DNA of 64,000 nt from the NCBI RefSeq assembly GCF_902626525.1, contig NZ_CACOFR010000002.1, positions 1 to 64,000 of the forward strand. The letters are read 5' to 3'. Of the stretch, positions 1-64,000 are shown piece by piece. How positions within the stretch are numbered: the first letter of the stretch is position 1; every line of letters begins with the position of its first letter. This DNA comes from an uncultured Prochlorococcus sp. (GTDB taxonomy: Bacteria; Cyanobacteriota; Cyanobacteriia; PCC-6307; Cyanobiaceae). The notes beneath the pieces are model-generated. The model did not search any database, was not told where the DNA came from, and saw only the letters and a program-made list of their open reading frames with translations. The translations under genes were made by a program, and so were the position numbers.

Positions 1-362
1 AAAATATCATCTTTAATATTTTTGTTATTTTCAGAAGTTGAAATTATAAGTTCATTATCATAAATATCTTCTAATTTATTTTTACCTAGATCTATACCTA
101 AGTAATCTAATATAGAATTTTTTATTAGAACAAAATTATCTAGATTTTTTGGATTTTTATCGTTTTCAATATTATTAATAATATGATCACTTTCTAAATT
201 TGAAATAAATAATAATTTATTATTTTTTGGTAAATATTTTAATATATTTAGCTGCTCAATATTTTTACTTTGTTCCTCATTTTTATTGGAAGAAATTATT
301 TTAAAACCAAAAAAAAGTAATAAAGATAATAATAGTACTATTGCTATTACTTTAAGTTTCAT
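1..362 (-). CDS. Membrane-anchored conserved protein, N-terminal part (possibly DUF3352-like); cut by window edge
   Basis: An open frame starts with ATG at 362 on the minus strand and runs without a stop to base 1, so about 120 N-terminal residues are visible. Residues 4-23 form one hydrophobic segment after a short basic start, which suggests a signal anchor or an uncleaved signal peptide. The segment after it contains LPKNNKLLFISNL, which resembles the opening strand of DUF3352 proteins found in cyanobacteria, but this is a weak impression. The rest is rich in Asn and Lys, as expected at this base composition. It is divergent from the rhodanese gene. Function unknown; the C-terminus lies outside the window. 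Confidence 0.6.
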   Translation of the reverse strand, partial: MKLKVIAIVLLLSLLLFFGFKIISSNKNEEQSKNIEQLNILKYLPKNNKLLFISNLESDHIINNIENDKNPKNLDNFVLIKNSILDYLGIDLGKNKLEDIYDNELIISTSENNKNIKDDI

Positions 363-451
363 TCTAAATGTTTATTTTTATTTTTAACAATAAATTTACT
401 CCTGCAACTTAATTTATTAAATTGTAAATAACACATAATTTAAACTAAGAA

Positions 452-802
452 TTGGAAAATTATCCAAAATCTATAAATGCTTCTAGTCTCAATGATTGGT
501 ATAATTCTGAGAAAGAAGATCCAGTCTTGATTGATGTAAGAGAACATTCAGAGCTGGAAATAGCTTGTTTTCCAAAAGAATTTTTACATATACCAATTAG
601 TAAAGTCACTTCTACATACGTTGAAGAATTATTTGCGGGTTTATTTGAAAGAGAAATCGTTGTTGCCTGTCATGCAGGAATAAGAAGTTATAACTTTTGT
701 CAATGGTCCCTAGATAATAATATTGTGAGCGAAATATGGAATTTGGAGGAGGGTATTGATGGATGGAGTAGATATATTGACCCATCAATTCCTAGATATT
801 GA
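452..802 (+). CDS. Rhodanese-like sulfurtransferase domain protein
   Basis: This 116-residue protein is a single rhodanese domain. It has the early LIDVREHSE motif (about residues 26-34) and an active-site loop CHAGIRS with the catalytic cysteine at residue 73. Single-domain rhodaneses carry sulfane sulfur as a cysteine persulfide; the acceptor here cannot be read from the sequence. The start is TTG at 452, the only good in-frame start before the domain. The stop at 800-802 directly abuts the stop of convergent trpB, so there is no space for a separate terminator. Domain assignment is firm; physiological role unknown. Confidence 0.88.
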   Translation: MENYPKSINASSLNDWYNSEKEDPVLIDVREHSELEIACFPKEFLHIPISKVTSTYVEELFAGLFEREIVVACHAGIRSYNFCQWSLDNNIVSEIWNLEEGIDGWSRYIDPSIPRY

Positions 803-2047
803 TTAAATATCTAATGAAGATGCAACAGTATTAACATCTTTGTCACCTCTTCCAGAGCAATTGATAACTATTTGAGTATCTTTTTCAAGAGTAGGGCATA
901 ATTTATCTAACCAAGCAAAAGCATGGGAAGTTTCAAGAGCAGGTATGATTCCTTCGAGTTCACTAACTAGTCTTAAAGCATCTAAAGCCTCTTGATCAGT
1001 GACTGATCCATATTCCGCTCTGCCTATATCTTTTAAATGGCTATGCTCAGGACCTACCCCAGGGTAATCTAGACCTGCACTTATAGAGTGTGCTTCTTGT
1101 ACTTGACCTTCATCATCTTGTAAAAGAAGGCTCATTGAGCCATGCAAAATCCCCACTGATCCTTTGGTAATAGTTGCAGCATGTTTGTCAGTATCAACTC
1201 CACTTCCTGCAGCTTCAACCCCAATTAGACGTACAGATTTTTCTTTAACAAAAGGATGGAAAAGGCCCATTGCATTAGATCCTCCACCTACGCAAGCAAG
1301 TAAAATATCAGGCAAAGATCCAAACGATTCCAGACATTGTTTTTTAGTCTCCTTTCCAATAACTGCATGAAAATCCCTCACAATCTTTGGGAAAGGGTGA
1401 GGACCAGCAACAGATCCTAAAATGTAGTGGGTCGTTTCGACATTAGAAACCCAATCTCTAATAGCTTCACTAGTGGCATCTTTAAGTGTTGCAGATCCAG
1501 AATTTACAACTTTAACTTCAGCTCCAAGCAATTTCATTCTAAAGACGTTAAGTGATTGCCTTTTTATGTCTTCAGCGCCCATATAAATAATGCATTTCAA
1601 GCCAAATCTTGCACAAACAGTAGCAGTAGCAACTCCATGTTGACCTGCTCCAGTTTCTGCAATAATCCTTTTTTTACCCATTCTTATTGCTAATAAAGCT
1701 TGTCCAAGGGCATTATTAATTTTGTGAGCACCAGTATGATTTAAATCTTCTCTTTTAAGCCAAATTCTTGTAGTTGCTTTTTTAGTTTTGTAATGTTCAG
1801 TAAGTCTTTTGGCTTCATAAAGTGGTGTTTCTCTTCCTACATAAGTTTTAAGTAGATGATTTAATTCTTTTACGAAAAATTTATCTTTCCATGCATTTGC
1901 TGCCGCTGTTTCAAGCTCAAAAAGAGCAGGCATTAGTGTTTCAGGAACATATTGACCACCATATTTCCCAAATCTTCCCTCTTTGGAGGGTTGATTTAAA
2001 TCGTCTTTTTTATAATTTTGATTTTGGCGAAAAAATGTACTTACCAA
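803..2047 (-). CDS. trpB: Tryptophan synthase beta chain
   Basis: TrpB condenses indole with L-serine to give tryptophan, using PLP, in an alpha2-beta2 complex with TrpA. The 414-residue length is normal for the TrpB1 type. The motif [18 protein letters not shown] carries the Schiff-base lysine (K109), and the [10 protein letters not shown] loop (about 253-262) binds the PLP phosphate. [16 protein letters not shown] near the N-terminus is the usual TrpB opening. trpA is not in this window, so the pathway genes are dispersed; trpG lies 15 kb away. The gene is convergent with the rhodanese gene, stop to stop. Confidence 0.97.
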
Positions 2048-2094
2048 TTTTCTATAGAATAAGTATTAACTAACTATAGTTTATATTAAAAATA

Positions 2095-2406
2095 ATGGGA
2101 AAAAAGAATTGGATCGAATTCGATAATCAAGAAAATGAATCTAAAGAACCAGCTAAATTAGATAATTGTACTAAAAGATCCAAGGTGCAAATTTTAAAAC
2201 AAAAAAAAGGTAAAAAGGGTAAGACAATCACATTAATTAAAGGTTTAGGTATCGTGGATGAAATCCTACTAAAAGAATTAATCAAAAAAATTAAAGTTTT
2301 TTGTGGGACTGGGGGAACATTAATTGACGGTAATATTCAGTTACAGGGTGATATGGTATCCAAATCAATTGAGTTTCTTCGTAAAGAGGGATTTCATAAT
2401 TTATGA
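2095..2406 (+). CDS. SUI1/eIF1-like (YciH-type) translation factor
   Basis: The 103-residue protein has a lysine-rich N-terminal half followed by the SUI1 fold signature: KKGKKGKTITLIKGLG, then a short helix, then KVFCGTGGTLIDGNIQLQGD. This matches the bacterial eIF1/YciH family, which resembles the eukaryotic start-codon selection factor eIF1. The bacterial role is poorly defined. It is divergent from trpB and is followed 27 nt later by cysC on the same strand, so the two may be co-transcribed. Confidence 0.88.
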   Translation: MGKKNWIEFDNQENESKEPAKLDNCTKRSKVQILKQKKGKKGKTITLIKGLGIVDEILLKELIKKIKVFCGTGGTLIDGNIQLQGDMVSKSIEFLRKEGFHNL

Positions 2407-2433
2407 AGCAAAGGTTAGGATGGGATTTAAATT

Positions 2434-3072
2434 TTGATATTGCAAACAATGAAGGAACTAGATCAAACAAATGCAACCAATATTAAGTGGCACAATTTAA
2501 CTATTGATAGAAATAAGTTAGAGAAAATGAGAGGTCATAAAGGAATGGTTATTTGGTTTACAGGTTTATCAGGCTCAGGTAAAAGTACTTTGGCCAACGC
2601 TTTAAATGAAGTTTTACATTTGGATGGTTTTTCAACTTATGTGTTGGATGGAGATAATATAAGACACGGTTTATGCAAGGATCTTGGTTTTTCGGATGAA
2701 GACAGAGAAGAAAATATAAGAAGAATTGGGGAAGTTGCGAATTTATTCATGAATGCTGGAATAATAACTATTACAGCATTTGTCTCACCATTTATTAGCG
2801 ATAGAGATAAGGTAAGAAAAATTATTGGTTCTAAGGATTTTATTGAAGTTTATTGTGCTGCAGATATAAACGTTTGCGAAAACAGGGATACTAAAGGTCT
2901 TTATAAGAAAGCTCGTTTGGGTGAAATTAAGGATTTTACAGGGATTTCTAGTCCATATGAAGCTCCTCATGATCCAGAAGTTGTTGTTGATACAGGTTTG
3001 TTAGATTTAAAGGATTCAGTTGAAAAAGTTATTAATTATCTTAAAGAACAAAACTACCTTAAAAAAGGCTAA
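2434..3072 (+). CDS. cysC: Adenylylsulfate (APS) kinase
   Basis: CysC phosphorylates adenosine 5'-phosphosulfate to PAPS in assimilatory sulfate reduction. The P-loop GLSGSGKST lies at residues 44-52. The following LDGDNIRHGL and FVSPFISDRDKVR motifs are typical APS-binding elements. The 212-residue length is normal. Start choice is uncertain: TTG at 2434 is about 9 nt downstream of a purine-rich AGGATGGG, while an in-frame ATG at 2449 has no clear ribosome binding site; both leave the enzyme intact. ATP sulfurylase, the preceding enzyme, is at the far right end of the window. It converges with purE, with only a weak hairpin between them. Confidence 0.96.
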   Translation: MILQTMKELDQTNATNIKWHNLTIDRNKLEKMRGHKGMVIWFTGLSGSGKSTLANALNEVLHLDGFSTYVLDGDNIRHGLCKDLGFSDEDREENIRRIGEVANLFMNAGIITITAFVSPFISDRDKVRKIIGSKDFIEVYCAADINVCENRDTKGLYKKARLGEIKDFTGISSPYEAPHDPEVVVDTGLLDLKDSVEKVINYLKEQNYLKKG

Positions 3073-3087
3073 TAGAAAAATATTAGT

Positions 3088-3624
3088 TTATCGATTTTGA
3101 AGATAATTTTCAGCTCCAATAGTTGACAATCTACTATTTTTAGTTCTTACCTGTGCATGAAGATTTTCTCTAAATTTTTTTAAGTTTTTTTTCATAGATT
3201 GATCAAATAAACTTATTATCTCTATTGCTAATAATCCAGCATTTTGACTTCCATTAATTGCAACTGTTGCAACTGGTATCCCAGTAGGCATTTGGACAAT
3301 TGATAAAAGTGAGTCAATCCCCTTTAGTGCTTTACTCTCTACTGGTACTCCTATCACAGGAATACAAGTTATGGATGCCAACATTCCTGGAAGATGAGCG
3401 GCACCTCCAGCACCGGCTATTATTACTTTTATGTTTTCTGATTCTGCATTTTTTGCATATTCCATCATTTCAATAGGTGTTCGATGGGCAGAAAGAATAC
3501 AAACCTCTGTTTTTATTCCAAATTCTCTTAAAATATCTATAGCAGGCTTCAACGTTTTTAGATCTGAATCACTACCCATTACGACGGCGATTTTATAAAT
3601 ATTTTTAGAATTCAATTCTGACAA
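3088..3624 (-). CDS. purE: N5-carboxyaminoimidazole ribonucleotide mutase (PurE class I)
   Basis: PurE moves the carboxyl group of N5-CAIR to C4 of the imidazole in de novo purine synthesis. Characteristic motifs are MGSDSD (residues 16-21), LSAHRTP (44-50) with the catalytic histidine, and AGAGGAAHLPGM. The 178-residue length is normal with a slightly long tail. The start appears to be TTG at 3624. No purK is adjacent. It is divergent from chlM with an 86-nt gap that must hold both promoters. Confidence 0.96.
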   Translation of the reverse strand: MSELNSKNIYKIAVVMGSDSDLKTLKPAIDILREFGIKTEVCILSAHRTPIEMMEYAKNAESENIKVIIAGAGGAAHLPGMLASITCIPVIGVPVESKALKGIDSLLSIVQMPTGIPVATVAINGSQNAGLLAIEIISLFDQSMKKNLKKFRENLHAQVRTKNSRLSTIGAENYLQNR

Positions 3625-3645
3625 AATAACAAATCAATTCTTTAC

Positions 3646-3651
3646 TATAAT
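3646..3651 (+). promoter_or_regulatory. Candidate -10 box for chlM
   Basis: A perfect TATAAT lies in the purE-chlM divergent gap, 60 nt before the chlM start, which would give a leader of roughly 50 nt. There is no good -35 box at normal spacing (the nearest, CTGACA, is 22 nt upstream). In DNA this AT-rich the match alone is weak evidence. Confidence 0.3.
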
Positions 3652-3710
3652 GGCTTGCAATTAATTTATCGCCAATTAGTTATCATAAAAAGAATAAATT
3701 TTAAAAAAAA

Positions 3711-4412
3711 ATGTCATCAAATAAGATTATCGAAAAAAGTGAAGTTAAAGAGTATTTTAATGGAACTGGCTTTGAGAGATGGAACAAAATTTATAGTAAA
3801 TCAGATGAGATTAATTCAGTTCAGAAAAATATTAGGAAAGGACATCAAAAGACTGTAGATGATGTGGTTTCATACATAAAAAATTATCCTCAATTAACAA
3901 AAAAAAGTTATTGTGATGCAGGATGTGGTGTTGGAAGTCTGTCAATACCTTTACTAAAACTTGGCATAAAAGAATTACAAGTAAGCGATATTTCTTTTGA
4001 AATGATTAAAGAAACAAAGAAACGTATAAATGAATTGGGCTTGAACCAAGGTAAAATCAAATATGAAGTCTGTGATCTGGAGCAACTAAAAGGATTATTT
4101 GATGTTGTAGTTTGTTTGGATGTATTTATTCATTATCCTCAACCAGTTGCAGAAGAAATGGTTCAACATCTATGCGATTTAAGCAAAGAAAAACTAATTG
4201 TTAGCTTTGCTCCTTATACTCCAGTTCTTGCTGTTCTGAAAAATATAGGTAAATTGTTCCCTGGGCCCAGTAAAACTACAAGAGCTTATACATTAAAAGA
4301 AAACGGAATTATTAACGCTGCTAAAGAAAGAGGATTTAATGTGGTTAAAACGAAATTAAATCAAGCTCCTTTTTATTTTTCAAAACTAATTGAATTTGAA
4401 AAAATTAAATAA
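3711..4412 (+). CDS. chlM: Magnesium-protoporphyrin IX methyltransferase
   Basis: ChlM uses S-adenosylmethionine to methylate the ring C propionate of Mg-protoporphyrin IX, an early committed step of chlorophyll synthesis. The 233-residue protein has a class I methyltransferase fold with the SAM loop DAGCGVGSLSIPL (about 69-81). It also has LDVFIHYPQP and the C-terminal stretch GPSKTTRAYTLKE that is characteristic of ChlM/BchM. ATG at 3711 follows a run of A residues with no clear Shine-Dalgarno. The stop falls 1 nt from the convergent response regulator gene. Confidence 0.95.
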   Translation: MSSNKIIEKSEVKEYFNGTGFERWNKIYSKSDEINSVQKNIRKGHQKTVDDVVSYIKNYPQLTKKSYCDAGCGVGSLSIPLLKLGIKELQVSDISFEMIKETKKRINELGLNQGKIKYEVCDLEQLKGLFDVVVCLDVFIHYPQPVAEEMVQHLCDLSKEKLIVSFAPYTPVLAVLKNIGKLFPGPSKTTRAYTLKENGIINAAKERGFNVVKTKLNQAPFYFSKLIEFEKIK

Positions 4413-4413
4413 T

Positions 4414-5142
4414 TTATTTTACTAAATGATTTTCAAGTGCATAACGCACTAATTCAGTTCGGCTAGATGTACCTGTCTTAATAAAAAGTCTACTTACATA
4501 CTTCTCAACATTTCTAATAGATGTTTCAAGCTTTCTTGCAATTTCCTTATTCATAAGCCCCTCTGCCACTAGTTGAAGTACACTGGCCTCTCTTGGAGTA
4601 AAACTAGGAAGATTTATTTTATTTTCTGAATTAGCAGGATTTTGGTCTGTAAGCATAGATTTTATTTCAGTAATTTGCTTCGCCATTTTGCTCACATCAA
4701 TATCTGCGAAACGTGCTGCTTCTTTTAGTAAACGTTCTTGTCGATTGATCACATTTTTAACTCTTGCAGTTAATTCATCGGGGTCGAAAGGTTTGGAAAT
4801 ATAATCATCAACTCCTGCAAGATAACCTTCTGTTCTGTCTAGCGTCATTCCTTTTGCAGTTAGAAAAATAACTGGAGTTCCTCCTAATTTTTCATCCTCT
4901 CTAATTTTTTCTAATAAAGCATAACCGTTAGCTCGGGGCATCATAATATCGCTAATTATCAAATCAGGAAAAATTGTTTGAGCTTTTTCCCAACCATCCT
5001 CTCCATCAACTGCAGTAAATATTTCAAAGCCTTCATCCTCTAGAAATGTTTTAACAGCTGTTCTTAAACCAGGTTCATCATCAACTAATAAAATTCTTGA
5101 TTTTCTTACTGGTTCATTATTTATTTGATTAATTTCATTCAT
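4414..5142 (-). CDS. LuxR/NarL-family response regulator (Ycf29-like)
   Basis: The 242-residue protein has a CheY-type receiver (about 14-125) with acidic pocket D21-D22, phosphoacceptor D65 (ISDIMMP), T95 and K117 (SKPFD). A linker leads to a LuxR-type helix-turn-helix (about 178-240: FTPREASVLQLVAEGLMNKEIA). This architecture matches the NarL/FixJ family, and the sequence resembles the Ycf29 regulators of cyanobacteria and red-algal plastids. No histidine kinase gene is adjacent, so it is an orphan here. Few response regulators remain in small Prochlorococcus genomes, which makes its targets interesting; nothing in the sequence identifies them. Confidence 0.88.
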   Translation of the reverse strand: MNEINQINNEPVRKSRILLVDDEPGLRTAVKTFLEDEGFEIFTAVDGEDGWEKAQTIFPDLIISDIMMPRANGYALLEKIREDEKLGGTPVIFLTAKGMTLDRTEGYLAGVDDYISKPFDPDELTARVKNVINRQERLLKEAARFADIDVSKMAKQITEIKSMLTDQNPANSENKINLPSFTPREASVLQLVAEGLMNKEIARKLETSIRNVEKYVSRLFIKTGTSSRTELVRYALENHLVK

Positions 5143-5201
5143 TTTTTAAATTTTTGAATTTGATTTTCTAGTAATTATGAGAATTTTATATACTAAATAC
5201 T

Positions 5202-6347
5202 ATGCTATCAACTCCTATACTACTAGACTATCAATCTTCAACTCCTTGCTCTAAAGATGTTGTTGATTCTATGAAACCTTTTTGGAGTGAGATATTTTCT
5301 AATCCTTCAAGCAAATCTAATTTGGCGGGTATCAACGCAAGCGCTATATTGGAAGCCTCAAGAGAAAAAATAGAACAAAATTTATTTATTAATAATAAAA
5401 AGGTTATTTTTACCAGTGGGGCAACAGAATCCAATAATTTAGCTTTATTAGGTTTTGCAAGAAATTACCACAAAAAAACAGGCAAATATGGACACATTAT
5501 TACCTTGAAAACCGAGCATAAAGCTGTATTGGAGCCCTTAAACCAACTAAAAAAAGAAGGATTTATGGTTACAGAAATTACTCCGGAAAAAGATGGCATA
5601 ATTTCAGAAGAACAGTTCAAAAAGAATATTAAAGAAGATACATTTATGGTTAGTGTCATGATGGCAAATAATGAAATAGGAGTTATTCAGCCAATAGAGA
5701 ATATTTCAAAGATATGTAAATTGAGAGGTATAACCTTTCACTCTGATTTTGCACAATGTTTAGGTTATGTCGAGTTAGATAATCTTCTATTAGATGTAAA
5801 CATGATAACAATGAGTTCTCATAAAATTTATGGTCCTAAGGGAATAGGACTTCTTTTGATTGATCAAAATATTACTCTTGAGCCTCTAATTGTTGGCGGA
5901 GGGCAGGAATATGGTCTCAGATCTGGTACCTTACCTCTTCCTCTAGTAGTTGGCTTTGCTAAAGCAATAGAGATGGCAGTTTTTAATCAAAAAAATAACG
6001 CTGAGAAATTACTTTTATATAGAAACAACCTTTTAAAGGGTTTGTTGGAAAATAATTCTGGTTTATTAATTAATGGCTCGATTAAACAAAGATTGCCACA
6101 AAATTTAAATCTGACTGTCTTGGATTTAAACGGAGCAAAGTTTCATAAACTTTTAAAATCTAAAATAATTTGTTCAAGTGGATCGGCATGCAGTAATGGT
6201 GAACCATCTCATGTTTTGCTCGCCTTAGGAAGATCTTTTAAAGAAGCAGAATCTTCAATAAGATTAAGTATTGGATTAAGTACTAATTCAAAAGATATAG
6301 AACAAGCAATTCATATCCTTACAAATATGATCAAATCATTACGTTAG
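5202..6347 (+). CDS. Cysteine desulfurase, NifS/IscS type
   Basis: This class V PLP enzyme removes sulfur from cysteine to give alanine and an enzyme persulfide for Fe-S clusters and thiolated cofactors. K208 in MSSHKIYGPKG forms the Schiff base, and C330 in SSGSACSNGEPSH is the persulfide cysteine on the mobile loop. HSDFAQ is the cofactor-binding aspartate region. The 381-residue length is usual for IscS/NifS and shorter than SufS. A TATACT box ends only 7 nt before the ATG, so the transcript may have almost no leader. No iscU or suf genes are adjacent. Confidence 0.93.
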   Translation: MLSTPILLDYQSSTPCSKDVVDSMKPFWSEIFSNPSSKSNLAGINASAILEASREKIEQNLFINNKKVIFTSGATESNNLALLGFARNYHKKTGKYGHIITLKTEHKAVLEPLNQLKKEGFMVTEITPEKDGIISEEQFKKNIKEDTFMVSVMMANNEIGVIQPIENISKICKLRGITFHSDFAQCLGYVELDNLLLDVNMITMSSHKIYGPKGIGLLLIDQNITLEPLIVGGGQEYGLRSGTLPLPLVVGFAKAIEMAVFNQKNNAEKLLLYRNNLLKGLLENNSGLLINGSIKQRLPQNLNLTVLDLNGAKFHKLLKSKIICSSGSACSNGEPSHVLLALGRSFKEAESSIRLSIGLSTNSKDIEQAIHILTNMIKSLR

Positions 6348-6378
6348 AAATTATTTGATCTTTAAAAGTATTGTTTCC

Positions 6379-7281
6379 TTAAATTAATTGAGCAATTCTT
6401 AATTTCCCACTTCTAGCCCTTCTATTTAGTTCGACTTCTTGTTCGGAAGGAGTTATTGGCTTTTTTGTAAGGTTTTTTAGTCTTTGATCATTCTTAAAAG
6501 AACTTTTAACTAACCTATCCTCTAGGGAATGAAAACTAATAATAGAAATAATTCCGCCGGGCAGAAGCCATTCAGGGACAACTTGCAAAAATTTTTCTAA
6601 TACTTCAATTTCTTTATTAACTGCAATTCTTAGTGCTTGAAATGTTCTTGTTGCTGGGTGTATTTTTTTATATCTGTGTTTAGGTGGGAAGCAGCCGGCA
6701 ATAGAATAAGCTAACTCTTTTGTCCCAGAATATTTCCCATTTTCCTTTAAATCCATTTTTATTTTCCTAGCAATCTTTCTTGATAATCTTTCATCTCCAT
6801 ATTTAAAAATTAGGTTAGCTAGATCTTTTTCACTTAAATTCTCAATTAGTTTCTCTGCATCAACCTCAAGATGAGGATTCATGCGCATATCAAGTGGACC
6901 ATCTTTTTGGAAACTAAATCCTCTTTTTGGGTCGTCAATTTGGTTACTATTTACTCCAAGATCTGCAATCACAAAAGAAACTTTCTCTTTTGGTAAAAAA
7001 TCCGCAAAATTTGAAGCTCTTATATCAATCCTATTTTTAAATTCATCAAGTTTTTTTGATGCTGATTTTCTTGCGAATGGATCTTGATCAAGTCCAATTA
7101 TATTTAAATCTGAATATTTTCTCAATAAATGATAAGAGTGCCCGCCCCCTCCTAAAGTTGCGTCTATTCCTTTAAGTTGGTTGTTATTTATTAATGGGTA
7201 ATTCTCTAATGAGGCCATAATCTCATCTCTCATAACTGATTTATGATTGAAAAAAGATGAATCAGATAGGTCAGTTCGCAT
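6379..7281 (-). CDS. rsmH: 16S rRNA (cytosine-1402-N4)-methyltransferase RsmH (MraW)
   Basis: RsmH methylates N4 of C1402 in the ribosomal P site of 16S rRNA. The 300-residue protein has the opening FNHKSVMRDEI, the SAM-binding DATLGGGGHSYHLL, the LDQDPFA acidic loop, a DLGVNSNQID motif and the C-terminal ISFHSLEDRLVK signature. In many bacteria it heads the dcw cell-wall cluster; here it is alone and divergent from ndhH with a 38-nt gap. Confidence 0.96.
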   Translation of the reverse strand: MRTDLSDSSFFNHKSVMRDEIMASLENYPLINNNQLKGIDATLGGGGHSYHLLRKYSDLNIIGLDQDPFARKSASKKLDEFKNRIDIRASNFADFLPKEKVSFVIADLGVNSNQIDDPKRGFSFQKDGPLDMRMNPHLEVDAEKLIENLSEKDLANLIFKYGDERLSRKIARKIKMDLKENGKYSGTKELAYSIAGCFPPKHRYKKIHPATRTFQALRIAVNKEIEVLEKFLQVVPEWLLPGGIISIISFHSLEDRLVKSSFKNDQRLKNLTKKPITPSEQEVELNRRARSGKLRIAQLI

Positions 7282-7319
7282 AACTTTCGACTAAGATTTA
7301 TTTAGAAGTTAAATTTCGA

Positions 7320-8507
7320 ATGGCTCAGCTAGAGACTAGAACAGAACCAATGGTGGTCAATTTTGGCCCTCATCATCCCTCAATGCATGGGGTTTTAAGG
7401 TTAGTGGTAACTCTTGATGGCGAGAATGTCATTGATTGTGAGCCTGTAATTGGATATTTACATAGAGGAATGGAAAAAATAGCTGAAAATAGAACAAATG
7501 TAATGTATGTCCCTTATGTAAGCAGAATGGATTATGCAGCAGGAATGTTTTATGAAGCTATTGTAGTAAATGCTCCTGAAAGATTAGCTAATATTCCAGT
7601 TCCTAAAAGAGCGAGTTATATCAGAGTTCTTATGTTGGAACTTAATCGTATTGCTAATCATCTTTTATGGCTTGGTCCCTTTTTGGCAGACGTTGGAGCT
7701 CAAACTCCATTTTTCTATATTTTTAGAGAAAGAGAAATGATTTATGATCTTTGGGAAGCTGCTACTGGACAAAGGCTAATAAATAATAATTTCTTTAGGA
7801 TTGGAGGTGTCGCATGTGATCTCCCATACGGATGGTTAGAAAAATGTTTAGACTTTTGCGATTGGTTCGGTCCTAAAATAGATGAATACGAAAAATTAAT
7901 CACAAATAATCCAATTTTTAGAAAAAGAATTGAAGGTCTCGGAACAATACAAAGAGACCAGGCAATAAATTGGTCTTTGTCTGGACCAATGCTTAGAGCT
8001 TCTGGAGTTTCTTGGGATTTAAGGAAAGTCGATAGTTATGAATGTTATGACGATTTTGATTGGCAGATTGCTTCAGAAAAAGAAGGAGATTGTTATGCGA
8101 GATATCGAGTAAGAGTTGAAGAAATGAGACAATCACTAAGCATCATTCGCCAAGCCTGCAAAATGATTCCAGGAGGTCCAACAGAAAATTTAGAAGCTCA
8201 AAGAATGGCAACTGAAGATAAGAAAAGTGAAATATTTGGTATTGACTATCAATATGTAGCTAAGAAGGTTGCTCCAACTTTTAAAATTCCTAATGGAGAA
8301 TTGTATACAAGATTAGAGTCCGGTAAAGGAGAAATAGGTATCTTTATTCAAGGAAATAATGAAGTCACCCCATGGAGATTTAAAATCAGAGCAGCTGATT
8401 TAAATAATCTGCAAATATTACCTCATATACTTAAAGGTGCCAAAATCGCCGATATTATGGCAATCCTTGGCTCAATAGATGTAATTATGGGATCTGTTGA
8501 TAGATAA
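7320..8507 (+). CDS. ndhH: NAD(P)H-quinone oxidoreductase (NDH-1) subunit H
   Basis: NdhH is the 49-kDa-type subunit of cyanobacterial NDH-1. It lies in the membrane-peripheral arm and helps form the plastoquinone site for cyclic electron flow and CO2 uptake. The 395-residue protein opens with [18 protein letters not shown] and has [12 protein letters not shown], both diagnostic. It ends with [14 protein letters not shown], the normal C-terminus. It is followed 9 nt later by the DHNA-CoA thioesterase gene on the same strand, so the two may be co-transcribed. Confidence 0.98.
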
Positions 8508-8516
8508 GTTCTTTAA

Positions 8517-8969
<453 letters not shown>

Positions 8970-10175
8970 TTATTTTTTTTTAAATTTATAGTTTACTTTT
9001 TCTTTACTGGTATTTTTGTTTTTAACAATCCACTTTTCAGGTTTTTCATGTTTAGGCCAACTTTGAGAAAATTTTTTTAATAAATTTAATGCATTTTCAA
9101 TATTTTTATGATTTGTGAGTTCTCTAAATTCAACAATTATTTTAATTTTATTTCCCCATAATTTGTCGGATACTTTTGAAATATTAAATTTATTAATTGG
9201 GATATTTTCTTTCATAATAAAATCATTTAATCGAGATTTAATTACTTCTGGAAAAACGATTTCTCCTCCTGAATTAAAAGCGTTATCACGTCTTCCAAGA
9301 AATTTTAAATATAAAGAATTATTGATTTGATTAATTTCACCTAAATCTCCGGTTTCCCACCACCCATTTTTATGTTTGAAACTTTCAGTTTTTGAAGAGT
9401 CTATTATTTCGATTCCAATTCTGGCTGATTTTATCTCGATTAATCCTTGTGCGTTAATTCTTATTTTTGTATCAGGTAATATTTCTCCAACATTTTTAAA
9501 ACCCATTAAGAATTCTTTTGGTTTTAAACTCGTAACCATTGCTGCGGTTTCAGTTGAGCCGTAACAAGGTGCTAATTTAATTTTTTCTTGTATACATTGT
9601 TCTGAAGTTTCGCTTGAAATTGAAGCTCCACCTACCCAAATCAGATCAAACATTTTAAGCCAACTAATACCATCTTTTTGATCTAAAAGTCTTTGTAATT
9701 GGGTAGGTACTAATGATGTAATCAAGTGTTTTTTATTATTTTTAGATTTAATTGTAAAAAGTAAAAGTTCTCGAGTTTTTTTTATTAAATTCGGAGAAAT
9801 ATTAATACAATCACATCCCCAATTTTGACTTCTAAAAATTGGCATTAATCCACTTATATGGTTTAGGGGTAAAGTATTTAAAATTAAGCAGTTTTGCAAT
9901 TCAAATCCTTGTTCTTTTAGCCATTGACCTGATGTAGCAGCAGATAATTTAAGATTATCTAAATGGTGAAAACATCGTCTAGGTTTTCCGGAACTCCCGC
10001 TACTGTTTAAGATAATTGCTGGCCCATTTTCAGTAATTGAATCTAATACATTTTTATCTTCATATAGTTTGTTTTTTACATAAATAATTTTATTCTCGCT
10101 AATTTTTTCAATAATTTTATCTACAGATTGAGTTTCATTATTTTCAACTTCAATAGTATGAATTTTATTTTTCAT
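8970..10175 (-). CDS. menE: o-Succinylbenzoate-CoA ligase
   Basis: MenE activates o-succinylbenzoate to its CoA ester through an acyl-adenylate. The 401-residue protein belongs to the ANL superfamily, with the P-loop-like SSGSSGKP (58-65), YGSTETAAMVTSL, WWETGDLGE and FLGRRDNAFNSGGE. It is somewhat shorter than E. coli MenE. The start ATG overlaps the menC stop by 4 nt, so translation is probably coupled, and the gene order fits transcription menA-menC-menE. The product would feed MenB, which is not in this window. Confidence 0.93.
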   Translation of the reverse strand: MKNKIHTIEVENNETQSVDKIIEKISENKIIYVKNKLYEDKNVLDSITENGPAIILNSSGSSGKPRRCFHHLDNLKLSAATSGQWLKEQGFELQNCLILNTLPLNHISGLMPIFRSQNWGCDCINISPNLIKKTRELLLFTIKSKNNKKHLITSLVPTQLQRLLDQKDGISWLKMFDLIWVGGASISSETSEQCIQEKIKLAPCYGSTETAAMVTSLKPKEFLMGFKNVGEILPDTKIRINAQGLIEIKSARIGIEIIDSSKTESFKHKNGWWETGDLGEINQINNSLYLKFLGRRDNAFNSGGEIVFPEVIKSRLNDFIMKENIPINKFNISKVSDKLWGNKIKIIVEFRELTNHKNIENALNLLKKFSQSWPKHEKPEKWIVKNKNTSKEKVNYKFKKK

Positions 10176-11137
10176 AGTTGATCCCAGATTTTTTGTGCTT
10201 CATCTAAAAATAGAAAAGAATCAGGTATTCTATTCATTGCTAAACCAGGAACTTTTGGAGTTGGTCCCTGTAATTGTAGAGATGCTAAATGATAAAGCCA
10301 TCTATTTCCTATTCCAGTTTCAAATGAGGTACTTATAGATATTAAAGCTTTTTTATTTTCTAATTCTCTTAAAAGCTTAACTGGATTATTTTCTTGAGAA
10401 GGCCTTCGAATTTGCCAACCCTTCCACTCATCAATCAAATTTGGAAATTTCAAAAGAGATTCGTCTAAGGCTATTGGAATTTTTTTGTTGAGCTCTTTCA
10501 GTCCATCAATATCATCAACACAGAGAGGTTGTTCTAACCAATCTATATTTTTGTTATCTTTCAAAATATCAGCCCATCTATAAGCTATCTCTCTTCCCCA
10601 AGAACCATTTGCATCTATTCTTAACTTAATATTATTGCCTATTTGGCTTAAAATTTCTTCTAAACTTGCTTCTTCTTCATGGTTATTTTTTAATGCTACT
10701 TTCCATTTTATGGTTAATGATTTTCCAATATTAGATTGTCTTTTTTTTATTTTATTTAGATCTGAAATTACATTTTTAGGATTTAAAAGTATTGCTGTAT
10801 TATCAATTTCATCAAAGTAATATTTTTTTTTAAAAATTATTTTTCCATTTATCTCAGCTAATGCAGAATTTATTGCAGATTGAATACATGGGTGAAAAAT
10901 ATTTATTTGCTCAGATAATTTAAATACTTCTACATGCTCAGGGATCATATTTAGTTGTTTTGAACATTTTTTTAAGTCTTTTGAATAAAGTGGTGAAACC
11001 TCTCCAAACCCAATTTTTTTATCATTACTTATTAATTTTATGATCCAACCTGATTTTGTAAGATAAGTGGTTTTAGAATTTTCCACTTTTGTGGACAAAC
11101 TAAAGCAATAAGATTTTTTTTTAAATATTAAGTTCAT
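10172..11137 (-). CDS. menC: o-Succinylbenzoate synthase
   Basis: MenC dehydrates SHCHC to o-succinylbenzoate. It is a member of the enolase superfamily. The 321-residue protein keeps the superfamily residues: lysine in LTIKWKV, metal aspartate in RIDANGSWGRE, metal glutamate in WLEQPL, and the LDES aspartate in IALDESLLK. The N-terminal half is divergent, as is usual for MenC. It overlaps menE and menA by 4 nt on each side. Confidence 0.92.
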   Translation of the reverse strand: MNLIFKKKSYCFSLSTKVENSKTTYLTKSGWIIKLISNDKKIGFGEVSPLYSKDLKKCSKQLNMIPEHVEVFKLSEQINIFHPCIQSAINSALAEINGKIIFKKKYYFDEIDNTAILLNPKNVISDLNKIKKRQSNIGKSLTIKWKVALKNNHEEEASLEEILSQIGNNIKLRIDANGSWGREIAYRWADILKDNKNIDWLEQPLCVDDIDGLKELNKKIPIALDESLLKFPNLIDEWKGWQIRRPSQENNPVKLLRELENKKALISISTSFETGIGNRWLYHLASLQLQGPTPKVPGLAMNRIPDSFLFLDEAQKIWDQL

Positions 11138-12051
11138 TGATTAATCAAATAATTCAAAATTAATCCTGTGATTAAGCCAACTCCATTAAGAGTTTGAAAT
11201 TTTATAGCGATGAATTTGCAATTTTTTATTACAGAAGGTTTGTCATATGAATATCGTAATAAATTTATTAGTCTTATTGCTTGAGGAAAACTAATCAAAT
11301 AAAGGATACAAAAAAATGGAATAAATCCATTAACTATAGTGAAAAGTTGAAAAATATATATTGTAAAAATTATCCAAGGCACAAATTGAGAACCATTTTT
11401 TGCTCCTATGCGAACTAAAGGTGAAATTTTTCCATGTCTTTTATCTTCAATAATTTGATGGAAATGGGAACAAAATAATACTAGAGTTGTTGCTAATGAA
11501 GGCCCTGAACCAAGTAATAAAGAAACTTTCCAAGGAATATCTTCGAAATAAACATTAGAGGGATTTAACGCAATTAAGATTGCAGAGTAAGCAAAAGGTC
11601 CAAATGCGATCCAGCATAATGGTTCTCCTAATCCTTGATAGCCAAATCTAAATGGAGGGCCTTGATATAAATATCCTAAGAAGCAGCAAGCTGCCACCAA
11701 AATCAAAATATTTACGCTTGTTGATAATGAAATAATTGAAATTATTAATAAACCGATAATTAAAGATGTATATGCAATAATTGAAATTATTTTTTTATCT
11801 TTTATGAGATTTACAATGGAATGAAATTTAAATTCATCGATTCCAGTTTCTGCGTCGAATAAATCATTAGTTAGATTTTCCCAAAGTAATATCAATATTG
11901 CAGCTAATGTAAATGCAATTAAATTATATATTCTTACTTTTTCATATTGATTTAGTAAATAAGCCCCTGTGATAAATACCGGAAGTATTGCAACAGAATA
12001 AAGAGGCCATTTTATTGCTTGTCTCCACAATGTTTTTTTATTTTCATCCAT
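11134..12051 (-). CDS. menA: 1,4-dihydroxy-2-naphthoate phytyltransferase
   Basis: MenA attaches the phytyl chain to DHNA, giving demethylphylloquinone for photosystem I. It is a UbiA-type integral membrane prenyltransferase of 305 residues with roughly eight to nine hydrophobic segments. It carries two acidic motifs: NDLFDAETGIDE (about 62-73), and a second around HQIIEDKRHGK. Phytyl rather than solanesyl as the donor is inferred from the cyanobacterial context. It is the first gene of the minus-strand menACE set and is divergent from menF with a 100-nt gap. Confidence 0.94.
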   Translation of the reverse strand: MDENKKTLWRQAIKWPLYSVAILPVFITGAYLLNQYEKVRIYNLIAFTLAAILILLWENLTNDLFDAETGIDEFKFHSIVNLIKDKKIISIIAYTSLIIGLLIISIISLSTSVNILILVAACCFLGYLYQGPPFRFGYQGLGEPLCWIAFGPFAYSAILIALNPSNVYFEDIPWKVSLLLGSGPSLATTLVLFCSHFHQIIEDKRHGKISPLVRIGAKNGSQFVPWIIFTIYIFQLFTIVNGFIPFFCILYLISFPQAIRLINLLRYSYDKPSVIKNCKFIAIKFQTLNGVGLITGLILNYLINQ

Positions 12052-12151
12052 TTTTAATTAACATATAAAATTCCATCATTATTAAATGTAGTTTATAAAT
12101 TGATTTACATTTTTTCTTTATTGCATAATTTTTAGTTATTTTCAATAAGTA

Positions 12152-13564
12152 ATGAAAAATGAATTAAATTTTACAGATTTTTTAAAAGAGATATTTTCTA
12201 CTTTCGATATGAAAGTGGAAAATACTGGATTAGTGAGTATTTGTATTGAGATTCCTTGTGTTGATTTATTTAAAGTATATGAGTTGTTTATCAATAAATA
12301 TCAGTTTTCTTCACTTTGGGAAGAATCTGATGGCATTTCATATATTGCTCTTGAGAAATGTAAATATGTTAATTTGGATGGTCCAAGAAGATTTGAGGTA
12401 GCAAAAGAGTTCAATTCTGAGAATTTTAAAAATTTAATTAACTTAACAAATGAATCACATATTGCCTCACTGTCAAAAATAATTTATTTATTTTCTTTTT
12501 CTGAAAATTTGAATAATAAGAATTTATCTTCAGATGTTCCTAGTTTGGAGGCTATTCTACCAAAAATATTAATTATAAAAAACGATAATAATTGTTGGTT
12601 AAGAATCAATGGTAATGTTGAAGGTAAGTCATCATTAAGAACATTAATTGAAGAAATATGGTTAATTAGAAATCAAATTATTGATTCTGAATCAGAATTA
12701 AAAAAATTATCTAAATTAAAAAATACTCCTAATTTACCAATTATTGAGGATTTCTTAAACTCTTTAGAAACTTCAAAAATAAATTTGAAACATGTAATAA
12801 ATAGAGGGATTCAATTAGTAGAGCAAAGAATCCTAGATAAGATAGTTTTAGCTAATAGGATTAAAATAAAACTTAAAAATAAATTAGATTTAGTAGAGAT
12901 TTTAAAGAGATTAAAAAAGAATCAACCAAATACATGCAGATACGTTTGGAAAAGAAATAGTAAGGATATTTTGTTTGGAGCATCTCCAGAAAAATTATTT
13001 TCTTATACTAAACCTAATTTAACTTTGGAAGCTCTTGCTGGAACCATCTCAACTAATTCAAATCCTAATAATCTCCTTAGAAGTTCAAAAGACTTAAAGG
13101 AACATAACTATGTAATACATTATTTAATTAAATGTTTAGAAGTTTCAAAAATAAAAAACTTTAAAAAAAGTGACATTAAGGTCAATACATTCGGAGATAT
13201 TGCACATTTGCAAACACTCATTTTCTCTAAGGTAGAAAAAATATTCCCCTTTGAATTGCTTAAAAATTTGCATCCATCTCCAGCTGTTTGTGGATACCCA
13301 AAAAATGAAGCATTGGATTGGATAAATACTCTTGAGTCTTTTCCTAGAGGAAATTATGCTTCCCCAATGGGTTGGGTTGATAAATCAGGAAATGCTTCAT
13401 TTCTTTTAGCAATAAGAGGTGCAAGATATCTTGATGAAAATATTGAATTTACTGCCGGTTCAGGTATTGTTTCAGGTTCTGTTTTAGAGAAAGAAATAGA
13501 TGAAATTAAATTAAAATTTGAATCTATTGTAAAACAAATATTTTTCGAAAAAAATCCTAGATAA
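12152..13564 (+). CDS. menF: Isochorismate synthase
   Basis: MenF converts chorismate to isochorismate, the entry step of phylloquinone synthesis. The 470-residue protein has a divergent N-terminal half and a conserved chorismate-binding domain: [43 protein letters not shown] and [10 protein letters not shown] near the C-terminus. These motifs are shared with TrpE, PabB and EntC. The isochorismate assignment rests on the HPSPAVCG-type sequence and on the men neighbours. Its 3' end overlaps convergent gshB by 8 nt. The chorismate supplier aroC lies near the right end of the window. Confidence 0.92.
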
Positions 13565-14480
13565 TTTCCAATAATTTTTCAATAACTTCCTCAGATACAT
13601 TCTTGTTAGATAAATTTTCTATTTCTCTTAAACCTGTTGGACTGGTTACATTAATCTCGCTAAGCATTCCATTTATTACATCAATGCCTACAAAAAATAA
13701 ACCTTCATCTTTGAAGTGTTGAGATAACTCTGAGCATATACTTTTTTCTTTTTCTGTTAATATTGTTGACTCAGCCTTACCTCCCATAGCTAAATTACTC
13801 CTGAAATCGCCTCCTTGAGGAATCCTATTTATAGATCCAATTGCTTCACCATTTACAATAATTATTCGTTTATCACCCTGTATAACTTCAGGAATAAATT
13901 TTTGCATCATAACGGGTAATTCTTCTTGAGAAGTTATTAATTCAATAATTGATTTAATGCCTGGGGAATTTTTATTTAACCTGATAACCCCTTGCCCACC
14001 TTTTCCTCCAAGAGGTTTTATTACTACTTCATTATTTATATTTGCAAAATTAATAAGATCTTTTACCTTACTCGCAACTATTGTTGGTGCCATTAAGTGG
14101 CTATATCTTAAAGCACCTAATTTTTCATTCCATGCCCTTAATGATGAAGGTTTGTTAATTACTTTTACTCCTTTTCTTTCGGCAACTTCTAATAGATGGG
14201 TGGCATATAAATATCCCTCATTTACAGGAGGATCTTTTCTCATCCAAATGCAGTTAAATTCGGCGAGAGGTATGCAATCGTTCTTTTTGAATGAAATCCA
14301 TGGATTTACTTCAACTTTTACGGAAGATGCCCATACTTCATCACCTCTAGCTTCAAGGTCTTGAGGAGTACAACTCCATATTTCAATATTTTTTTTTGAT
14401 GATGCTTGCATCAAAGCAGCAGATGAATCTTTTAAGTGATTTATATTTTTTATTGGATCTATTACGAATAAAAATTTCAT
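13557..14480 (-). CDS. gshB: Glutathione synthetase (prokaryotic ATP-grasp type)
   Basis: GshB joins gamma-glutamylcysteine and glycine with ATP to form glutathione. The 307-residue protein opens with FLFVIDPI and contains [20 protein letters not shown]. It has the ATP-grasp segments [17 protein letters not shown] and [20 protein letters not shown], and ends with [15 protein letters not shown], the usual GshB signature. Glutaredoxin lies 5 nt upstream in the same transcription unit, a functional pairing. The 3' end overlaps menF by 8 nt. Confidence 0.97.
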
Positions 14481-14485
14481 AAGAT

Positions 14486-14740
14486 CTAGTTTAATAATGC
14501 ATCTAATTTATTTTCATTTTCTAATGTGTACAGATCGTCGCAGCCTCCTATACCCGTATTATCTATAAATATTTGTGGTAATGTTCTTCTACCATCTGCT
14601 CTTTCAGTCATCAATGCTCTTGCATCTTCATCACCATCAATTTTATATTCTGTAAAATTTATATTTTTTTTCTTGAGTAAAGATTTTGCTCGAATACAGA
14701 ATGGGCAATATTGCCAAGTATAAATTTCAACTTTGGACAT
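14486..14740 (-). CDS. grxC: Glutaredoxin 3-type
   Basis: This 84-residue glutaredoxin has a dithiol active site CPFC (C12 and C15), the TLPQIFI cis-proline segment and a [10 protein letters not shown] glutathione-binding loop. It reduces disulfides and glutathionylated proteins at the expense of glutathione, made by the product of the next gene. The two genes are 5 nt apart and presumably form a bicistronic operon, with grxC first. Confidence 0.95.
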
Positions 14741-14816
14741 TTTTTTAAAATAATACTTAGTTTATACTATTAAACAAAAGTGCTTGTTAGATTATAAATA
14801 ACGAATAAATTCTATT

Positions 14817-15939
14817 TTGATAGATATTACAGATTTCAAAAAAGATCTTTCGGAACTAACTGAGCGCCTGGGTAATGCTCAGGATTGTCTTTGACGTTCC
14901 AAGATTAAAAGCGAAAAGGAGAGAATTGGAGCAAATTTCTGCTCAACCTGAATTTTGGGAGAATCAAGAAGAAGCGAAAAAACAAATGTTAATCCTTGAT
15001 GATGTCAAAGCACAACTCGAATTATTAGATAAATGGAAAACTTTTATTTCTGATGCTAATGCCTCTCTTGAACTTTATTCTTTAGAACCTGAAGAAGAAT
15101 TGATTTTGGAATCCCAACAGGGCTTAAAGAAATTAAGAGAGAATTTAGATAAATGGGAATTTGAAAGATTGTTATGTGGTGAATACGATAAGGAAGGAGC
15201 AGTAGTTTCTATTAACGCAGGTGCGGGAGGAACAGATGCACAAGATTGGGTAGAGATATTATTGAGAATGTATTCAAGATGGGCTGATAATAATCAAATG
15301 GCCCTTTTCATCAATGAATTATCTCAAGGAGAAGAAGCAGGTATTAAAAGTGTAACGTTTGAAATTGATGGAAAATATGCATACGGCTATCTGCAACATG
15401 AAAAAGGCACTCATAGATTAGTGAGAATTTCCCCTTTCAATGCAAATGGTAAAAGACAAACCAGTTTTGCTGGGGTTGAGGTCATGCCAAAATTAGAGGA
15501 TAAGATTCTCCTTGATATACCTGAAAAAGATTTAGAGATTACGACGAGTAGATCCGGAGGAGCTGGAGGACAAAATGTTAATAAAGTAGAAACAGCAGTA
15601 CGAATTGTTCATTTACCTTCGGGGATTTCAGTAAGATGTACCCAAGAAAGATCTCAATTACAAAATAAAGAAAAAGCTATGTTACTTCTTAAGTCTAAAC
15701 TACTTGTTATTGCTAAAGAACAACGAGCTGCAGAAGTCGCTGATATCAAAGGTGATATTGTGGAAGCTGCATGGGGCAATCAAATACGAAATTATGTATT
15801 TCATCCCTATCAAATGGTAAAAGATCTTAGGACTATGCAGGAGACTAACGACTTAGATAGTGTTTTAGATGGTGGACTTGAACCATTTATTCATGAATTA
15901 TTACGCATGAATATTTCTTCTAGCAAATCTACTGAATAA
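14817..15939 (+). CDS. prfB: Peptide chain release factor 2, with programmed +1 frameshift
   Basis: RF2 reads UGA and UAA stop codons. The gene is split. A 25-codon first frame starts at TTG 14817 (peptide [20 protein letters not shown] and a few more residues) and ends at CTT TGA at 14889-14894. Skipping one base there enters the second frame at GAC 14893, giving about 373 residues in total. The second frame contains the GGQ motif within [16 protein letters not shown], and the SPF-type tripeptide region follows [11 protein letters not shown]. An ATG-like start at 14875 in the second frame would remove the first helix and is not the true start. DUF3285 and ybeY follow closely. Confidence 0.95.
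14881..14895 (+). promoter_or_regulatory. prfB programmed +1 frameshift site
   Basis: The slippery CTT followed by TGA and C (14889-14895) is the canonical RF2 autoregulatory site: low RF2 makes the ribosome pause at UGA and slip forward one base. Just upstream is a short AGGA (14881-14884), 4 nt before CTT. This is a weak Shine-Dalgarno-like stimulator compared with the AGGGGG of E. coli. Confidence 0.9.
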
Positions 15940-15942
15940 CTA

Positions 15943-16125
15943 ATGAAAAATAAAAACGAAAATTTAGAAAAAAAAGTTGCTCCACCAAGCTTTATAAAGC
16001 TTGCTATGAGAAATATGGTAAGGAAGGGTTCAAAAAGTATTTCTCATTTTTCAATAACCTTTCTAGTTTTAATTGGGATATTAATACTTGTGGCCACTAT
16101 AGGTAAGCCCAATATTCCAGTATAA
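15943..16125 (+). CDS. Small single-pass membrane protein, DUF3285 family
   Basis: The 60-residue protein has a charged N-terminus, a basic middle (RNMVRKGSKS) and one hydrophobic segment at about 39-55, so it is predicted to be a one-pass membrane protein with the basic side in the cytoplasm. The sequence and its place between prfB and ybeY match the cyanobacterial DUF3285 family. It starts 3 nt after the prfB stop and ends 6 nt before ybeY, so it is almost certainly part of the same operon. Function unknown. Confidence 0.8.
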   Translation: MKNKNENLEKKVAPPSFIKLAMRNMVRKGSKSISHFSITFLVLIGILILVATIGKPNIPV

Positions 16126-16131
16126 GAATTT

Positions 16132-16671
16132 ATGAAAGAAAAAATTATTTCTGAAATAAATTTAGATTTGGTTTTTCAATGTAATGATTTTTCTCAATTT
16201 TTAAATAATTTAAAAGATACTAAAACTAAACTTATTTTTGAAGCTATTTTTTGGGAGAAAGTTTTTTTATCTTGGATAAATACAATATTAAAAAAAAATG
16301 ATTCTGAATTGCCAAATTTTATTTTTGAAAAAAAATCTTTTTCACTAGGCTTACAAATAATATCTAATAAAGAAATTGCATCTATGAACAAGAAGTGGAT
16401 GAAAAAAAATGGTCCAACTGACGTTCTATCTTTTCCAATCACTACTGATGAATCTCTAAATAATTTAGATCATATAGAGTTGGGAGATATATTTATATCA
16501 TTAGAGATGGCAATTGATCAATCTTATGAATATAAACATTCAATCTATAGAGAGATGCTATGGTTATCTAGTCATGGATTTTTACATCTTTTGGGATGGG
16601 AACATAATAATGAACTTGATTTAGAAAATATGTTAAATTTTCAGGAATATTTAATTAGTCAATTAGATTAA
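16132..16671 (+). CDS. ybeY: Endoribonuclease YbeY (rRNA maturation factor)
   Basis: YbeY is a metal-dependent single-strand RNase involved in 16S rRNA 3'-end maturation and late ribosome quality control. The zinc motif lies in [13 protein letters not shown], with H148, H152 and H158. Upstream, [10 protein letters not shown] is the other family signature. At 179 residues it is slightly long, with an AT-driven N-terminal extension. The gene sits between DUF3285 and dgkA with spacings of 6 nt on each side. Confidence 0.95.
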
Positions 16672-16677
16672 AAATCT

Positions 16678-17088
16678 ATGGAAAAAAAAATAAAATCTTT
16701 AGAAAATAGAAAAGAATCATACAAAACTTCTAAGAATGTATTGATAAGTTTTAAGTATGCTTTCAGTGGAATTAATTATGTATTAAAAACTTCAAGAAAT
16801 TTTAAAATACAATTAATTTTTGCATTTGCAAGTTTAATGATTGGTTTTTTATTGCAAATTAGTCTAAATAATTATGTAATTTTGATTGCCACAATTATGT
16901 CTGTTTTAATATTAGAAATATTAAATACATCTATTGAATCAATAGTTGATTTAGTAGTAAAAAAAGAATTTAGTGGTTTGGCTAAAATTTCAAAAGATAC
17001 TTCTGCAGGAGCAGTATTATTAGCTTCTATTAATTCTGTTATTATTGCTGTATATATCTTTTTTCCTAAAATAAAGTTGTTATTTTAA
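16678..17088 (+). CDS. dgkA: Diacylglycerol kinase-like membrane protein
   Basis: This 136-residue protein has a basic N-terminus, FKYAFSGINYVLKTSRNFKI, and three hydrophobic segments. The motif LEILNTSIESIVDLV, followed by AKISKDTSAGAVLLAS, is diagnostic of the DgkA/undecaprenol kinase family. Related enzymes phosphorylate diacylglycerol or undecaprenol; the lipid substrate cannot be decided from sequence. The ybeY-dgkA pairing is common across bacteria and supports the call. Confidence 0.92.
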   Translation: MEKKIKSLENRKESYKTSKNVLISFKYAFSGINYVLKTSRNFKIQLIFAFASLMIGFLLQISLNNYVILIATIMSVLILEILNTSIESIVDLVVKKEFSGLAKISKDTSAGAVLLASINSVIIAVYIFFPKIKLLF

Positions 17089-17100
17089 ATCTATATAAAT

Positions 17101-17697
17101 ATGTTTCTTGTTATTGATAATTACGATAGTTTTACTTACAACCTTGTTCAATATTTAGGAGAACTATCAGTTGAGCATCAAATAGCTAAAGAATTAATAG
17201 TGAAAAGAAATGATGAAATTTCTCTTGACGAAATTATCAAATTAAATCCTAGTGGGATATTATTATCTCCTGGTCCTGGGAATCCAGATCAATCAGGAAT
17301 TTGTCTGCCGATACTAAAAAAATTATCTAAAAATATTCCGACATTAGGAGTTTGTTTAGGTCATCAAGCTTTAGCACAAGCTTTTGGAGGTAAGGTCGTA
17401 GTTGGAAAAGAACTTATGCATGGAAAGACATCTAAAATTTTCCATAATAAAAAAGGGTTATTTAAAGATATCGAGACTCCATTTGTGGCGACTAGATACC
17501 ATAGTCTTATAGTTGATTCAAATTCTTTACCATCTTGTTTCGAGATAACTGCGACTTTGGAGGACGCAACTATTATGGCCATCTCTCACAAAGAATATAA
17601 ACATTTACATGGGGTACAATTCCATCCAGAAAGTGTCTTGACACAATTTGGTCACAAATTAATTAGTAATTTTCTAAAACTGGCTGAGCAAAAGTAA
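17101..17697 (+). CDS. trpG: Anthranilate/aminodeoxychorismate synthase glutaminase subunit
   Basis: This class I glutamine amidotransferase of 198 residues supplies ammonia to TrpE and possibly PabB. The nucleophile C85 is in LGVCLGHQALAQAFGG. The catalytic His-Glu pair is in GVQFHPESVLT. The oxyanion loop is LLSPGPGNPDQSG. In organisms with few amidotransferases one protein often serves both tryptophan and folate synthesis; the sequence alone does not separate TrpG from PabA. It closes the prfB-ybeY-dgkA run of plus-strand genes. Confidence 0.93.
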   Translation: MFLVIDNYDSFTYNLVQYLGELSVEHQIAKELIVKRNDEISLDEIIKLNPSGILLSPGPGNPDQSGICLPILKKLSKNIPTLGVCLGHQALAQAFGGKVVVGKELMHGKTSKIFHNKKGLFKDIETPFVATRYHSLIVDSNSLPSCFEITATLEDATIMAISHKEYKHLHGVQFHPESVLTQFGHKLISNFLKLAEQK

Positions 17698-17717
17698 AAT
17701 AAAAAAAAATTAATATT

Positions 17718-18443
17718 ATGATTTCTAAAATTAAAGCCATTTTCTTTTTTATATTATTTAGTTCTTTTTTACCTACCTCATTATTGGCAAGGAATTTATT
17801 AATAAAAAGTTTGGGACATAGTAGTTTTTTAATTAATAGTTCAGAAAAATCTATCCTCATAAATCCCTTTAAAGCAATAGGCTGTGCAAGTAATTTAAAG
17901 GAGCCAAAAGAATTGAAAGTAGATTTTATTTTGGCTAGTTCTAGGCTTCTTGATGAGGGCTATAACCCTCATGATCAATTAATGTTTGTTGAGCCTGGAA
18001 TCTATCAATTTGAGGATATTTTATTAAATGGTATTTCTGTTCCGCATGACAGATTAGATGGAAGAAGATTTGGGATGGCAACAGTTTGGAGTTGGGAGCA
18101 AAATAATCTAAAAATTGTTCATATGGGAGGAGCTGCAGGTGATATTGATATTAATAGTCAAATTATTTTGTCTCGCCCAGATATCTTATTTATTTCAATT
18201 GGAGGTGGATTAAAATCTTACGATGGGCAAGAAGCCGCTAGAATCGTTAAAATTTTAAAACCTAATGTAGTTATTCCTGTGCACTTTGAACGAGGCAAAA
18301 AAAAGAAAAAAGATTGTGATTTCTCAAATGCTGATTTGTTTATCGAAAATATGAAAGATTTTAAAGTGAAATATGTAGGAAAAGATTTTCAAATAAAACC
18401 AAAAAGGATAGATCAAAATATTATTTATATTTTCAATGATTAA
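17718..18443 (+). CDS. Exported metallo-beta-lactamase-fold hydrolase (UlaG-like)
   Basis: The 241-residue protein begins with a signal-peptide-like hydrophobic stretch (residues 7-24, ending LLA), so it is probably translocated or membrane-anchored. The body resembles UlaG-type metallo-hydrolases: LGHSSFLINSSEKSILINPF at the start, SVPHDRLDGRRFG, VHMGGAAGDID and VIPVHFERG near the end. The canonical HxHxDH motif is not present; histidines in GHSSF, HMGG and PVHFE could bind metal. Substrate unknown. The 3' end overlaps convergent hisC by 4 nt. Confidence 0.75.
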   Translation: MISKIKAIFFFILFSSFLPTSLLARNLLIKSLGHSSFLINSSEKSILINPFKAIGCASNLKEPKELKVDFILASSRLLDEGYNPHDQLMFVEPGIYQFEDILLNGISVPHDRLDGRRFGMATVWSWEQNNLKIVHMGGAAGDIDINSQIILSRPDILFISIGGGLKSYDGQEAARIVKILKPNVVIPVHFERGKKKKKDCDFSNADLFIENMKDFKVKYVGKDFQIKPKRIDQNIIYIFND

Positions 18444-19549
18444 TTTACCAAATCTAATTGTTTATAATTATTCCAGAAAAATCTCATTTGTTCTTTATTG
18501 CCAATACTAACTCTTATAGAATCTTCAATATCTTTTTTATTTTCCATACTTCTAATTAAAATACCTTTTTCTCTCATCTCTTTTATTAATATTTGAGGCT
18601 TTTTGTTAGGCCAAATTAAGAAATAATTACCACCACTAAAGTGGTTTCTGATTTTTGTTGATTTAAACTTATTAAAAATCCATTCTCTTGCTTTTTTTAC
18701 TTCTAAAACATATTTATCTAAATATGATTTATCACTAAGTGCTGCTAATGCTGCAGTTATAGCAAAGCTATTTACATCATATGGTCCTGTGACTTTATTA
18801 ATGTAGTGAATTAATCTTTTATTGCCAAAAATAAAACCTATTCTTAAGCCAGCTAAACCTGCTGTTTTTGAAAGAGATTGAATTATAATTATGTTTTTAT
18901 TTTTTTCGAAATCTATAGATTCAAGCAGGCTATCTCCATAAAATTTCTCATATAGTTCATCAACTACAATTAATGAATCTAGATTAAGATTAGATAAGTT
19001 AATTATTTCTTTAGCGCTTAAAACAGTTCCAGTTGGATTATTTGGATTGCAAATAAATACTAATTTTGGAGTATATTTTATAATTTTCTCCTTAAAGTCT
19101 TCGATCGGGAATATAAAATTTTTCCCTATGTAAGAACAAGTTATTTTTTTCATTCCTCTCATTGCTGAACAAGGAGAATAGTAACCAAATGTTGGATTTG
19201 TGCTTAGAAATATTTGATTTTTTTCTCCAAAGCAATTAAATATTGCATTTATTGCTCCATCTGCACCATTGAAAATCCCTATTTCATCTTTATTGAATTT
19301 TCTTGAATCTAAATATCTATCACATAAAAATTTTTTTAACAAATTATATTCTGGATAAATTGAAATCTCATCTAATTTTATTGCTTTTAGAGCCTCGAAA
19401 ACTCTTGGACTTGGACCTAATGTATTTTCATTGAAGTCTAAGCGAAGTAAATTTCTTCTATTTTCAAGAGGTGCAGAGTAAGACTGCATATTTATTATTT
19501 CTTCTCTTGGTTTTGGGAAAAGATTATTTAATGGATTAAGATCATTCAT
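18440..19549 (-). CDS. hisC: Histidinol-phosphate aminotransferase-like PLP enzyme
   Basis: The 369-residue fold-type I aminotransferase has LRLDFNENTLGPSPRV at the N-terminus, NPNNPTGTVLS, VVDELYEKF and SLSKTAGLAGLRIGF with the PLP lysine K228. These fit HisC, which transaminates imidazole-acetol phosphate in histidine synthesis. A second HisC-like protein at 33.3-34.4 kb is closer to CobD. HisC is therefore the likely but not exclusive assignment. The start codon shares one base with the argS stop (TAATG), so the genes are translationally coupled. Confidence 0.85.
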   Translation of the reverse strand: MNDLNPLNNLFPKPREEIINMQSYSAPLENRRNLLRLDFNENTLGPSPRVFEALKAIKLDEISIYPEYNLLKKFLCDRYLDSRKFNKDEIGIFNGADGAINAIFNCFGEKNQIFLSTNPTFGYYSPCSAMRGMKKITCSYIGKNFIFPIEDFKEKIIKYTPKLVFICNPNNPTGTVLSAKEIINLSNLNLDSLIVVDELYEKFYGDSLLESIDFEKNKNIIIIQSLSKTAGLAGLRIGFIFGNKRLIHYINKVTGPYDVNSFAITAALAALSDKSYLDKYVLEVKKAREWIFNKFKSTKIRNHFSGGNYFLIWPNKKPQILIKEMREKGILIRSMENKKDIEDSIRVSIGNKEQMRFFWNNYKQLDLVN

Positions 19550-21363
19550 TACATTCTTTCTAATGTTTCAATTCCAAGAAGCTCTAAACTTAATCTTAGT
19601 GTTTTTGCAGTTAGGTCACATAAATTAAGTCTGGATATTTTTTTATTTTTTTCTTCTTTGAGGATTGGAACTTGATCATAGAATCTATTAAAAGTCTGAC
19701 AGAGCTCAAAAAGATAATTGCAAAGTCTATTTGGCATTAAGTCTTTTTCAATAGAGATTATAACTTCATCAAACTTAAGTAATTTTCTGATAAGTTTCCA
19801 CTCAGATTTATGCTCATAATTTATGTATTGCAAATCTTTAGAGTCATAAACAAAATCATTTTTTCTTTTAATTCCTAAAATTCTTACAAGTGTATATAGT
19901 AAATATGGAGCTGTATTACCGTTAAGGGAAAGCATTTTATCAAAACTAAATTGATAATTAGTAATCCTATTTTGACTTAAATCTGCATACTTAACGGCTC
20001 CTAATCCAATTATTCTTGAAGTATTTTCTATAAATTCTTCGGTCTCAAAACGATTTTCATCTTTTAATCTTTTCAATAAATCTTCTTTTGCTCTTTTAAC
20101 CGCTTCTTTTAATAAATCTTTTAGACGTATTGTTTCACCTTCCCTTGTCTTTAGTTTTTTCCCATCAATTCCTTGTACTAAACCAAAAGGGACATGGTCT
20201 AATTGACACTTATCTGGGATCCATTTTGCTTTTTTTGCAACTTGAAAAACTCCAGCAAAATGATTTGCTTGTCCATGATCAGTTACATAAATAATTCTTG
20301 AAGCATTGTCCCCATTAGGAGATTTATTGAATCGGTATCTTATTGCAGCAAGATCTGTGGTGGCATAATTAAAACCCCCATCTTTTTTTTGAATAATTAG
20401 CGGTAAAGGTTTGCCTTCTTTATTAGTCATCCCATCTAAAAATACACATTTTGCACCTTGATCTTCTATTAGCATTTTTTTAGAATTCAAATCTTCAATA
20501 ACTGATTTTAAGAAGGCATTATAAAAAGATTCACCTCTTTCTTCTATTTTTATCTTTAACTCTTTATAGATTTCATTAAATTCTTTTCTCGATTCATCAC
20601 ATAATAAATTCCAGGCTTGAATCGATTTACTATCCCCACTTTGTAACTTTACAACTTCCTCTCTAGATTTTTTTTGGAATTCAGATTCATTATCGAATCT
20701 TTTTTTTGATGCTTTATAAAATTCAACTAAATCACTTATTTTAATCTTTCCTATTTCATGTAAATCATTTGAGTATAAATCTTTGAGCTGAGTAATAAGC
20801 ATTCCAAATTGTGTTCCCCAATCACCAACATGATTCAATCTTAATACTTCATAACCTCTTAGCTCAAAAATTCTGGATATTGAGTCTCCTATTATTGTTG
20901 ATCTTAAATGCCCTACATGCATTTCTTTAGCAATATTAGGACTAGAAAAATCTACAATAACTTTATTTGATAAGCCACTATCTAAATCTTTCTTAATTAG
21001 AGGTACTCCAGCCCTTTGGCATTGAATATTAGATTTGATTTCATTTATTAGAACTTCATCTTTTAATTTTATATTTATAAATCCAGGTCCTGCTATTTCT
21101 AGACTCTTGCATAATTTTGATATGCTTTTATTTTTATTTAAAAGGTTAACAAAATCATTAGAAATCTCTCTTGGTTTCTTTTCATATATTTTAGATAAAC
21201 TTAGACAAATATTACATTGATAATCCCCAAACTCTTCTTTAGATGATTGTGTAATTAGATTTTTTTTAAGATTTTCGAATTCTCCTTTTTTTTCATTTTT
21301 TGTAAGACTTTTTAAAAGAGTTTGTTCAAAGTGTTTTGTTAATTCCTTAAAAATGATTAGCAT
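19549..21363 (-). CDS. argS: Arginyl-tRNA synthetase
   Basis: This 604-residue class I synthetase has the N-terminal Add-1 domain and the HIGH-type motif in [21 protein letters not shown]. It has [13 protein letters not shown], the catalytic-core [18 protein letters not shown] (the KMSK-equivalent region, which lacks a canonical KMSK as in many ArgRS), and the anticodon-binding DALR domain with [11 protein letters not shown]. It ends with ETLERM, a typical ArgRS terminus. It is co-transcribed with the downstream aminotransferase gene. Confidence 0.97.
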
Positions 21364-21390
21364 GAATTATTCAATTATTTATCTATATAG

Positions 21391-22257
21391 TTAATTAATA
21401 TAACGCATACTTAAATCAATCCAATTACTTTTGGTAATTGAAGAACTTGTTGAAATCAAATCAATTCCTTTAATTAGATATTTATCAATTTCTTTAGGGT
21501 TTATTCCTGAAACTTCTATTATCAAATTTTTATTTACTTCTTTTTTTAAGCTATTAATTGATAAATCTCTTAATTCTTTAACGTTTTTTTTGATTGTTTC
21601 AGGGCTAAGTTCATCTAATAAAATACTATCTGCTCCTGCTAATACTGCTTCTTTTGCCTGTTCGATATTCTCAGCCTCAATTATTATATGAGTTGTAAAA
21701 GGGGAATTTAGTCGAATTTTTTTTACTGCATTCTTAAGTTTATCTGTCCATGCAATGTGATTTTCTTTTATCATAGCTGCATCGTATAATCCCATTCTAT
21801 GATTAACTCCACCTCCGCATTTGAAAGCATATTTTTCAAATATTCTTAAGCCAGGAGTAGTTTTTCTAGTATCTGCTAATTTAATATTTGTGCCTTCTAG
21901 CTTATTTACAAGATTCTTTGTATATGTTGATATTCCAGATAAATGCATTGCTATATTTAAGCTGATCCTTTCACTTGCTAGCAAACTTTTTGTAGGTCCA
22001 TATATTTCTAGGAGTTTTTGATCTTTAAAAAATTTTTCTCCATCAGAGATAATAAATTTTGAACTGATATTTAAATCAATTTTTTTAAAAATTTCTTTAA
22101 TAATATCAACACCACAAAATACACCCTCTTCTTTTGCAATCCAATATGCATTACCATTCTCATGTGTAAGAGAGGAACTTGTTAAATCTCCCCTTCCTAT
22201 ATCTTCATTGATCCAATTATCAATGATGTTACTTATTATCGGAGTATTTAAATCCAC
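21391..22257 (-). CDS. nadC: Nicotinate-nucleotide pyrophosphorylase (carboxylating)
   Basis: NadC makes nicotinate mononucleotide from quinolinate and PRPP in de novo NAD synthesis. The 288-residue protein contains EDIGRGDLTSSSL, LADTRKTTPGLRIFEKYA (PRPP site), GGGVNHRMGLYDAAMIKENH and the barrel motif DSILLDELSPE. These are diagnostic. The start is GTG at 22257. It follows mnmE after an 82-nt gap and precedes argS by 27 nt. Confidence 0.97.
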   Translation of the reverse strand: MDLNTPIISNIIDNWINEDIGRGDLTSSSLTHENGNAYWIAKEEGVFCGVDIIKEIFKKIDLNISSKFIISDGEKFFKDQKLLEIYGPTKSLLASERISLNIAMHLSGISTYTKNLVNKLEGTNIKLADTRKTTPGLRIFEKYAFKCGGGVNHRMGLYDAAMIKENHIAWTDKLKNAVKKIRLNSPFTTHIIIEAENIEQAKEAVLAGADSILLDELSPETIKKNVKELRDLSINSLKKEVNKNLIIEVSGINPKEIDKYLIKGIDLISTSSSITKSNWIDLSMRYIN

Positions 22258-22339
22258 TAAACTAAAAAATAATTAAAAAATAAAAATCAAACTGAAGTTA
22301 GAGAATTAACTATATATCACTATGTAATTTTACTCAAAT

Positions 22340-23722
22340 TTATTTACCAATACAAAACTTCGAAAAAATATTATCTAGAAGTTGCTCTGTTAATTCTTGA
22401 CCAGTTATTTTAGATAAGTTTTGAATAGCATCTCTAATTTCGATTGATAATAAATCAAATGGTAATCTATTTTTAATTATTTGATCAGTATCATTTAAAT
22501 TAGATAGGCAAGCAGACAAATTCATTAGATGTCTTTCGTTTAAAATTATATTGATATTTTCTAATTGTTTTAATCCGCATTTTTTTATAATTGTGTCGAT
22601 TAATAATCTTTCACCATCACAATTTTTAATACTCATAAGAATTGTGTTTTTTAACGCATCTGGATTAATATTTGTAGGATCAATTAAATCTTTTTTATTT
22701 CCCAAAATAGTAATTAATTTTTCTTTAGGTATTTCTTTTATTATTTTTTCGTCTTCTTTATCAAATCCATCTTCAAGACTATAAATATAAATTATAAAAT
22801 CTGCTTCTTTAATTTTCCCAAAACTTTTTTTAATACCAATAATTTCAATTTCTTCATTAGTTTCTCTTATGCCAGCAGTATCAATTATTTTCATGGAAAT
22901 TTCATTAATAGTTAAATTCACTTCAATAACATCTCTAGTTGTTCCAGGAATATTAGTGACGATTGCCTTCTCTTTTTTTGCAAGTAAATTTAGTAATGAA
23001 CTTTTACCGACATTTGTTTTGCCTATAAGCGCAATGGTTATTCCATTATGAATGTATGAATTTCTTTTCGCGTTTTCTATGAGTAACTCTACTTTCTCTT
23101 TTATTTTTTTTATGTTTTTTAGATATTTGGTGTAATCAAAATCTGTAAAGTCTTCTTCAAAGTCAACTCTCGCTTCTATCTCGCAAAGTTCATTTATAAG
23201 GTCATTTTTTATACCATCAATTCTTTTCTTTATTTCTCCTCGAACCCCGCTAAAAGCTAACTCTGCTGATCTAATATTGCTTGCATTAATTAATTGATTA
23301 ATTGACTCGGCTTGAGTAAGATCTATTTTCCCATTGAGAAAAGCTCTTTGACTAAACTCTCCTGGATTTGCAATTCTAACTCTAGAATTACTAGATAATA
23401 ATAGTTTAAGAACTTTATTTACTAAAATAATTCCTCCATGACAATGTAGTTCAACAATATCTTCTCCAGTAAAGCTATTTGGTGATTTCATTACTAAAAT
23501 TAAAACTTCATCTATCAATTTATTTTGCTTATTTTCTTTAATAAAACCATGAAAAACTCTATGTGATTCCCATGCATATTTAGATTTAGTTGAAACAATC
23601 TTTTTGCAAGAATTTATTGAGTCTTTCCCTGATACTCTTATTATCGCAACTCCTCCTTTACCTATACTTATGGCTGAAGCAATTGCTGCTATTGTATCTT
23701 CTGCAGTAACTATTGAATCCAT
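22340..23722 (-). CDS. mnmE: tRNA modification GTPase MnmE
   Basis: With MnmG, MnmE installs the carboxymethylaminomethyl group at wobble uridine 34. The 460-residue protein has the N-terminal folate-binding domain ([25 protein letters not shown] begins it, here described by its position at residues 7-31), a helical domain, an inserted G domain with [12 protein letters not shown] and DTAGIRE, and the C-terminal CIGK whose cysteine (C457) is essential in the family. It is divergent from the DUF2062 gene. Confidence 0.97.
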
Positions 23723-23789
23723 CTCTCGCTTTGTTATAGATAATTAAGTAAGATTATCAAGAATTTAATTTTTGAATTTTTCTTTCTGA

Positions 23790-24233
23790 ATGAGATCCAA
23801 AAGAGATATTAGCTTTAAAAGAATTCTATCATTATTTAAGTATCAGAATGGGAGTCCTTTTTTTAATGCTAAAGGTTTAGCTATAGGTGTATTTAGTGGT
23901 TGCTTTCCTTTTTTTGGATTTCAGACTTTAATAGGAGTATTTCTTGCGAAACTAGCTAAGGGAAATATTGTTCTAGCCGCAATTGGTACTTGGATAAGCA
24001 ACCCCTTTACTTATATTCCACTTTATTATTTCAACTACAAAGTTGGTTCGATTTTTTTAAACACTTATTCTAATAACGATACTCAAAAAAGTTTTGTTAT
24101 TGATGAATTATGGAAACAAGGTAGAATTTTTTCACTTAAGCTATTATTAGGTTCATCTTTTGTTGGTTTGTTATTAGCTTTGATTTGTGGGAGTGTTGTT
24201 TTCTTTATCTACAAGATAAAAATTAAAAGATAA
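23790..24233 (+). CDS. DUF2062 membrane protein
   Basis: The 147-residue protein has the DUF2062 pattern: a basic N-terminus, then PFFNAKGLAIGVFSGCFPFF, a segment FQTLIGVFLAKLAKGN, WISNPFTYIPLYYFNYKVG, and a final hydrophobic helix at about 118-142. Three membrane segments are likely. The family is widespread and uncharacterised; some members sit near glycosyltransferases, but here the neighbours are mnmE and the RelA/SpoT gene, so context adds nothing. Confidence 0.85.
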   Translation: MRSKRDISFKRILSLFKYQNGSPFFNAKGLAIGVFSGCFPFFGFQTLIGVFLAKLAKGNIVLAAIGTWISNPFTYIPLYYFNYKVGSIFLNTYSNNDTQKSFVIDELWKQGRIFSLKLLLGSSFVGLLLALICGSVVFFIYKIKIKR

Positions 24234-24252
24234 ATTTGTCTGATTTTTAAAA

Positions 24253-26562
24253 TTAACTTTGTCCAACTCTTGCAATATCTAAAACATCTGCCATTGATTT
24301 AATTTGGTCAATTGTTTTGTTAAGTTGATTATAACTCTCTAGACCTACGCAGAGATTGATAATAGCTGGTTTGCCATACGCAGTTTTAACATTGGCATCG
24401 CTAACGTTTATACCTTTATCAGATAAACGCATAAGAATATCTTTAAGAACACCAACCCTATCAATCACTTCTATTCTAAGCTGAATTGGAAATTTATTAT
24501 CACGAGTTTTATTATCTTGATTCCATCCAACAGGTAATCTTCTCTCTATTGGAATTGGCATGATATTTTCACAATCTGACCTATGTATAGTTATCCCATG
24601 GTTACCAAGCGATACAGTTCCGACTATATCTTCGCCTGGAAGTGGGGTACAGCATTTACCTATTCTGTAATCAAGACCTTCTATCCCAGAAATTGGTGAT
24701 TTAGTCGTTGTATGAGGTTTATTACTGGGTAAATTACTATTACTTTTAAAAGATTTTGCTATTTCAGAATTTGAATCATTTTTTATATCTTCCGTCTGTA
24801 ATTTTATTTCTTCTCTTATTCTGTTTAATACTTGATGTAAAGTTAAACCCCCAAAACCAAGAGATGCCAAAAGATCTTCTGTATTTTTTAAATTGCATCG
24901 ATTTGCAACTTTTTTCATAGCATCACTAGAAAGCAATGTTTCAAAACCATTTTTACCTACTTCTTTTTCGAGTAATTCTCTACCTCTTTTAATTGTTTCA
25001 TCTCGGTGGCTTTTCTTGTACCACTGACGAATTCTATTTTTAGCAGTTGGCGTGACTACAAAGTTCAGCCAATCCAAACTTGGAGTGGCATTATTATTTG
25101 TCAGAATTTCTATGAAGTCCCCATTTTGTAGTGATGTAGATAGTGGAGAAAGCTTTTCATTAATTCTTATTCCATTACAGTGATTTCCAACTTCAGAATG
25201 AATTCTGTAAGCGAAATCTATTCCGGTAGATCCTTTTCTTAAACCAACAACATCTCCTTTAGGAGTGATTACAAATACTTCTTCATCAAATAAATCTTCT
25301 TTAATTGAAGCCAAATAATCGTTATGATCACCTTCATTACCTTCTTGTTGCCATTCTACTAGTTGTCTTAGCCAATTAAATCTCTCAGCATTGCTTTTTG
25401 CAGGAGAACCACCCTCTTTATATTGCCAATGTGCAGCAATTCCATATTCCGCAATTTGATGCATCGAAGTAGTTCTAATTTGAACTTCAATAGGTCGATG
25501 TCTTCCAATAACTGAAGTATGTAAGGACTGATATCCATTGGGTTTTGGTAATCCTATATAGTCTTTAAATCTGCCTGGAATTGGTTTGAAAGTATCATGT
25601 ACAACCGCTAAAGCTCTATAACAACTATCTGAATTGTCAACGATAATTCTTAGAGCAGCAACATCATAAATCTCATGAAATTGTTTTTGCTGTCTTTCCA
25701 TTTTGCTCCAGATGCCATAAAGATGTTTTGGTCTTCCAGTTATTTCAAAGTTTTTTAAACCTGCTGAGAATAAGTTTTCTTTCATAAGATTTAGCGTTAA
25801 TTTTAATCTTTTTTCTCTATCACTCCTTTTAACAGAGATTTGATCTTTTAGATCTTGATATTCTTTAGGCTCTAGAAATTTAAACGCTAAATCCTCTAAT
25901 TCCCATTTAAATCTATTTATACCTAATCGATTAGCTAAAGGTGCATAAATCTCTCTTGTTTCTCTTGCTATTCTTTGTTTTCTCTCATCGTTGAGCCATT
26001 CAATTGTTCTCATATTATGAAGTCGATCTGCCAGTTTTACTAAAACAACTCTGATATCACTAGCCATAGCCATAAACATTTTTCTAAGATTTTCAGCTTG
26101 CGCTTCAGTTCTGTTATTAAAGTGAATTCCACCTAATTTTGTTACACCCTCCACAAGTATTTTTACTTCTAATCCAAAATTTGCTTCTATTTCCGATAAA
26201 CCAATGCCCGTATCTTCAACAACATCATGTAAAAGTCCTGCAGCTATAACAGATGAACTAGCTCCTATTTCTTTGAGAAGATTTGCAACAGCCACTGGGT
26301 GAATAATATAAGGTTCACCACTAGCACGAAGTTGTCCTGAATGTGCTTTATAAGCAAGTTTAAAGGCCTTTACAATAAGGTTTTGATTTTCATCATTGAT
26401 GCCATTTGATTTTTCGAAATTATTAATATCTTTAAAAAGCCAATCGGGGATTTTTATCTCATAATTCAAAGATTCACTTTCATATTTTTCATTTTCGGGC
26501 AAAATAGTTTTGGAAACTTCAATTTCTTTTTGTTCTTTTGAATTTGCAGCTGCCTCAGACAT
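24253..26562 (-). CDS. Bifunctional (p)ppGpp synthetase/hydrolase (Rel/SpoT type)
   Basis: This 769-residue protein is the single long RelA/SpoT homolog expected in cyanobacteria. The N-terminal HD hydrolase domain is intact with HDVVEDT (H112, D113). The synthetase domain has RPKHLYGIWSKM, YDVAALRIIV and GRFKDYIGLPKPNGYQSLHT. A TGS domain (VFVITPKGDVVGLRKGSTG), a helical region with the zinc-finger-like CCTPLPGEDI, and a C-terminal ACT domain follow. Both activities are predicted. It is divergent from the ABC protein with 55 nt between starts. Confidence 0.95.
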   Translation of the reverse strand: MSEAAANSKEQKEIEVSKTILPENEKYESESLNYEIKIPDWLFKDINNFEKSNGINDENQNLIVKAFKLAYKAHSGQLRASGEPYIIHPVAVANLLKEIGASSSVIAAGLLHDVVEDTGIGLSEIEANFGLEVKILVEGVTKLGGIHFNNRTEAQAENLRKMFMAMASDIRVVLVKLADRLHNMRTIEWLNDERKQRIARETREIYAPLANRLGINRFKWELEDLAFKFLEPKEYQDLKDQISVKRSDREKRLKLTLNLMKENLFSAGLKNFEITGRPKHLYGIWSKMERQQKQFHEIYDVAALRIIVDNSDSCYRALAVVHDTFKPIPGRFKDYIGLPKPNGYQSLHTSVIGRHRPIEVQIRTTSMHQIAEYGIAAHWQYKEGGSPAKSNAERFNWLRQLVEWQQEGNEGDHNDYLASIKEDLFDEEVFVITPKGDVVGLRKGSTGIDFAYRIHSEVGNHCNGIRINEKLSPLSTSLQNGDFIEILTNNNATPSLDWLNFVVTPTAKNRIRQWYKKSHRDETIKRGRELLEKEVGKNGFETLLSSDAMKKVANRCNLKNTEDLLASLGFGGLTLHQVLNRIREEIKLQTEDIKNDSNSEIAKSFKSNSNLPSNKPHTTTKSPISGIEGLDYRIGKCCTPLPGEDIVGTVSLGNHGITIHRSDCENIMPIPIERRLPVGWNQDNKTRDNKFPIQLRIEVIDRVGVLKDILMRLSDKGINVSDANVKTAYGKPAIINLCVGLESYNQLNKTIDQIKSMADVLDIARVGQS

Positions 26563-26617
26563 TTTATATTGCTTTAAATTTATTTTATTTAGGACTAGAA
26601 AAATTTGCTATAAAAAC

Positions 26618-28216
26618 ATGGAAATAAAAAAAGAAAAAATTCTTACAGTTAAAAACCTTACTGTTCAATATAGTTTAAAGAAGAGTCCTATAATCAAAAA
26701 TTTTAATCTTGAAATAGATAGAGGGGATCATTTAGCTATAATTGGTCCTTCGGGGTGTGGAAAGACTACTTTTGCAAAAACATTAGTAAATATGCTGCCT
26801 GAACAAGCATTTTCTCAAGGCCATATATCAATTTCATGTTCAGATCCTAGAAAAATAAATAAGAATGAAGCTCAATTATTTAGAAGAAAAAATTTTGGAT
26901 TTATCTATCAAGATTCGATAAAAAAACTTAATCCACTAATGAAAGTTGGGGATCATTTATATGAATTATTTAAAACTCATGATCAAACTAAATCATCTTT
27001 GCATATTAAAAAATTAGTGAAAGAAGTTTTTCAAAAAGTTGGAATTGAAGAAAATATACTTGATTCTTTTCCACATCAATTTAGTGGTGGAATGAGACAA
27101 AGAGTTTCTATAGCAATGGCTCTTGCTTTAAAACCTAAATTATTAATAGCTGATGAACCTACGACAAGCCTTGATACCATAACAAGTTTTGAAATTATGA
27201 AAGAAATTATTCACTTATGTAATACATTTGAAACTACTCTAATTCTAATTAGTCATGATATAAATCTTGCAGCAAAGTGGTGCAAGAAAATTGCAATAAT
27301 TGATAAAGGTTCAATTGTTGAAAATGGAAATATATCAGATATTCTTCAATCACCAAAGTCAGATATTGGCATTAAGTTAGTAAATGCTTCAAATATAGTT
27401 TTAAAACCAAATACTAAAAACAATGTTCTAAATGAAGTCGTCTTAGAAGTTAATAATTTAAGACACTGGTATAAATTAAATTCTTCAATTTTTCTTAATA
27501 AATGGAATAAGGCTTTAAATGAGGTAAGTTTCAAATTATATAAAAATGAGACTCTTGGAATAGTTGGTTCTTCAGGAAGTGGAAAAAGTACATTATGTAG
27601 GGCTTTAATTGGACTTCTTAAAGTAAGAGGTGGCGACATAAAAATTTATGATAGAAATCATTTTTCGAAAAAAAATAAATCTTATGCAAAACATAATTTT
27701 ATACAAATTATTTTTCAAGATCCTTTTTCAAGTTTGAATCCAAAAATGACAATTAAAAAACTTTTGGAAGATATTTTTTTTATTCAAAAAATTTCAAATA
27801 AAGGAAAAATTGAAAAGGAAATAAAATTTATGTTGAGAAATTTAAATCTCCCATTAACGAATGAATTTTTTAATTCTTATCCAAGCCAATTATCTGGTGG
27901 ACAATTGCAAAGAATTTCATTGGCCAGAGCGCTATTGTTGAAACCAAAAATTTTGATTTGTGATGAGAGTGTAAATATGTTAGATGCTTCAGTAAAAATA
28001 GAAATTCTTGAATTACTTAGAGACTTGCAAGAAAAAATGGATTTAACCATTATCTTTATCACTCATGATTTAGGTATTGCTAAAAGATTTTGTAATAGGT
28101 TGCTAGTAATGAATCATGGAAAGATAGTTGATGAAGGAGAAAGTTCTACAATATTCTCTAAAACTCAAAACATGTATACAAAATCTCTTATAAATTCTTC
28201 TTTAAATCTTATTTAA
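26618..28216 (+). CDS. ABC transporter protein with two fused ATPase domains (oligopeptide/DppDF type)
   Basis: The 532-residue protein contains two ATP-binding cassettes in tandem. Domain 1 has GPSGCGKTTFAK, FSGGMRQRVSIAMAL and LLIADEPTTSLD. Domain 2 has GSSGSGKSTLCR, LSGGQLQRISLARAL and ILICDESVNMLD. The closest pattern is the DppD-DppF / oligopeptide-type fused ATPase. I chose ATG 26618; a longer frame from 26510 runs into the divergent RelA/SpoT coding region and adds 36 unrelated residues. No permease or binding-protein gene is adjacent, so substrate and partners are unknown. The 3' end overlaps rluD by 8 nt. Confidence 0.88.
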   Translation: MEIKKEKILTVKNLTVQYSLKKSPIIKNFNLEIDRGDHLAIIGPSGCGKTTFAKTLVNMLPEQAFSQGHISISCSDPRKINKNEAQLFRRKNFGFIYQDSIKKLNPLMKVGDHLYELFKTHDQTKSSLHIKKLVKEVFQKVGIEENILDSFPHQFSGGMRQRVSIAMALALKPKLLIADEPTTSLDTITSFEIMKEIIHLCNTFETTLILISHDINLAAKWCKKIAIIDKGSIVENGNISDILQSPKSDIGIKLVNASNIVLKPNTKNNVLNEVVLEVNNLRHWYKLNSSIFLNKWNKALNEVSFKLYKNETLGIVGSSGSGKSTLCRALIGLLKVRGGDIKIYDRNHFSKKNKSYAKHNFIQIIFQDPFSSLNPKMTIKKLLEDIFFIQKISNKGKIEKEIKFMLRNLNLPLTNEFFNSYPSQLSGGQLQRISLARALLLKPKILICDESVNMLDASVKIEILELLRDLQEKMDLTIIFITHDLGIAKRFCNRLLVMNHGKIVDEGESSTIFSKTQNMYTKSLINSSLNLI

Positions 28217-29168
28217 TTTTGAGAACGTTAAGTAATTTTTGAAAATCTAATGGTAATTCTGCTTCAAATATCATTTCTTTACCATTTTTTGGATGTATAA
28301 GTCCAAGCTTAATAGCATGTAAAGCTTGGCCCTCTAATTTACATGGAAGTTTTTTACATCTACCATATAACGGATCACCCACAATAGGATGATTAATGTG
28401 AGCGCAATGAACTCTTATTTGATGCGTTCGCCCCGTATCTAATTTGAAACTCATTAATGAGTAATTGCCAAATCTTTCTTTTAATTTCCAATAAGTGCAG
28501 GCATACCTTCCTGAGTTTTCTTCAACTACTTTATATTTCAATCTATTTAATTTATCTCTGCCAATATTCCCCACTATTTGGCCTTCTTCAGAATTAGGTG
28601 CTCCATGAATTACTGCAATATATTCCCGTGAAGCTATTTTTTCTTTTATTTGTTTTTGAAGATTTACTAATGCCTCTTGGCTTTTTGCTACCACCATACA
28701 TCCAGTAGTATCTTTATCTAATCTGTGTACTATACCTGGTCTTAGTTTCCCATTAATTCCAGGTAGATCATTGCAGTGAAAAAGTAATCCATTGACTAAA
28801 GTTCCTGATTTGTGTCCTGGAGCTGGATGAACAATTAGCCCTGATTGCTTATTTATTACTATGATATGTTCATCTTCAAAAAGGATTTTTAAGTCCATTT
28901 TTTCAGGTTTTAAATATACAAGTGGTTCTGGAGGAGGCATCCAGATTTGAATATTGTCTCCATTTTTTAAAGGAGTCTTTGCTTTCGCAGTCTTGTAGTT
29001 TACAAGTACTAAACCTGCATTGATAAAATGTTGAATTCTTGCTCTACTTTGTTCTGGCCTTTTACTTACTAACCATCTATCTAGTCTCATAGGAAGAGGT
29101 AGCTCATAAATAATTTCTAGAAGTTCACCCTCACCAATTCCGAAAGAATTTTTATTATTTAATTCCAT
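28209..29168 (-). CDS. rluD: RluD-family 23S rRNA pseudouridine synthase
   Basis: The 319-residue protein starts with an S4 RNA-binding domain (RLDRWLVSKRPEQSRARIQ) and continues with the RluA-type catalytic domain. RLDKDTTGCMVVAKS carries the catalytic aspartate, and DTGRTHQIRVHCAHINHPIVGD follows. RluD-type enzymes modify helix 69 of 23S rRNA; the exact sites cannot be read from sequence, so RluD is a family-level call. It overlaps the end of rbgA by 10 nt, so the two ribosome-assembly genes are probably coupled. Confidence 0.9.
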   Translation of the reverse strand: MELNNKNSFGIGEGELLEIIYELPLPMRLDRWLVSKRPEQSRARIQHFINAGLVLVNYKTAKAKTPLKNGDNIQIWMPPPEPLVYLKPEKMDLKILFEDEHIIVINKQSGLIVHPAPGHKSGTLVNGLLFHCNDLPGINGKLRPGIVHRLDKDTTGCMVVAKSQEALVNLQKQIKEKIASREYIAVIHGAPNSEEGQIVGNIGRDKLNRLKYKVVEENSGRYACTYWKLKERFGNYSLMSFKLDTGRTHQIRVHCAHINHPIVGDPLYGRCKKLPCKLEGQALHAIKLGLIHPKNGKEMIFEAELPLDFQKLLNVLKIK

Positions 29169-30031
29169 TGTGGGACTTCCAAGGAAATTTTACCAAGCAT
29201 TTGATTTCTATAATCTTCCAATAGTTTATGAGACATTCTTCTTTTATCGCCTGAGGTATGTTTTATAGCAGCTTCATCGATCCAATCAGAAGGACTTTTA
29301 AAGCCTTTTGTAATATCAACTCCATATCTATTAGATATTTGTTTTACTGAGATATTCGCATTCTTATCTTTGTTTAAAGTAGATATAATCTTAATAAATC
29401 CGATTGCGACAGTCTCTATTTCATAAGCAGCTTCTCCAATATCGTCACATAGAGCAAGATTAAGTGCAGATTTTTGATCTTCTAAATTAGGAGGTATAAC
29501 ACCTGGAGCATCTAGCAGATCTATACCACTATCTAATTTAATCCATCTTAAATTGCGCGTCACTCCTGCTTTCCTGGCACTATTAACAACCCTTTTCTTT
29601 GCAATTCTATTTATTAATGCTGACTTTCCTACATTTGGAAAACCAAGAGTAAGAGCTCTAATTGGCCTAATACGCATCCCTCTAGAGATTCTTCTATCGT
29701 CAATTGATGACCTAGATTCTTTAGCTGATTTACAAATTTCTTTAATACCTATGCCTCGTTTAGCATCACACCAATGCGGATATAGATCTTTAGCATTAAA
29801 CCATTTATTCCAACTAGTGATGGCATTATGGGATATCATGTCGGATCTATTTATAACAAGTATATGTTTTTTATTATTGATCCATTTGTTTAAATGTGGG
29901 TGCCCTGTTGATAATGGAATTCGCGCATCCCTAACTTCAATAACTAAATCTACTTTATTGATAACATCAGATAATTTCTTTTCTGCTTTAGCGATATGGC
30001 CTGGATACCATTGAATTTTGGGTATGTCCAC
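29159..30031 (-). CDS. rbgA: Ribosome biogenesis GTPase YlqF/RbgA
   Basis: This circularly permuted GTPase of 290 residues has the motif order G4-G5-G1-G2-G3: NRSDMI first, then GFPNVGKSALINRI, then DAPGVIPP. It opens with IQWYPGHIAKAEKK, typical of the YlqF family that helps late 50S assembly. The start is GTG at 30031. It is the upstream gene of an overlapping pair with rluD. The 214-nt gap to divergent pgk contains the promoters. Confidence 0.94.
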   Translation of the reverse strand: MDIPKIQWYPGHIAKAEKKLSDVINKVDLVIEVRDARIPLSTGHPHLNKWINNKKHILVINRSDMISHNAITSWNKWFNAKDLYPHWCDAKRGIGIKEICKSAKESRSSIDDRRISRGMRIRPIRALTLGFPNVGKSALINRIAKKRVVNSARKAGVTRNLRWIKLDSGIDLLDAPGVIPPNLEDQKSALNLALCDDIGEAAYEIETVAIGFIKIISTLNKDKNANISVKQISNRYGVDITKGFKSPSDWIDEAAIKHTSGDKRRMSHKLLEDYRNQMLGKISLEVPQWN

Positions 30032-30171
30032 TTCAATAATTTAAATAAAATTTTTGTATTCCTTTTAGTTTTTTATTAATTGCAAAAGTATTTACTTTAT
30101 AGTTTTTATTATAAATCAAATAACTAAAAAATTATTAAAATAGTTAATTTTTAAAATTTATTAAGGCATAG

Positions 30172-30214
30172 GTAACAGTTACTACTTTTTAACCCAATAA
30201 GCGCAAATTAACGT
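30172..30214 (+). promoter_or_regulatory. NtcA-like box plus -10 upstream of pgk
   Basis: A GTA-N8-TAC motif sits at 30172-30185; its core GTAACAGTTAC is itself palindromic. A TAN3T -10 (TAACGT, 30209-30214) follows 23 nt later, close to the spacing of NtcA-activated class II promoters. This would give a leader of about 25 nt for pgk. A pure pattern match: GTA-N8-TAC is expected about once per few kilobases at this composition. Confidence 0.35.
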
Positions 30215-30245
30215 TAGGGTCTTTAGGTTAAAATAAGGTTGTTTA

Positions 30246-31454
30246 ATGTCAAAATTATCTCTTTCCAGTCTTAATAAGACACATTTAGAAGGTAAAAAAG
30301 TTCTTGTAAGAGTAGATTTTAATGTTCCATTAAATGAAGATGGCCAGATAACTGATGATACGCGAATTAGAGCAGCTATTCCAACTATCGATTATCTTAT
30401 TAATAACTCTGCAAAAGTAATCTTAGCTGCCCATTTTGGGAGACCTAAGGGTCAGATAAATGAAAAGATGAGGTTAACCCCTGTAGCATCAAGATTAAGT
30501 GAACTATTAAAAAAAAATGTTGATCTTACTAAAAGTTGTATAGGAGATGAAGCTTTAGCAAAATCTAATAGCTTAAATAATGGAGATGTTATTTTACTTG
30601 AAAATGTTCGTTTTTTTGGTGAGGAGGAAAAGAATGACTTAGATTTTGCTAAAAAATTAGCATCACATGCTGATATGTATGTGAATGATGCTTTTGGTGC
30701 TGCTCATAGAGCTCATGCTTCAACTCAGGGAGTGACTAATTATTTAAGTCCATCATTAGCTGGATTTCTTTTAGAAAAAGAATTGAAATATTTACAAGGA
30801 GCAATAGATGCACCAAAGCGTCCATTGGCAGCAATAGTTGGAGGATCCAAGGTTAGTAGCAAAATAGGAGTGCTTGATTCTTTACTAGATAAGTGCGACA
30901 AAATTATGATTGGTGGAGGCATGATTTTTACTTTTTATAAAGCTCGAGGTCTTGATGTTGGTAAGAGCCTTGTAGAAGAAGATAAACTTCAGCTTGCTAA
31001 AGATTTAGAAGCAAAAGCAAAAGCAAAAGGAGTCGAATTATTATTACCTACTGACGTTGTTTTAGCTAATGAATTTTCTCCCGAAGCCGAAAGTAAAATA
31101 TCTCAAATTGATGCAATTACTGGTAATTGGATGGGCCTAGATATTGGTCCAGAATCTATCAAAGTTTTTCAGAATGCTCTTGCAGAATGTAAGACAATAA
31201 TTTGGAATGGCCCAATGGGTGTTTTCGAATTCGATAAATTTGCAGAAGGTACAAATTCAATAGCTACTACTCTTGCGGACTTAAGTGCTTTTTCTGAAGT
31301 ATGTACAATAATTGGTGGTGGAGATTCAGTAGCCGCAGTAGAGAAAGCAGGATTAGCTGAGAAAATGTCTCATATATCTACAGGAGGTGGAGCTAGTTTG
31401 GAACTCTTAGAAGGTAAAACTTTACCTGGTGTAGCTGCTTTAAATGATGCTTAG
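30246..31454 (+). CDS. pgk: Phosphoglycerate kinase
   Basis: Pgk interconverts 1,3-bisphosphoglycerate and 3-phosphoglycerate in the Calvin cycle and glycolysis. The 402-residue protein has [12 protein letters not shown], the substrate-binding [30 protein letters not shown] and the C-terminal nucleotide loop [16 protein letters not shown] with [18 protein letters not shown]-like Shine-Dalgarno ATAAGG ends 7 nt before ATG. It is convergent with a secreted unknown, 1 nt apart. Confidence 0.98.
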
Positions 31455-31455
31455 G

Positions 31456-32181
31456 CTATATTTCATCAACAATATCAATACTCTTTGTGAAAGTAATCAT
31501 CCCTTTTGGATGAACTATAATTCCTGACCATATTTGTGTCCCTTTTTTCGAAGGGGCTCGAGTCATTTTGAAGATTCCCCCTGAGGCTAATGGCTCCAAT
31601 AATATTTCTTGTTCAAAAAATGAATTAACTTGATGAGGTTTTATAGCTCCAGCAATAATGACTTCTTCTAGAGGTTTATTTAGGATAATATCGATATCGT
31701 ATTTTGAACCAGTAAGAACTTTATCAGGAATTTTGAAACTAATATCTATCTTATTAGAGTCATTTCTTATTGTTGTAAATAAATTTTTGATAATCCCTTC
31801 GTTTATTTTTCCATTTTCAATTGAAAATAAATAATCAAAATTAGATTCAAGTATATGTATCTCTCCGTTAACTATTTTTTCTCCTGAAACTTTTATTCGT
31901 AAGATATATTTATTAGGTAAATTAGACTTTAATCTTTTGATAACCCATTTGCTGGTCGGGAAATCATTAATAATCTTTGAAAATTGTTTTGTTATCTTTT
32001 CTTTTTCATTAGTTCTAAAATTTTTTCTGATAAATTCTAAATCTCTAGCATTTAATGAGTTTTCTAGATTGCTAATAAAGTCAACTTTTAAAGTTTGTGA
32101 TATTGCTGAATAGGGAAAAATGAGATAAATAAGTAAGTAGAGAGGTGCTCCTATATTTTTGAATAAATTTAATTTAAACAT
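31456..32181 (-). CDS. Conserved hypothetical exported protein
   Basis: I do not recognise this 241-residue protein. It begins with a signal-peptide-like stretch (about residues 8-30, ending SAISQ), so it is probably exported. The remaining sequence alternates short beta-prone and charged segments with no cysteines that would form an obvious motif. The C-terminal half (IDIILNKPLEEVIIAGAI) has the look of a beta-sandwich domain, an impression only. It is convergent with pgk and divergent from murG, with a 41-nt gap. No function is offered. Confidence 0.7.
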   Translation of the reverse strand: MFKLNLFKNIGAPLYLLIYLIFPYSAISQTLKVDFISNLENSLNARDLEFIRKNFRTNEKEKITKQFSKIINDFPTSKWVIKRLKSNLPNKYILRIKVSGEKIVNGEIHILESNFDYLFSIENGKINEGIIKNLFTTIRNDSNKIDISFKIPDKVLTGSKYDIDIILNKPLEEVIIAGAIKPHQVNSFFEQEILLEPLASGGIFKMTRAPSKKGTQIWSGIIVHPKGMITFTKSIDIVDEI

Positions 32182-32222
32182 ATTTATTATGTATCATTTT
32201 TATTCTACTAATTTAAGTTTTT

Positions 32223-33308
32223 ATGTCTAAAAAAAATAATTTATTAGTTGCAGCTAGTGGTACAGGAGGCCATATTTTTCCAGCTTTAGCAGTTTCTAAA
32301 GAGGTGGAAGATGAATGGAATATTCATTGGTTGGGAGCACAACAAAGACTTGATGCAAATTTAATTCCCAAAGAATACAATTTGATGACTTTGAATATAA
32401 AGACACCAAGAAAGAATATTTTTTTGTTTTATCAATATATAGAAATTTTAATGTCAACTTTCCAAATAATTCGGATTTTAAAAGAAAAAAAAATTAACTT
32501 AGTTTTTACGACTGGAGGTTATATATCAGCGCCTACTATTGTTGCTTCAAAACTTCTTAGGATACCTGTCATTATTCATGAATCAAATTTAATACCAGGA
32601 ATGGTTACGAAATATTTTGGTTTTTTATGTAACTATGTTCTTTTAGGATTTAAGAAAACAAATTCTTATCTAAAAAATTGTAAAACTATTTTCACTGGTA
32701 CTCCCTTAAGGGAGCAATTCTATAAATCTAATCTTTTGCCAGAATGGGTCCCGATAGGAAAAGGGCCTTTATTGATTGTTATGGGAGGTAGTCAAGGTGC
32801 AAAAGCTATAAATAAAATGATTTACGAATCTTTGGAATTTTTGATGAAAAAAAAGTTTCGGATAGTTCATATTATTGGAGAGTTTAATCAAAAATCCTTT
32901 CATGTAAAAAATTCAAAAAATTATGTTCAAAAGAAATTTACTAATGAAATCGCAGCTTTAATTCAAAACTGTGATCTTGTAATATCAAGATCAGGTGCAG
33001 GAACAATAAATGAACTAATAGAAACTGAAAAACCTTCAATTTTAATCCCATATCCTTATTCAAAAAATAATCACCAAGAGAAAAATGCAATAATTCTTGC
33101 TGAGAATGGAGGCTCAGTTTTAATAAATCAAAATAAAATTTCTAAAGAAGTTTTTGAAGAAACTCTAGAAAGAATTTTTAAAATAGAAAAAGGAAAAAAT
33201 CAATATGAGATACTTGATCTAATGAAGAAGAATATGGAAAATAATAATAAAATCAAATCAAAAATTGAGATTAAAAAATTAATTAATTACTTTTTAAAGG
33301 AATTTTGA
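32223..33308 (+). CDS. murG: UDP-GlcNAc:lipid I N-acetylglucosaminyltransferase MurG
   Basis: MurG makes lipid II by adding GlcNAc to lipid I on the cytoplasmic face of the membrane. The 361-residue GT-B enzyme has the N-terminal glycine loop [41 protein letters not shown], the second glycine loop MGGSQGAKAINK, and SRSGAGTINELIE near the UDP-GlcNAc site. It is isolated from other mur genes. Its 3' end overlaps the convergent aminotransferase gene by 22 nt, the longest such overlap here. Confidence 0.96.
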   Translation: MSKKNNLLVAASGTGGHIFPALAVSKEVEDEWNIHWLGAQQRLDANLIPKEYNLMTLNIKTPRKNIFLFYQYIEILMSTFQIIRILKEKKINLVFTTGGYISAPTIVASKLLRIPVIIHESNLIPGMVTKYFGFLCNYVLLGFKKTNSYLKNCKTIFTGTPLREQFYKSNLLPEWVPIGKGPLLIVMGGSQGAKAINKMIYESLEFLMKKKFRIVHIIGEFNQKSFHVKNSKNYVQKKFTNEIAALIQNCDLVISRSGAGTINELIETEKPSILIPYPYSKNNHQEKNAIILAENGGSVLINQNKISKEVFEETLERIFKIEKGKNQYEILDLMKKNMENNNKIKSKIEIKKLINYFLKEF

Positions 33309-34411
33309 ATTTCTTTACATAAAAAACTATTATTTGTATTATTCTGCAAACTTATTCTTGCCCACTTTTCGTCAAGAAATCTAAAGGAAGTGCATTCTCT
33401 AATTAATATTCCTTTATTTTCTAGATATTTTATATTTGGGGATAAAGATCTTTTACTTTCTATTAAAAAAAAGTTAGTTGAAGAGTTATGAACTTTAATG
33501 TTTTCTATTTTTGATAATTGTTTATATACTCTCTCACTTTCTATATTTATCCAACTGTGAATCTGCCTTATCCATTGTTCATAAAATTTCTCATTACTTA
33601 ATAGTTCCATTCCTGCTTTTATAGCAAAGGAATTTAATGGCCAAGGATCTCTATTGATTTCCCATTGTTTAAGTTTTTTCGATGAACCAATAACGTAACC
33701 TAATCTAAGACCGGGAATATTGAATATTTTGGTTAAGCTTCTCAAGACTAATAAATTTTCATATTTTTTGGTTAATGGTATTAAAGATTCTTTATCTCCA
33801 TTAGGTGTTATTGATAAAAAAGCCTCATCACAGATAACTAATTTATATTTTTTTATAATTTTCTCTAATGAATTTTTACTCCACAATTGGCCGGTGGGGT
33901 TATGTGGATTTGTTATCCAAATAACATCACCTTTAGGTTGAAGTGGAAATGATTGAGGAAAAATATTATTCCAGTTTTTTGGTAATTCGCAATGTATGAA
34001 ATTGCTATTCCAACAATTTAAAGATCTTTCATAATCAACAAAGCTTGGAGAAGGAATACAACTTTTTCCAAATTTGGATGCTTCATAACCTGCCCAGGTG
34101 ATAAGCTCAGAAGCTCCATTTCCGGGAAGTATATTTTCTGGATTTATACCATGAAATTTACCGATTATTTCTTTCAAATCACTCAAGTTTCTCTCAGGGT
34201 AATATCTAAATCCAAGATTCTTTATTTCCGCATTTAATGAATTTATTAGTATTTGAGGGGGTTCAAAAGGTACTAGTGAGGCACTTGCGTCAATGATTTC
34301 AGACGGTAATAAATTTAATTTTTTTGCATTTGCATACACATTTCCTCCATGTCTTATATCTAATGATTGCATGGTTTTTGTTGAGAAATTACTAGGTTCC
34401 GATTTATTCAT
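33287..34411 (-). CDS. CobD-like threonine-phosphate decarboxylase / class I-II aminotransferase
   Basis: The 374-residue fold-type I PLP enzyme opens with IRHGGNVYANAKKLNLLPSE, the N-terminal pattern of CobD (L-threonine-O-3-phosphate decarboxylase), which provides the aminopropanol arm of cobalamin. Other motifs are ILPGNGASELITWAG, TNPHNPTGQLW, ICDEAFLSITP and VLRSLTKIFNIPGLRLGYV with the PLP lysine. HisC is the close alternative, but a better HisC candidate lies at 18.4-19.5 kb. Prochlorococcus makes its own pseudo-/cobalamin, so CobD is plausible. pyrD follows upstream with a 15-nt gap. Confidence 0.8.
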   Translation of the reverse strand: MNKSEPSNFSTKTMQSLDIRHGGNVYANAKKLNLLPSEIIDASASLVPFEPPQILINSLNAEIKNLGFRYYPERNLSDLKEIIGKFHGINPENILPGNGASELITWAGYEASKFGKSCIPSPSFVDYERSLNCWNSNFIHCELPKNWNNIFPQSFPLQPKGDVIWITNPHNPTGQLWSKNSLEKIIKKYKLVICDEAFLSITPNGDKESLIPLTKKYENLLVLRSLTKIFNIPGLRLGYVIGSSKKLKQWEINRDPWPLNSFAIKAGMELLSNEKFYEQWIRQIHSWINIESERVYKQLSKIENIKVHNSSTNFFLIESKRSLSPNIKYLENKGILIRECTSFRFLDEKWARISLQNNTNNSFLCKEIQNSFKK

Positions 34412-34426
34412 TATTCACTTTTAATC

Positions 34427-35596
34427 TTATTCAACCCATTTTAAATTTGATCCAATAGCATCTTTTATATTAGATAATTGATGCTTATTGAGTTGCTTTA
34501 TAATTCCTTTAAGTATATCGGGTACTAATTGTGGACCTTTGTATATCCATCCTGTATAAAGTTGAATTAGTGACGCTCCGGAGCAAATCCTTTCCCAAGC
34601 TGACTCAGGACTATCTATTCCGCCAACGCCAATTAAAATAATCTTTTTATCAATATTATGAATATGTTTAATAATTTGATTTGCTTTTTTTTGAAGAGGC
34701 CTTCCACTTAATCCTCCATTCTCTTCAGAAAGTAATAATCCAGTTTGTCTTATCTTTCGATTCTCAAGACCTAATCTATCAATGCTGGTGTTAGTGGCAA
34801 TTATTCCATCGATTTTTTCTTCGATTATTAATTGACAAATATCTTCAATATCTTTAAAGCTTAAATCTGGTGCAATTTTCACAAATAATGGTGGACAATG
34901 AGGTAAATTTTTAATATCTTGAAGAAGTTCTTTTAGAAGAATTGGATCTTGCAATTTTCTAAGTCCTTCAGTATTTGGAGAACTCACGTTTATTGCAGCG
35001 TAATCACAATATGGAATTAACAATTTTAAAGAAGTTAAATAATCATCTTTTGCTTGAGATAAACCAGTAATTTTAGATTTCCCGAAATTTATTCCCAAAC
35101 AAATATTCTTCCTGTTTTTTTTAAACTTAATACCTTGTTCAAGAAAGTTTTTAACTAGATTTTCAGCGCCATTATTATTGAAACCCATTCTATTTAATGC
35201 TGCTTCTTCTTCTGCTAATCTAAATAACCTTGGTTTGGGATTACCATTTTGAGGAAATTTAGTTACTGTACCAAGTTCAGCAAATCCAAAACCAAAATCT
35301 TTCCATATATTTGCAGCGTTTCCATTTTTGTCGAAACCCGCTGCTAAACCAATTGGATTACAAAAATTTATTCCACATATTTTCTGACTTAACCTTTTAT
35401 CAGTTAAAGAAAATTCTTCATTTAGATTTTTTAGTATTGATGAAACTACAGGCCAATTATGTTTTCTTGAACTGAATGATAGAAGTCTAAGAGATAAGTT
35501 AGTTAAATATTCTGCATCTATCCCAGTGTCTTTTTTCAGAATAGGGGTTATCAAGTTTTTATAAAGATTTTTAAATAATCCCTTCTGTTCATTCAT
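34427..35596 (-). CDS. pyrD: Dihydroorotate dehydrogenase (quinone), class 2
   Basis: PyrD oxidises dihydroorotate to orotate and passes electrons through FMN to membrane quinone. Motifs include GINFCNPIGLAAGFDKNG, GTVTKFPQNGNPKPRLFRL, the catalytic serine region NVSSPNTEGLRKLQ, and ILIGVGGIDSPESAWE. The N-terminal amphipathic helix points to class 2. I place the start at ATG 35596 (389 residues), because a start at 35629 would add 11 residues and overlap rnhA. It lies 5 nt after rnhA. Confidence 0.95.
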   Translation of the reverse strand: MNEQKGLFKNLYKNLITPILKKDTGIDAEYLTNLSLRLLSFSSRKHNWPVVSSILKNLNEEFSLTDKRLSQKICGINFCNPIGLAAGFDKNGNAANIWKDFGFGFAELGTVTKFPQNGNPKPRLFRLAEEEAALNRMGFNNNGAENLVKNFLEQGIKFKKNRKNICLGINFGKSKITGLSQAKDDYLTSLKLLIPYCDYAAINVSSPNTEGLRKLQDPILLKELLQDIKNLPHCPPLFVKIAPDLSFKDIEDICQLIIEEKIDGIIATNTSIDRLGLENRKIRQTGLLLSEENGGLSGRPLQKKANQIIKHIHNIDKKIILIGVGGIDSPESAWERICSGASLIQLYTGWIYKGPQLVPDILKGIIKQLNKHQLSNIKDAIGSNLKWVE

Positions 35597-35601
35597 AAAA
35601 A

Positions 35602-36321
35602 TTAGGATTCTTTTTTTTCTATTATCCAATATTTTTTATTATTAGGAATCAATCTCCAATTGCGCCATTCAAAAAGTAAATATTTTTTTATCTTTAAGTC
35701 GTTTTCTTCACCCAATAAGTTTCTTAGTTCTTCGGAACTTAATAAGTATTTTTTTTCTGAAAATCTTTGAATTAATTCATTTCTTGAGAATAATTCCCTA
35801 ATTTCTGCAGGTGCATTTTTTTCAAGAAAATCTACTGAGGATGCTGCTTCTTTTAAGTTATTTACTAAAGATATACCTTTGCTGTAATTAGTGGCGATTT
35901 TGTCAACTCTATCATTTTGTTTATCTCCACTATGACCTTTAACATATTCCATGATTAGGCCATTAATTCTTAATTGATCAATTTTTTGCCATAAATCAAG
36001 ATTTTGAACTGATTTTCCAGAGCTTGTTTTCCATCCATTTCTCTTCCAATTTATAATCCATTTGGTATAACCCTCAATAACATATTTACTATCAGTTCTT
36101 AATTTAAAGTTCTCTTTTAATTTATAAGTTTTTAATTTTTCAAGAGTTTTTATAGCAGCAGTTAGTTCCATTCTGTTATTAGTGGTATTTTGTTCGGAAC
36201 CACCTATTTCTAATTCACTGTTATCGTCAAAAATTATTAAACCGCCCCAACCACCTGGACCTGGATTACCACTGCAGGCTCCATCTGTTGCGGCTTCTAT
36301 CGCAATACTATCACTATTCAT
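35602..36321 (-). CDS. rnhA: Ribonuclease HI with C-terminal extension
   Basis: RNase HI cleaves the RNA strand of RNA-DNA hybrids. The domain starts with EAATDGACSGNPGPGGWGGL (catalytic D13), has the catalytic glutamate in NRMELTAAI and the aspartate in LRTDSKYVIEG, and VKGHSGDKQNDRVD. The protein is 239 residues, so about 80 residues follow the usual 155-residue domain. These extra residues are unassigned. I use ATG 36321; the 27 residues upstream of it in frame overlap the hairpin and the 3' end of rplL. Co-transcribed with pyrD. Confidence 0.92.
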   Translation of the reverse strand: MNSDSIAIEAATDGACSGNPGPGGWGGLIIFDDNSELEIGGSEQNTTNNRMELTAAIKTLEKLKTYKLKENFKLRTDSKYVIEGYTKWIINWKRNGWKTSSGKSVQNLDLWQKIDQLRINGLIMEYVKGHSGDKQNDRVDKIATNYSKGISLVNNLKEAASSVDFLEKNAPAEIRELFSRNELIQRFSEKKYLLSSEELRNLLGEENDLKIKKYLLFEWRNWRLIPNNKKYWIIEKKES

Positions 36322-36328
36322 AATTTTG

Positions 36329-36353
36329 AAGCCGATATTAAAGTTATCGGCTT
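36329..36353 (-). terminator. Hairpin between rplL and rnhA
   Basis: A perfect 9-bp stem (AAGCCGATA with TATCGGCTT) and 7-nt loop separate the rplL stop from the rnhA start. On the minus strand it is followed by CAAAATT rather than a full T tract, so it could be a weak terminator, an attenuator that lowers expression of rnhA-pyrD relative to the ribosomal genes, or an RNA-processing site. Confidence 0.5.
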
Positions 36354-36367
36354 GAAAAAATTTACTC

Positions 36368-36763
36368 TTACTTAAGTGTAACTTTACCGCCAGCTTCTTC
36401 AATCTCTTTCTTTAAAGATTCGGCGTCTGCTTTAGCAACTCCCTCTTTTACTGTTTTTGGTGCAGATTCGACAAGTGCTTTTGCATCACCAAGACCTAAA
36501 CCAGTTGCATTTCTTACAACCTTAAGGACTTTGATTTTTGCAGCTGCATCGAAGCTTTCGAGAACTACATCAAATTCAGTTTTTTCTTCAGCAGCGCCTC
36601 CATCTCCATCAGCACCAGCTGCACCTGGAGCTGCCATTACTACACCTGCAGAAGCTGCAGCAGATACACCAAAAGCTTCTTCAATTTGCTTTACAAGCTC
36701 AGATGCTTCTAATAGTGAGAGAGATTTTAATGATTCAAGAATTTCTTCAGTTTTTGCGGACAT
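36368..36763 (-). CDS. rplL: Ribosomal protein L7/L12
   Basis: L7/L12 dimers form the GTPase-stimulating stalk on L10. The 131-residue protein starts at [20 protein letters not shown] (ATG 36763), has the Ala/Gly-rich hinge, and ends with the conserved domain [22 protein letters not shown] and [11 protein letters not shown]. The longer in-frame start at 36886 adds 41 residues that overlap the rplJ 3' end and is rejected. It lies 28 nt downstream of rplJ. Confidence 0.98.
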
Positions 36764-36791
36764 TTTCTTAAAAGTTAATAAGGTTTTGAAT

Positions 36792-37319
36792 TTAAGATTC
36801 TGATTTTTCAGAATGTTGTTTAAGTGATCTAGCAAGTCCAGAAGGCACTTCATTGATAGAGATCGCAATTTTTGTTGCAACGCCATTTAGGGCGCCAGCA
36901 ATTTTTGCCATCAATACTTCTTTAGATGGAAGACTTGCAATTTCTTTTATTTCAGAATCGCTAAGAAGTCTGCCTTCAAATAAAGCGCCTTTGGTTTCGG
37001 ATTTTTTGGTGTCTTTTTGAAATGATTGGATAGCTTTTACGGCAGCACCAACATCTTCTTTGATTAAGACAAAAGCATTTGTTCCGGTCAGTAAAGATTC
37101 AAGATCGTTCCAATTACTATCTCCATCAATAGCTTTACGCATTAATGAATTTTTAGTAACTTTGCAAATGCCATTAGTTGTTTGCAATCTAGATCGCAAA
37201 TCTGACATCTCTTTGATAGTTAAACCTTTATAGTCAAGAACTACAGCCATTTCCGAGTCGTTTAAAAGAGATTTAATCTCAGTAACGATTTGTTGCTTAT
37301 TCTCTAGTGTTCGGCCCAT
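36792..37319 (-). CDS. rplJ: Ribosomal protein L10
   Basis: L10 is the base of the ribosomal stalk and binds 23S rRNA and L12 dimers. The 175-residue protein starts [19 protein letters not shown] and has [18 protein letters not shown], typical of L10, with a C-terminal helix ending in [10 protein letters not shown]. It follows the L10 leader described at 37320-37480, through which L10-L12 probably controls its own synthesis. rplL follows 28 nt downstream. Confidence 0.98.
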
Positions 37320-37480
37320 TGTTGTTTTTTTGGATCGTAATTTAGGGAGAGCAGGAAATGCGGCAAAGTCCTTTTAAAAGAGGCCGCTTTTATTAGATCC
37401 AAAAAGAAATAATTAAGACGAATCCTCGGTAGGAATTAAAATTTAGAATAACTAAATGAACCTACTTTCTTTGGCCGTAT
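37320..37480 (-). promoter_or_regulatory. Ribosomal protein L10 leader (autoregulatory mRNA structure)
   Basis: The 190-nt rplA-rplJ gap holds elements of the L10 leader. In the sense (minus) strand, GTAGG (37461-37465) pairs with CCTAC (37429-37433), which runs directly into CCGAGGAT, matching the conserved CCTGCCGAGG-type box of L10 leaders. Nearer rplJ, TTTTTGGATC (37396-37405) can pair fully with GATCCAAAAA (37327-37336), enclosing an AAAGCGGC/GCCGC hairpin (37383-37390 with 37360-37364). L10 or L10(L12)4 binding to the first element is the expected control. Confidence 0.7.
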
Positions 37481-37509
37481 TATTGCATTTAAAATTATAC
37501 TACAAAGGG

Positions 37510-38217
37510 TTAACCTTCAGGTTGATAATCTTGGACAGCATTTATATCTACTTGAACAGAAGGTCCCATAGTTGAAGTTACATAAAAACTTTTCCAATAC
37601 TTTCCTTTAGCTCCGCTTGGTTTATTTTTATCAATTGATTCTTGTAAAGTTTTTAAATTGTCAAATAGCGCTTCTTTTGTAAAACTTGCTTTTCCAAAAC
37701 GGACATGAACAATACCTGCTTTATCTGCTCTAAATTCGAGCTTACCAGCTTTGAATTCTTTTATTGCATTTGCAATATCATTAGTTACTGTTCCAGCTTT
37801 AGGATTAGGCATTAAACCTCTTGGTCCCAAAACTCGTCCTAATTTTGCAACCTTTGGCATCATATCTGGCGTTGCAATAAGTAGATCAAATTCCATATTT
37901 CCTTTGTTGATGCTTTCTACAAGATCCTCTTCTCCAAATAAATCTGCACCGGCAGACTTGGCTTTAGATACGTTCTCTCCGCTTGTAATAACTGCGATTT
38001 TAATGCTTTGGCCAGTGCCATGTGGTAAAGCTACTGTGGTCCTTAATTGTTGATCAGTATATTTTGGATCAATACCTAAACGTATATGCGCTTCGATAGT
38101 TTCATCAAATTTAGCATTGGCATTCTCTTTGATAATACTAAGAGCTTCAAGTGGAGCGTAAATACGATCTTCTATCTTGTTAGATAGAGCCGTCATTCTT
38201 TTTGATAGTTTTTTCAT
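37510..38217 (-). CDS. rplA: Ribosomal protein L1
   Basis: L1 forms the mobile stalk near the ribosomal E site. The 235-residue protein starts [20 protein letters not shown] (ATG 38217) and contains the diagnostic [25 protein letters not shown] (about residues 125-149). A longer frame from 38328 adds 37 residues and overlaps rplK, so it is rejected. It lies between rplK and the L10 leader in the conserved operon. Confidence 0.98.
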
Positions 38218-38284
38218 GGTAATTTTGGGTACAAACGGTTTTAAATTAACCTCCCCTAAGTGAGTGAGTAATTTTGAATTGAAC

Positions 38285-38710
38285 TTAATCAGTAATAGAG
38301 ACGCCCATATTACGAGCTGTACCCTCAATTACTTTCATTGCTGATTCAACACTAGAACAGTTTAGATCAGGAAGTTTAGTTTTGGCTATTTCTTCTAATT
38401 GAGCTTTACTTATATTTCCAACAGAGCCTTTTGAAGATTCACCTGATCCTTTTTCTATACCTGCTGCTTTTGTGATTAAAACAGAAGCAGGAGGTGTTTT
38501 TGTAATAAAAGTAAAGCTTCTATCTTCAAAAACAGAAATCTCAACTGGAATTACAAAACCTGCTTTATCTTGTGTCCTCGCATTGTATTCTTTGCAAAAA
38601 GCCATGATATTAACACCATGTTGTCCTAAAGCTGGCCCTACAGGGGGAGCAGGATTTGCTTTGCCTGCTTGTAGCGCAAGCTTAATAACTGCAACAATTT
38701 TTTTTGCCAT
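38285..38710 (-). CDS. rplK: Ribosomal protein L11
   Basis: L11 binds the GTPase-associated centre of 23S rRNA and is needed for stringent-response activation by Rel. The 141-residue protein has [20 protein letters not shown] and [15 protein letters not shown], then [15 protein letters not shown] and the C-terminal [17 protein letters not shown]. Length and motifs are standard. Order nusG-rplK-rplA is conserved, with a 67-nt gap on each side. Confidence 0.98.
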
Positions 38711-38777
38711 TAGATTTGAGAATTTAAGCTGGGGTAGAAAATCATTATTTTACTCGATAAACAAGAACAATTAGAAA

Positions 38778-39389
38778 TTAGTTTTGTTTATTGATTTGGG
38801 AGAATTCTAATTCTACAGGAGTCTCGCGCCCAAATATTGAAAGTAAAGCTTTTAATTTATTCCTTTCCCCAGAAACCTCTATAACTTCTCCTTGGAAATC
38901 CTTGAATGGACCACTAGTTACAATGATTCTATCTTTTTCTTCAATATCTAACTTAATGACAGCTTTTTTCTCTGATGCGCGTTTAAAGATTCTATTAACC
39001 TCTTGTCTGGATAACGGTCGAGGTTTGATATGACCTCTTGATCTCCCACTACCTCTACCGTCTTCAGCACCAACAAAGTTAATTACGTTTGGAGTACTTT
39101 TTACAGCCATCATTGTATCTTCATCCAAAATCATTCTTACGAGAACATAACCTGGGAAAACTTTTTCTTCGGTAGTTTGTCTACTTCCATCTTTTTTTAA
39201 TTTAATTCCAGGTGTCTGGGGGATTTCAATTTCAATAATTCGATTGTTAACTCCCAAAGTTACTGATCTTTGCTCAAGAGTCGCTTTTACTTTTTTTTCA
39301 CAACTTGATGCTACTTGTACTGCATACCATCTTGCGATGCTAGTATTTGCTTTTGAAGAAGCAAGGTTAGTAGTCAATTCATTACTCAT
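38778..39389 (-). CDS. nusG: Transcription termination/antitermination protein NusG
   Basis: NusG binds RNA polymerase and modulates elongation. The 203-residue protein has an N-terminal NGN domain (ARWYAVQVASSCEKKVKATL, KVFPGYVLVRM, TPNVINFVGAEDG) and a C-terminal KOW domain (IIVTSGPFKDFQGEVIEVSGE). It lies between secE and rplK in the standard order. A 56-nt gap separates it from secE. Confidence 0.97.
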   Translation of the reverse strand: MSNELTTNLASSKANTSIARWYAVQVASSCEKKVKATLEQRSVTLGVNNRIIEIEIPQTPGIKLKKDGSRQTTEEKVFPGYVLVRMILDEDTMMAVKSTPNVINFVGAEDGRGSGRSRGHIKPRPLSRQEVNRIFKRASEKKAVIKLDIEEKDRIIVTSGPFKDFQGEVIEVSGERNKLKALLSIFGRETPVELEFSQINKQN

Positions 39390-39445
39390 TTTTTTCTCTG
39401 GAAGCTTAATTAAGATCTTTTAAAAAATAGATATTCAGGGATAAT

Positions 39446-39688
39446 TCAACCAAAAATTTGGGAGGCTGCCCATCCATAGAATCTGCTTACAGATGCGATT
39501 GCTGCTGCAGAAAAGGATACCATTATTATAACCGCTACTGATTCGCTAAAAAGTTGTTGTTTATTTGGCCACACGACAAGTTTAAGTTCATCGTAAGTAG
39601 ATCCTAAAAAATTATTCTTTTTTTGGGGATCTTGAATTTTAGGGGAATCTTTCTTAAGAGGTTCTTTATTAGTAGTAGGACTTGTCAC
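39446..39688 (-). CDS. secE: Preprotein translocase subunit SecE
   Basis: SecE is the small essential subunit of SecYEG. The 80-residue protein has a Lys/Pro-rich N-terminus, the amphipathic FLGSTYDELKLVVWPNKQQL motif, and a single C-terminal transmembrane helix (about 50-68, SVAVIIMVSFSAAAIASV). The start is GTG at 39688. It lies upstream of nusG, as usual. Confidence 0.95.
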   Translation of the reverse strand: MTSPTTNKEPLKKDSPKIQDPQKKNNFLGSTYDELKLVVWPNKQQLFSESVAVIIMVSFSAAAIASVSRFYGWAASQIFG

Positions 39689-39754
39689 AAGATTTTTTGG
39701 AATTAAGCTTTAAAATTTAAGCCTTAAATATATTTTAGCTTATCGATTTACTCC

Positions 39755-42514
39755 TCAGCTAGGTTTGAAGATAATCTCATCCTTTTTAGCAGGATTAAGT
39801 TTAATTGTGATATTTTTTTTGTTTTTAAAGTGATCCTCTAACAATTTAACAGCTAAAGGATTTTCTATCTGTCTCCTAAGTTCTCTACTAAGTGGCCTCG
39901 CACCATATTCAGGTTCGTAAGAATCTTTTGCAATTTTATTGATAACTTGTTTGTCTATAGCGATATTTATTTTTTGTTCAAGAAGCAGGTTTTTTAAATC
40001 TTCTGTTTGTAGAGTAATTATTTTTTGAAGTTCATCAATAGATAAAGGATCAAACTTTACTACTTCATCAATTCTATTTAAAAATTCTGGTCTAAAAATT
40101 GAAGATAATGCATTACTAATAGAGTTTTGTAGATTTTCTTGAACTTTTTCTAAATTCTCCTCACTTTTAGAAATCTTTTGACAATACTCCAGTATAACTT
40201 TTCCAGCTAGGTTACTTGTCATAATAATCACTGTATTTTTGAAATCTACTGTTCTTCCTTGAGAGTCTGTCAATCTTCCCTCATCTAAAACTTGCAAAAG
40301 AATATTAAAAACTTCTGTATGTGCTTTTTCTATCTCATCAAGAAGTATTACTGAATAAGGTTTTCGTCTTACAGCTTCAGTTAATTGTCCGCCCTCTTCA
40401 TAACCAACATAACCAGGAGGAGCTCCCAATAGTCTCGCTACTGCATTTTTCTCCATGTATTCACTCATGTCTAATCTTAATAGTGCCTCTTCTTCATCAA
40501 ATAAAGCTGATGCGAGAGATTTTGCTAATTCTGTTTTACCAACACCTGTAGGGCCCATGAATAAAAAAGACCCAATTGGTCTTTTAGGACTTTTCATACC
40601 AACTCGAGCCCTTCTAATTGCAGCAGCAACAGTTTCTATTGCCTTACTTTGTCCAATAACTTTTTCACTTAATTCTGTTTCCAGATTAACTAATTTTTTA
40701 CGTTCGTTTGAAACTACTTTGGAAATTGGAATTCCTGTTATTTTTGAGATTACATCAGCAATATCATCAGGTTCAACTTGATATTGAAATGGGAAATTTT
40801 TATTTTTCTTTATTTTTTTAAGGTCCCCCTCAATTATTTGTATTTCATTCTCTATTTCAATTAACTCCTCTTCAAGCTTTTCTAAAGAATCCAGATCATT
40901 TGTAATCTCAAAATTAGATTTATTCTTAATTTTTTTGGTAAGCTTATCTTCTTCTTCCATCAAAATTATTAATTGTTCCATTTCCTCTCGCAAATAATTC
41001 CAATTATTGAGAAGAACATTCATTTTCTCCTCTGTTTTTTGCCTAATATTTAATAGTTTCTCCTTCTCTTCGATATTTTCAGGTTGTAGAATACTTAGTT
41101 TTTCATCAATTGATTTAATTTTATTTTCATGCTGGATAATCATTTGAGGCTTTTTATTAGACTCGATTTTTAATTGTGCAGCTGCTTCATCAATTAAATC
41201 TATTGCTTTATCTGGGAGACATTTATCGCTGATATATCGGTCAGCTAATTTTGCAGAATAATTAACAGCTTCTTCTGAAATTCTTATACCATGATGTAAT
41301 TCATATTTTTTTTTGATGCCTTTCAGTATTTTTGAGCTTAATTCTACTGAAGGTTCATTGACAGCTATCTTTTGAAAGCAATTATTCAATGCCTGATCTT
41401 TTTCAATAGTTTCACGAAATTTTTCAGGTGTTGTTGTACCAATACATCTAAGTTCTCCCTCAGCTAGTAAAGGTTTGAAGATATTACTTATATCAGCAGT
41501 AGATCTATCAGAACTCAAAATTGAGTGGATTTCATCAATAAATAAAATCATTCCCTGACATGGATCTCTTAATTCCTGAAGCACTAAGCTTAATCGTTCC
41601 TCTAGTTGGCCTCTAAATTTTGTCCCAGAAACTAATGCTCCTAAGTTAAGTGAAATAATTTTAAAATCTTTTAATGAATCAGGAACTTTTTTTTCTACAA
41701 TTAACTGTGCTAATAATTTTGCAATTGAAGTTTTCCCTACTCCAGGATTACCAATAAGTATAGGATTATTTTTATTTCTTCGGCAAAGTACCCTCATTAA
41801 ATTATTGATCTCATTTTCTCTTCCTATAACTGGATCCAGTAAGCCTTTTTTGGCTGTTTCTGTTAAATCTTTTCCATAAAGTAAGAGAGCATTTTCATTT
41901 TTTTCAAGTTGTTCTATGGGTTTTATTTGAAGTTTGTTTTTGGGTAATGGGATAAGACTATTTTCTAATTGTTCTTCTCTGGCTAAAATCTCCTTATTAG
42001 ATTCAAAATTAGATTGATTATTGATGTCAATTACGTTCTTATAATCAACAGAGTTTTTTGATTGATTAATAATATTTGGATAAAACTTTAATTCTTCCTC
42101 TAATTTTTCCATTGAAAGATTGCCTTCTTGAAAAACATAATTACCAATCCTTAAATCTCTTCCAAGAGCAATAAGCAAATGTGGGATTTCTATTAATCTA
42201 GATCCCCATTGAATTTTTATCTGATTTGCATTATCTAATAAAATTTCTAAATCTTCTCCTATAGTAAAAAATTCTGATTCATTTGTCGGTGTCTCTTCTA
42301 AAAAATCTTCTGTTATATCTAAAACGGTATTCTGGTCTATTGATAATTTTTCAATGAAAGCAAAGAATTCACTTGATGAAAACAATGTATGAATTATGTG
42401 CTCAATATTAAATTCGCTATGATCCCATTTTTTTGCTGTTTCTTCCCCTAAAAGGAGAAGATTCCAGCTTATATCGCTAAAAAGTTCAGGACTGGATGTA
42501 AGGGTCTCTCTCAT
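39755..42514 (-). CDS. clpB2: ClpB-type AAA+ disaggregase (ClpB2-like)
   Basis: The 919-residue Hsp100 protein has a divergent N-domain (about 1-150), AAA-1 with GNPGVGKTSIAK and ILFIDEIHSIL, a coiled middle domain (about 430-560) that marks ClpB rather than ClpC, and AAA-2 with GPTGVGKTELAKSLA, YMEKNAVARLLGAPPGYVGY and VILLDEIEKAH. No ClpP-binding IGF-type loop is evident. Cyanobacteria carry two ClpB paralogs; the divergent N-domain suggests ClpB2, which is less stress-linked. The start is ATG at 42514. It is upstream of secE with a 66-nt gap. Confidence 0.9.
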   Translation of the reverse strand: MRETLTSSPELFSDISWNLLLLGEETAKKWDHSEFNIEHIIHTLFSSSEFFAFIEKLSIDQNTVLDITEDFLEETPTNESEFFTIGEDLEILLDNANQIKIQWGSRLIEIPHLLIALGRDLRIGNYVFQEGNLSMEKLEEELKFYPNIINQSKNSVDYKNVIDINNQSNFESNKEILAREEQLENSLIPLPKNKLQIKPIEQLEKNENALLLYGKDLTETAKKGLLDPVIGRENEINNLMRVLCRRNKNNPILIGNPGVGKTSIAKLLAQLIVEKKVPDSLKDFKIISLNLGALVSGTKFRGQLEERLSLVLQELRDPCQGMILFIDEIHSILSSDRSTADISNIFKPLLAEGELRCIGTTTPEKFRETIEKDQALNNCFQKIAVNEPSVELSSKILKGIKKKYELHHGIRISEEAVNYSAKLADRYISDKCLPDKAIDLIDEAAAQLKIESNKKPQMIIQHENKIKSIDEKLSILQPENIEEKEKLLNIRQKTEEKMNVLLNNWNYLREEMEQLIILMEEEDKLTKKIKNKSNFEITNDLDSLEKLEEELIEIENEIQIIEGDLKKIKKNKNFPFQYQVEPDDIADVISKITGIPISKVVSNERKKLVNLETELSEKVIGQSKAIETVAAAIRRARVGMKSPKRPIGSFLFMGPTGVGKTELAKSLASALFDEEEALLRLDMSEYMEKNAVARLLGAPPGYVGYEEGGQLTEAVRRKPYSVILLDEIEKAHTEVFNILLQVLDEGRLTDSQGRTVDFKNTVIIMTSNLAGKVILEYCQKISKSEENLEKVQENLQNSISNALSSIFRPEFLNRIDEVVKFDPLSIDELQKIITLQTEDLKNLLLEQKINIAIDKQVINKIAKDSYEPEYGARPLSRELRRQIENPLAVKLLEDHFKNKKNITIKLNPAKKDEIIFKPS

Positions 42515-42534
42515 AAACTATAAAAAATATAGTT

Positions 42535-42576
42535 GATTATTAATAAGCATTCTAAAGAGTATTTGCATTAATAATC
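42535..42576. repeat. Inverted repeat upstream of clpB2
   Basis: GATTATTAAT (42535-42544) and ATTAATAATC (42567-42576) form a perfect 10-bp inverted repeat with a 22-nt spacer; longer imperfect pairing is possible (TTGAT and GCA at the edges, with small bulges). It begins 20 nt upstream of the clpB2 start. It does not match CIRCE. It may be an operator or an RNA hairpin in the clpB2 leader, but A/T-only palindromes are frequent in such DNA. Confidence 0.4.
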
Positions 42577-42772
42577 ATCAATTAATTTTCAAATTGTAAG
42601 ATGAAATTTAAAAATATGATTATTAAAGAGTTATGTTGAGATTGTAATTCATGAAAGTCTTAATTTATAACTCAGTTGTTTTAAAATCAAAAATTATATT
42701 TAATTAACATATATATTTCAGATATTAGCCAAATACTTCAGCTATTAATAGGATTTAAATAGTAATAATTAA

Positions 42773-44068
<1,296 letters not shown>

Positions 44069-44072
44069 TTTT

Positions 44073-45740
44073 TTAGCGCTTCATTTTTTCTAAACGTGAC
44101 CCTTTACTCATGCTAAGTTGGCATTTTATCCAATCAATACTAATTGGTAGTGCAAAAAGTAGAGGTAACAAAGCAAAATTATTTTGTTTATTAGTTACAA
44201 GTAAAGCAGATGCAATTGATAAGCTTCCTATTAGAATTGAATGGCCTAATGTTTTTTGAGCAGTAAACATTTTTTTGAATTGTCTATCAGACTCTCCCAT
44301 TCTTATTTGTAATTGTAAATCGCCTTGCTCTAATCTTTCTAAACTTTCATCTATTCTTTTAGGAATCCCCACGGCTTTGGATCCTAGTTCACCTACTTGC
44401 CTTCCAAATTGGTTAATTAAATCGTTAGGAGTTTGATTATTAGAAGTCATAAGTTCTATTAAATAAGGCTTGGTAACTGATACAAGGTTAAACCCTGGGT
44501 CAAGCATTCTGCCAACTCCTTCAAAAGTTGATAAAGCTCTCATTACAAATATTAGATCCACCGGCAGTTGAAATGGTGTTTCATAAACAAGTTCGTATAA
44601 ATCTCCAGATAATTTTTCTATTATATTTGGACTAAATGGGGGAGTTAAGGCTTCTTTAAGCATTAATCTGACTAATCTTCTGACTGGTCCGACATCAATA
44701 TCTTTTGCAATTAAGCCAGCTTGTTGTAATTGACTTACAAGTGATGAGGCGTCTCTTAAAGCTGCAGCCTTAACCATTGCTCCTAATCTTGTCTGAAGAT
44801 TATTTGATATATTACCCATCATTCCAAAATCATAAAAAATTAATTTGCCTGTATTTGAAACTGCTAGATTCCCTGGATGAGGATCTGCGTGAAAGAAACC
44901 GAAATTCACTAATTGTTTTAAATAGCTGATTGCACCAATTTCTGCGATTTTTGGTAAATCAATTTCTTGGGATTGTAATTTTTCTAAGTCGCTTATTTTT
45001 GTTCCCTCTAGATAACTCAAACAAAGCACTTTTTCACTACTCATATCCCAAATTACTTCAGGAACTTCAACATTTTTATCATCAAGAAATTGCTGTCTAA
45101 ATCTTGCTGCGTATTGTGCTTCACTGTTAAAATCAAGTTCCTTCATCAGAACTTTCCTGCACTCTTTAGCAATCTCAACCCAGTTTCTACCTCGACTCCA
45201 ATTCTTATTCTTTTGCAACAATCCCGCAATTTGCTGCATGATTCCCAAATCGATAATAAATAATTCTTTTAAATTGGGTCTTTGCACTTTAAATACTACC
45301 TTATTACCATCTTTTAAAGTCGCCCTATGAACCTGAGCTAGTGATGCTGATCCAACCGGATCACATATTATTTGATCTATTTCATTAAACTTTGATCCAA
45401 GCGCTTTTTTTATAGTATCTTCAACTTGCTCAAATGAAAAATTAGGGACTTGATCCTGTAATTTAGATAATTCCTGTATCCACGTATTAGGAATTAAATC
45501 AGGTCTCGCAGATAATAATTGTCCAATTTTTATAAATGCAGAACCAAGCTTAATTAATCGATTAGTAAACCACTTAGCTCGTTTAATTTGGACTTTACTT
45601 TTTTTATTTTTCTTTGTTTGGAAAACTGTAAATCTAATATTATCTAGCCACAAATTTATCAAAAGCGAAATCAAAGTTATCCAAATAAGAAAGCTCCTCT
45701 TCAATTTTTTTAAACGAAAATGAAGAATTTGATAACTCAT
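44073..45740 (-). CDS. ABC1/UbiB-type protein kinase-like ATPase
   Basis: The 555-residue protein belongs to the ABC1/AarF/UbiB atypical kinase family. FIKIGQLLSARPDLIPN carries the KxGQ-type motif. DPVGSASLAQVHRATLKDGN holds the alanine-rich loop that replaces the glycine loop, and KVQRP the ATP lysine. HADPHPGNLAV and FYDFGMMGNI are the catalytic and DFG motifs. A C-terminal hydrophobic stretch (about 500-535) suggests membrane association. Family members support quinone biosynthesis or plastid lipid turnover; with several copies in cyanobacteria the specific role is unclear. Confidence 0.88.
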   Translation of the reverse strand: MSYQILHFRLKKLKRSFLIWITLISLLINLWLDNIRFTVFQTKKNKKSKVQIKRAKWFTNRLIKLGSAFIKIGQLLSARPDLIPNTWIQELSKLQDQVPNFSFEQVEDTIKKALGSKFNEIDQIICDPVGSASLAQVHRATLKDGNKVVFKVQRPNLKELFIIDLGIMQQIAGLLQKNKNWSRGRNWVEIAKECRKVLMKELDFNSEAQYAARFRQQFLDDKNVEVPEVIWDMSSEKVLCLSYLEGTKISDLEKLQSQEIDLPKIAEIGAISYLKQLVNFGFFHADPHPGNLAVSNTGKLIFYDFGMMGNISNNLQTRLGAMVKAAALRDASSLVSQLQQAGLIAKDIDVGPVRRLVRLMLKEALTPPFSPNIIEKLSGDLYELVYETPFQLPVDLIFVMRALSTFEGVGRMLDPGFNLVSVTKPYLIELMTSNNQTPNDLINQFGRQVGELGSKAVGIPKRIDESLERLEQGDLQLQIRMGESDRQFKKMFTAQKTLGHSILIGSLSIASALLVTNKQNNFALLPLLFALPISIDWIKCQLSMSKGSRLEKMKR

Positions 45741-46054
45741 TTAATTTGCTTATTGATTGTTTCATTAAATAGATCAATTTGCTTATTGATATTTTCAATT
45801 TCATTTAGAGCTGTTTTTATTTTGGCATTTTGATAAGTATTTGTGGGTTCATTTTCTTGAATATTTTCTGCTTCCTCCATTCTTGAGGCTTCTTCAATTA
45901 TGGATTCTCTCAAGTTGTCAAATTCTTTTTTGAGAATTTCTGGAGCAACTTGAGCAATATTTGTTGCTTCTTCAATTTTTTCAACCAAGATCTCGTTTAA
46001 TTTTTCAGTTACTTTTTTAATAGTAGCTTTTAAAAGATAATCAGAGTTGCTCAT
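45737..46054 (-). CDS. Small conserved hypothetical, predicted coiled coil
   Basis: I do not recognise this 105-residue protein. From ATG 46054 (MSNSDYLLKATIKKVTEKLN) it is highly charged and rich in Glu, Lys, Asn and Ile, with heptad-like spacing over most of its length, so a coiled coil is likely. A longer frame from 46123 adds 23 residues of Asn/Phe-rich sequence without support. It ends inside the start of the UbiB-type kinase gene (4-nt overlap), so the two are co-translated and may act together. Confidence 0.65.
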   Translation of the reverse strand: MSNSDYLLKATIKKVTEKLNEILVEKIEEATNIAQVAPEILKKEFDNLRESIIEEASRMEEAENIQENEPTNTYQNAKIKTALNEIENINKQIDLFNETINKQIK

Positions 46055-46306
46055 GAAAAATATAGAGTTTCTATTGAAATTAAGTAATCTTACATGATTC
46101 AATGATAGATCAATACGAAACATTTCACGTAAATGATCATTTTGATAATTAATTTTTTTATTTTTCCTATGTAAGTTTGTTTCTTTATTGTGCTTTTTTC
46201 TTTTTTTTCTTTTAACTTATATCTATATACAGGTTAGGTATTAACATTTAAGATATCTTCTAACCAAAAACTCATCTAGTTAACTACCAAAAGGAGTTTT
46301 ATTAAA

Positions 46307-47263
46307 TTGGAAATCATTGAGTCAGATGTAGTTATTATCGGAGGAGGTCCAGCAGGATGTACTTGCGCACTTTATACATCTCGTTCAAACTTAAAGACTG
46401 TAATTTTAGATAAAAATCCATCTGTTGGTGCCTTAGCAATAACTCATCAGATAGCTAATTATCCCGGTGTTCCAGTTGATATAAGTGGTGAAAAATTACT
46501 TACTCTTATGAGAGAACAGGCTGTTCAATACGGTACCGACTATAGAAGAGCACAAGTGTTTGGCATAGACGCTAGTGGAGAATGGAAAATGGTTTATACA
46601 CCCGAGGGCACCTTCAAGGCTAAAGCACTTGTTCTTGCAAGTGGAGCCATGGGTAGGCCTGCATCATTTAAAGGAGAGGCGGATTTTCTTGGCAAAGGAG
46701 TAAGTTATTGTGCTACTTGTGATGGAGCTTTTTATAAAAACAGAGAAGTTGCCGTTGTTGGAGCTAATAAGGAGGCAATTGAAGAAGCATCTGTTCTTAC
46801 TAAATTTGCATCAACGGTACATTGGATTACATCAAGTGATCCTAAATCAGATAATGAAGAAGCTATGGAATTGATGGATAATTCAAATATAAAACATTGG
46901 AGCAGAACAAGATTATTGGAAATTTTAGGCGATGATATGGGTGTAAATGGTGTTATTGTAAAAAATAAGCAAGAGGAAAATCCTATCAATTTAAATTTAG
47001 ATGGTGTTTTTGTTTATATGAGTGGTTCAAAGCCAATTACTGATTTTTTAGGGGATCAGATCGCTTTAAAAGATGATGGAGGAGTTGTTGTAGATGATTT
47101 TATGTCTACAAATTCAGATGGAGTATGGGCTATTGGTGATATAAGGAATACACCATTTAAGCAAGCAGTTGTAGCAGCTTCTGATGGATGTATAGCAGCA
47201 ATGTCAATTGATAGATATTTAAATAGTAGAAAAAATATAAGAGTTGATTGGATTCACTCTTAG
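46307..47263 (+). CDS. Thioredoxin-reductase-like flavoprotein lacking NADPH motifs
   Basis: The 318-residue protein has the TrxR fold: FAD motif VIIGGGPAGCTCALYTSRSN (from residue 9), the redox CATC at C135-C138 in SYCATCDGAFY, and the FAD-site GVWAIGDIRNTPFKQAVVAA. The second dinucleotide motif is degraded: residues 151-157 read VGANKEA where NADPH enzymes have GGGxSA, and the 2'-phosphate-binding HRR region reads VHWITSSDPK. The tail RKNIRVDWIHS extends past the usual end. This fits ferredoxin-dependent or diflavin-type TrxR-like enzymes reported from cyanobacteria better than NADPH-TrxR. TTG start with AAGGAG 10 nt upstream (46291-46296). Confidence 0.85.
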   Translation: MEIIESDVVIIGGGPAGCTCALYTSRSNLKTVILDKNPSVGALAITHQIANYPGVPVDISGEKLLTLMREQAVQYGTDYRRAQVFGIDASGEWKMVYTPEGTFKAKALVLASGAMGRPASFKGEADFLGKGVSYCATCDGAFYKNREVAVVGANKEAIEEASVLTKFASTVHWITSSDPKSDNEEAMELMDNSNIKHWSRTRLLEILGDDMGVNGVIVKNKQEENPINLNLDGVFVYMSGSKPITDFLGDQIALKDDGGVVVDDFMSTNSDGVWAIGDIRNTPFKQAVVAASDGCIAAMSIDRYLNSRKNIRVDWIHS

Positions 47264-47293
47264 AAACTAAATATTATCTCTCCTTGTAAACTT

Positions 47294-47575
47294 TTAAAGG
47301 GGTGTTGCTTCAGAAATATAAGCAACTCCTCCGTAATAGCTTAAATCATCTCTAATATTATCCCGCATTTTATCTATTAATTCTTGTTCACAAAAAACAA
47401 TTACGTGAGCATTTGATCCTAATCCTGTAAATTCCATATCTTCAGTAACAACTCTTTCAGGACCTCTTCCTGTGGCGTGTTTCATAACTGTATATCCTGG
47501 AACATTAGCTTTTTCTAATGTTTTAATGATTGCATCTAGCTCTCTTTCACTAAAAATTAGGTCTAATCTTTTCAT
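47294..47575 (-). CDS. sbtB: PII-like protein, SbtB-type
   Basis: The 93-residue protein resembles PII-superfamily proteins: MKRLDLIFSERELDAIIKTL, a T-loop region with HATGRGPERVV, and AHVIVFCEQELIDKMRDNI as the second half of the ferredoxin-like fold. SbtB proteins bind adenine nucleotides and control the bicarbonate transporter SbtA. Here the gene starts 2 nt after sbtA in the same direction, which supports that assignment. The C-terminal cysteine loop of canonical SbtB is absent: the protein ends YYGGVAYISEATPL. Symbol given on context and fold. Confidence 0.8.
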   Translation of the reverse strand: MKRLDLIFSERELDAIIKTLEKANVPGYTVMKHATGRGPERVVTEDMEFTGLGSNAHVIVFCEQELIDKMRDNIRDDLSYYGGVAYISEATPL

Positions 47576-47577
47576 TT

Positions 47578-48576
47578 TTATAAAGGATAAATTGGGATAA
47601 TGGTATTTACTAAACTCATATAAATTGGAATGCCAAGAACTATATTGAATGGAAAAGTAAGACCTAGTGTTGTTGAAATATAATAACTAGATTTTGCTTC
47701 TGGTACTGTCATCCTCATAGCAGCAGGAACTGCTAAATACGAGGCGCTAGCACATAAAACCACAAATAAAAGCGCATTGCCAGGTGCCAAAGATAAAAAT
47801 CTTGCAACGAAAACACCTATTAATGCGTTAAACAAAGGCATTAAGATTGCAAATCCAATTAGAAATGAACCTGCATTTTTAAGTCTTGGCAATCTTTGAG
47901 CAGCAACAATTCCCATATCTAATAAGAAGAAGCATTCTGCTCCATAAAATAATTGTCCAGTAAATGGCTCCATTTTTGTAATTCCAGAGGGATTACTTGA
48001 AGCAGTGAGAAATCCTACAATAAGGCTTGAAAGTAATAAATACACTGATCCATTCAAAAGAGATTCATGTAATATTGCTCTGAGATGCATTTTCCTAGAT
48101 TTTGGTCTATTTTTGGGAGCTGCGAATTTTACAAGTAATAATCCTACTATTATTGCAGGAGACTCCATCAAAGCTAAAGCACCGACCATAAAACCATCGA
48201 AAGCAATTTTTTGGCTTTCTAAAAAACTCTCTGCAGAAATAAATGTAACGGCGCTAATTGAACCATAAGCTGCTGCAATTGCTGCCGAATTAAAAACGTC
48301 AAATTTAAATCTTAAAATTAAAAATCCAATTAGAGGGATTAAAAGAGACATTATTATCGCAGCACTTAAAGTTGGTAAAACCTGATCAGTAAAACCACTT
48401 TTCTGTATCTCTATTCCTCCTTTAAAACCAATAGCCAACAGCAGATATAAGGAAAACAGTTTAGGTAATGGAGCTGGTATTTCCAAATCAGATTTAAAAA
48501 GTACTGATATTGCTCCAATTAAGAAGAAAAGAACTGGCGGAGCTAATACATTTTGCAGAATTGGATTTATTTCCAT
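47578..48576 (-). CDS. sbtA: SbtA-family sodium-dependent bicarbonate transporter
   Basis: The 332-residue integral membrane protein has about ten hydrophobic segments and motifs of the SbtA (DUF897) family: NVLAPPVLFFLIGAISVL at the N-terminus, LLAIGFKGGIEIQKSG, AAAYGSISAVTFISA, ECFFLLDMGIVAAQRL, and ASASYLAVPAAMRM in the last third. SbtA takes up bicarbonate with Na+. The gene lies 6 nt after bicA and 2 nt before the PII-like gene, so the three form one operon. Marine picocyanobacterial SbtA homologs are distant from the freshwater type, so transport kinetics cannot be assumed. Confidence 0.85.
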   Translation of the reverse strand: MEINPILQNVLAPPVLFFLIGAISVLFKSDLEIPAPLPKLFSLYLLLAIGFKGGIEIQKSGFTDQVLPTLSAAIIMSLLIPLIGFLILRFKFDVFNSAAIAAAYGSISAVTFISAESFLESQKIAFDGFMVGALALMESPAIIVGLLLVKFAAPKNRPKSRKMHLRAILHESLLNGSVYLLLSSLIVGFLTASSNPSGITKMEPFTGQLFYGAECFFLLDMGIVAAQRLPRLKNAGSFLIGFAILMPLFNALIGVFVARFLSLAPGNALLFVVLCASASYLAVPAAMRMTVPEAKSSYYISTTLGLTFPFNIVLGIPIYMSLVNTIIPIYPL

Positions 48577-48582
48577 AGATTA

Positions 48583-50232
48583 TTAGGCTAGTTCATTTAA
48601 AGCAGTTTCTAGGGCTTCTTTCCTCGTTTCAATGATTCCTTCAACTCCAAACTTAGCTAATCTATCCTTTACTTTTTCATTTGCTCCAGCAACAAATGCT
48701 TTTCTAGAGTTATTTTTTGCTTCTTGCATCATATCCTCAATTGCGAGAGTGGCAGTTACTCCAAGTCTTGGTACATCAGTAATATCTAATATTAAAATTT
48801 TGTAGTTTCTTACAAGCATCATTCTTTCAGATATGCCTTTGGCTGCTCCAAAACTAAGTGGTCCTTTAAGTCTAAATAGCATTACTTCTCCTGCACATCT
48901 ATCTAGTAGTGCTTTTTCATCAGCAGGTAATGCATTTTTAGCTTGATTATCTTCTGATAAAGGATTATCCTCATCCATACCCTCAAGTTGAGTTTCGGTT
49001 ATTGAATCGATAGTGAGCATATTTGCTATAAATACACCTACTAAAACTGCCCAAATTAAATCCCAAAAAACAGTCATAAGAAGTACGCCGTACATTACTA
49101 CTGAGGTTTTTAAAGATAATTTATGAGCCCTTCTCAAGAATCCCCAATCAATAATATCCAGACCTACTTTTATAAGAATTCCTGCAAGCAACGCAGTTGG
49201 GATTTGCTCAGCTAAAGGTCCTGCACCAACTAAAACTATAAACAATACTAATGAGTGAACCATACCTGAGATAGGAGTCGAGCCTCCAGATTTGACATTT
49301 ATAACGGTTCTCATTGTTGCTCCCGCTCCAGGTAAACCTGAAAATAGGCCTGCAACAGCATTTCCTATCCCTTGACCAATAAGTTCCCTATCAGAATTAT
49401 GTTTTGTTTGAGAGATATTGTCTGCTACTAAAGAAGTAAGTAAAGAGTCAATTGCGCCAAGTACGGCGAGGACTAATCCTGCCTTAAAAATAATTGGGAA
49501 ATATTGGTTAAAACTTGGGAAGTTTAACGATGGGACTCCTTTTGGAATTTCTCCAATTCTATCAAGTGCTACATCTCCAAAAAATAATGATATTGGAGTT
49601 ACTATCAATAGGGCCAAAAGAGGAGAAGGAACCCATTGACTTATTTTTCTAGGGGTTAAAAATACTATACCTAGTGTCATAATTGCAACTCCAATTGCAG
49701 CACCGTTTGGTTGGAAATTTGAAAATACAGTAGATAAAGATTCAACTACTCCACCACGAGTGCTAATCCCTAATAATGGCCCAATCTGAAGTGCAATGAT
49801 TATTACTCCAATGCCAGACATAAATCCGGAAACAACAGAATATGGGACTAGAGTTATATATTTACCAAGTTTTAGAATTCCGAATAATATTTGTAGTAAT
49901 CCCCCAATTACTACTGCTGCCATTACTAAAGGTAAAATTTGCCCTGCGGAAAGATCTCTTGGAACTCCAACTGCTGCTAAACCTGCTACTACACCAGCCA
50001 CAGTTACACTCATGGGACCAGTAGGGCCACTAACTTGAGCAGGCGTTCCGCCGAATAATGCTGCTAAAAAACCTACTACAACTGCTCCATATAGTCCATA
50101 AATTGCTCCGCCAGGCCCTAACGCAGCATTGCCAAAAGCAAGGGCTAGAGGTAATGCCACCACTGCGGCAGTGATACCTCCAAGAATATCGCCTCTTACA
50201 TTTTTTAGATGAAATCCATTAATTATTTTCAA
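48583..50232 (-). CDS. bicA: SulP-family anion transporter, BicA-like
   Basis: The 549-residue protein has an N-terminal SulP membrane domain with roughly 12-14 segments (RGDILGGITAAVVALPLALAF, FGGTPAQVSGPTGPMSVTVAG, DSLLTSLVADNISQTKHNSD, NAVAGLFSGLPGAGATMRTV) and a C-terminal STAS domain (about 445-549). BicA is a Na+-dependent bicarbonate importer. SulP sequence alone does not exclude sulfate as the substrate; linkage to sbtA and a PII-like gene favours bicarbonate. The start is TTG at 50232 with AGGAG about 7 nt upstream. It is the first gene of the operon. Confidence 0.85.
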   Translation of the reverse strand: MKIINGFHLKNVRGDILGGITAAVVALPLALAFGNAALGPGGAIYGLYGAVVVGFLAALFGGTPAQVSGPTGPMSVTVAGVVAGLAAVGVPRDLSAGQILPLVMAAVVIGGLLQILFGILKLGKYITLVPYSVVSGFMSGIGVIIIALQIGPLLGISTRGGVVESLSTVFSNFQPNGAAIGVAIMTLGIVFLTPRKISQWVPSPLLALLIVTPISLFFGDVALDRIGEIPKGVPSLNFPSFNQYFPIIFKAGLVLAVLGAIDSLLTSLVADNISQTKHNSDRELIGQGIGNAVAGLFSGLPGAGATMRTVINVKSGGSTPISGMVHSLVLFIVLVGAGPLAEQIPTALLAGILIKVGLDIIDWGFLRRAHKLSLKTSVVMYGVLLMTVFWDLIWAVLVGVFIANMLTIDSITETQLEGMDEDNPLSEDNQAKNALPADEKALLDRCAGEVMLFRLKGPLSFGAAKGISERMMLVRNYKILILDITDVPRLGVTATLAIEDMMQEAKNNSRKAFVAGANEKVKDRLAKFGVEGIIETRKEALETALNELA

Positions 50233-50263
50233 AAGTACTCTCCTAAAAATTAATTCATTAACT

Positions 50264-50325
50264 AAAGATTTTATATCTTTATGTCGTAAATTTGTAAAAA
50301 ATTAAGGTTGTCAAAAATATTTTTG
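50264..50325. repeat. Palindromes in the bicA-hemB divergent region
   Basis: Two inverted repeats lie in the 223-nt gap: AAAGAT-N5-ATCTTT at 50264-50280, 31 nt upstream of the bicA start, and the perfect 14-bp palindrome CAAAAATATTTTTG at 50312-50325. Either could be an operator for the bicarbonate operon or hemB. Composition makes chance palindromes common. Confidence 0.35.
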
Positions 50326-50455
50326 TAACTTTTTCATTCTCCATGCAAGTAATTAAGTTAATTTTCCTGAAGAAAAGGTGGTGTAGATTGATTTATATCA
50401 GAGGTAAGCGATTATCGTATTATATAAATATTTTTTAAATTAAAATTATATTCAA

Positions 50456-51457
50456 ATGAATTCGATTATCCGCCCAAGAAGATTAAGAAAGACTGATGCA
50501 ATACGAGAGATGGTTAGAGAAAACCATCTTAAGGCTGCGGACTTTATATATCCACTATTTATTCATAGTAAAGATTTTAAAGAGGAAATTTCGGCAATGC
50601 CAGGAACTTTTAGATGGGATATGAATGGCTTAATAAAGGAAGTTACTAGAGCATGGGAATTGGGGATAAGGTGTATTGTTCTTTTCCCAAAAATAAAAGA
50701 TAGCTTAAAGACTGAAGATGGAGCAGAATGTTTTAATGAAGAGGGTTTGATACCTAAAGCTATTCGGATATTAAAAAAAGAGATTCCAGAAATGGCAATA
50801 ATGACAGATGTAGCTTTGGACCCTTACTCGTGTGATGGACATGATGGATTAGTTGATGAAACTGGAAAAATATTGAATGATGAAACAATCGAAATTTTAA
50901 AAAAACAAGCTCTCACACAAGCTAAAGCTGGAGCAGACTTTATTGGTCCTAGTGACATGATGGATGGGAGAGTTAGTGCTATCAGAACTGCTCTCGATAG
51001 TCAAGGATTTTGTGATGTAGGAATTATTAGTTATACAGCAAAATATTCATCTGCTTATTATGGCCCATTTAGAACAGCATTAGATTCTGCTCCAAGAGAG
51101 AATAGTAAAAAAATAATTCCAAAAAATAAGTCTACATATCAAATGGATCCTGCCAATTCGAAAGAGTCTTTAATTGAATCTGCATTGGATCAGTATGAAG
51201 GAGCTGATATTTTGATGGTTAAACCAGGTATTTCATATTTGGATATTGTTTATAGACTAAGCACTTTTTCAAATAAACCCATAGCCGCATATAACGTTAG
51301 TGGGGAGTATTCTATGGTTAAGTCTGCTGCTATGAAGAACTGGATTAATGAAAAAGATATTGTTTTGGAAACCTTACTTAGTTTTAAAAGAGCAGGAGCA
51401 AAGTTAATACTTACTTATCATGCTTGTGATGCATCTCAATGGTTGCAGGATACTTAA
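50456..51457 (+). CDS. hemB: Delta-aminolevulinic acid dehydratase (porphobilinogen synthase)
   Basis: HemB condenses two 5-aminolevulinate molecules to porphobilinogen for haem and chlorophyll. The 333-residue protein has RRLRKTDAIREMV, the metal region DVALDPYSCDGHDG, the Schiff-base lysines in SYTAKYSSAYYGPF and ADILMVKPG, and AYNVSGEYSMVK. The metal region carries aspartates in place of the zinc-cysteine triad, placing it with the Mg2+-dependent plant and cyanobacterial type. It is divergent from the bicA operon and precedes a VOC protein gene. Confidence 0.97.
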   Translation: MNSIIRPRRLRKTDAIREMVRENHLKAADFIYPLFIHSKDFKEEISAMPGTFRWDMNGLIKEVTRAWELGIRCIVLFPKIKDSLKTEDGAECFNEEGLIPKAIRILKKEIPEMAIMTDVALDPYSCDGHDGLVDETGKILNDETIEILKKQALTQAKAGADFIGPSDMMDGRVSAIRTALDSQGFCDVGIISYTAKYSSAYYGPFRTALDSAPRENSKKIIPKNKSTYQMDPANSKESLIESALDQYEGADILMVKPGISYLDIVYRLSTFSNKPIAAYNVSGEYSMVKSAAMKNWINEKDIVLETLLSFKRAGAKLILTYHACDASQWLQDT

Positions 51458-51519
51458 AAACTCATTATTAACAAAAATTTAGTTTATTCTTAGATTAATA
51501 TTAGATTCATTGCTTTGTT

Positions 51520-51906
51520 TTGAAGTTTTCACAAGGAGTAAATAGGATTGGTCACATTGCACTTAGAGTGGAAAATCTCGAAAGGGCTAAATCTTTTTAT
51601 ATTAAATTAGGGATGAATTTGGTTTGGGATGATAAAGATTGGTCTTATTTAGAAGCTGGTAAAGGTAAGGATGGACTCGCACTATTAGGACCTAGCTATA
51701 AAGCTGCCGGACCACATTTCGCGTTTCATTTCGAAAATAAAAAACAAGTAGTAAATATTCAAAATGATCTAAAAAATTCTGGTGTAAAGGTTGGTCCTTT
51801 GCATGAACATAGAGATGGAACAGCATCTTTTTATATGAAAGATACAGAAGGAAACTGGCTTGAGATGCTTTATGTTCCTCCAGAAGGGATTCAATCAAAT
51901 GTTTGA
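51520..51906 (+). CDS. Glyoxalase/VOC-superfamily protein
   Basis: The 128-residue protein has two beta-alpha-beta-beta-beta modules of the vicinal oxygen chelate fold: GHIALRVENLERAKSFYIKL at the N-terminus, GPHFAFHFENKKQVVNI in the middle, and FYMKDTEGNWLEMLY at the end. The histidines and glutamates in GHIAL, PHFAF and NWLEML are in metal-ligand positions. The pattern resembles lactoylglutathione lyase-like proteins, and a glutathione gene set is present in the window, but other VOC activities are possible. The start is TTG at 51520, with AAGG-like sequence only inside the gene. It precedes mutS2 by 9 nt. Confidence 0.82.
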   Translation: MKFSQGVNRIGHIALRVENLERAKSFYIKLGMNLVWDDKDWSYLEAGKGKDGLALLGPSYKAAGPHFAFHFENKKQVVNIQNDLKNSGVKVGPLHEHRDGTASFYMKDTEGNWLEMLYVPPEGIQSNV

Positions 51907-51915
51907 TTCTTTTGT

Positions 51916-54327
51916 ATGCAAGAGAAAAGTCATTCTAAAATAATATATTCAGAAAATAATTTAGAAGATGAATCCATAAGCCTTTTGGAGTGGGATTCAT
52001 TAAAAATGCATTTATCCTCATTTGCTTCTACAGAAATGGGTAAAAGAGCAATTTTAAGGTTTGAAATCCCCGCTGAATACGAAGTTGCCAAGAGACTTTT
52101 GAATGAAACCGTAGAAATAACTGAGCTGGAAAATAATTTAGATACATCAATTAGTCTTTCAGGTGTTTTTGACATAAGTAGAAATATTGAAATTTGCTCG
52201 AAGGGAGGTGTAATTTTATCTCGTGATTTGTTAGAAATAGCAAAAACTATTGCTGTGGCTAGAAATTTAAAGAAAATCTTATTAGATTTTGAACAGAGGC
52301 CTTGTATTTCATCATTTATAAAAAATTTAATTGACCATACAAATATCGAAAATATTTTTAAAAATGGTATCGAATCCAATGGAATGATTTCAGATGATGC
52401 AAGTGGTGAATTATTTATTCTCAGAAAAGAATTATTATCTAAGAAACTGGAAAGAAAAATATTAGTTGATAAATTTATTCATAAGAATTTACCTTATTTG
52501 CAAGATAATATTATTGGAGATCGATATGGTAGACCAGTTGTTGCAGTAAAAATAAATCATTTAGATAAATTTAAAGGCATAATTCATGATTCTTCATCTT
52601 CAGGCAATACAGTATATTTTGAACCTGATAGTGTAGTAGCTAAAGGCAATAAAATTGCTTCTTTAGAGGCTAGGGTTATAGCAGAAGAATTTAAGTTACT
52701 TCAGAAATGGTCCCAAATTATAAGTGATAATTCAATTAGTCTCATTGAAATGTCTGAGATTTTATTAAGATTAGAAAATGCATTAACGCGTTCAAGATAT
52801 TCGAAATGGATTGGTGGCAAAATTCCTACTCTTGAGAAAAATCCCATTATTTCCTTAATTGGTTTTTCTCATCCGTTATTGATTTGGGAACATAAGAAAA
52901 AAGGAGCTCCTCCCCCAGTGGCTGTTGATTTTCATATAAATAGAAATATCAAGGTTGTAGCTATTACAGGTCCAAATACTGGAGGTAAAACAGCAGCTTT
53001 AAAAGGTTTGGGTTTGTCATTACTTATGGCTAGAGCAGGATTATTGATACCCTCAACCAATAATCCTATTATCCCTTTTTGTCCAAACATTTATGTGGAT
53101 ATAGGAGATAATCAATCATTAGAAGAAAATTTATCTACTTTCAGTGGGCATATATCCCGCATAAAAAAGATTTTAGATTCACTTGATAATAGGAAAGGAT
53201 TATCAGTTGTTTTGTTAGATGAGATTGGATCTGGTACGGATCCTCTTGAAGGTAGTGCTCTTGCGATGGCTTTATTAAAAGAATTTGCAAATAAATCTGA
53301 TATAACTTTAGCAACTACACATTATGGAGATATTAAGGCATTAAAATATAAAGATTCCAGATTCGAAAATGTATCAGTTGCCTTTGATGAGGATTCTTTT
53401 AAGCCGAAATATATACTCAACTGGGGAATTCCTGGGCGAAGTAATGCTTTGTCAATCTCAAAAAGAATTGGTCTTGATGAAAACATACTCAATGAAGCTG
53501 CAAATTATCTAAAGCCAAAAGAAGTTGATAATATTAACAGTATTATTAAAGGACTTGAGGAAGAGAGGATTAAACAACAAAATTCTGCAGAAGCGGCTGC
53601 AGAACTGATTGCAAGGACTGAAATATTACACGATGAACTGAAGAGAAATTACGAATATCAAAAAATAAATGCTGAAAAAATCCAGGAAATTGAAAGGGCT
53701 AAATTATCAAAATATATTGTATCTGCTAAAAAAGAGGTAATAGATTTGATTAAAAAATTAAGAGATAAAGATGTTAATGGAGAAGACACTAGAATTATTG
53801 GAAAAAGATTAAAGGAAATTGAGAAGGAACATTTAACTCAAAAAAAATTTGAAAAGTCAATATCGTGGAATCCTCAAGTAGGCGATTTTGTAAAAATTAA
53901 AAGTCTTAATAGTACTGGACAAATTATAGATTTAGATAAAAAAGGTGGTTTTTACGAAGTTAAATGTGGTTCATTCAGAAGCACATTATCTGTAAATGAT
54001 TTTGAAGGTATTAATGGAGAAAAACCTACTTTCAAAAGTTCAAAAATTGAGATCAATTCTAAAAGAGAAGATTTTTCTTTTTCTAAAATTAGAACGAGTA
54101 AAAATACAATTGATGTAAGAGGGCTAAGAGTTCACGAAGCCGAAATGATTATTGAGGAGAAAATTAGAAAATTTCATGGACCGCTATGGATTGTTCATGG
54201 AATTGGAACAGGGAAATTAAAAAAAGGACTAAGAAATTGGTTATCAGGTTTAAATTATGTTGATAAGATTGAAGATGCTGCTAACAACGAGGGTGGACCT
54301 GGTTGCAGTATTGCGTGGATAAAATAA
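51916..54327 (+). CDS. mutS2: MutS2 endonuclease / ribosome-rescue ATPase
   Basis: The 803-residue protein has the MutS core and ATPase domains but no mismatch-recognition domain. GPNTGGKTAALKGLG is the Walker A, VVLLDEIGSGTDPLEGSAL the Walker B, and TTHYGDIKALK follows. A coiled segment spans about 530-650, and a C-terminal Smr domain (IDVRGLRVHEAEMIIEEKI, WIVHGIGTGKL) ends the protein. MutS2 suppresses recombination in some bacteria and acts on collided ribosomes in others. It lies between the VOC gene and obgE on the same strand. Confidence 0.96.
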   Translation: MQEKSHSKIIYSENNLEDESISLLEWDSLKMHLSSFASTEMGKRAILRFEIPAEYEVAKRLLNETVEITELENNLDTSISLSGVFDISRNIEICSKGGVILSRDLLEIAKTIAVARNLKKILLDFEQRPCISSFIKNLIDHTNIENIFKNGIESNGMISDDASGELFILRKELLSKKLERKILVDKFIHKNLPYLQDNIIGDRYGRPVVAVKINHLDKFKGIIHDSSSSGNTVYFEPDSVVAKGNKIASLEARVIAEEFKLLQKWSQIISDNSISLIEMSEILLRLENALTRSRYSKWIGGKIPTLEKNPIISLIGFSHPLLIWEHKKKGAPPPVAVDFHINRNIKVVAITGPNTGGKTAALKGLGLSLLMARAGLLIPSTNNPIIPFCPNIYVDIGDNQSLEENLSTFSGHISRIKKILDSLDNRKGLSVVLLDEIGSGTDPLEGSALAMALLKEFANKSDITLATTHYGDIKALKYKDSRFENVSVAFDEDSFKPKYILNWGIPGRSNALSISKRIGLDENILNEAANYLKPKEVDNINSIIKGLEEERIKQQNSAEAAAELIARTEILHDELKRNYEYQKINAEKIQEIERAKLSKYIVSAKKEVIDLIKKLRDKDVNGEDTRIIGKRLKEIEKEHLTQKKFEKSISWNPQVGDFVKIKSLNSTGQIIDLDKKGGFYEVKCGSFRSTLSVNDFEGINGEKPTFKSSKIEINSKREDFSFSKIRTSKNTIDVRGLRVHEAEMIIEEKIRKFHGPLWIVHGIGTGKLKKGLRNWLSGLNYVDKIEDAANNEGGPGCSIAWIK

Positions 54328-54369
54328 AATTTAAAGTACCTAGAAAACAATTCAAATAAGTGTATTTAA

Positions 54370-55353
54370 GTGCAATTTATTGACCAAGCAAACATTATTC
54401 TTAAAGCTGGAAAAGGTGGAAGTGGAATAGTTTCATTTAGAAGAGAAAAATTTGTTCCTGCCGGAGGACCTTCCGGGGGAAATGGTGGTAGAGGGGGTTC
54501 AATAATTTTGATGGCTGATAATAATCTTCAAACATTATTAGATTTCAAATTCAAACGTGAAATAATTGCTGAAGATGGATGCAAAGGAGGTCCTAATAAG
54601 AGATCAGGTGCTTCAGGTGAGGATACAATCCTTAAAGTCCCCTGCGGTACAGAAATAAGGGATATTAAAACCGGTATTATTTTAGGGGACTTAACTAAAG
54701 ATAAACAGAGGTTAATTATTGCCATTGGAGGAAGAGGTGGACATGGTAATGCTTACTATTTAAGTAATCAAAATAGAGCTCCAGAATCATTCACAGAAGG
54801 TAAAGAGGGTGAGATATGGGAGGTTCAATTAGAACTAAAACTTATTGCAGAAGTAGGGATTATTGGTCTTCCAAATGCTGGTAAAAGTACTTTAATTTCC
54901 GTTTTATCATCTGCTAGCCCAAAAATAGCTAACTATCCTTTCACAACTTTAATACCTAACTTAGGCGTAGTTAGAAAGGCAGATGGGAATGGCTGTCTTT
55001 TTGCTGATATACCTGGATTAATATCCGGAGCATCTAATGGAGTAGGTTTAGGACATGATTTTTTAAGGCACATACAAAGAACGAAAATACTTATACATTT
55101 AATTGACTCAATTGCAGAAAATCCTATTAGTGATTTTGAAATAATTGAGCGGGAATTAAAAAATTATGGGAAAGGTTTGATAGATAAGGAAAGAATTATA
55201 GTATTAAATAAAATAGAACTTATAGATAAAGATTATTTGAAAATAATCACAAAAAAGTTAGAAGTTTTAACCCAAAAAAAAGTTTTAGTTATTTCTTCAT
55301 CTTTAAAAAAAGGTTTATCTTCACTGCTTTCTGAAGTTTGGAAAAGGATATAA
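54370..55353 (+). CDS. obgE: Obg-family GTPase
   Basis: Obg GTPases act in 50S assembly and stress signalling. The 327-residue protein has the glycine-rich Obg domain ([37 protein letters not shown]), a G domain with [18 protein letters not shown] and NKIELID, and no extra C-terminal domain, as is common in cyanobacteria. The start is GTG at 54370. It follows mutS2 by 42 nt. Confidence 0.97.
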
Positions 55354-55439
55354 CTTTAATTAAAAACTATTTCATTAATTAACATACTTGATTTAATAAT
55401 TAAAATTAGACATAAATAAGGTACTTCATTTAATCAAAT

Positions 55440-55622
55440 ATGAATTTCTACAATTGCTTTGATCAAAAAGGAAAAATAATAGCCAGATGTCAAACTATCC
55501 AAGATATTGAGGTTCTGAAGAAAATGGGAAGACCAATTGTAGAAGTGAAGGAAATGAAAAATGAGGAATCGGTAGTATGCTCTCTAACAGGTAGTCCTTC
55601 CGACTTTAATAGAGATTATTAA
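55440..55622 (+). CDS. Small conserved hypothetical protein (60 aa)
   Basis: I do not recognise this protein. It starts MNFYNCFDQKGKIIARCQTI and is a compact soluble protein with three cysteines (two in the first 20 residues, one near residue 47) and no membrane segment. It follows obgE after 86 nt and is followed by a strong terminator. The ATG has a good context and the frame is free of the low-complexity typical of chance ORFs, so I consider it real. It may belong to a picocyanobacteria-restricted family. Confidence 0.65.
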   Translation: MNFYNCFDQKGKIIARCQTIQDIEVLKKMGRPIVEVKEMKNEESVVCSLTGSPSDFNRDY

Positions 55623-55637
55623 GGAATTTAAGAAACA

Positions 55638-55664
55638 AAAAAAGGGCTATTGAAGCCCTTTTTT
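55638..55664. terminator. Bidirectional rho-independent terminator
   Basis: A perfect 11-bp stem (AAAAAAGGGCT with AGCCCTTTTTT) and loop ATTGA lies between the 60-aa gene and convergent cp12. The A run on one side and T run on the other let it end transcription in both directions. Confidence 0.9.
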
Positions 55665-55684
55665 CATATGCTCATGGCAAATAG

Positions 55685-55933
55685 TTAATCATCATAAACT
55701 AGACATTCTGGTTCATCTGGGTTGGCATCACAGAATAATTCCAATGCATTTGGATCATGTTTATCTTCTGGATGATGGTCTTTGTATTCTTCGAGTTCTT
55801 TTAGTTCTTCAGTTAAATGTCTGACCTTCGGAAGATTGCCCTCTGCTTTGGCAGATTCGATTTCCGATTGATCCTTTTTGATGTGTTCGTCAATGGATTT
55901 CATTTTAAGCTTTTTTCGTACTTTAGTAGACAT
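55685..55933 (-). CDS. cp12: CP12-like Calvin-cycle regulatory protein
   Basis: CP12 is a small disordered protein that joins GAPDH and phosphoribulokinase in the dark and inactivates them. The C-terminal sequence LELFCDANPDEPECLVYDD has the conserved CP12 cysteine pair and acidic tail. A charged helix (AKAEGNLPKVRHLTEELKEL) precedes it. The N-terminal cysteine pair and the AWD-VEEL core of canonical CP12 are not evident, so this is a reduced form. I place the start at ATG 55933 (82 residues); ATG 55942 would add three residues including one cysteine. The terminator at 55638-55664 lies just downstream. Confidence 0.88.
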   Translation of the reverse strand: MSTKVRKKLKMKSIDEHIKKDQSEIESAKAEGNLPKVRHLTEELKELEEYKDHHPEDKHDPNALELFCDANPDEPECLVYDD

Positions 55934-56029
55934 ACATAACATAGTTAATTTCTAATGAATTTGCATTATCTATAAAAAAATTAGTGTTCATTACAACATC
56001 ATTTATTTATTTTTTATCGAAATTGTTTT

Positions 56030-56983
56030 TTATATTTTTTTAGAATCTAAATTCATTATTTCCTTAAGTGATGGTAAAACTGGGATTATTTGATTTGGGT
56101 TTAAAGGGAATAAAGCTTTGTAGTAATCTTTTTTCCATTCATTGTCGTAACAAGTCTTATCTATATTAGATATTTTAAAAAATTTTAATCTCCATTCAAT
56201 AATTTTCTTGAAATCTGACAATTCTTGTTTGGTACATTTAAAAATTTTGCTATATATTAATTCCCACCTTATAAGTGTTGGGAAAAGGTAAATATCTGCG
56301 TAAGTTAACTCTTCTCCAAATATCCAATCCCCTTGATTTTGAATCATTTTATTTTCAACCTCATTTAAAGCTGAGAAAAGATTTTTACTTGCTTTTTCAT
56401 ACGATGATTGATTTCTAGCGAATCCGCACTTGTATACGCCATCATTTATGTTGTTATGTATTAAACTTAAAAACTTTTTATTACAGTTTTGGATATTTAA
56501 TATCTGATTATTCGATTCACTTCTTATTGAATTCAGTAATCTTATTATTTGAGAACTCTCATTAGATAAGATATTTATCTCATCTTTTACTAAACTAATT
56601 AAAAGAGGCAAAGTCGCTCTGAATATTATTTTTTTATTGGCTTTTTTATAAAGGTCAGCCAATCTAATACATCCCTTAAGTTTTTTATTGAATATCCATT
56701 CGCCATGTTCAAAATCTGCTTTTAAAAAAACGACTTTAACTTCTTTAGATAAATGTTTTATTTTATGGACGAGTAAAGTTCTTTGGCACCAAGGACAAGA
56801 ATTCCCTACCAATAAGCAAATTTCTCCCTTTTCATTACTAATATCGTATTCATTATTAAATCTTATTCCTTGAGGCCTCTTATAATTACCTTGTAGATCT
56901 GATGGTGCGAAACCATTCATTAATTGCGTCCAATACCAAAACCAAAATTTCTTGGAGGCTTTAATTAGGTATTTATTTTGCAT
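56030..56983 (-). CDS. Glutathione S-transferase-like protein with CPWC motif
   Basis: The 317-residue protein has a thioredoxin-fold N-terminal domain with CLLVGNSCPWCQRTLLVH, an omega-like CxxC (CPWC) site, followed by a helical C-terminal domain (DWIFGEELTYADIYLFPTLI) typical of GSTs. The NGFAPSDLQGNYKRPQG segment resembles glutathionyl-hydroquinone reductase/omega-type proteins. Possible roles are glutathionyl transfer or deglutathionylation; substrate unknown. It is divergent from the aspartoacylase-like gene with 22 nt between starts, so the promoters must overlap coding DNA, or one start is further downstream. Confidence 0.82.
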   Translation of the reverse strand: MQNKYLIKASKKFWFWYWTQLMNGFAPSDLQGNYKRPQGIRFNNEYDISNEKGEICLLVGNSCPWCQRTLLVHKIKHLSKEVKVVFLKADFEHGEWIFNKKLKGCIRLADLYKKANKKIIFRATLPLLISLVKDEINILSNESSQIIRLLNSIRSESNNQILNIQNCNKKFLSLIHNNINDGVYKCGFARNQSSYEKASKNLFSALNEVENKMIQNQGDWIFGEELTYADIYLFPTLIRWELIYSKIFKCTKQELSDFKKIIEWRLKFFKISNIDKTCYDNEWKKDYYKALFPLNPNQIIPVLPSLKEIMNLDSKKI

Positions 56984-57005
56984 AAAATTTATTTTTAAAG
57001 AAAAA

Positions 57006-57908
57006 ATGACAGTTCATAGAATACTTATCGTTTCAGGCACACATGGGAATGAAATCAATCCTATTTGGGCTGTTAAGCAATTTAACAGAGAGGAGAATAA
57101 TTTTAAAAAAGGGATTGAATATCAATACATCTTAGGCAATCCTATTGCCTATAAAAAAGGTTGCAGATATATAGATGTAGATTTAAATAGATCTTTCAAA
57201 GGAAGTGATAATTATCATCAACACAATAAAAATGTTTATGAAATTAATAGAGCCAATTTTTTAGTTGATCAATTTGGAATAAATGGCCCTCAACCCTGTC
57301 AAATTGCCATCGATTTACATACTACGACTGCAAATATGGGAACGAGTATTGTTATGTATGGGAGGAGATATAAGGATTTTTGTTTAGCTGCATTACTGCA
57401 GAATAAATTTGGATTACCAATCTATTTACACGAGAAAGATAAAGACCAAGCAGGGTTTCTTGTAGAAGCTTGGCCATGTGGTTTAGTTATTGAAATAGGA
57501 GCTGTAGCACAAAATTTTTACGACCCAAAAATAATAGATAGATTTTTAATAATTATTGGCTCATTAAGAGAAGAGATAGATAAATTGAAAAAAAATTTAA
57601 TAGAACTTCCAAGGGAATTGATTGTTCACGTCCATCAAGGGAGCATAGATTACCCTAGGGATGAAAAAGGAGATATTGATGGCATAATTCATCCTGAAAG
57701 AATAAACCAAGATTGGAAAATGATTAAAAATGGAGATCCATTATTTCTTGATAGCCAAGGAATAGTTCATAACTATGCAGGTCAGCTGATGTGGCCTGTT
57801 TTTATTGGCGAAGTTGCTTATAAAGAAAAAAAAATTGCGATGAGTTACACAAAAAAAGAAGTTATTAATTCCATAAATGAATGGGTTCAAGATTTTGAAA
57901 GTCTTTAA
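57006..57908 (+). CDS. Aspartoacylase / succinylglutamate desuccinylase-like carboxypeptidase
   Basis: The 300-residue M14-type zinc enzyme has VSGTHGNEINPIWAV (the zinc His and Glu), VDLNRSFKG, AIDLHTTTANMG with the third zinc ligand, and VIEIGAVAQ with the catalytic glutamate. This matches aspartoacylase (AspA). I use ATG 57006; the 18 residues upstream in frame overlap the divergent GST start and look unrelated. Hydrolysis of N-acetyl-aspartate in a cyanobacterium would be unusual; another acyl-amino-acid substrate is possible. Confidence 0.87.
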   Translation: MTVHRILIVSGTHGNEINPIWAVKQFNREENNFKKGIEYQYILGNPIAYKKGCRYIDVDLNRSFKGSDNYHQHNKNVYEINRANFLVDQFGINGPQPCQIAIDLHTTTANMGTSIVMYGRRYKDFCLAALLQNKFGLPIYLHEKDKDQAGFLVEAWPCGLVIEIGAVAQNFYDPKIIDRFLIIIGSLREEIDKLKKNLIELPRELIVHVHQGSIDYPRDEKGDIDGIIHPERINQDWKMIKNGDPLFLDSQGIVHNYAGQLMWPVFIGEVAYKEKKIAMSYTKKEVINSINEWVQDFESL

Positions 57909-58024
57909 ATTAAGAAATGAGAACAATAAACTGCGAATATTTAATAAGGATTATTTATTTAATAGATAAGTATATTTAATATTTTCTTTTTTAAATTTTT
58001 TGCAAACTTTCTAGATGTGAAAAT

Positions 58025-58153
58025 CTAAATTCTTTCGCTCCAATAAACAATTGCTCCAAAAGCCTCTAATTGCAGTCTCCTATGCTTTGCTTCTCTTAGG
58101 GAAACTATCTCTTTAGATCTTTTGCCGTTCAAAAGCCATTCAATTATTACCAA
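58025..58153 (-). CDS. Small ORF upstream of psbA (42 aa), unrecognised
   Basis: A 42-codon frame starts at TTG 58153, with GAGGA placed 6 nt upstream (a good Shine-Dalgarno spacing), and ends TAG at 58025-58027. The peptide starts MVIIEWLLNGKRSKEIVSLR and is basic and helical, with two tryptophans. Its mixed codon composition is less A/T-run-rich than the intergenic DNA around it. It is convergent with the aspartoacylase-like gene and divergent from psbA. I do not know the family and do not propose a function. Confidence 0.5.
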   Translation of the reverse strand: MVIIEWLLNGKRSKEIVSLREAKHRRLQLEAFGAIVYWSERI

Positions 58154-58338
58154 GTTAAATCCTCAATAACAAAGAAAATATTAAGACATCGAGGTTATAT
58201 TCTCATATTTTCAAAAAATAAATTTACTTTCAAAAAAATTAAATACACATTTTTAACGATTTTGGTTTAAAATCTTCTCAGCGGATTTATTCCGTTTTTA
58301 TTTACACGTCTCACTTTAGAGACATATTTTACGAACTC
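58154..58338 (+). promoter_or_regulatory. psbA upstream region and 5' leader
   Basis: This 185-nt gap separates the small ORF from psbA. A candidate -10, TAAAAT (58268-58273), would start the transcript near 58280 and give a leader of about 60 nt. A small hairpin, CGGA-N5-TCCG (58282-58294), would lie at the very 5' end of the leader and could stabilise the mRNA. No convincing -35 or paired HLR1 (RpaB) box is visible. Confidence 0.4.
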
Positions 58339-59421
58339 ATGACAACTATTCAGCAGCAGCGTTCTTCGCTGTTAAAAGGTTGGCCACAGTTTTGTGAGTG
58401 GGTAACATCAACTAACAATAGAATTTATGTTGGTTGGTTCGGCGTCTTAATGATCCCATGCCTACTTGCAGCAGCGGCTTGCTTCATCGTTGCATTCATC
58501 GCAGCACCACCAGTAGACATCGACGGAATTAGAGAGCCAGTTGCTGGTTCATTCCTATATGGAAACAACATCATCTCAGGTGCAGTTGTTCCTTCATCTA
58601 ACGCTATTGGTCTACACTTCTACCCAATTTGGGAAGCAGCAACTGTAGATGAGTGGTTATACAACGGTGGTCCTTACCAGCTTGTAATTTTCCATTTCCT
58701 AATTGGTATCTCAGCATACATGGGAAGACAGTGGGAACTTTCATACCGTTTAGGTATGCGTCCTTGGATCTGTGTTGCATACTCTGCACCAGTTTCAGCT
58801 GCTTTCGCAGTATTCCTTGTATATCCATTCGGTCAAGGTTCATTCTCTGACGGAATGCCTTTAGGTATCTCTGGAACATTCAACTTCATGTTCGTTTTCC
58901 AAGCAGAGCACAACATTCTTATGCACCCATTCCATATGGCTGGTGTTGCTGGTATGTTCGGAGGATCTTTATTCTCAGCTATGCACGGTTCACTTGTTAC
59001 TTCATCTCTAATCAGAGAAACAACTGAGACAGAATCTCAGAACTATGGTTACAAGTTCGGACAAGAAGAAGAAACATATAACATCGTTGCAGCTCATGGC
59101 TACTTCGGTCGTTTGATCTTCCAATATGCAAGTTTTAATAACAGCAGAAGTCTTCACTTCTTCTTAGCTGTATTCCCAGTTGTTTGTGTATGGTTAACTT
59201 CAATGGGTATCTGCACAATGGCATTCAACCTTAACGGTTTCAACTTCAACCAATCAGTTGTTGATGCAAACGGTAAGATTGTTCCTACATGGGGTGACGT
59301 TCTTAACAGAGCAAACCTAGGTATGGAAGTAATGCACGAGCGTAACGCTCACAACTTCCCACTTGATCTAGCAGCAGCTGAGTCTACAACAGTAGCTCTT
59401 TCAGCTCCAGCTATCGGTTAA
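58339..59421 (+). CDS. psbA: Photosystem II D1 protein
   Basis: D1 binds the water-splitting cluster, P680, pheophytin and QB. The 360-residue protein has [20 protein letters not shown], five membrane helices, the redox tyrosine in [20 protein letters not shown], and the C-terminus HNFPLDLA followed by a 15-residue extension that is cleaved to expose the Ala carboxylate. The N-terminus is one residue longer than Synechocystis D1. Codon use differs strikingly from neighbours, with mostly TTC for Phe and AAC for Asn, as expected for a very highly expressed gene. A strong terminator follows. Confidence 0.99.
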
Positions 59422-59442
59422 GCTTAAAGTTCTTAATTTTAC

Positions 59443-59468
59443 AAGCCCCCTTTTGGGGGTTTTTTTTT
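59443..59468 (+). terminator. Rho-independent terminator of psbA
   Basis: A CCCCC/GGGGG stem extended by A-T pairs, with a TTTT loop (59443-59462), is followed by nine T residues. It is the strongest unidirectional terminator in the window, as expected behind the most heavily transcribed gene. Confidence 0.95.
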
Positions 59469-59528
59469 GTTAAATTTTCAATTGGTTTCATATAATGTTT
59501 ATATATAGACAAAACATTTGATATTTCT

Positions 59529-60629
59529 ATGAGTAGTAGTTTTGGAAAAATTTTTCGTGTAAGTACTTTTGGAGAATCGCATGGCGGTGCAGTAGGAGTT
59601 ATCCTTGATGGATGTCCTCCGAAGTTAAAAATAAATGTAAATATAGTACAAAATGAATTAGATCGTCGCAGACCTGGACAAAGCGATATTACGACACCCA
59701 GAAAGGAAGAAGATAAAATTGAAATACTAAGTGGAATAAAGGAAGGTGTAACACTTGGAACTCCAATAGCGATGTTGGTTAGAAATAAGGACCAAAGACC
59801 TGGAGACTATAATAATTTGGAACAAATATTTAGACCATCACATGCGGATGGTACCTATCATCTTAAATATGGAATTCAGGCGGTTTCTGGTGGAGGAAGA
59901 GCCTCTGCAAGAGAAACAATTGGTAGAGTGGCAGCTGGTGCTATAGCAAAACAATTATTAAAGAATTTTTGTAACACTGAAATATTATCTTGGGTAAAGC
60001 GTATACATGATATTGATTCTGATATAAATAAAGAAAAGATATCTCTAACAAAAATAGATTCCAATATTGTTCGATGTCCTGATGAAAAGGTTGCAGCTGA
60101 AATGATTAAGAGAATTAAGGAATTAAAGCGACAAGGAGACTCTTGTGGAGGTGTTATTGAATGTCTTGTAAAAAATGTACCTTCTGGTTTAGGAATGCCT
60201 GTTTTTGATAAATTAGAGGCTGATTTAGCGAAGGCATTGATGTCTTTACCTGCTACGAAAGGTTTTGAAATAGGTTCGGGTTTTGCTGGAACTTATTTAA
60301 AAGGGAGTGAACACAATGATTCATTCATTAAGTCAGATGATATTAGTAAGTTAAGAACAATATCTAATAATTCAGGAGGTATACAGGGAGGAATAAGTAA
60401 TGGAGAAAATATTGAGATGAAGATTGCTTTTAAACCTACAGCAACCATTGGGAAAGAACAAAAAACAGTAAACACTGAGGGGAAAGAAGTATTGATGAAG
60501 GCGAGAGGCAGACATGATCCGTGTGTTCTACCAAGAGCAGTTCCCATGGTTGATGCAATGGTAGCTTTAGTACTTGCTGATCACTTGCTTCTTAATCATG
60601 CGCAATGCGGTTTAATCAAAAATTTTTAG
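59529..60629 (+). CDS. aroC: Chorismate synthase
   Basis: AroC makes chorismate from EPSP with reduced FMN as cofactor. The 366-residue protein has the N-terminal [77 protein letters not shown] and the C-terminal [20 protein letters not shown]. All FMN and phosphate motifs are present. Chorismate feeds menF and trpG elsewhere in the window. The 3' end overlaps convergent eda-like by 14 nt. Confidence 0.98.
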
Positions 60630-61287
60630 TTTTGTTCAATAAATTATATTTATCCTTAATTTTATGATTTTTGAGCCATTCGTATATTTTTGGATCAAAT
60701 TTTTTATTTTTGATACCTTTATCTCCAATTACGATTGCTTTATATCCTAAAGATTTATAAGTTTTCAAATCATTGATTGATAGGCCTCCAGCAGCAATGA
60801 AATCAATATTTTTATAGTTGAGTATATTAATTGAATTATCTTTACTTTTTATTGGATAAATTTTGATAATGTTGCAATTTAACTTTATTGCTTCTTCAAG
60901 ATCTTTTAAATTTTTAATCCCAGGAATTAACAAATAATTTTTTGACTTCGCATAACTGAAAAGATCTTTGTCCCAAAATTTCATCATAGAAAAATTTAAT
61001 CCAATTTTTAAAGAATCTTCTATTGAACGCTTATCAACTATGGAGGCAGAGCCTAAATTAATTTTTGGATATTTAATTTTGATATCTGATACAAAATCTA
61101 ACCATTTTTCATTGTTAGAATAACTTATTTCAATATTCTTTAATCCTAATTTTATTAAGCTTTCTAATTCACAAAAAAATGAATTTCTTATAAGGGTATT
61201 TGAGTAAATATTATCTTCAGGCTTTATAAGTAAAAAGAAGTATTCTTTTTTCAATATCTCAGAAAAAGAATCTTCTTTATAATTCAT
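60616..61287 (-). CDS. KDPG/KHG aldolase-like protein, divergent
   Basis: The 223-residue protein has the TIM-barrel pattern of KDPG aldolase (Eda). The catalytic glutamate is in NIEISY (E53), the Schiff-base lysine in NIIKIYPIK (K142), and the [11 protein letters not shown] phosphate loop near the C-terminus. However, GAGT-VL is replaced by LGSASIVD, the ISPG strand by SMMKFWD, and the TLRT arginine by SYSN. Eda would be the last step of the Entner-Doudoroff route reported in cyanobacteria; the losses leave activity uncertain. It follows ftsH by 21 nt. Confidence 0.7.
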
Positions 61288-61308
61288 TAAAAATTTAATG
61301 TTTTAAAA

Positions 61309-63162
61309 CTAAATATAGTTTGCAACTTTAGCTTCTGATCGGTTAAGTAAATCTTGTATATCTTCAGTATCTATCGTTTCTCTTTCAATAAGCATTTGAG
61401 CCATTTCATCTAAGACAGCTCTATTGTCTGTTAAAACTTTTGTAGCTCTCTTGTAGGCTATGTCAACAAGCTCTGCAACTTCTTCATCAATTGTTGCAGC
61501 TGTATCTTCTGAAAAATCTCTTGTAGAACTCATATCTCTTCCAAGAAACATTCCACCTTGAGATTGGCCTAATGCGACTGGACCTATTTTCTCACTCATC
61601 CCAAATTTAGTGATCATTTGTCTTGCTACATTAGCAACTTGTTGTAAATCGTTTGATGCTCCAGTTGTTACTTCTTCTTCTCCATATACTATTTCTTCAG
61701 CGACTCTTCCACCAAGGGCTACAGCCATTTGATTTTGAAGATAAGAACGCGAGTATAGACCTGATTCTAATCTTTCTTCACTTGGAGTAAAAAAGGTTAG
61801 ACCCCCAGCTTGCCCTCTAGGAATTATTGAAACTTTTGCTACAGGGTCATAATCAGGCATTAATGCTCCTACAATTGCGTGACCAGCTTCATGATAAGCA
61901 ACTAATTCTTTTTTCTTATCACTAATTACTCTATCTTTCTTTTCTGGTCCAGCCATAACTCTTTCAATTGCATCACCCACTTCATCATTGCTTACTTTAT
62001 CAAGGTCTTTTCTAGCTGCAAGTATTGCTGCTTCATTAAGTAGATTTGCTAAATCTGCCCCTGTAAATCCTGGAGTTCTTCTTGCAACTTTATCTAAATC
62101 AACATCTTTTGAAAGGGTTTTATCTTTAGCATGAACATTTAATATTTGTAATCTTCCAGCATAATCTGGTCTATCTACTGTTACCTGTCTATCAAATCTT
62201 CCTGGACGCAATAAAGCTGAATCTAATACATCAGGTCTATTAGTAGCGGCAACAATAATTATTCCAGAATTTCCTTCGAAACCGTCCATTTCGGTGAGAA
62301 GTTGGTTTAGAGTTTGTTCTCTTTCATCATTTCCTCCACCCATACCAGCACCTCTTTGTCTTCCAACTGCATCAATTTCGTCGATAAAAACAATACAAGG
62401 AGCATTCTTTTTGGCTTGTTCAAAAAGATCTCTAACTCTGCTAGCTCCAACACCAACAAACATTTCTACAAATTCTGAGCCAGATATAGAGAAAAAAGGA
62501 ACACCTGCTTCTCCAGCTACTGCTTTGGCTAATAAGGTTTTTCCTGTACCAGGAGGACCAACTAGGAGAACACCTTTTGGAATTTTTGCTCCGACTGCAG
62601 TGAATCTATCGGGACTCTTAAGAAAATCTACAACTTCAGTTAATTCTAATTTTGCACCTTCTACACCAGCAACATCTGAAAAAGTAACTTGTGTGGATGG
62701 TTCCATTTGAAGTCTGGCTTTACTCTTTCCAAAACTCATGGCAGGGTTACCACCACCTGCGTTTCCGCTTTGAGATCTTCTGAAGAGAAAAAATAATCCT
62801 CCAATCAAAAGTACTGGGAAGATTAGACTACTCACAGCCTGTTGCCATGGGTTAGATAACTTTGTAGGAGTAACAGCTATATCAACATTATTTTCGGTTA
62901 GGATTTTTAATAAATCTTTGTCAGGAGCTAAATTAACTTCAGATCTACTTCCATCATTTTCTACAACTTGAGCAGTTGCGTTATCTGGAGAAATCAAGAC
63001 TCTGCTAATTTCTTTATCTTGAACAGCCTCTATAAAATCACTATACCTTAGGGTTTTTGTAGCATTATCAGTATTAGGTTTATCAAAAGCAGAAGTCCCT
63101 ATGAAAATGATAGTAATTACAGCTAGGACATAAAGTCCTACGTTTCTCCAACGTTTATTCAC
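61309..63162 (-). CDS. ftsH: ATP-dependent zinc metalloprotease FtsH
   Basis: FtsH is a membrane-anchored AAA+ protease; in cyanobacteria it removes photodamaged D1. The 617-residue protein has two transmembrane helices (about 7-24 and 110-127), Walker A GPPGTGKT (202-209), Walker [13 protein letters not shown], the SRH region [18 protein letters not shown], and the zinc motif HEAGH (424-428) with the third ligand in [10 protein letters not shown]. Four FtsH paralogs exist in model cyanobacteria; which one this is was not resolved. psbA lies 1.9 kb away but on the opposite strand. Confidence 0.97.
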
Positions 63163-63208
63163 GATAAAAAATGTTCAATAAATCTATAATACTAATAATA
63201 AAACAATA

Positions 63209-64000
63209 TTAAGACCTTCTTAGAACATCTACTACACTTTTAAAGGCAAACCATTCGGGAATTGGTTCCCCATTTCTCAATTTTTTTCTAAATTCTGTCC
63301 CACTGAGTTTCATTATTTGATAGTTAAATTTCTTTGCTTCTTCAGCTGTAATATAGCCTTTTTCCCTTGTATATACTAAATTTTTTGAAGGAACAGTTTG
63401 CATCATTAATTCGGATGCACATTTATTTGCAAAATTCTGGGCTTCATAAGGACCATAAAAGTCTTCGCCAGTTGATGAGGACTTACAACCAGCCATATCT
63501 CTACCAATTATAAAATGTGTGCAGCCATAATTCCTTCTAATAATCATATGTTGAAGAGCTTCTCTAGGCCCTGCCATATGCATTGAATAAGGTAAAAATG
63601 CCCATTTTATTTTCTCATCAGATATTTCCTCTTCCAATTTTTTATATGTCAAATATCGAACTTTACCAGGAATATCATCTTGTTGTGTGGGGCCACAAGT
63701 TGGATGTACCAATACAACTGCATTATTAGAGACATTATTTGAATGTAAAGCATTAGAAAATAATTCATAATGTGCTCTATGAATTGGATTTCTGCATTGA
63801 AATGCAACTACATCATAATTTGACGGAAGTGTAGCTCTTACTTCTTCAGGGGTTTTGCATGGAAACTCTCTAATTGGAAGTTCGAAACCGTAAATTTTTC
63901 CTCCAATATAAAATCTTCCTCGCTCATTAAAAATCATATTGACAGCAGGGTGATCTAAAGAATTAGTTCCATAACAAAGTTCAGCCTCCAATGATTTGTC
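63209..64000 (-). CDS. sat: ATP sulfurylase, C-terminal part; runs off the window edge
   Basis: The open frame continues past base 64000, so about 263 C-terminal residues are visible; typical ATP sulfurylase has about 390. The visible part has QCRNPIHRAHYEL (the QxRNPxHRxH nucleotide motif), VHPTCGPTQQDD, MHMAGPREALQHMIIRRNYG, and GRDMAGCKSS. It adenylates sulfate to APS for cysC, located 60 kb away at the other end of the window. The start codon suggested at 63991 (TTG) is internal. A 46-nt gap separates it from ftsH. Confidence 0.96.
   Translation of the reverse strand, partial: DKSLEAELCYGTNSLDHPAVNMIFNERGRFYIGGKIYGFELPIREFPCKTPEEVRATLPSNYDVVAFQCRNPIHRAHYELFSNALHSNNVSNNAVVLVHPTCGPTQQDDIPGKVRYLTYKKLEEEISDEKIKWAFLPYSMHMAGPREALQHMIIRRNYGCTHFIIGRDMAGCKSSSTGEDFYGPYEAQNFANKCASELMMQTVPSKNLVYTREKGYITAEEAKKFNYQIMKLSGTEFRKKLRNGEPIPEWFAFKSVVDVLRRS

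Follow-up and report, generated by a model that had tools for sequence, protein, structure and literature searches.

The window analyzed here, a stretch of 64,000 nucleotides from an uncultured Prochlorococcus, contains a gene for a thioredoxin-reductase-like protein with an altered NADPH site. This raises the question of which electron donor the enzyme uses. A first-pass annotation had proposed ferredoxin or a second FAD, and had suggested that the enzyme links light-driven electron flow to thioredoxin in a marine picocyanobacterium lacking an NADPH-dependent thioredoxin reductase. Judged by its sequence and by analogy with the characterized Gloeobacter enzyme, the gene very probably encodes the Prochlorococcus ferredoxin-dependent flavin thioredoxin reductase (FFTR), with the mechanism of its Gloeobacter counterpart.

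Sequence motifs and relatives of the protein

The open reading frame has the extent given in the first-pass annotation, and the intact FAD motif and CATC disulfide, the altered HRR site and the aromatic C-terminal tail were all confirmed (Table 1). The claim that the glycines of the GxGxxA motif had been lost holds in part: N154 replaces the second glycine, while G152 and A157 are still present. In the alignment of 35 FFTRs, GGGPAG, CATC, D314 and W315 are invariant (35/35). Position 154 is asparagine in 34 proteins and serine in one, so that the second glycine is lost in all of them; therefore, on this alignment, N154 is a trait of the family rather than decay of the window copy. Residues 175–177 read HRR in none of the 35 proteins, and the Gloeobacter chain has VHWITPK at this site, making the replacement common to both proteins. 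The CATC motif is accompanied by the thioredoxin-binding motifs GKG (residues 129–131) and FY (142–143); the latter is FY and not FF, as also in the Gloeobacter structure 5J60. As these features are shared by relatives of as little as about 55% identity, the motif pattern, at the level of sequence, is not due to chance.

Table 1. Features of the FFTR gene and its vicinity (window positions)
Feature	Position	Strand	Remarks
Shine-Dalgarno-like AAAGGAG ahead of the TTG start	46290..46296	+	read from sequence
FFTR coding sequence	46307..47263	+	318 aa, TTG start
FAD-binding GGGPAG, residues 12-17	46340..46357	+	invariant in 35/35 aligned FFTRs
Redox-active CATC, residues 135-138	46709..46720	+	numbering equals Gloeobacter C135/C138 (PMC12796991)
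Former NADPH GxGxxA motif, VGANKEA, residues 151-157	46757..46777	+	second glycine is N154
Site of the NADPH 2'-phosphate HRR motif, VHWITSS, residues 171-177	46817..46837	+	
C-terminal tail RKNIRVDWIHS, residues 308-318	47228..47260	+	aligns with the 5J60/6XTF tail through residue 317
W315 codon	47249..47251	+	invariant in 35/35 FFTRs; Gloeobacter equivalent lies stacked on the FAD of the other subunit (PMC12796991)
P-II family (SbtB-like) protein	47294..47575	-	
FFTR with the convergent SbtB/SbtA/SulP-like block	46307..50232		

The best solved relative in a phmmer search of all PDB chain sequences was 5J60/6XTF (E = 1.7e-139, residues 1–317), described in PMC12796991 as the FFTR, formerly DTR, of Gloeobacter violaceus; the next thioredoxin reductase followed at E = 5e-56. 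Numbered from the methionine, the Gloeobacter chain has C135, C138 and W315, and the window protein has identical residues at the same numbers. The two proteins share a degenerate NADPH motif and are 66% identical, compared with 35% for Escherichia coli TrxB, 33% for the NTRC of the same genome and 25% for L139, which resembles the diflavin-linked disulfide oxidoreductases (DDORs). They differ in that Gloeobacter belongs to another cyanobacterial lineage and in that the window copy is one terminal residue longer. Pfam assigned the protein to general families of pyridine nucleotide-disulphide oxidoreductases and to further families that bind FAD or NAD. A structure prediction failed to give a usable model (pLDDT 33.9, pTM 0.27); its 27 input sequences comprised the window protein plus 26 relatives of 98–99% identity, taken from the 80 loci of the named-genome scan.

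The FFTR2 of Clostridium acetobutylicum (6GNC, named after PMC8469568) is also a ferredoxin-dependent flavin thioredoxin reductase. Unlike the window protein, it carries no C-terminal tail (PMC8469568), and it matched at E = 1.8e-30, that is, less well than many NADPH-dependent thioredoxin reductases. Hence the name FFTR covers two rather separate lineages. Clostridial FFTRs were left out of both trees described below.

A tree of 45 proteins placed the window protein among the FFTRs and not in a cluster with NADPH-dependent thioredoxin reductases. NTRC proteins formed one clade (support 99/96), as did DDOR proteins, on a long branch (100/100); the DDOR and NTRC labels of these outgroups were assigned in this analysis and checked for one DDOR protein, L139, whose best solved relatives are Slr0600 (5JRI) and Gloeobacter DDOR (5N0J/5ODE). 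The FFTRs were not recovered as one clade separate from both NTR/NTRC and DDOR, as the NTR/NTRC branch joined inside a polytomy of Prochlorococcus-type proteins. This is perhaps an effect of the very long outgroup branches.

The tree of the 35 FFTRs contained three groups: a Prochlorococcus type (19 proteins, 92/78), a Synechococcus type (13 proteins, 100/100), and Gloeobacter with two other families (3 proteins, 99/93). We considered horizontal transfer of the Prochlorococcus copy because the window protein is 72% identical to that of a cyanobacterium of another family (L123/L167) versus 55–65% to most Synechococcus-type FFTRs. This was rejected, as the FFTR-only tree is compatible with vertical descent if the Synechococcus type has changed faster. 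Cyanophage copies were sought in viral contigs by a method that reaches close relatives only, with three pattern matches and no relative as the outcome. Two FTR-bearing genomes (G169 and G156) have a very diverged FFTR (L173 and L179; 55–56% identity, branch length 1.23) with CATC and W315 retained; perhaps these proteins have changed their partner or task.

Could the protein depend on NADPH after all, with a binding site that is unusual but works? NADPH-dependent thioredoxin reductases and NTRC are homologous to the window protein and share its FAD motif and CxxC, its top NCBIfam model is the NADPH-type TRX_reduct (TIGR01292), and G152 and A157 of GxGxxA are kept. However, the TRX_reduct score falls under the cut-off (306.3 vs. 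343.45 bits), and neither the second glycine nor HRR at residues 175–177 occurs in any of the 35 FFTRs. By contrast, E. coli TrxB keeps both GGG and HRR, and NTRCs keep GGG, with VRS at the HRR site; neither type has the W315 tail. Moreover, the 66%-identical Gloeobacter enzyme cannot use NADPH (PMC12796991). We therefore regard a working NADPH site as highly improbable.

The other part of the earlier proposal, a second FAD, would make the protein a DDOR with this flavin bound in the former NADPH domain. DDORs are related in sequence and resemble the window protein in having a CxxC but no NADPH motif (PMC9025218). Two solved DDORs are among its matches, that of Gloeobacter (5N0J/5ODE, E = 2.3e-20) and Slr0600 (5JRI, E = 1.8e-17). 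The match to Gloeobacter FFTR is far stronger, though, and identity to four cyanobacterial DDOR-like proteins, which form the separate long-branched clade, is only 24–27%. The CxxC of these proteins is CMIC, in another context. DDORs have two flavins per subunit and occur, according to PMC9025218, in all groups except Prochlorococcus. The genome that contains the window yielded no DDOR-like match, while the same kind of search gave such matches in four other genomes (E from 5.7e-16 to 4.9e-20). The probability that the protein is a DDOR is thus very small, and of the two proposed alternatives it is ferredoxin that is supported.

Electron transfer to thioredoxin

For Gloeobacter FFTR, reduction by ferredoxin, the redox potentials and a crystal complex have been shown (PMC12796991). 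The potentials given there are −448 mV for FAD (ox/hq), −424 mV for ferredoxin, −356 mV for the active disulfide and −320 mV for NADPH. In the same paper, the tail residue W315 of one subunit lies stacked against the FAD of the other, and the authors propose that it moves out of the way before the disulfide comes to the flavin. The closed state, with the disulfide at the flavin, was modelled rather than crystallized.

The window protein probably follows the same cycle, given its relationship to the Gloeobacter enzyme and the invariant residues. Photosystem I would charge two ferredoxins, each of which would pass one electron to the FAD of the homodimer. The C-terminal tail of the partner subunit, whose W315 covers the flavin, would then swing away, allowing the CATC domain to rotate onto the flavin and the CATC disulfide to be reduced. 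The resulting dithiol would in turn reduce thioredoxin (TrxA). NADPH would not be used, because its site is degenerate and the FAD potential of the Gloeobacter enzyme is far below that of NADPH.

The assembly that contains the window (1.53 Mb, 44 contigs, 96.76% complete) encodes a plant-type ferredoxin, a flavodoxin-family protein and a TrxA-like thioredoxin of 107 aa with the WCGPC motif. Two thioredoxin-reductase-like matches were found in it, FFTR and an NTRC (G000:C1; 458 aa, with the GGG NADPH motif and a C-terminal thioredoxin domain), whereas searches for a free-standing NTR, DDOR, FTRC and FTRV gave no match. Thus, the suggestion that the organism lacks an NADPH-dependent thioredoxin reductase applies to the free-standing enzyme, of which none was found, and does not extend to NTRC. 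The literature varies on this point: in the introduction of PMC12796991 Prochlorococcus and Gloeobacter are said to be without NTRs, while PMC9025218, like this genome, shows an NTRC in Prochlorococcus.

The main partner of the Prochlorococcus enzyme might instead be a disulfide protein other than TrxA; a search of the open literature found no partner assay in Prochlorococcus. Against this, the thioredoxin-contact motifs GKG and FY beside CATC are kept, searches of the genome yielded no FTR or free NTR that could reduce the WCGPC thioredoxin instead, and FFTR or at least one FTR subunit is present in each of the 132 family genomes with completeness of 90% or more. We consider a partner of this kind most unlikely, and TrxA remains the expected substrate.

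The window enzyme is already known, being the usual Prochlorococcus form of an FFTR that has been described before. It agrees with the Prochlorococcus FFTR of PMC9025218 and PMC12796991 in family, organism group and the absence of FTR and free NTR, and no difference of substance was seen; the likeness is by description. The legend to Figure 3 of PMC9025218 names P. marinus SS120, and the window comes from another strain. Both papers describe FFTR as the sole thioredoxin reductase of Prochlorococcus and Gloeobacter. Hence the suggested role in linking light-driven electrons to thioredoxin via ferredoxin, supported here at the sequence level, had been published for Prochlorococcus before. A 2021 Plant Physiology paper reportedly deals with cyanobacterial FFTRs, and a 2017 paper is said to deal with the Gloeobacter enzyme. 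The 2026 review PMC13421787 does not mention FFTR.

Gene neighbourhood and start codon

In a scan of named genomes, the best 80 of 480 relatives were all 97–98% identical to the window protein; 77 of these 80 came from Prochlorococcus records, including MIT 9401 and MIT 9314, and three from uncultured Synechococcaceae records. The neighbouring genes, as identified by Pfam, encode enolase, an ABC1 kinase, a P-II family protein, a bicarbonate transporter of the Sbt_1 family, a sulfate-permease/STAS protein and delta-aminolevulinic acid dehydratase; an additional ORF of 128 aa has no family.

The FFTR gene converges on a block of P-II/SbtB-like, Sbt_1 (SbtA-like) and sulfate-permease-like genes. 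This arrangement was observed in 15 of the 18 Prochlorococcus-type regional loci (L149–L158, L160–L162, L165 and L166), and the block was not found beside FFTR in G054 or in either g29 genome. A functional link of FFTR with these neighbours was considered and rejected: although the arrangement is conserved widely, FFTR and the block are transcribed towards each other. SbtB proteins elsewhere carry a C-terminal cysteine pair. The SbtB-like protein of the window ends in VAYISEATPL and has no such pair, so thioredoxin control via the pair cannot be argued.

From the upstream stop codon to residue 13, this TTG is the only ATG, GTG or TTG codon. In most Prochlorococcus-type loci examined, the start is preceded by GGAG or a motif resembling it. 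Among loci with at least 70% identity, the start is TTG in 137 of 138 and GTG in one (L030), a count that includes many near-copies and some genomes twice. In the regional comparison, TTG was found in all 18 Prochlorococcus-type loci, which span 12 genus codes, and also in L167, from another family, while Synechococcus-type FFTRs start with ATG one codon upstream. A special meaning of the TTG start was rejected: eno of the same regions keeps GTG in 11 of 12 cases, which makes the conservation of a rare start codon unremarkable in this context. The sulP-like gene of these regions starts variably with TTG or GTG.

Distribution of FFTR and FTR

We surveyed 201 genomes of the family, counting FFTR at no less than 55% identity and FTR when either subunit was present. 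FFTR was found in 88 genomes (in G036 as a fragment at a contig edge), FTRC in 112 and FTRV in 109. FFTR only was observed in 75 genomes, FTR only in 103, both in 13 and neither in 10; each of the latter ten is at most 89% complete. In the 132 genomes with completeness of 90% or more, irrespective of contamination, the respective numbers were 38, 82, 12 and 0. The search for either FTR subunit can miss a gene, as 11 genomes, including G049 (94% complete) and G183 (99%), gave one subunit alone. PMC9025218 reports that Prochlorococcus and Gloeobacter are the only groups without FTR and that all their members have FFTR; our survey agrees with this. Among 291 genomes drawn more widely from the phylum, 254 lie outside the family; two of these had an FFTR-like match above 50% identity (G264 at 72% and G205 at 66%), and no hit among them was recognized as Gloeobacter.

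Several genomes stand out. G025 (locus L168; 1.9 Mb, 95% complete) has a Synechococcus-type FFTR that groups (97/87) with two proteins from FTRC-bearing genomes, and a search for both FTR subunits gave no match in it, although the two genes could, in principle, lie in assembly gaps. This suggests that FTR was lost a second time, in a separate event outside the Prochlorococcus-type lineage. G054 (L159), a single contig of 3.0 Mb and 98% complete, is the largest of the 75 FFTR-only genomes; it has a Prochlorococcus-type FFTR, no match for FTR and different gene surroundings, as the 19.9 kb examined around its FFTR contained none of the seven neighbours. Four FFTR-only genomes (G029, G071, G031 and G073; 94–99% complete) have a single thioredoxin-reductase-like match each, and for this reason they may lack NTRC too, which would leave FFTR as the only enzyme of its kind.

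FTR loss has already been tied to scarce iron (PMC9025218). FFTR could be an iron-saving switch, that is, it might also take electrons from flavodoxin under iron shortage, providing an iron-free route from photosystem I to thioredoxin. We hold this to be rather unlikely; the flavodoxin step is based on the presence of a flavodoxin-family gene, and the repeated loss on one genome, G025, beside the Prochlorococcus lineage. In the open literature, the scope of our search, neither an assay of Prochlorococcus FFTR nor one with flavodoxin as its donor was found: in PMC12796991 flavodoxin occurs once, in the reference list, and the flavodoxin passages of PMC8229018 concern a cross-linking control. 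If true, the switch would explain the repeated loss of the 4Fe-4S FTR among picocyanobacteria, only in lineages already holding FFTR. The either-or pattern of FFTR and FTR, together with the probable second loss of FTR, makes the idea easier to test.

The additions made here are modest, namely the FFTR and FTR counts across the family genomes and the case of G025. The either-or pattern in the 132 near-complete genomes and the probable second loss of FTR provide a small independent confirmation of the published picture. Few photosynthetic organisms are as abundant as Prochlorococcus, in which, on the published view, FFTR is the sole connection between ferredoxin and thioredoxin control.
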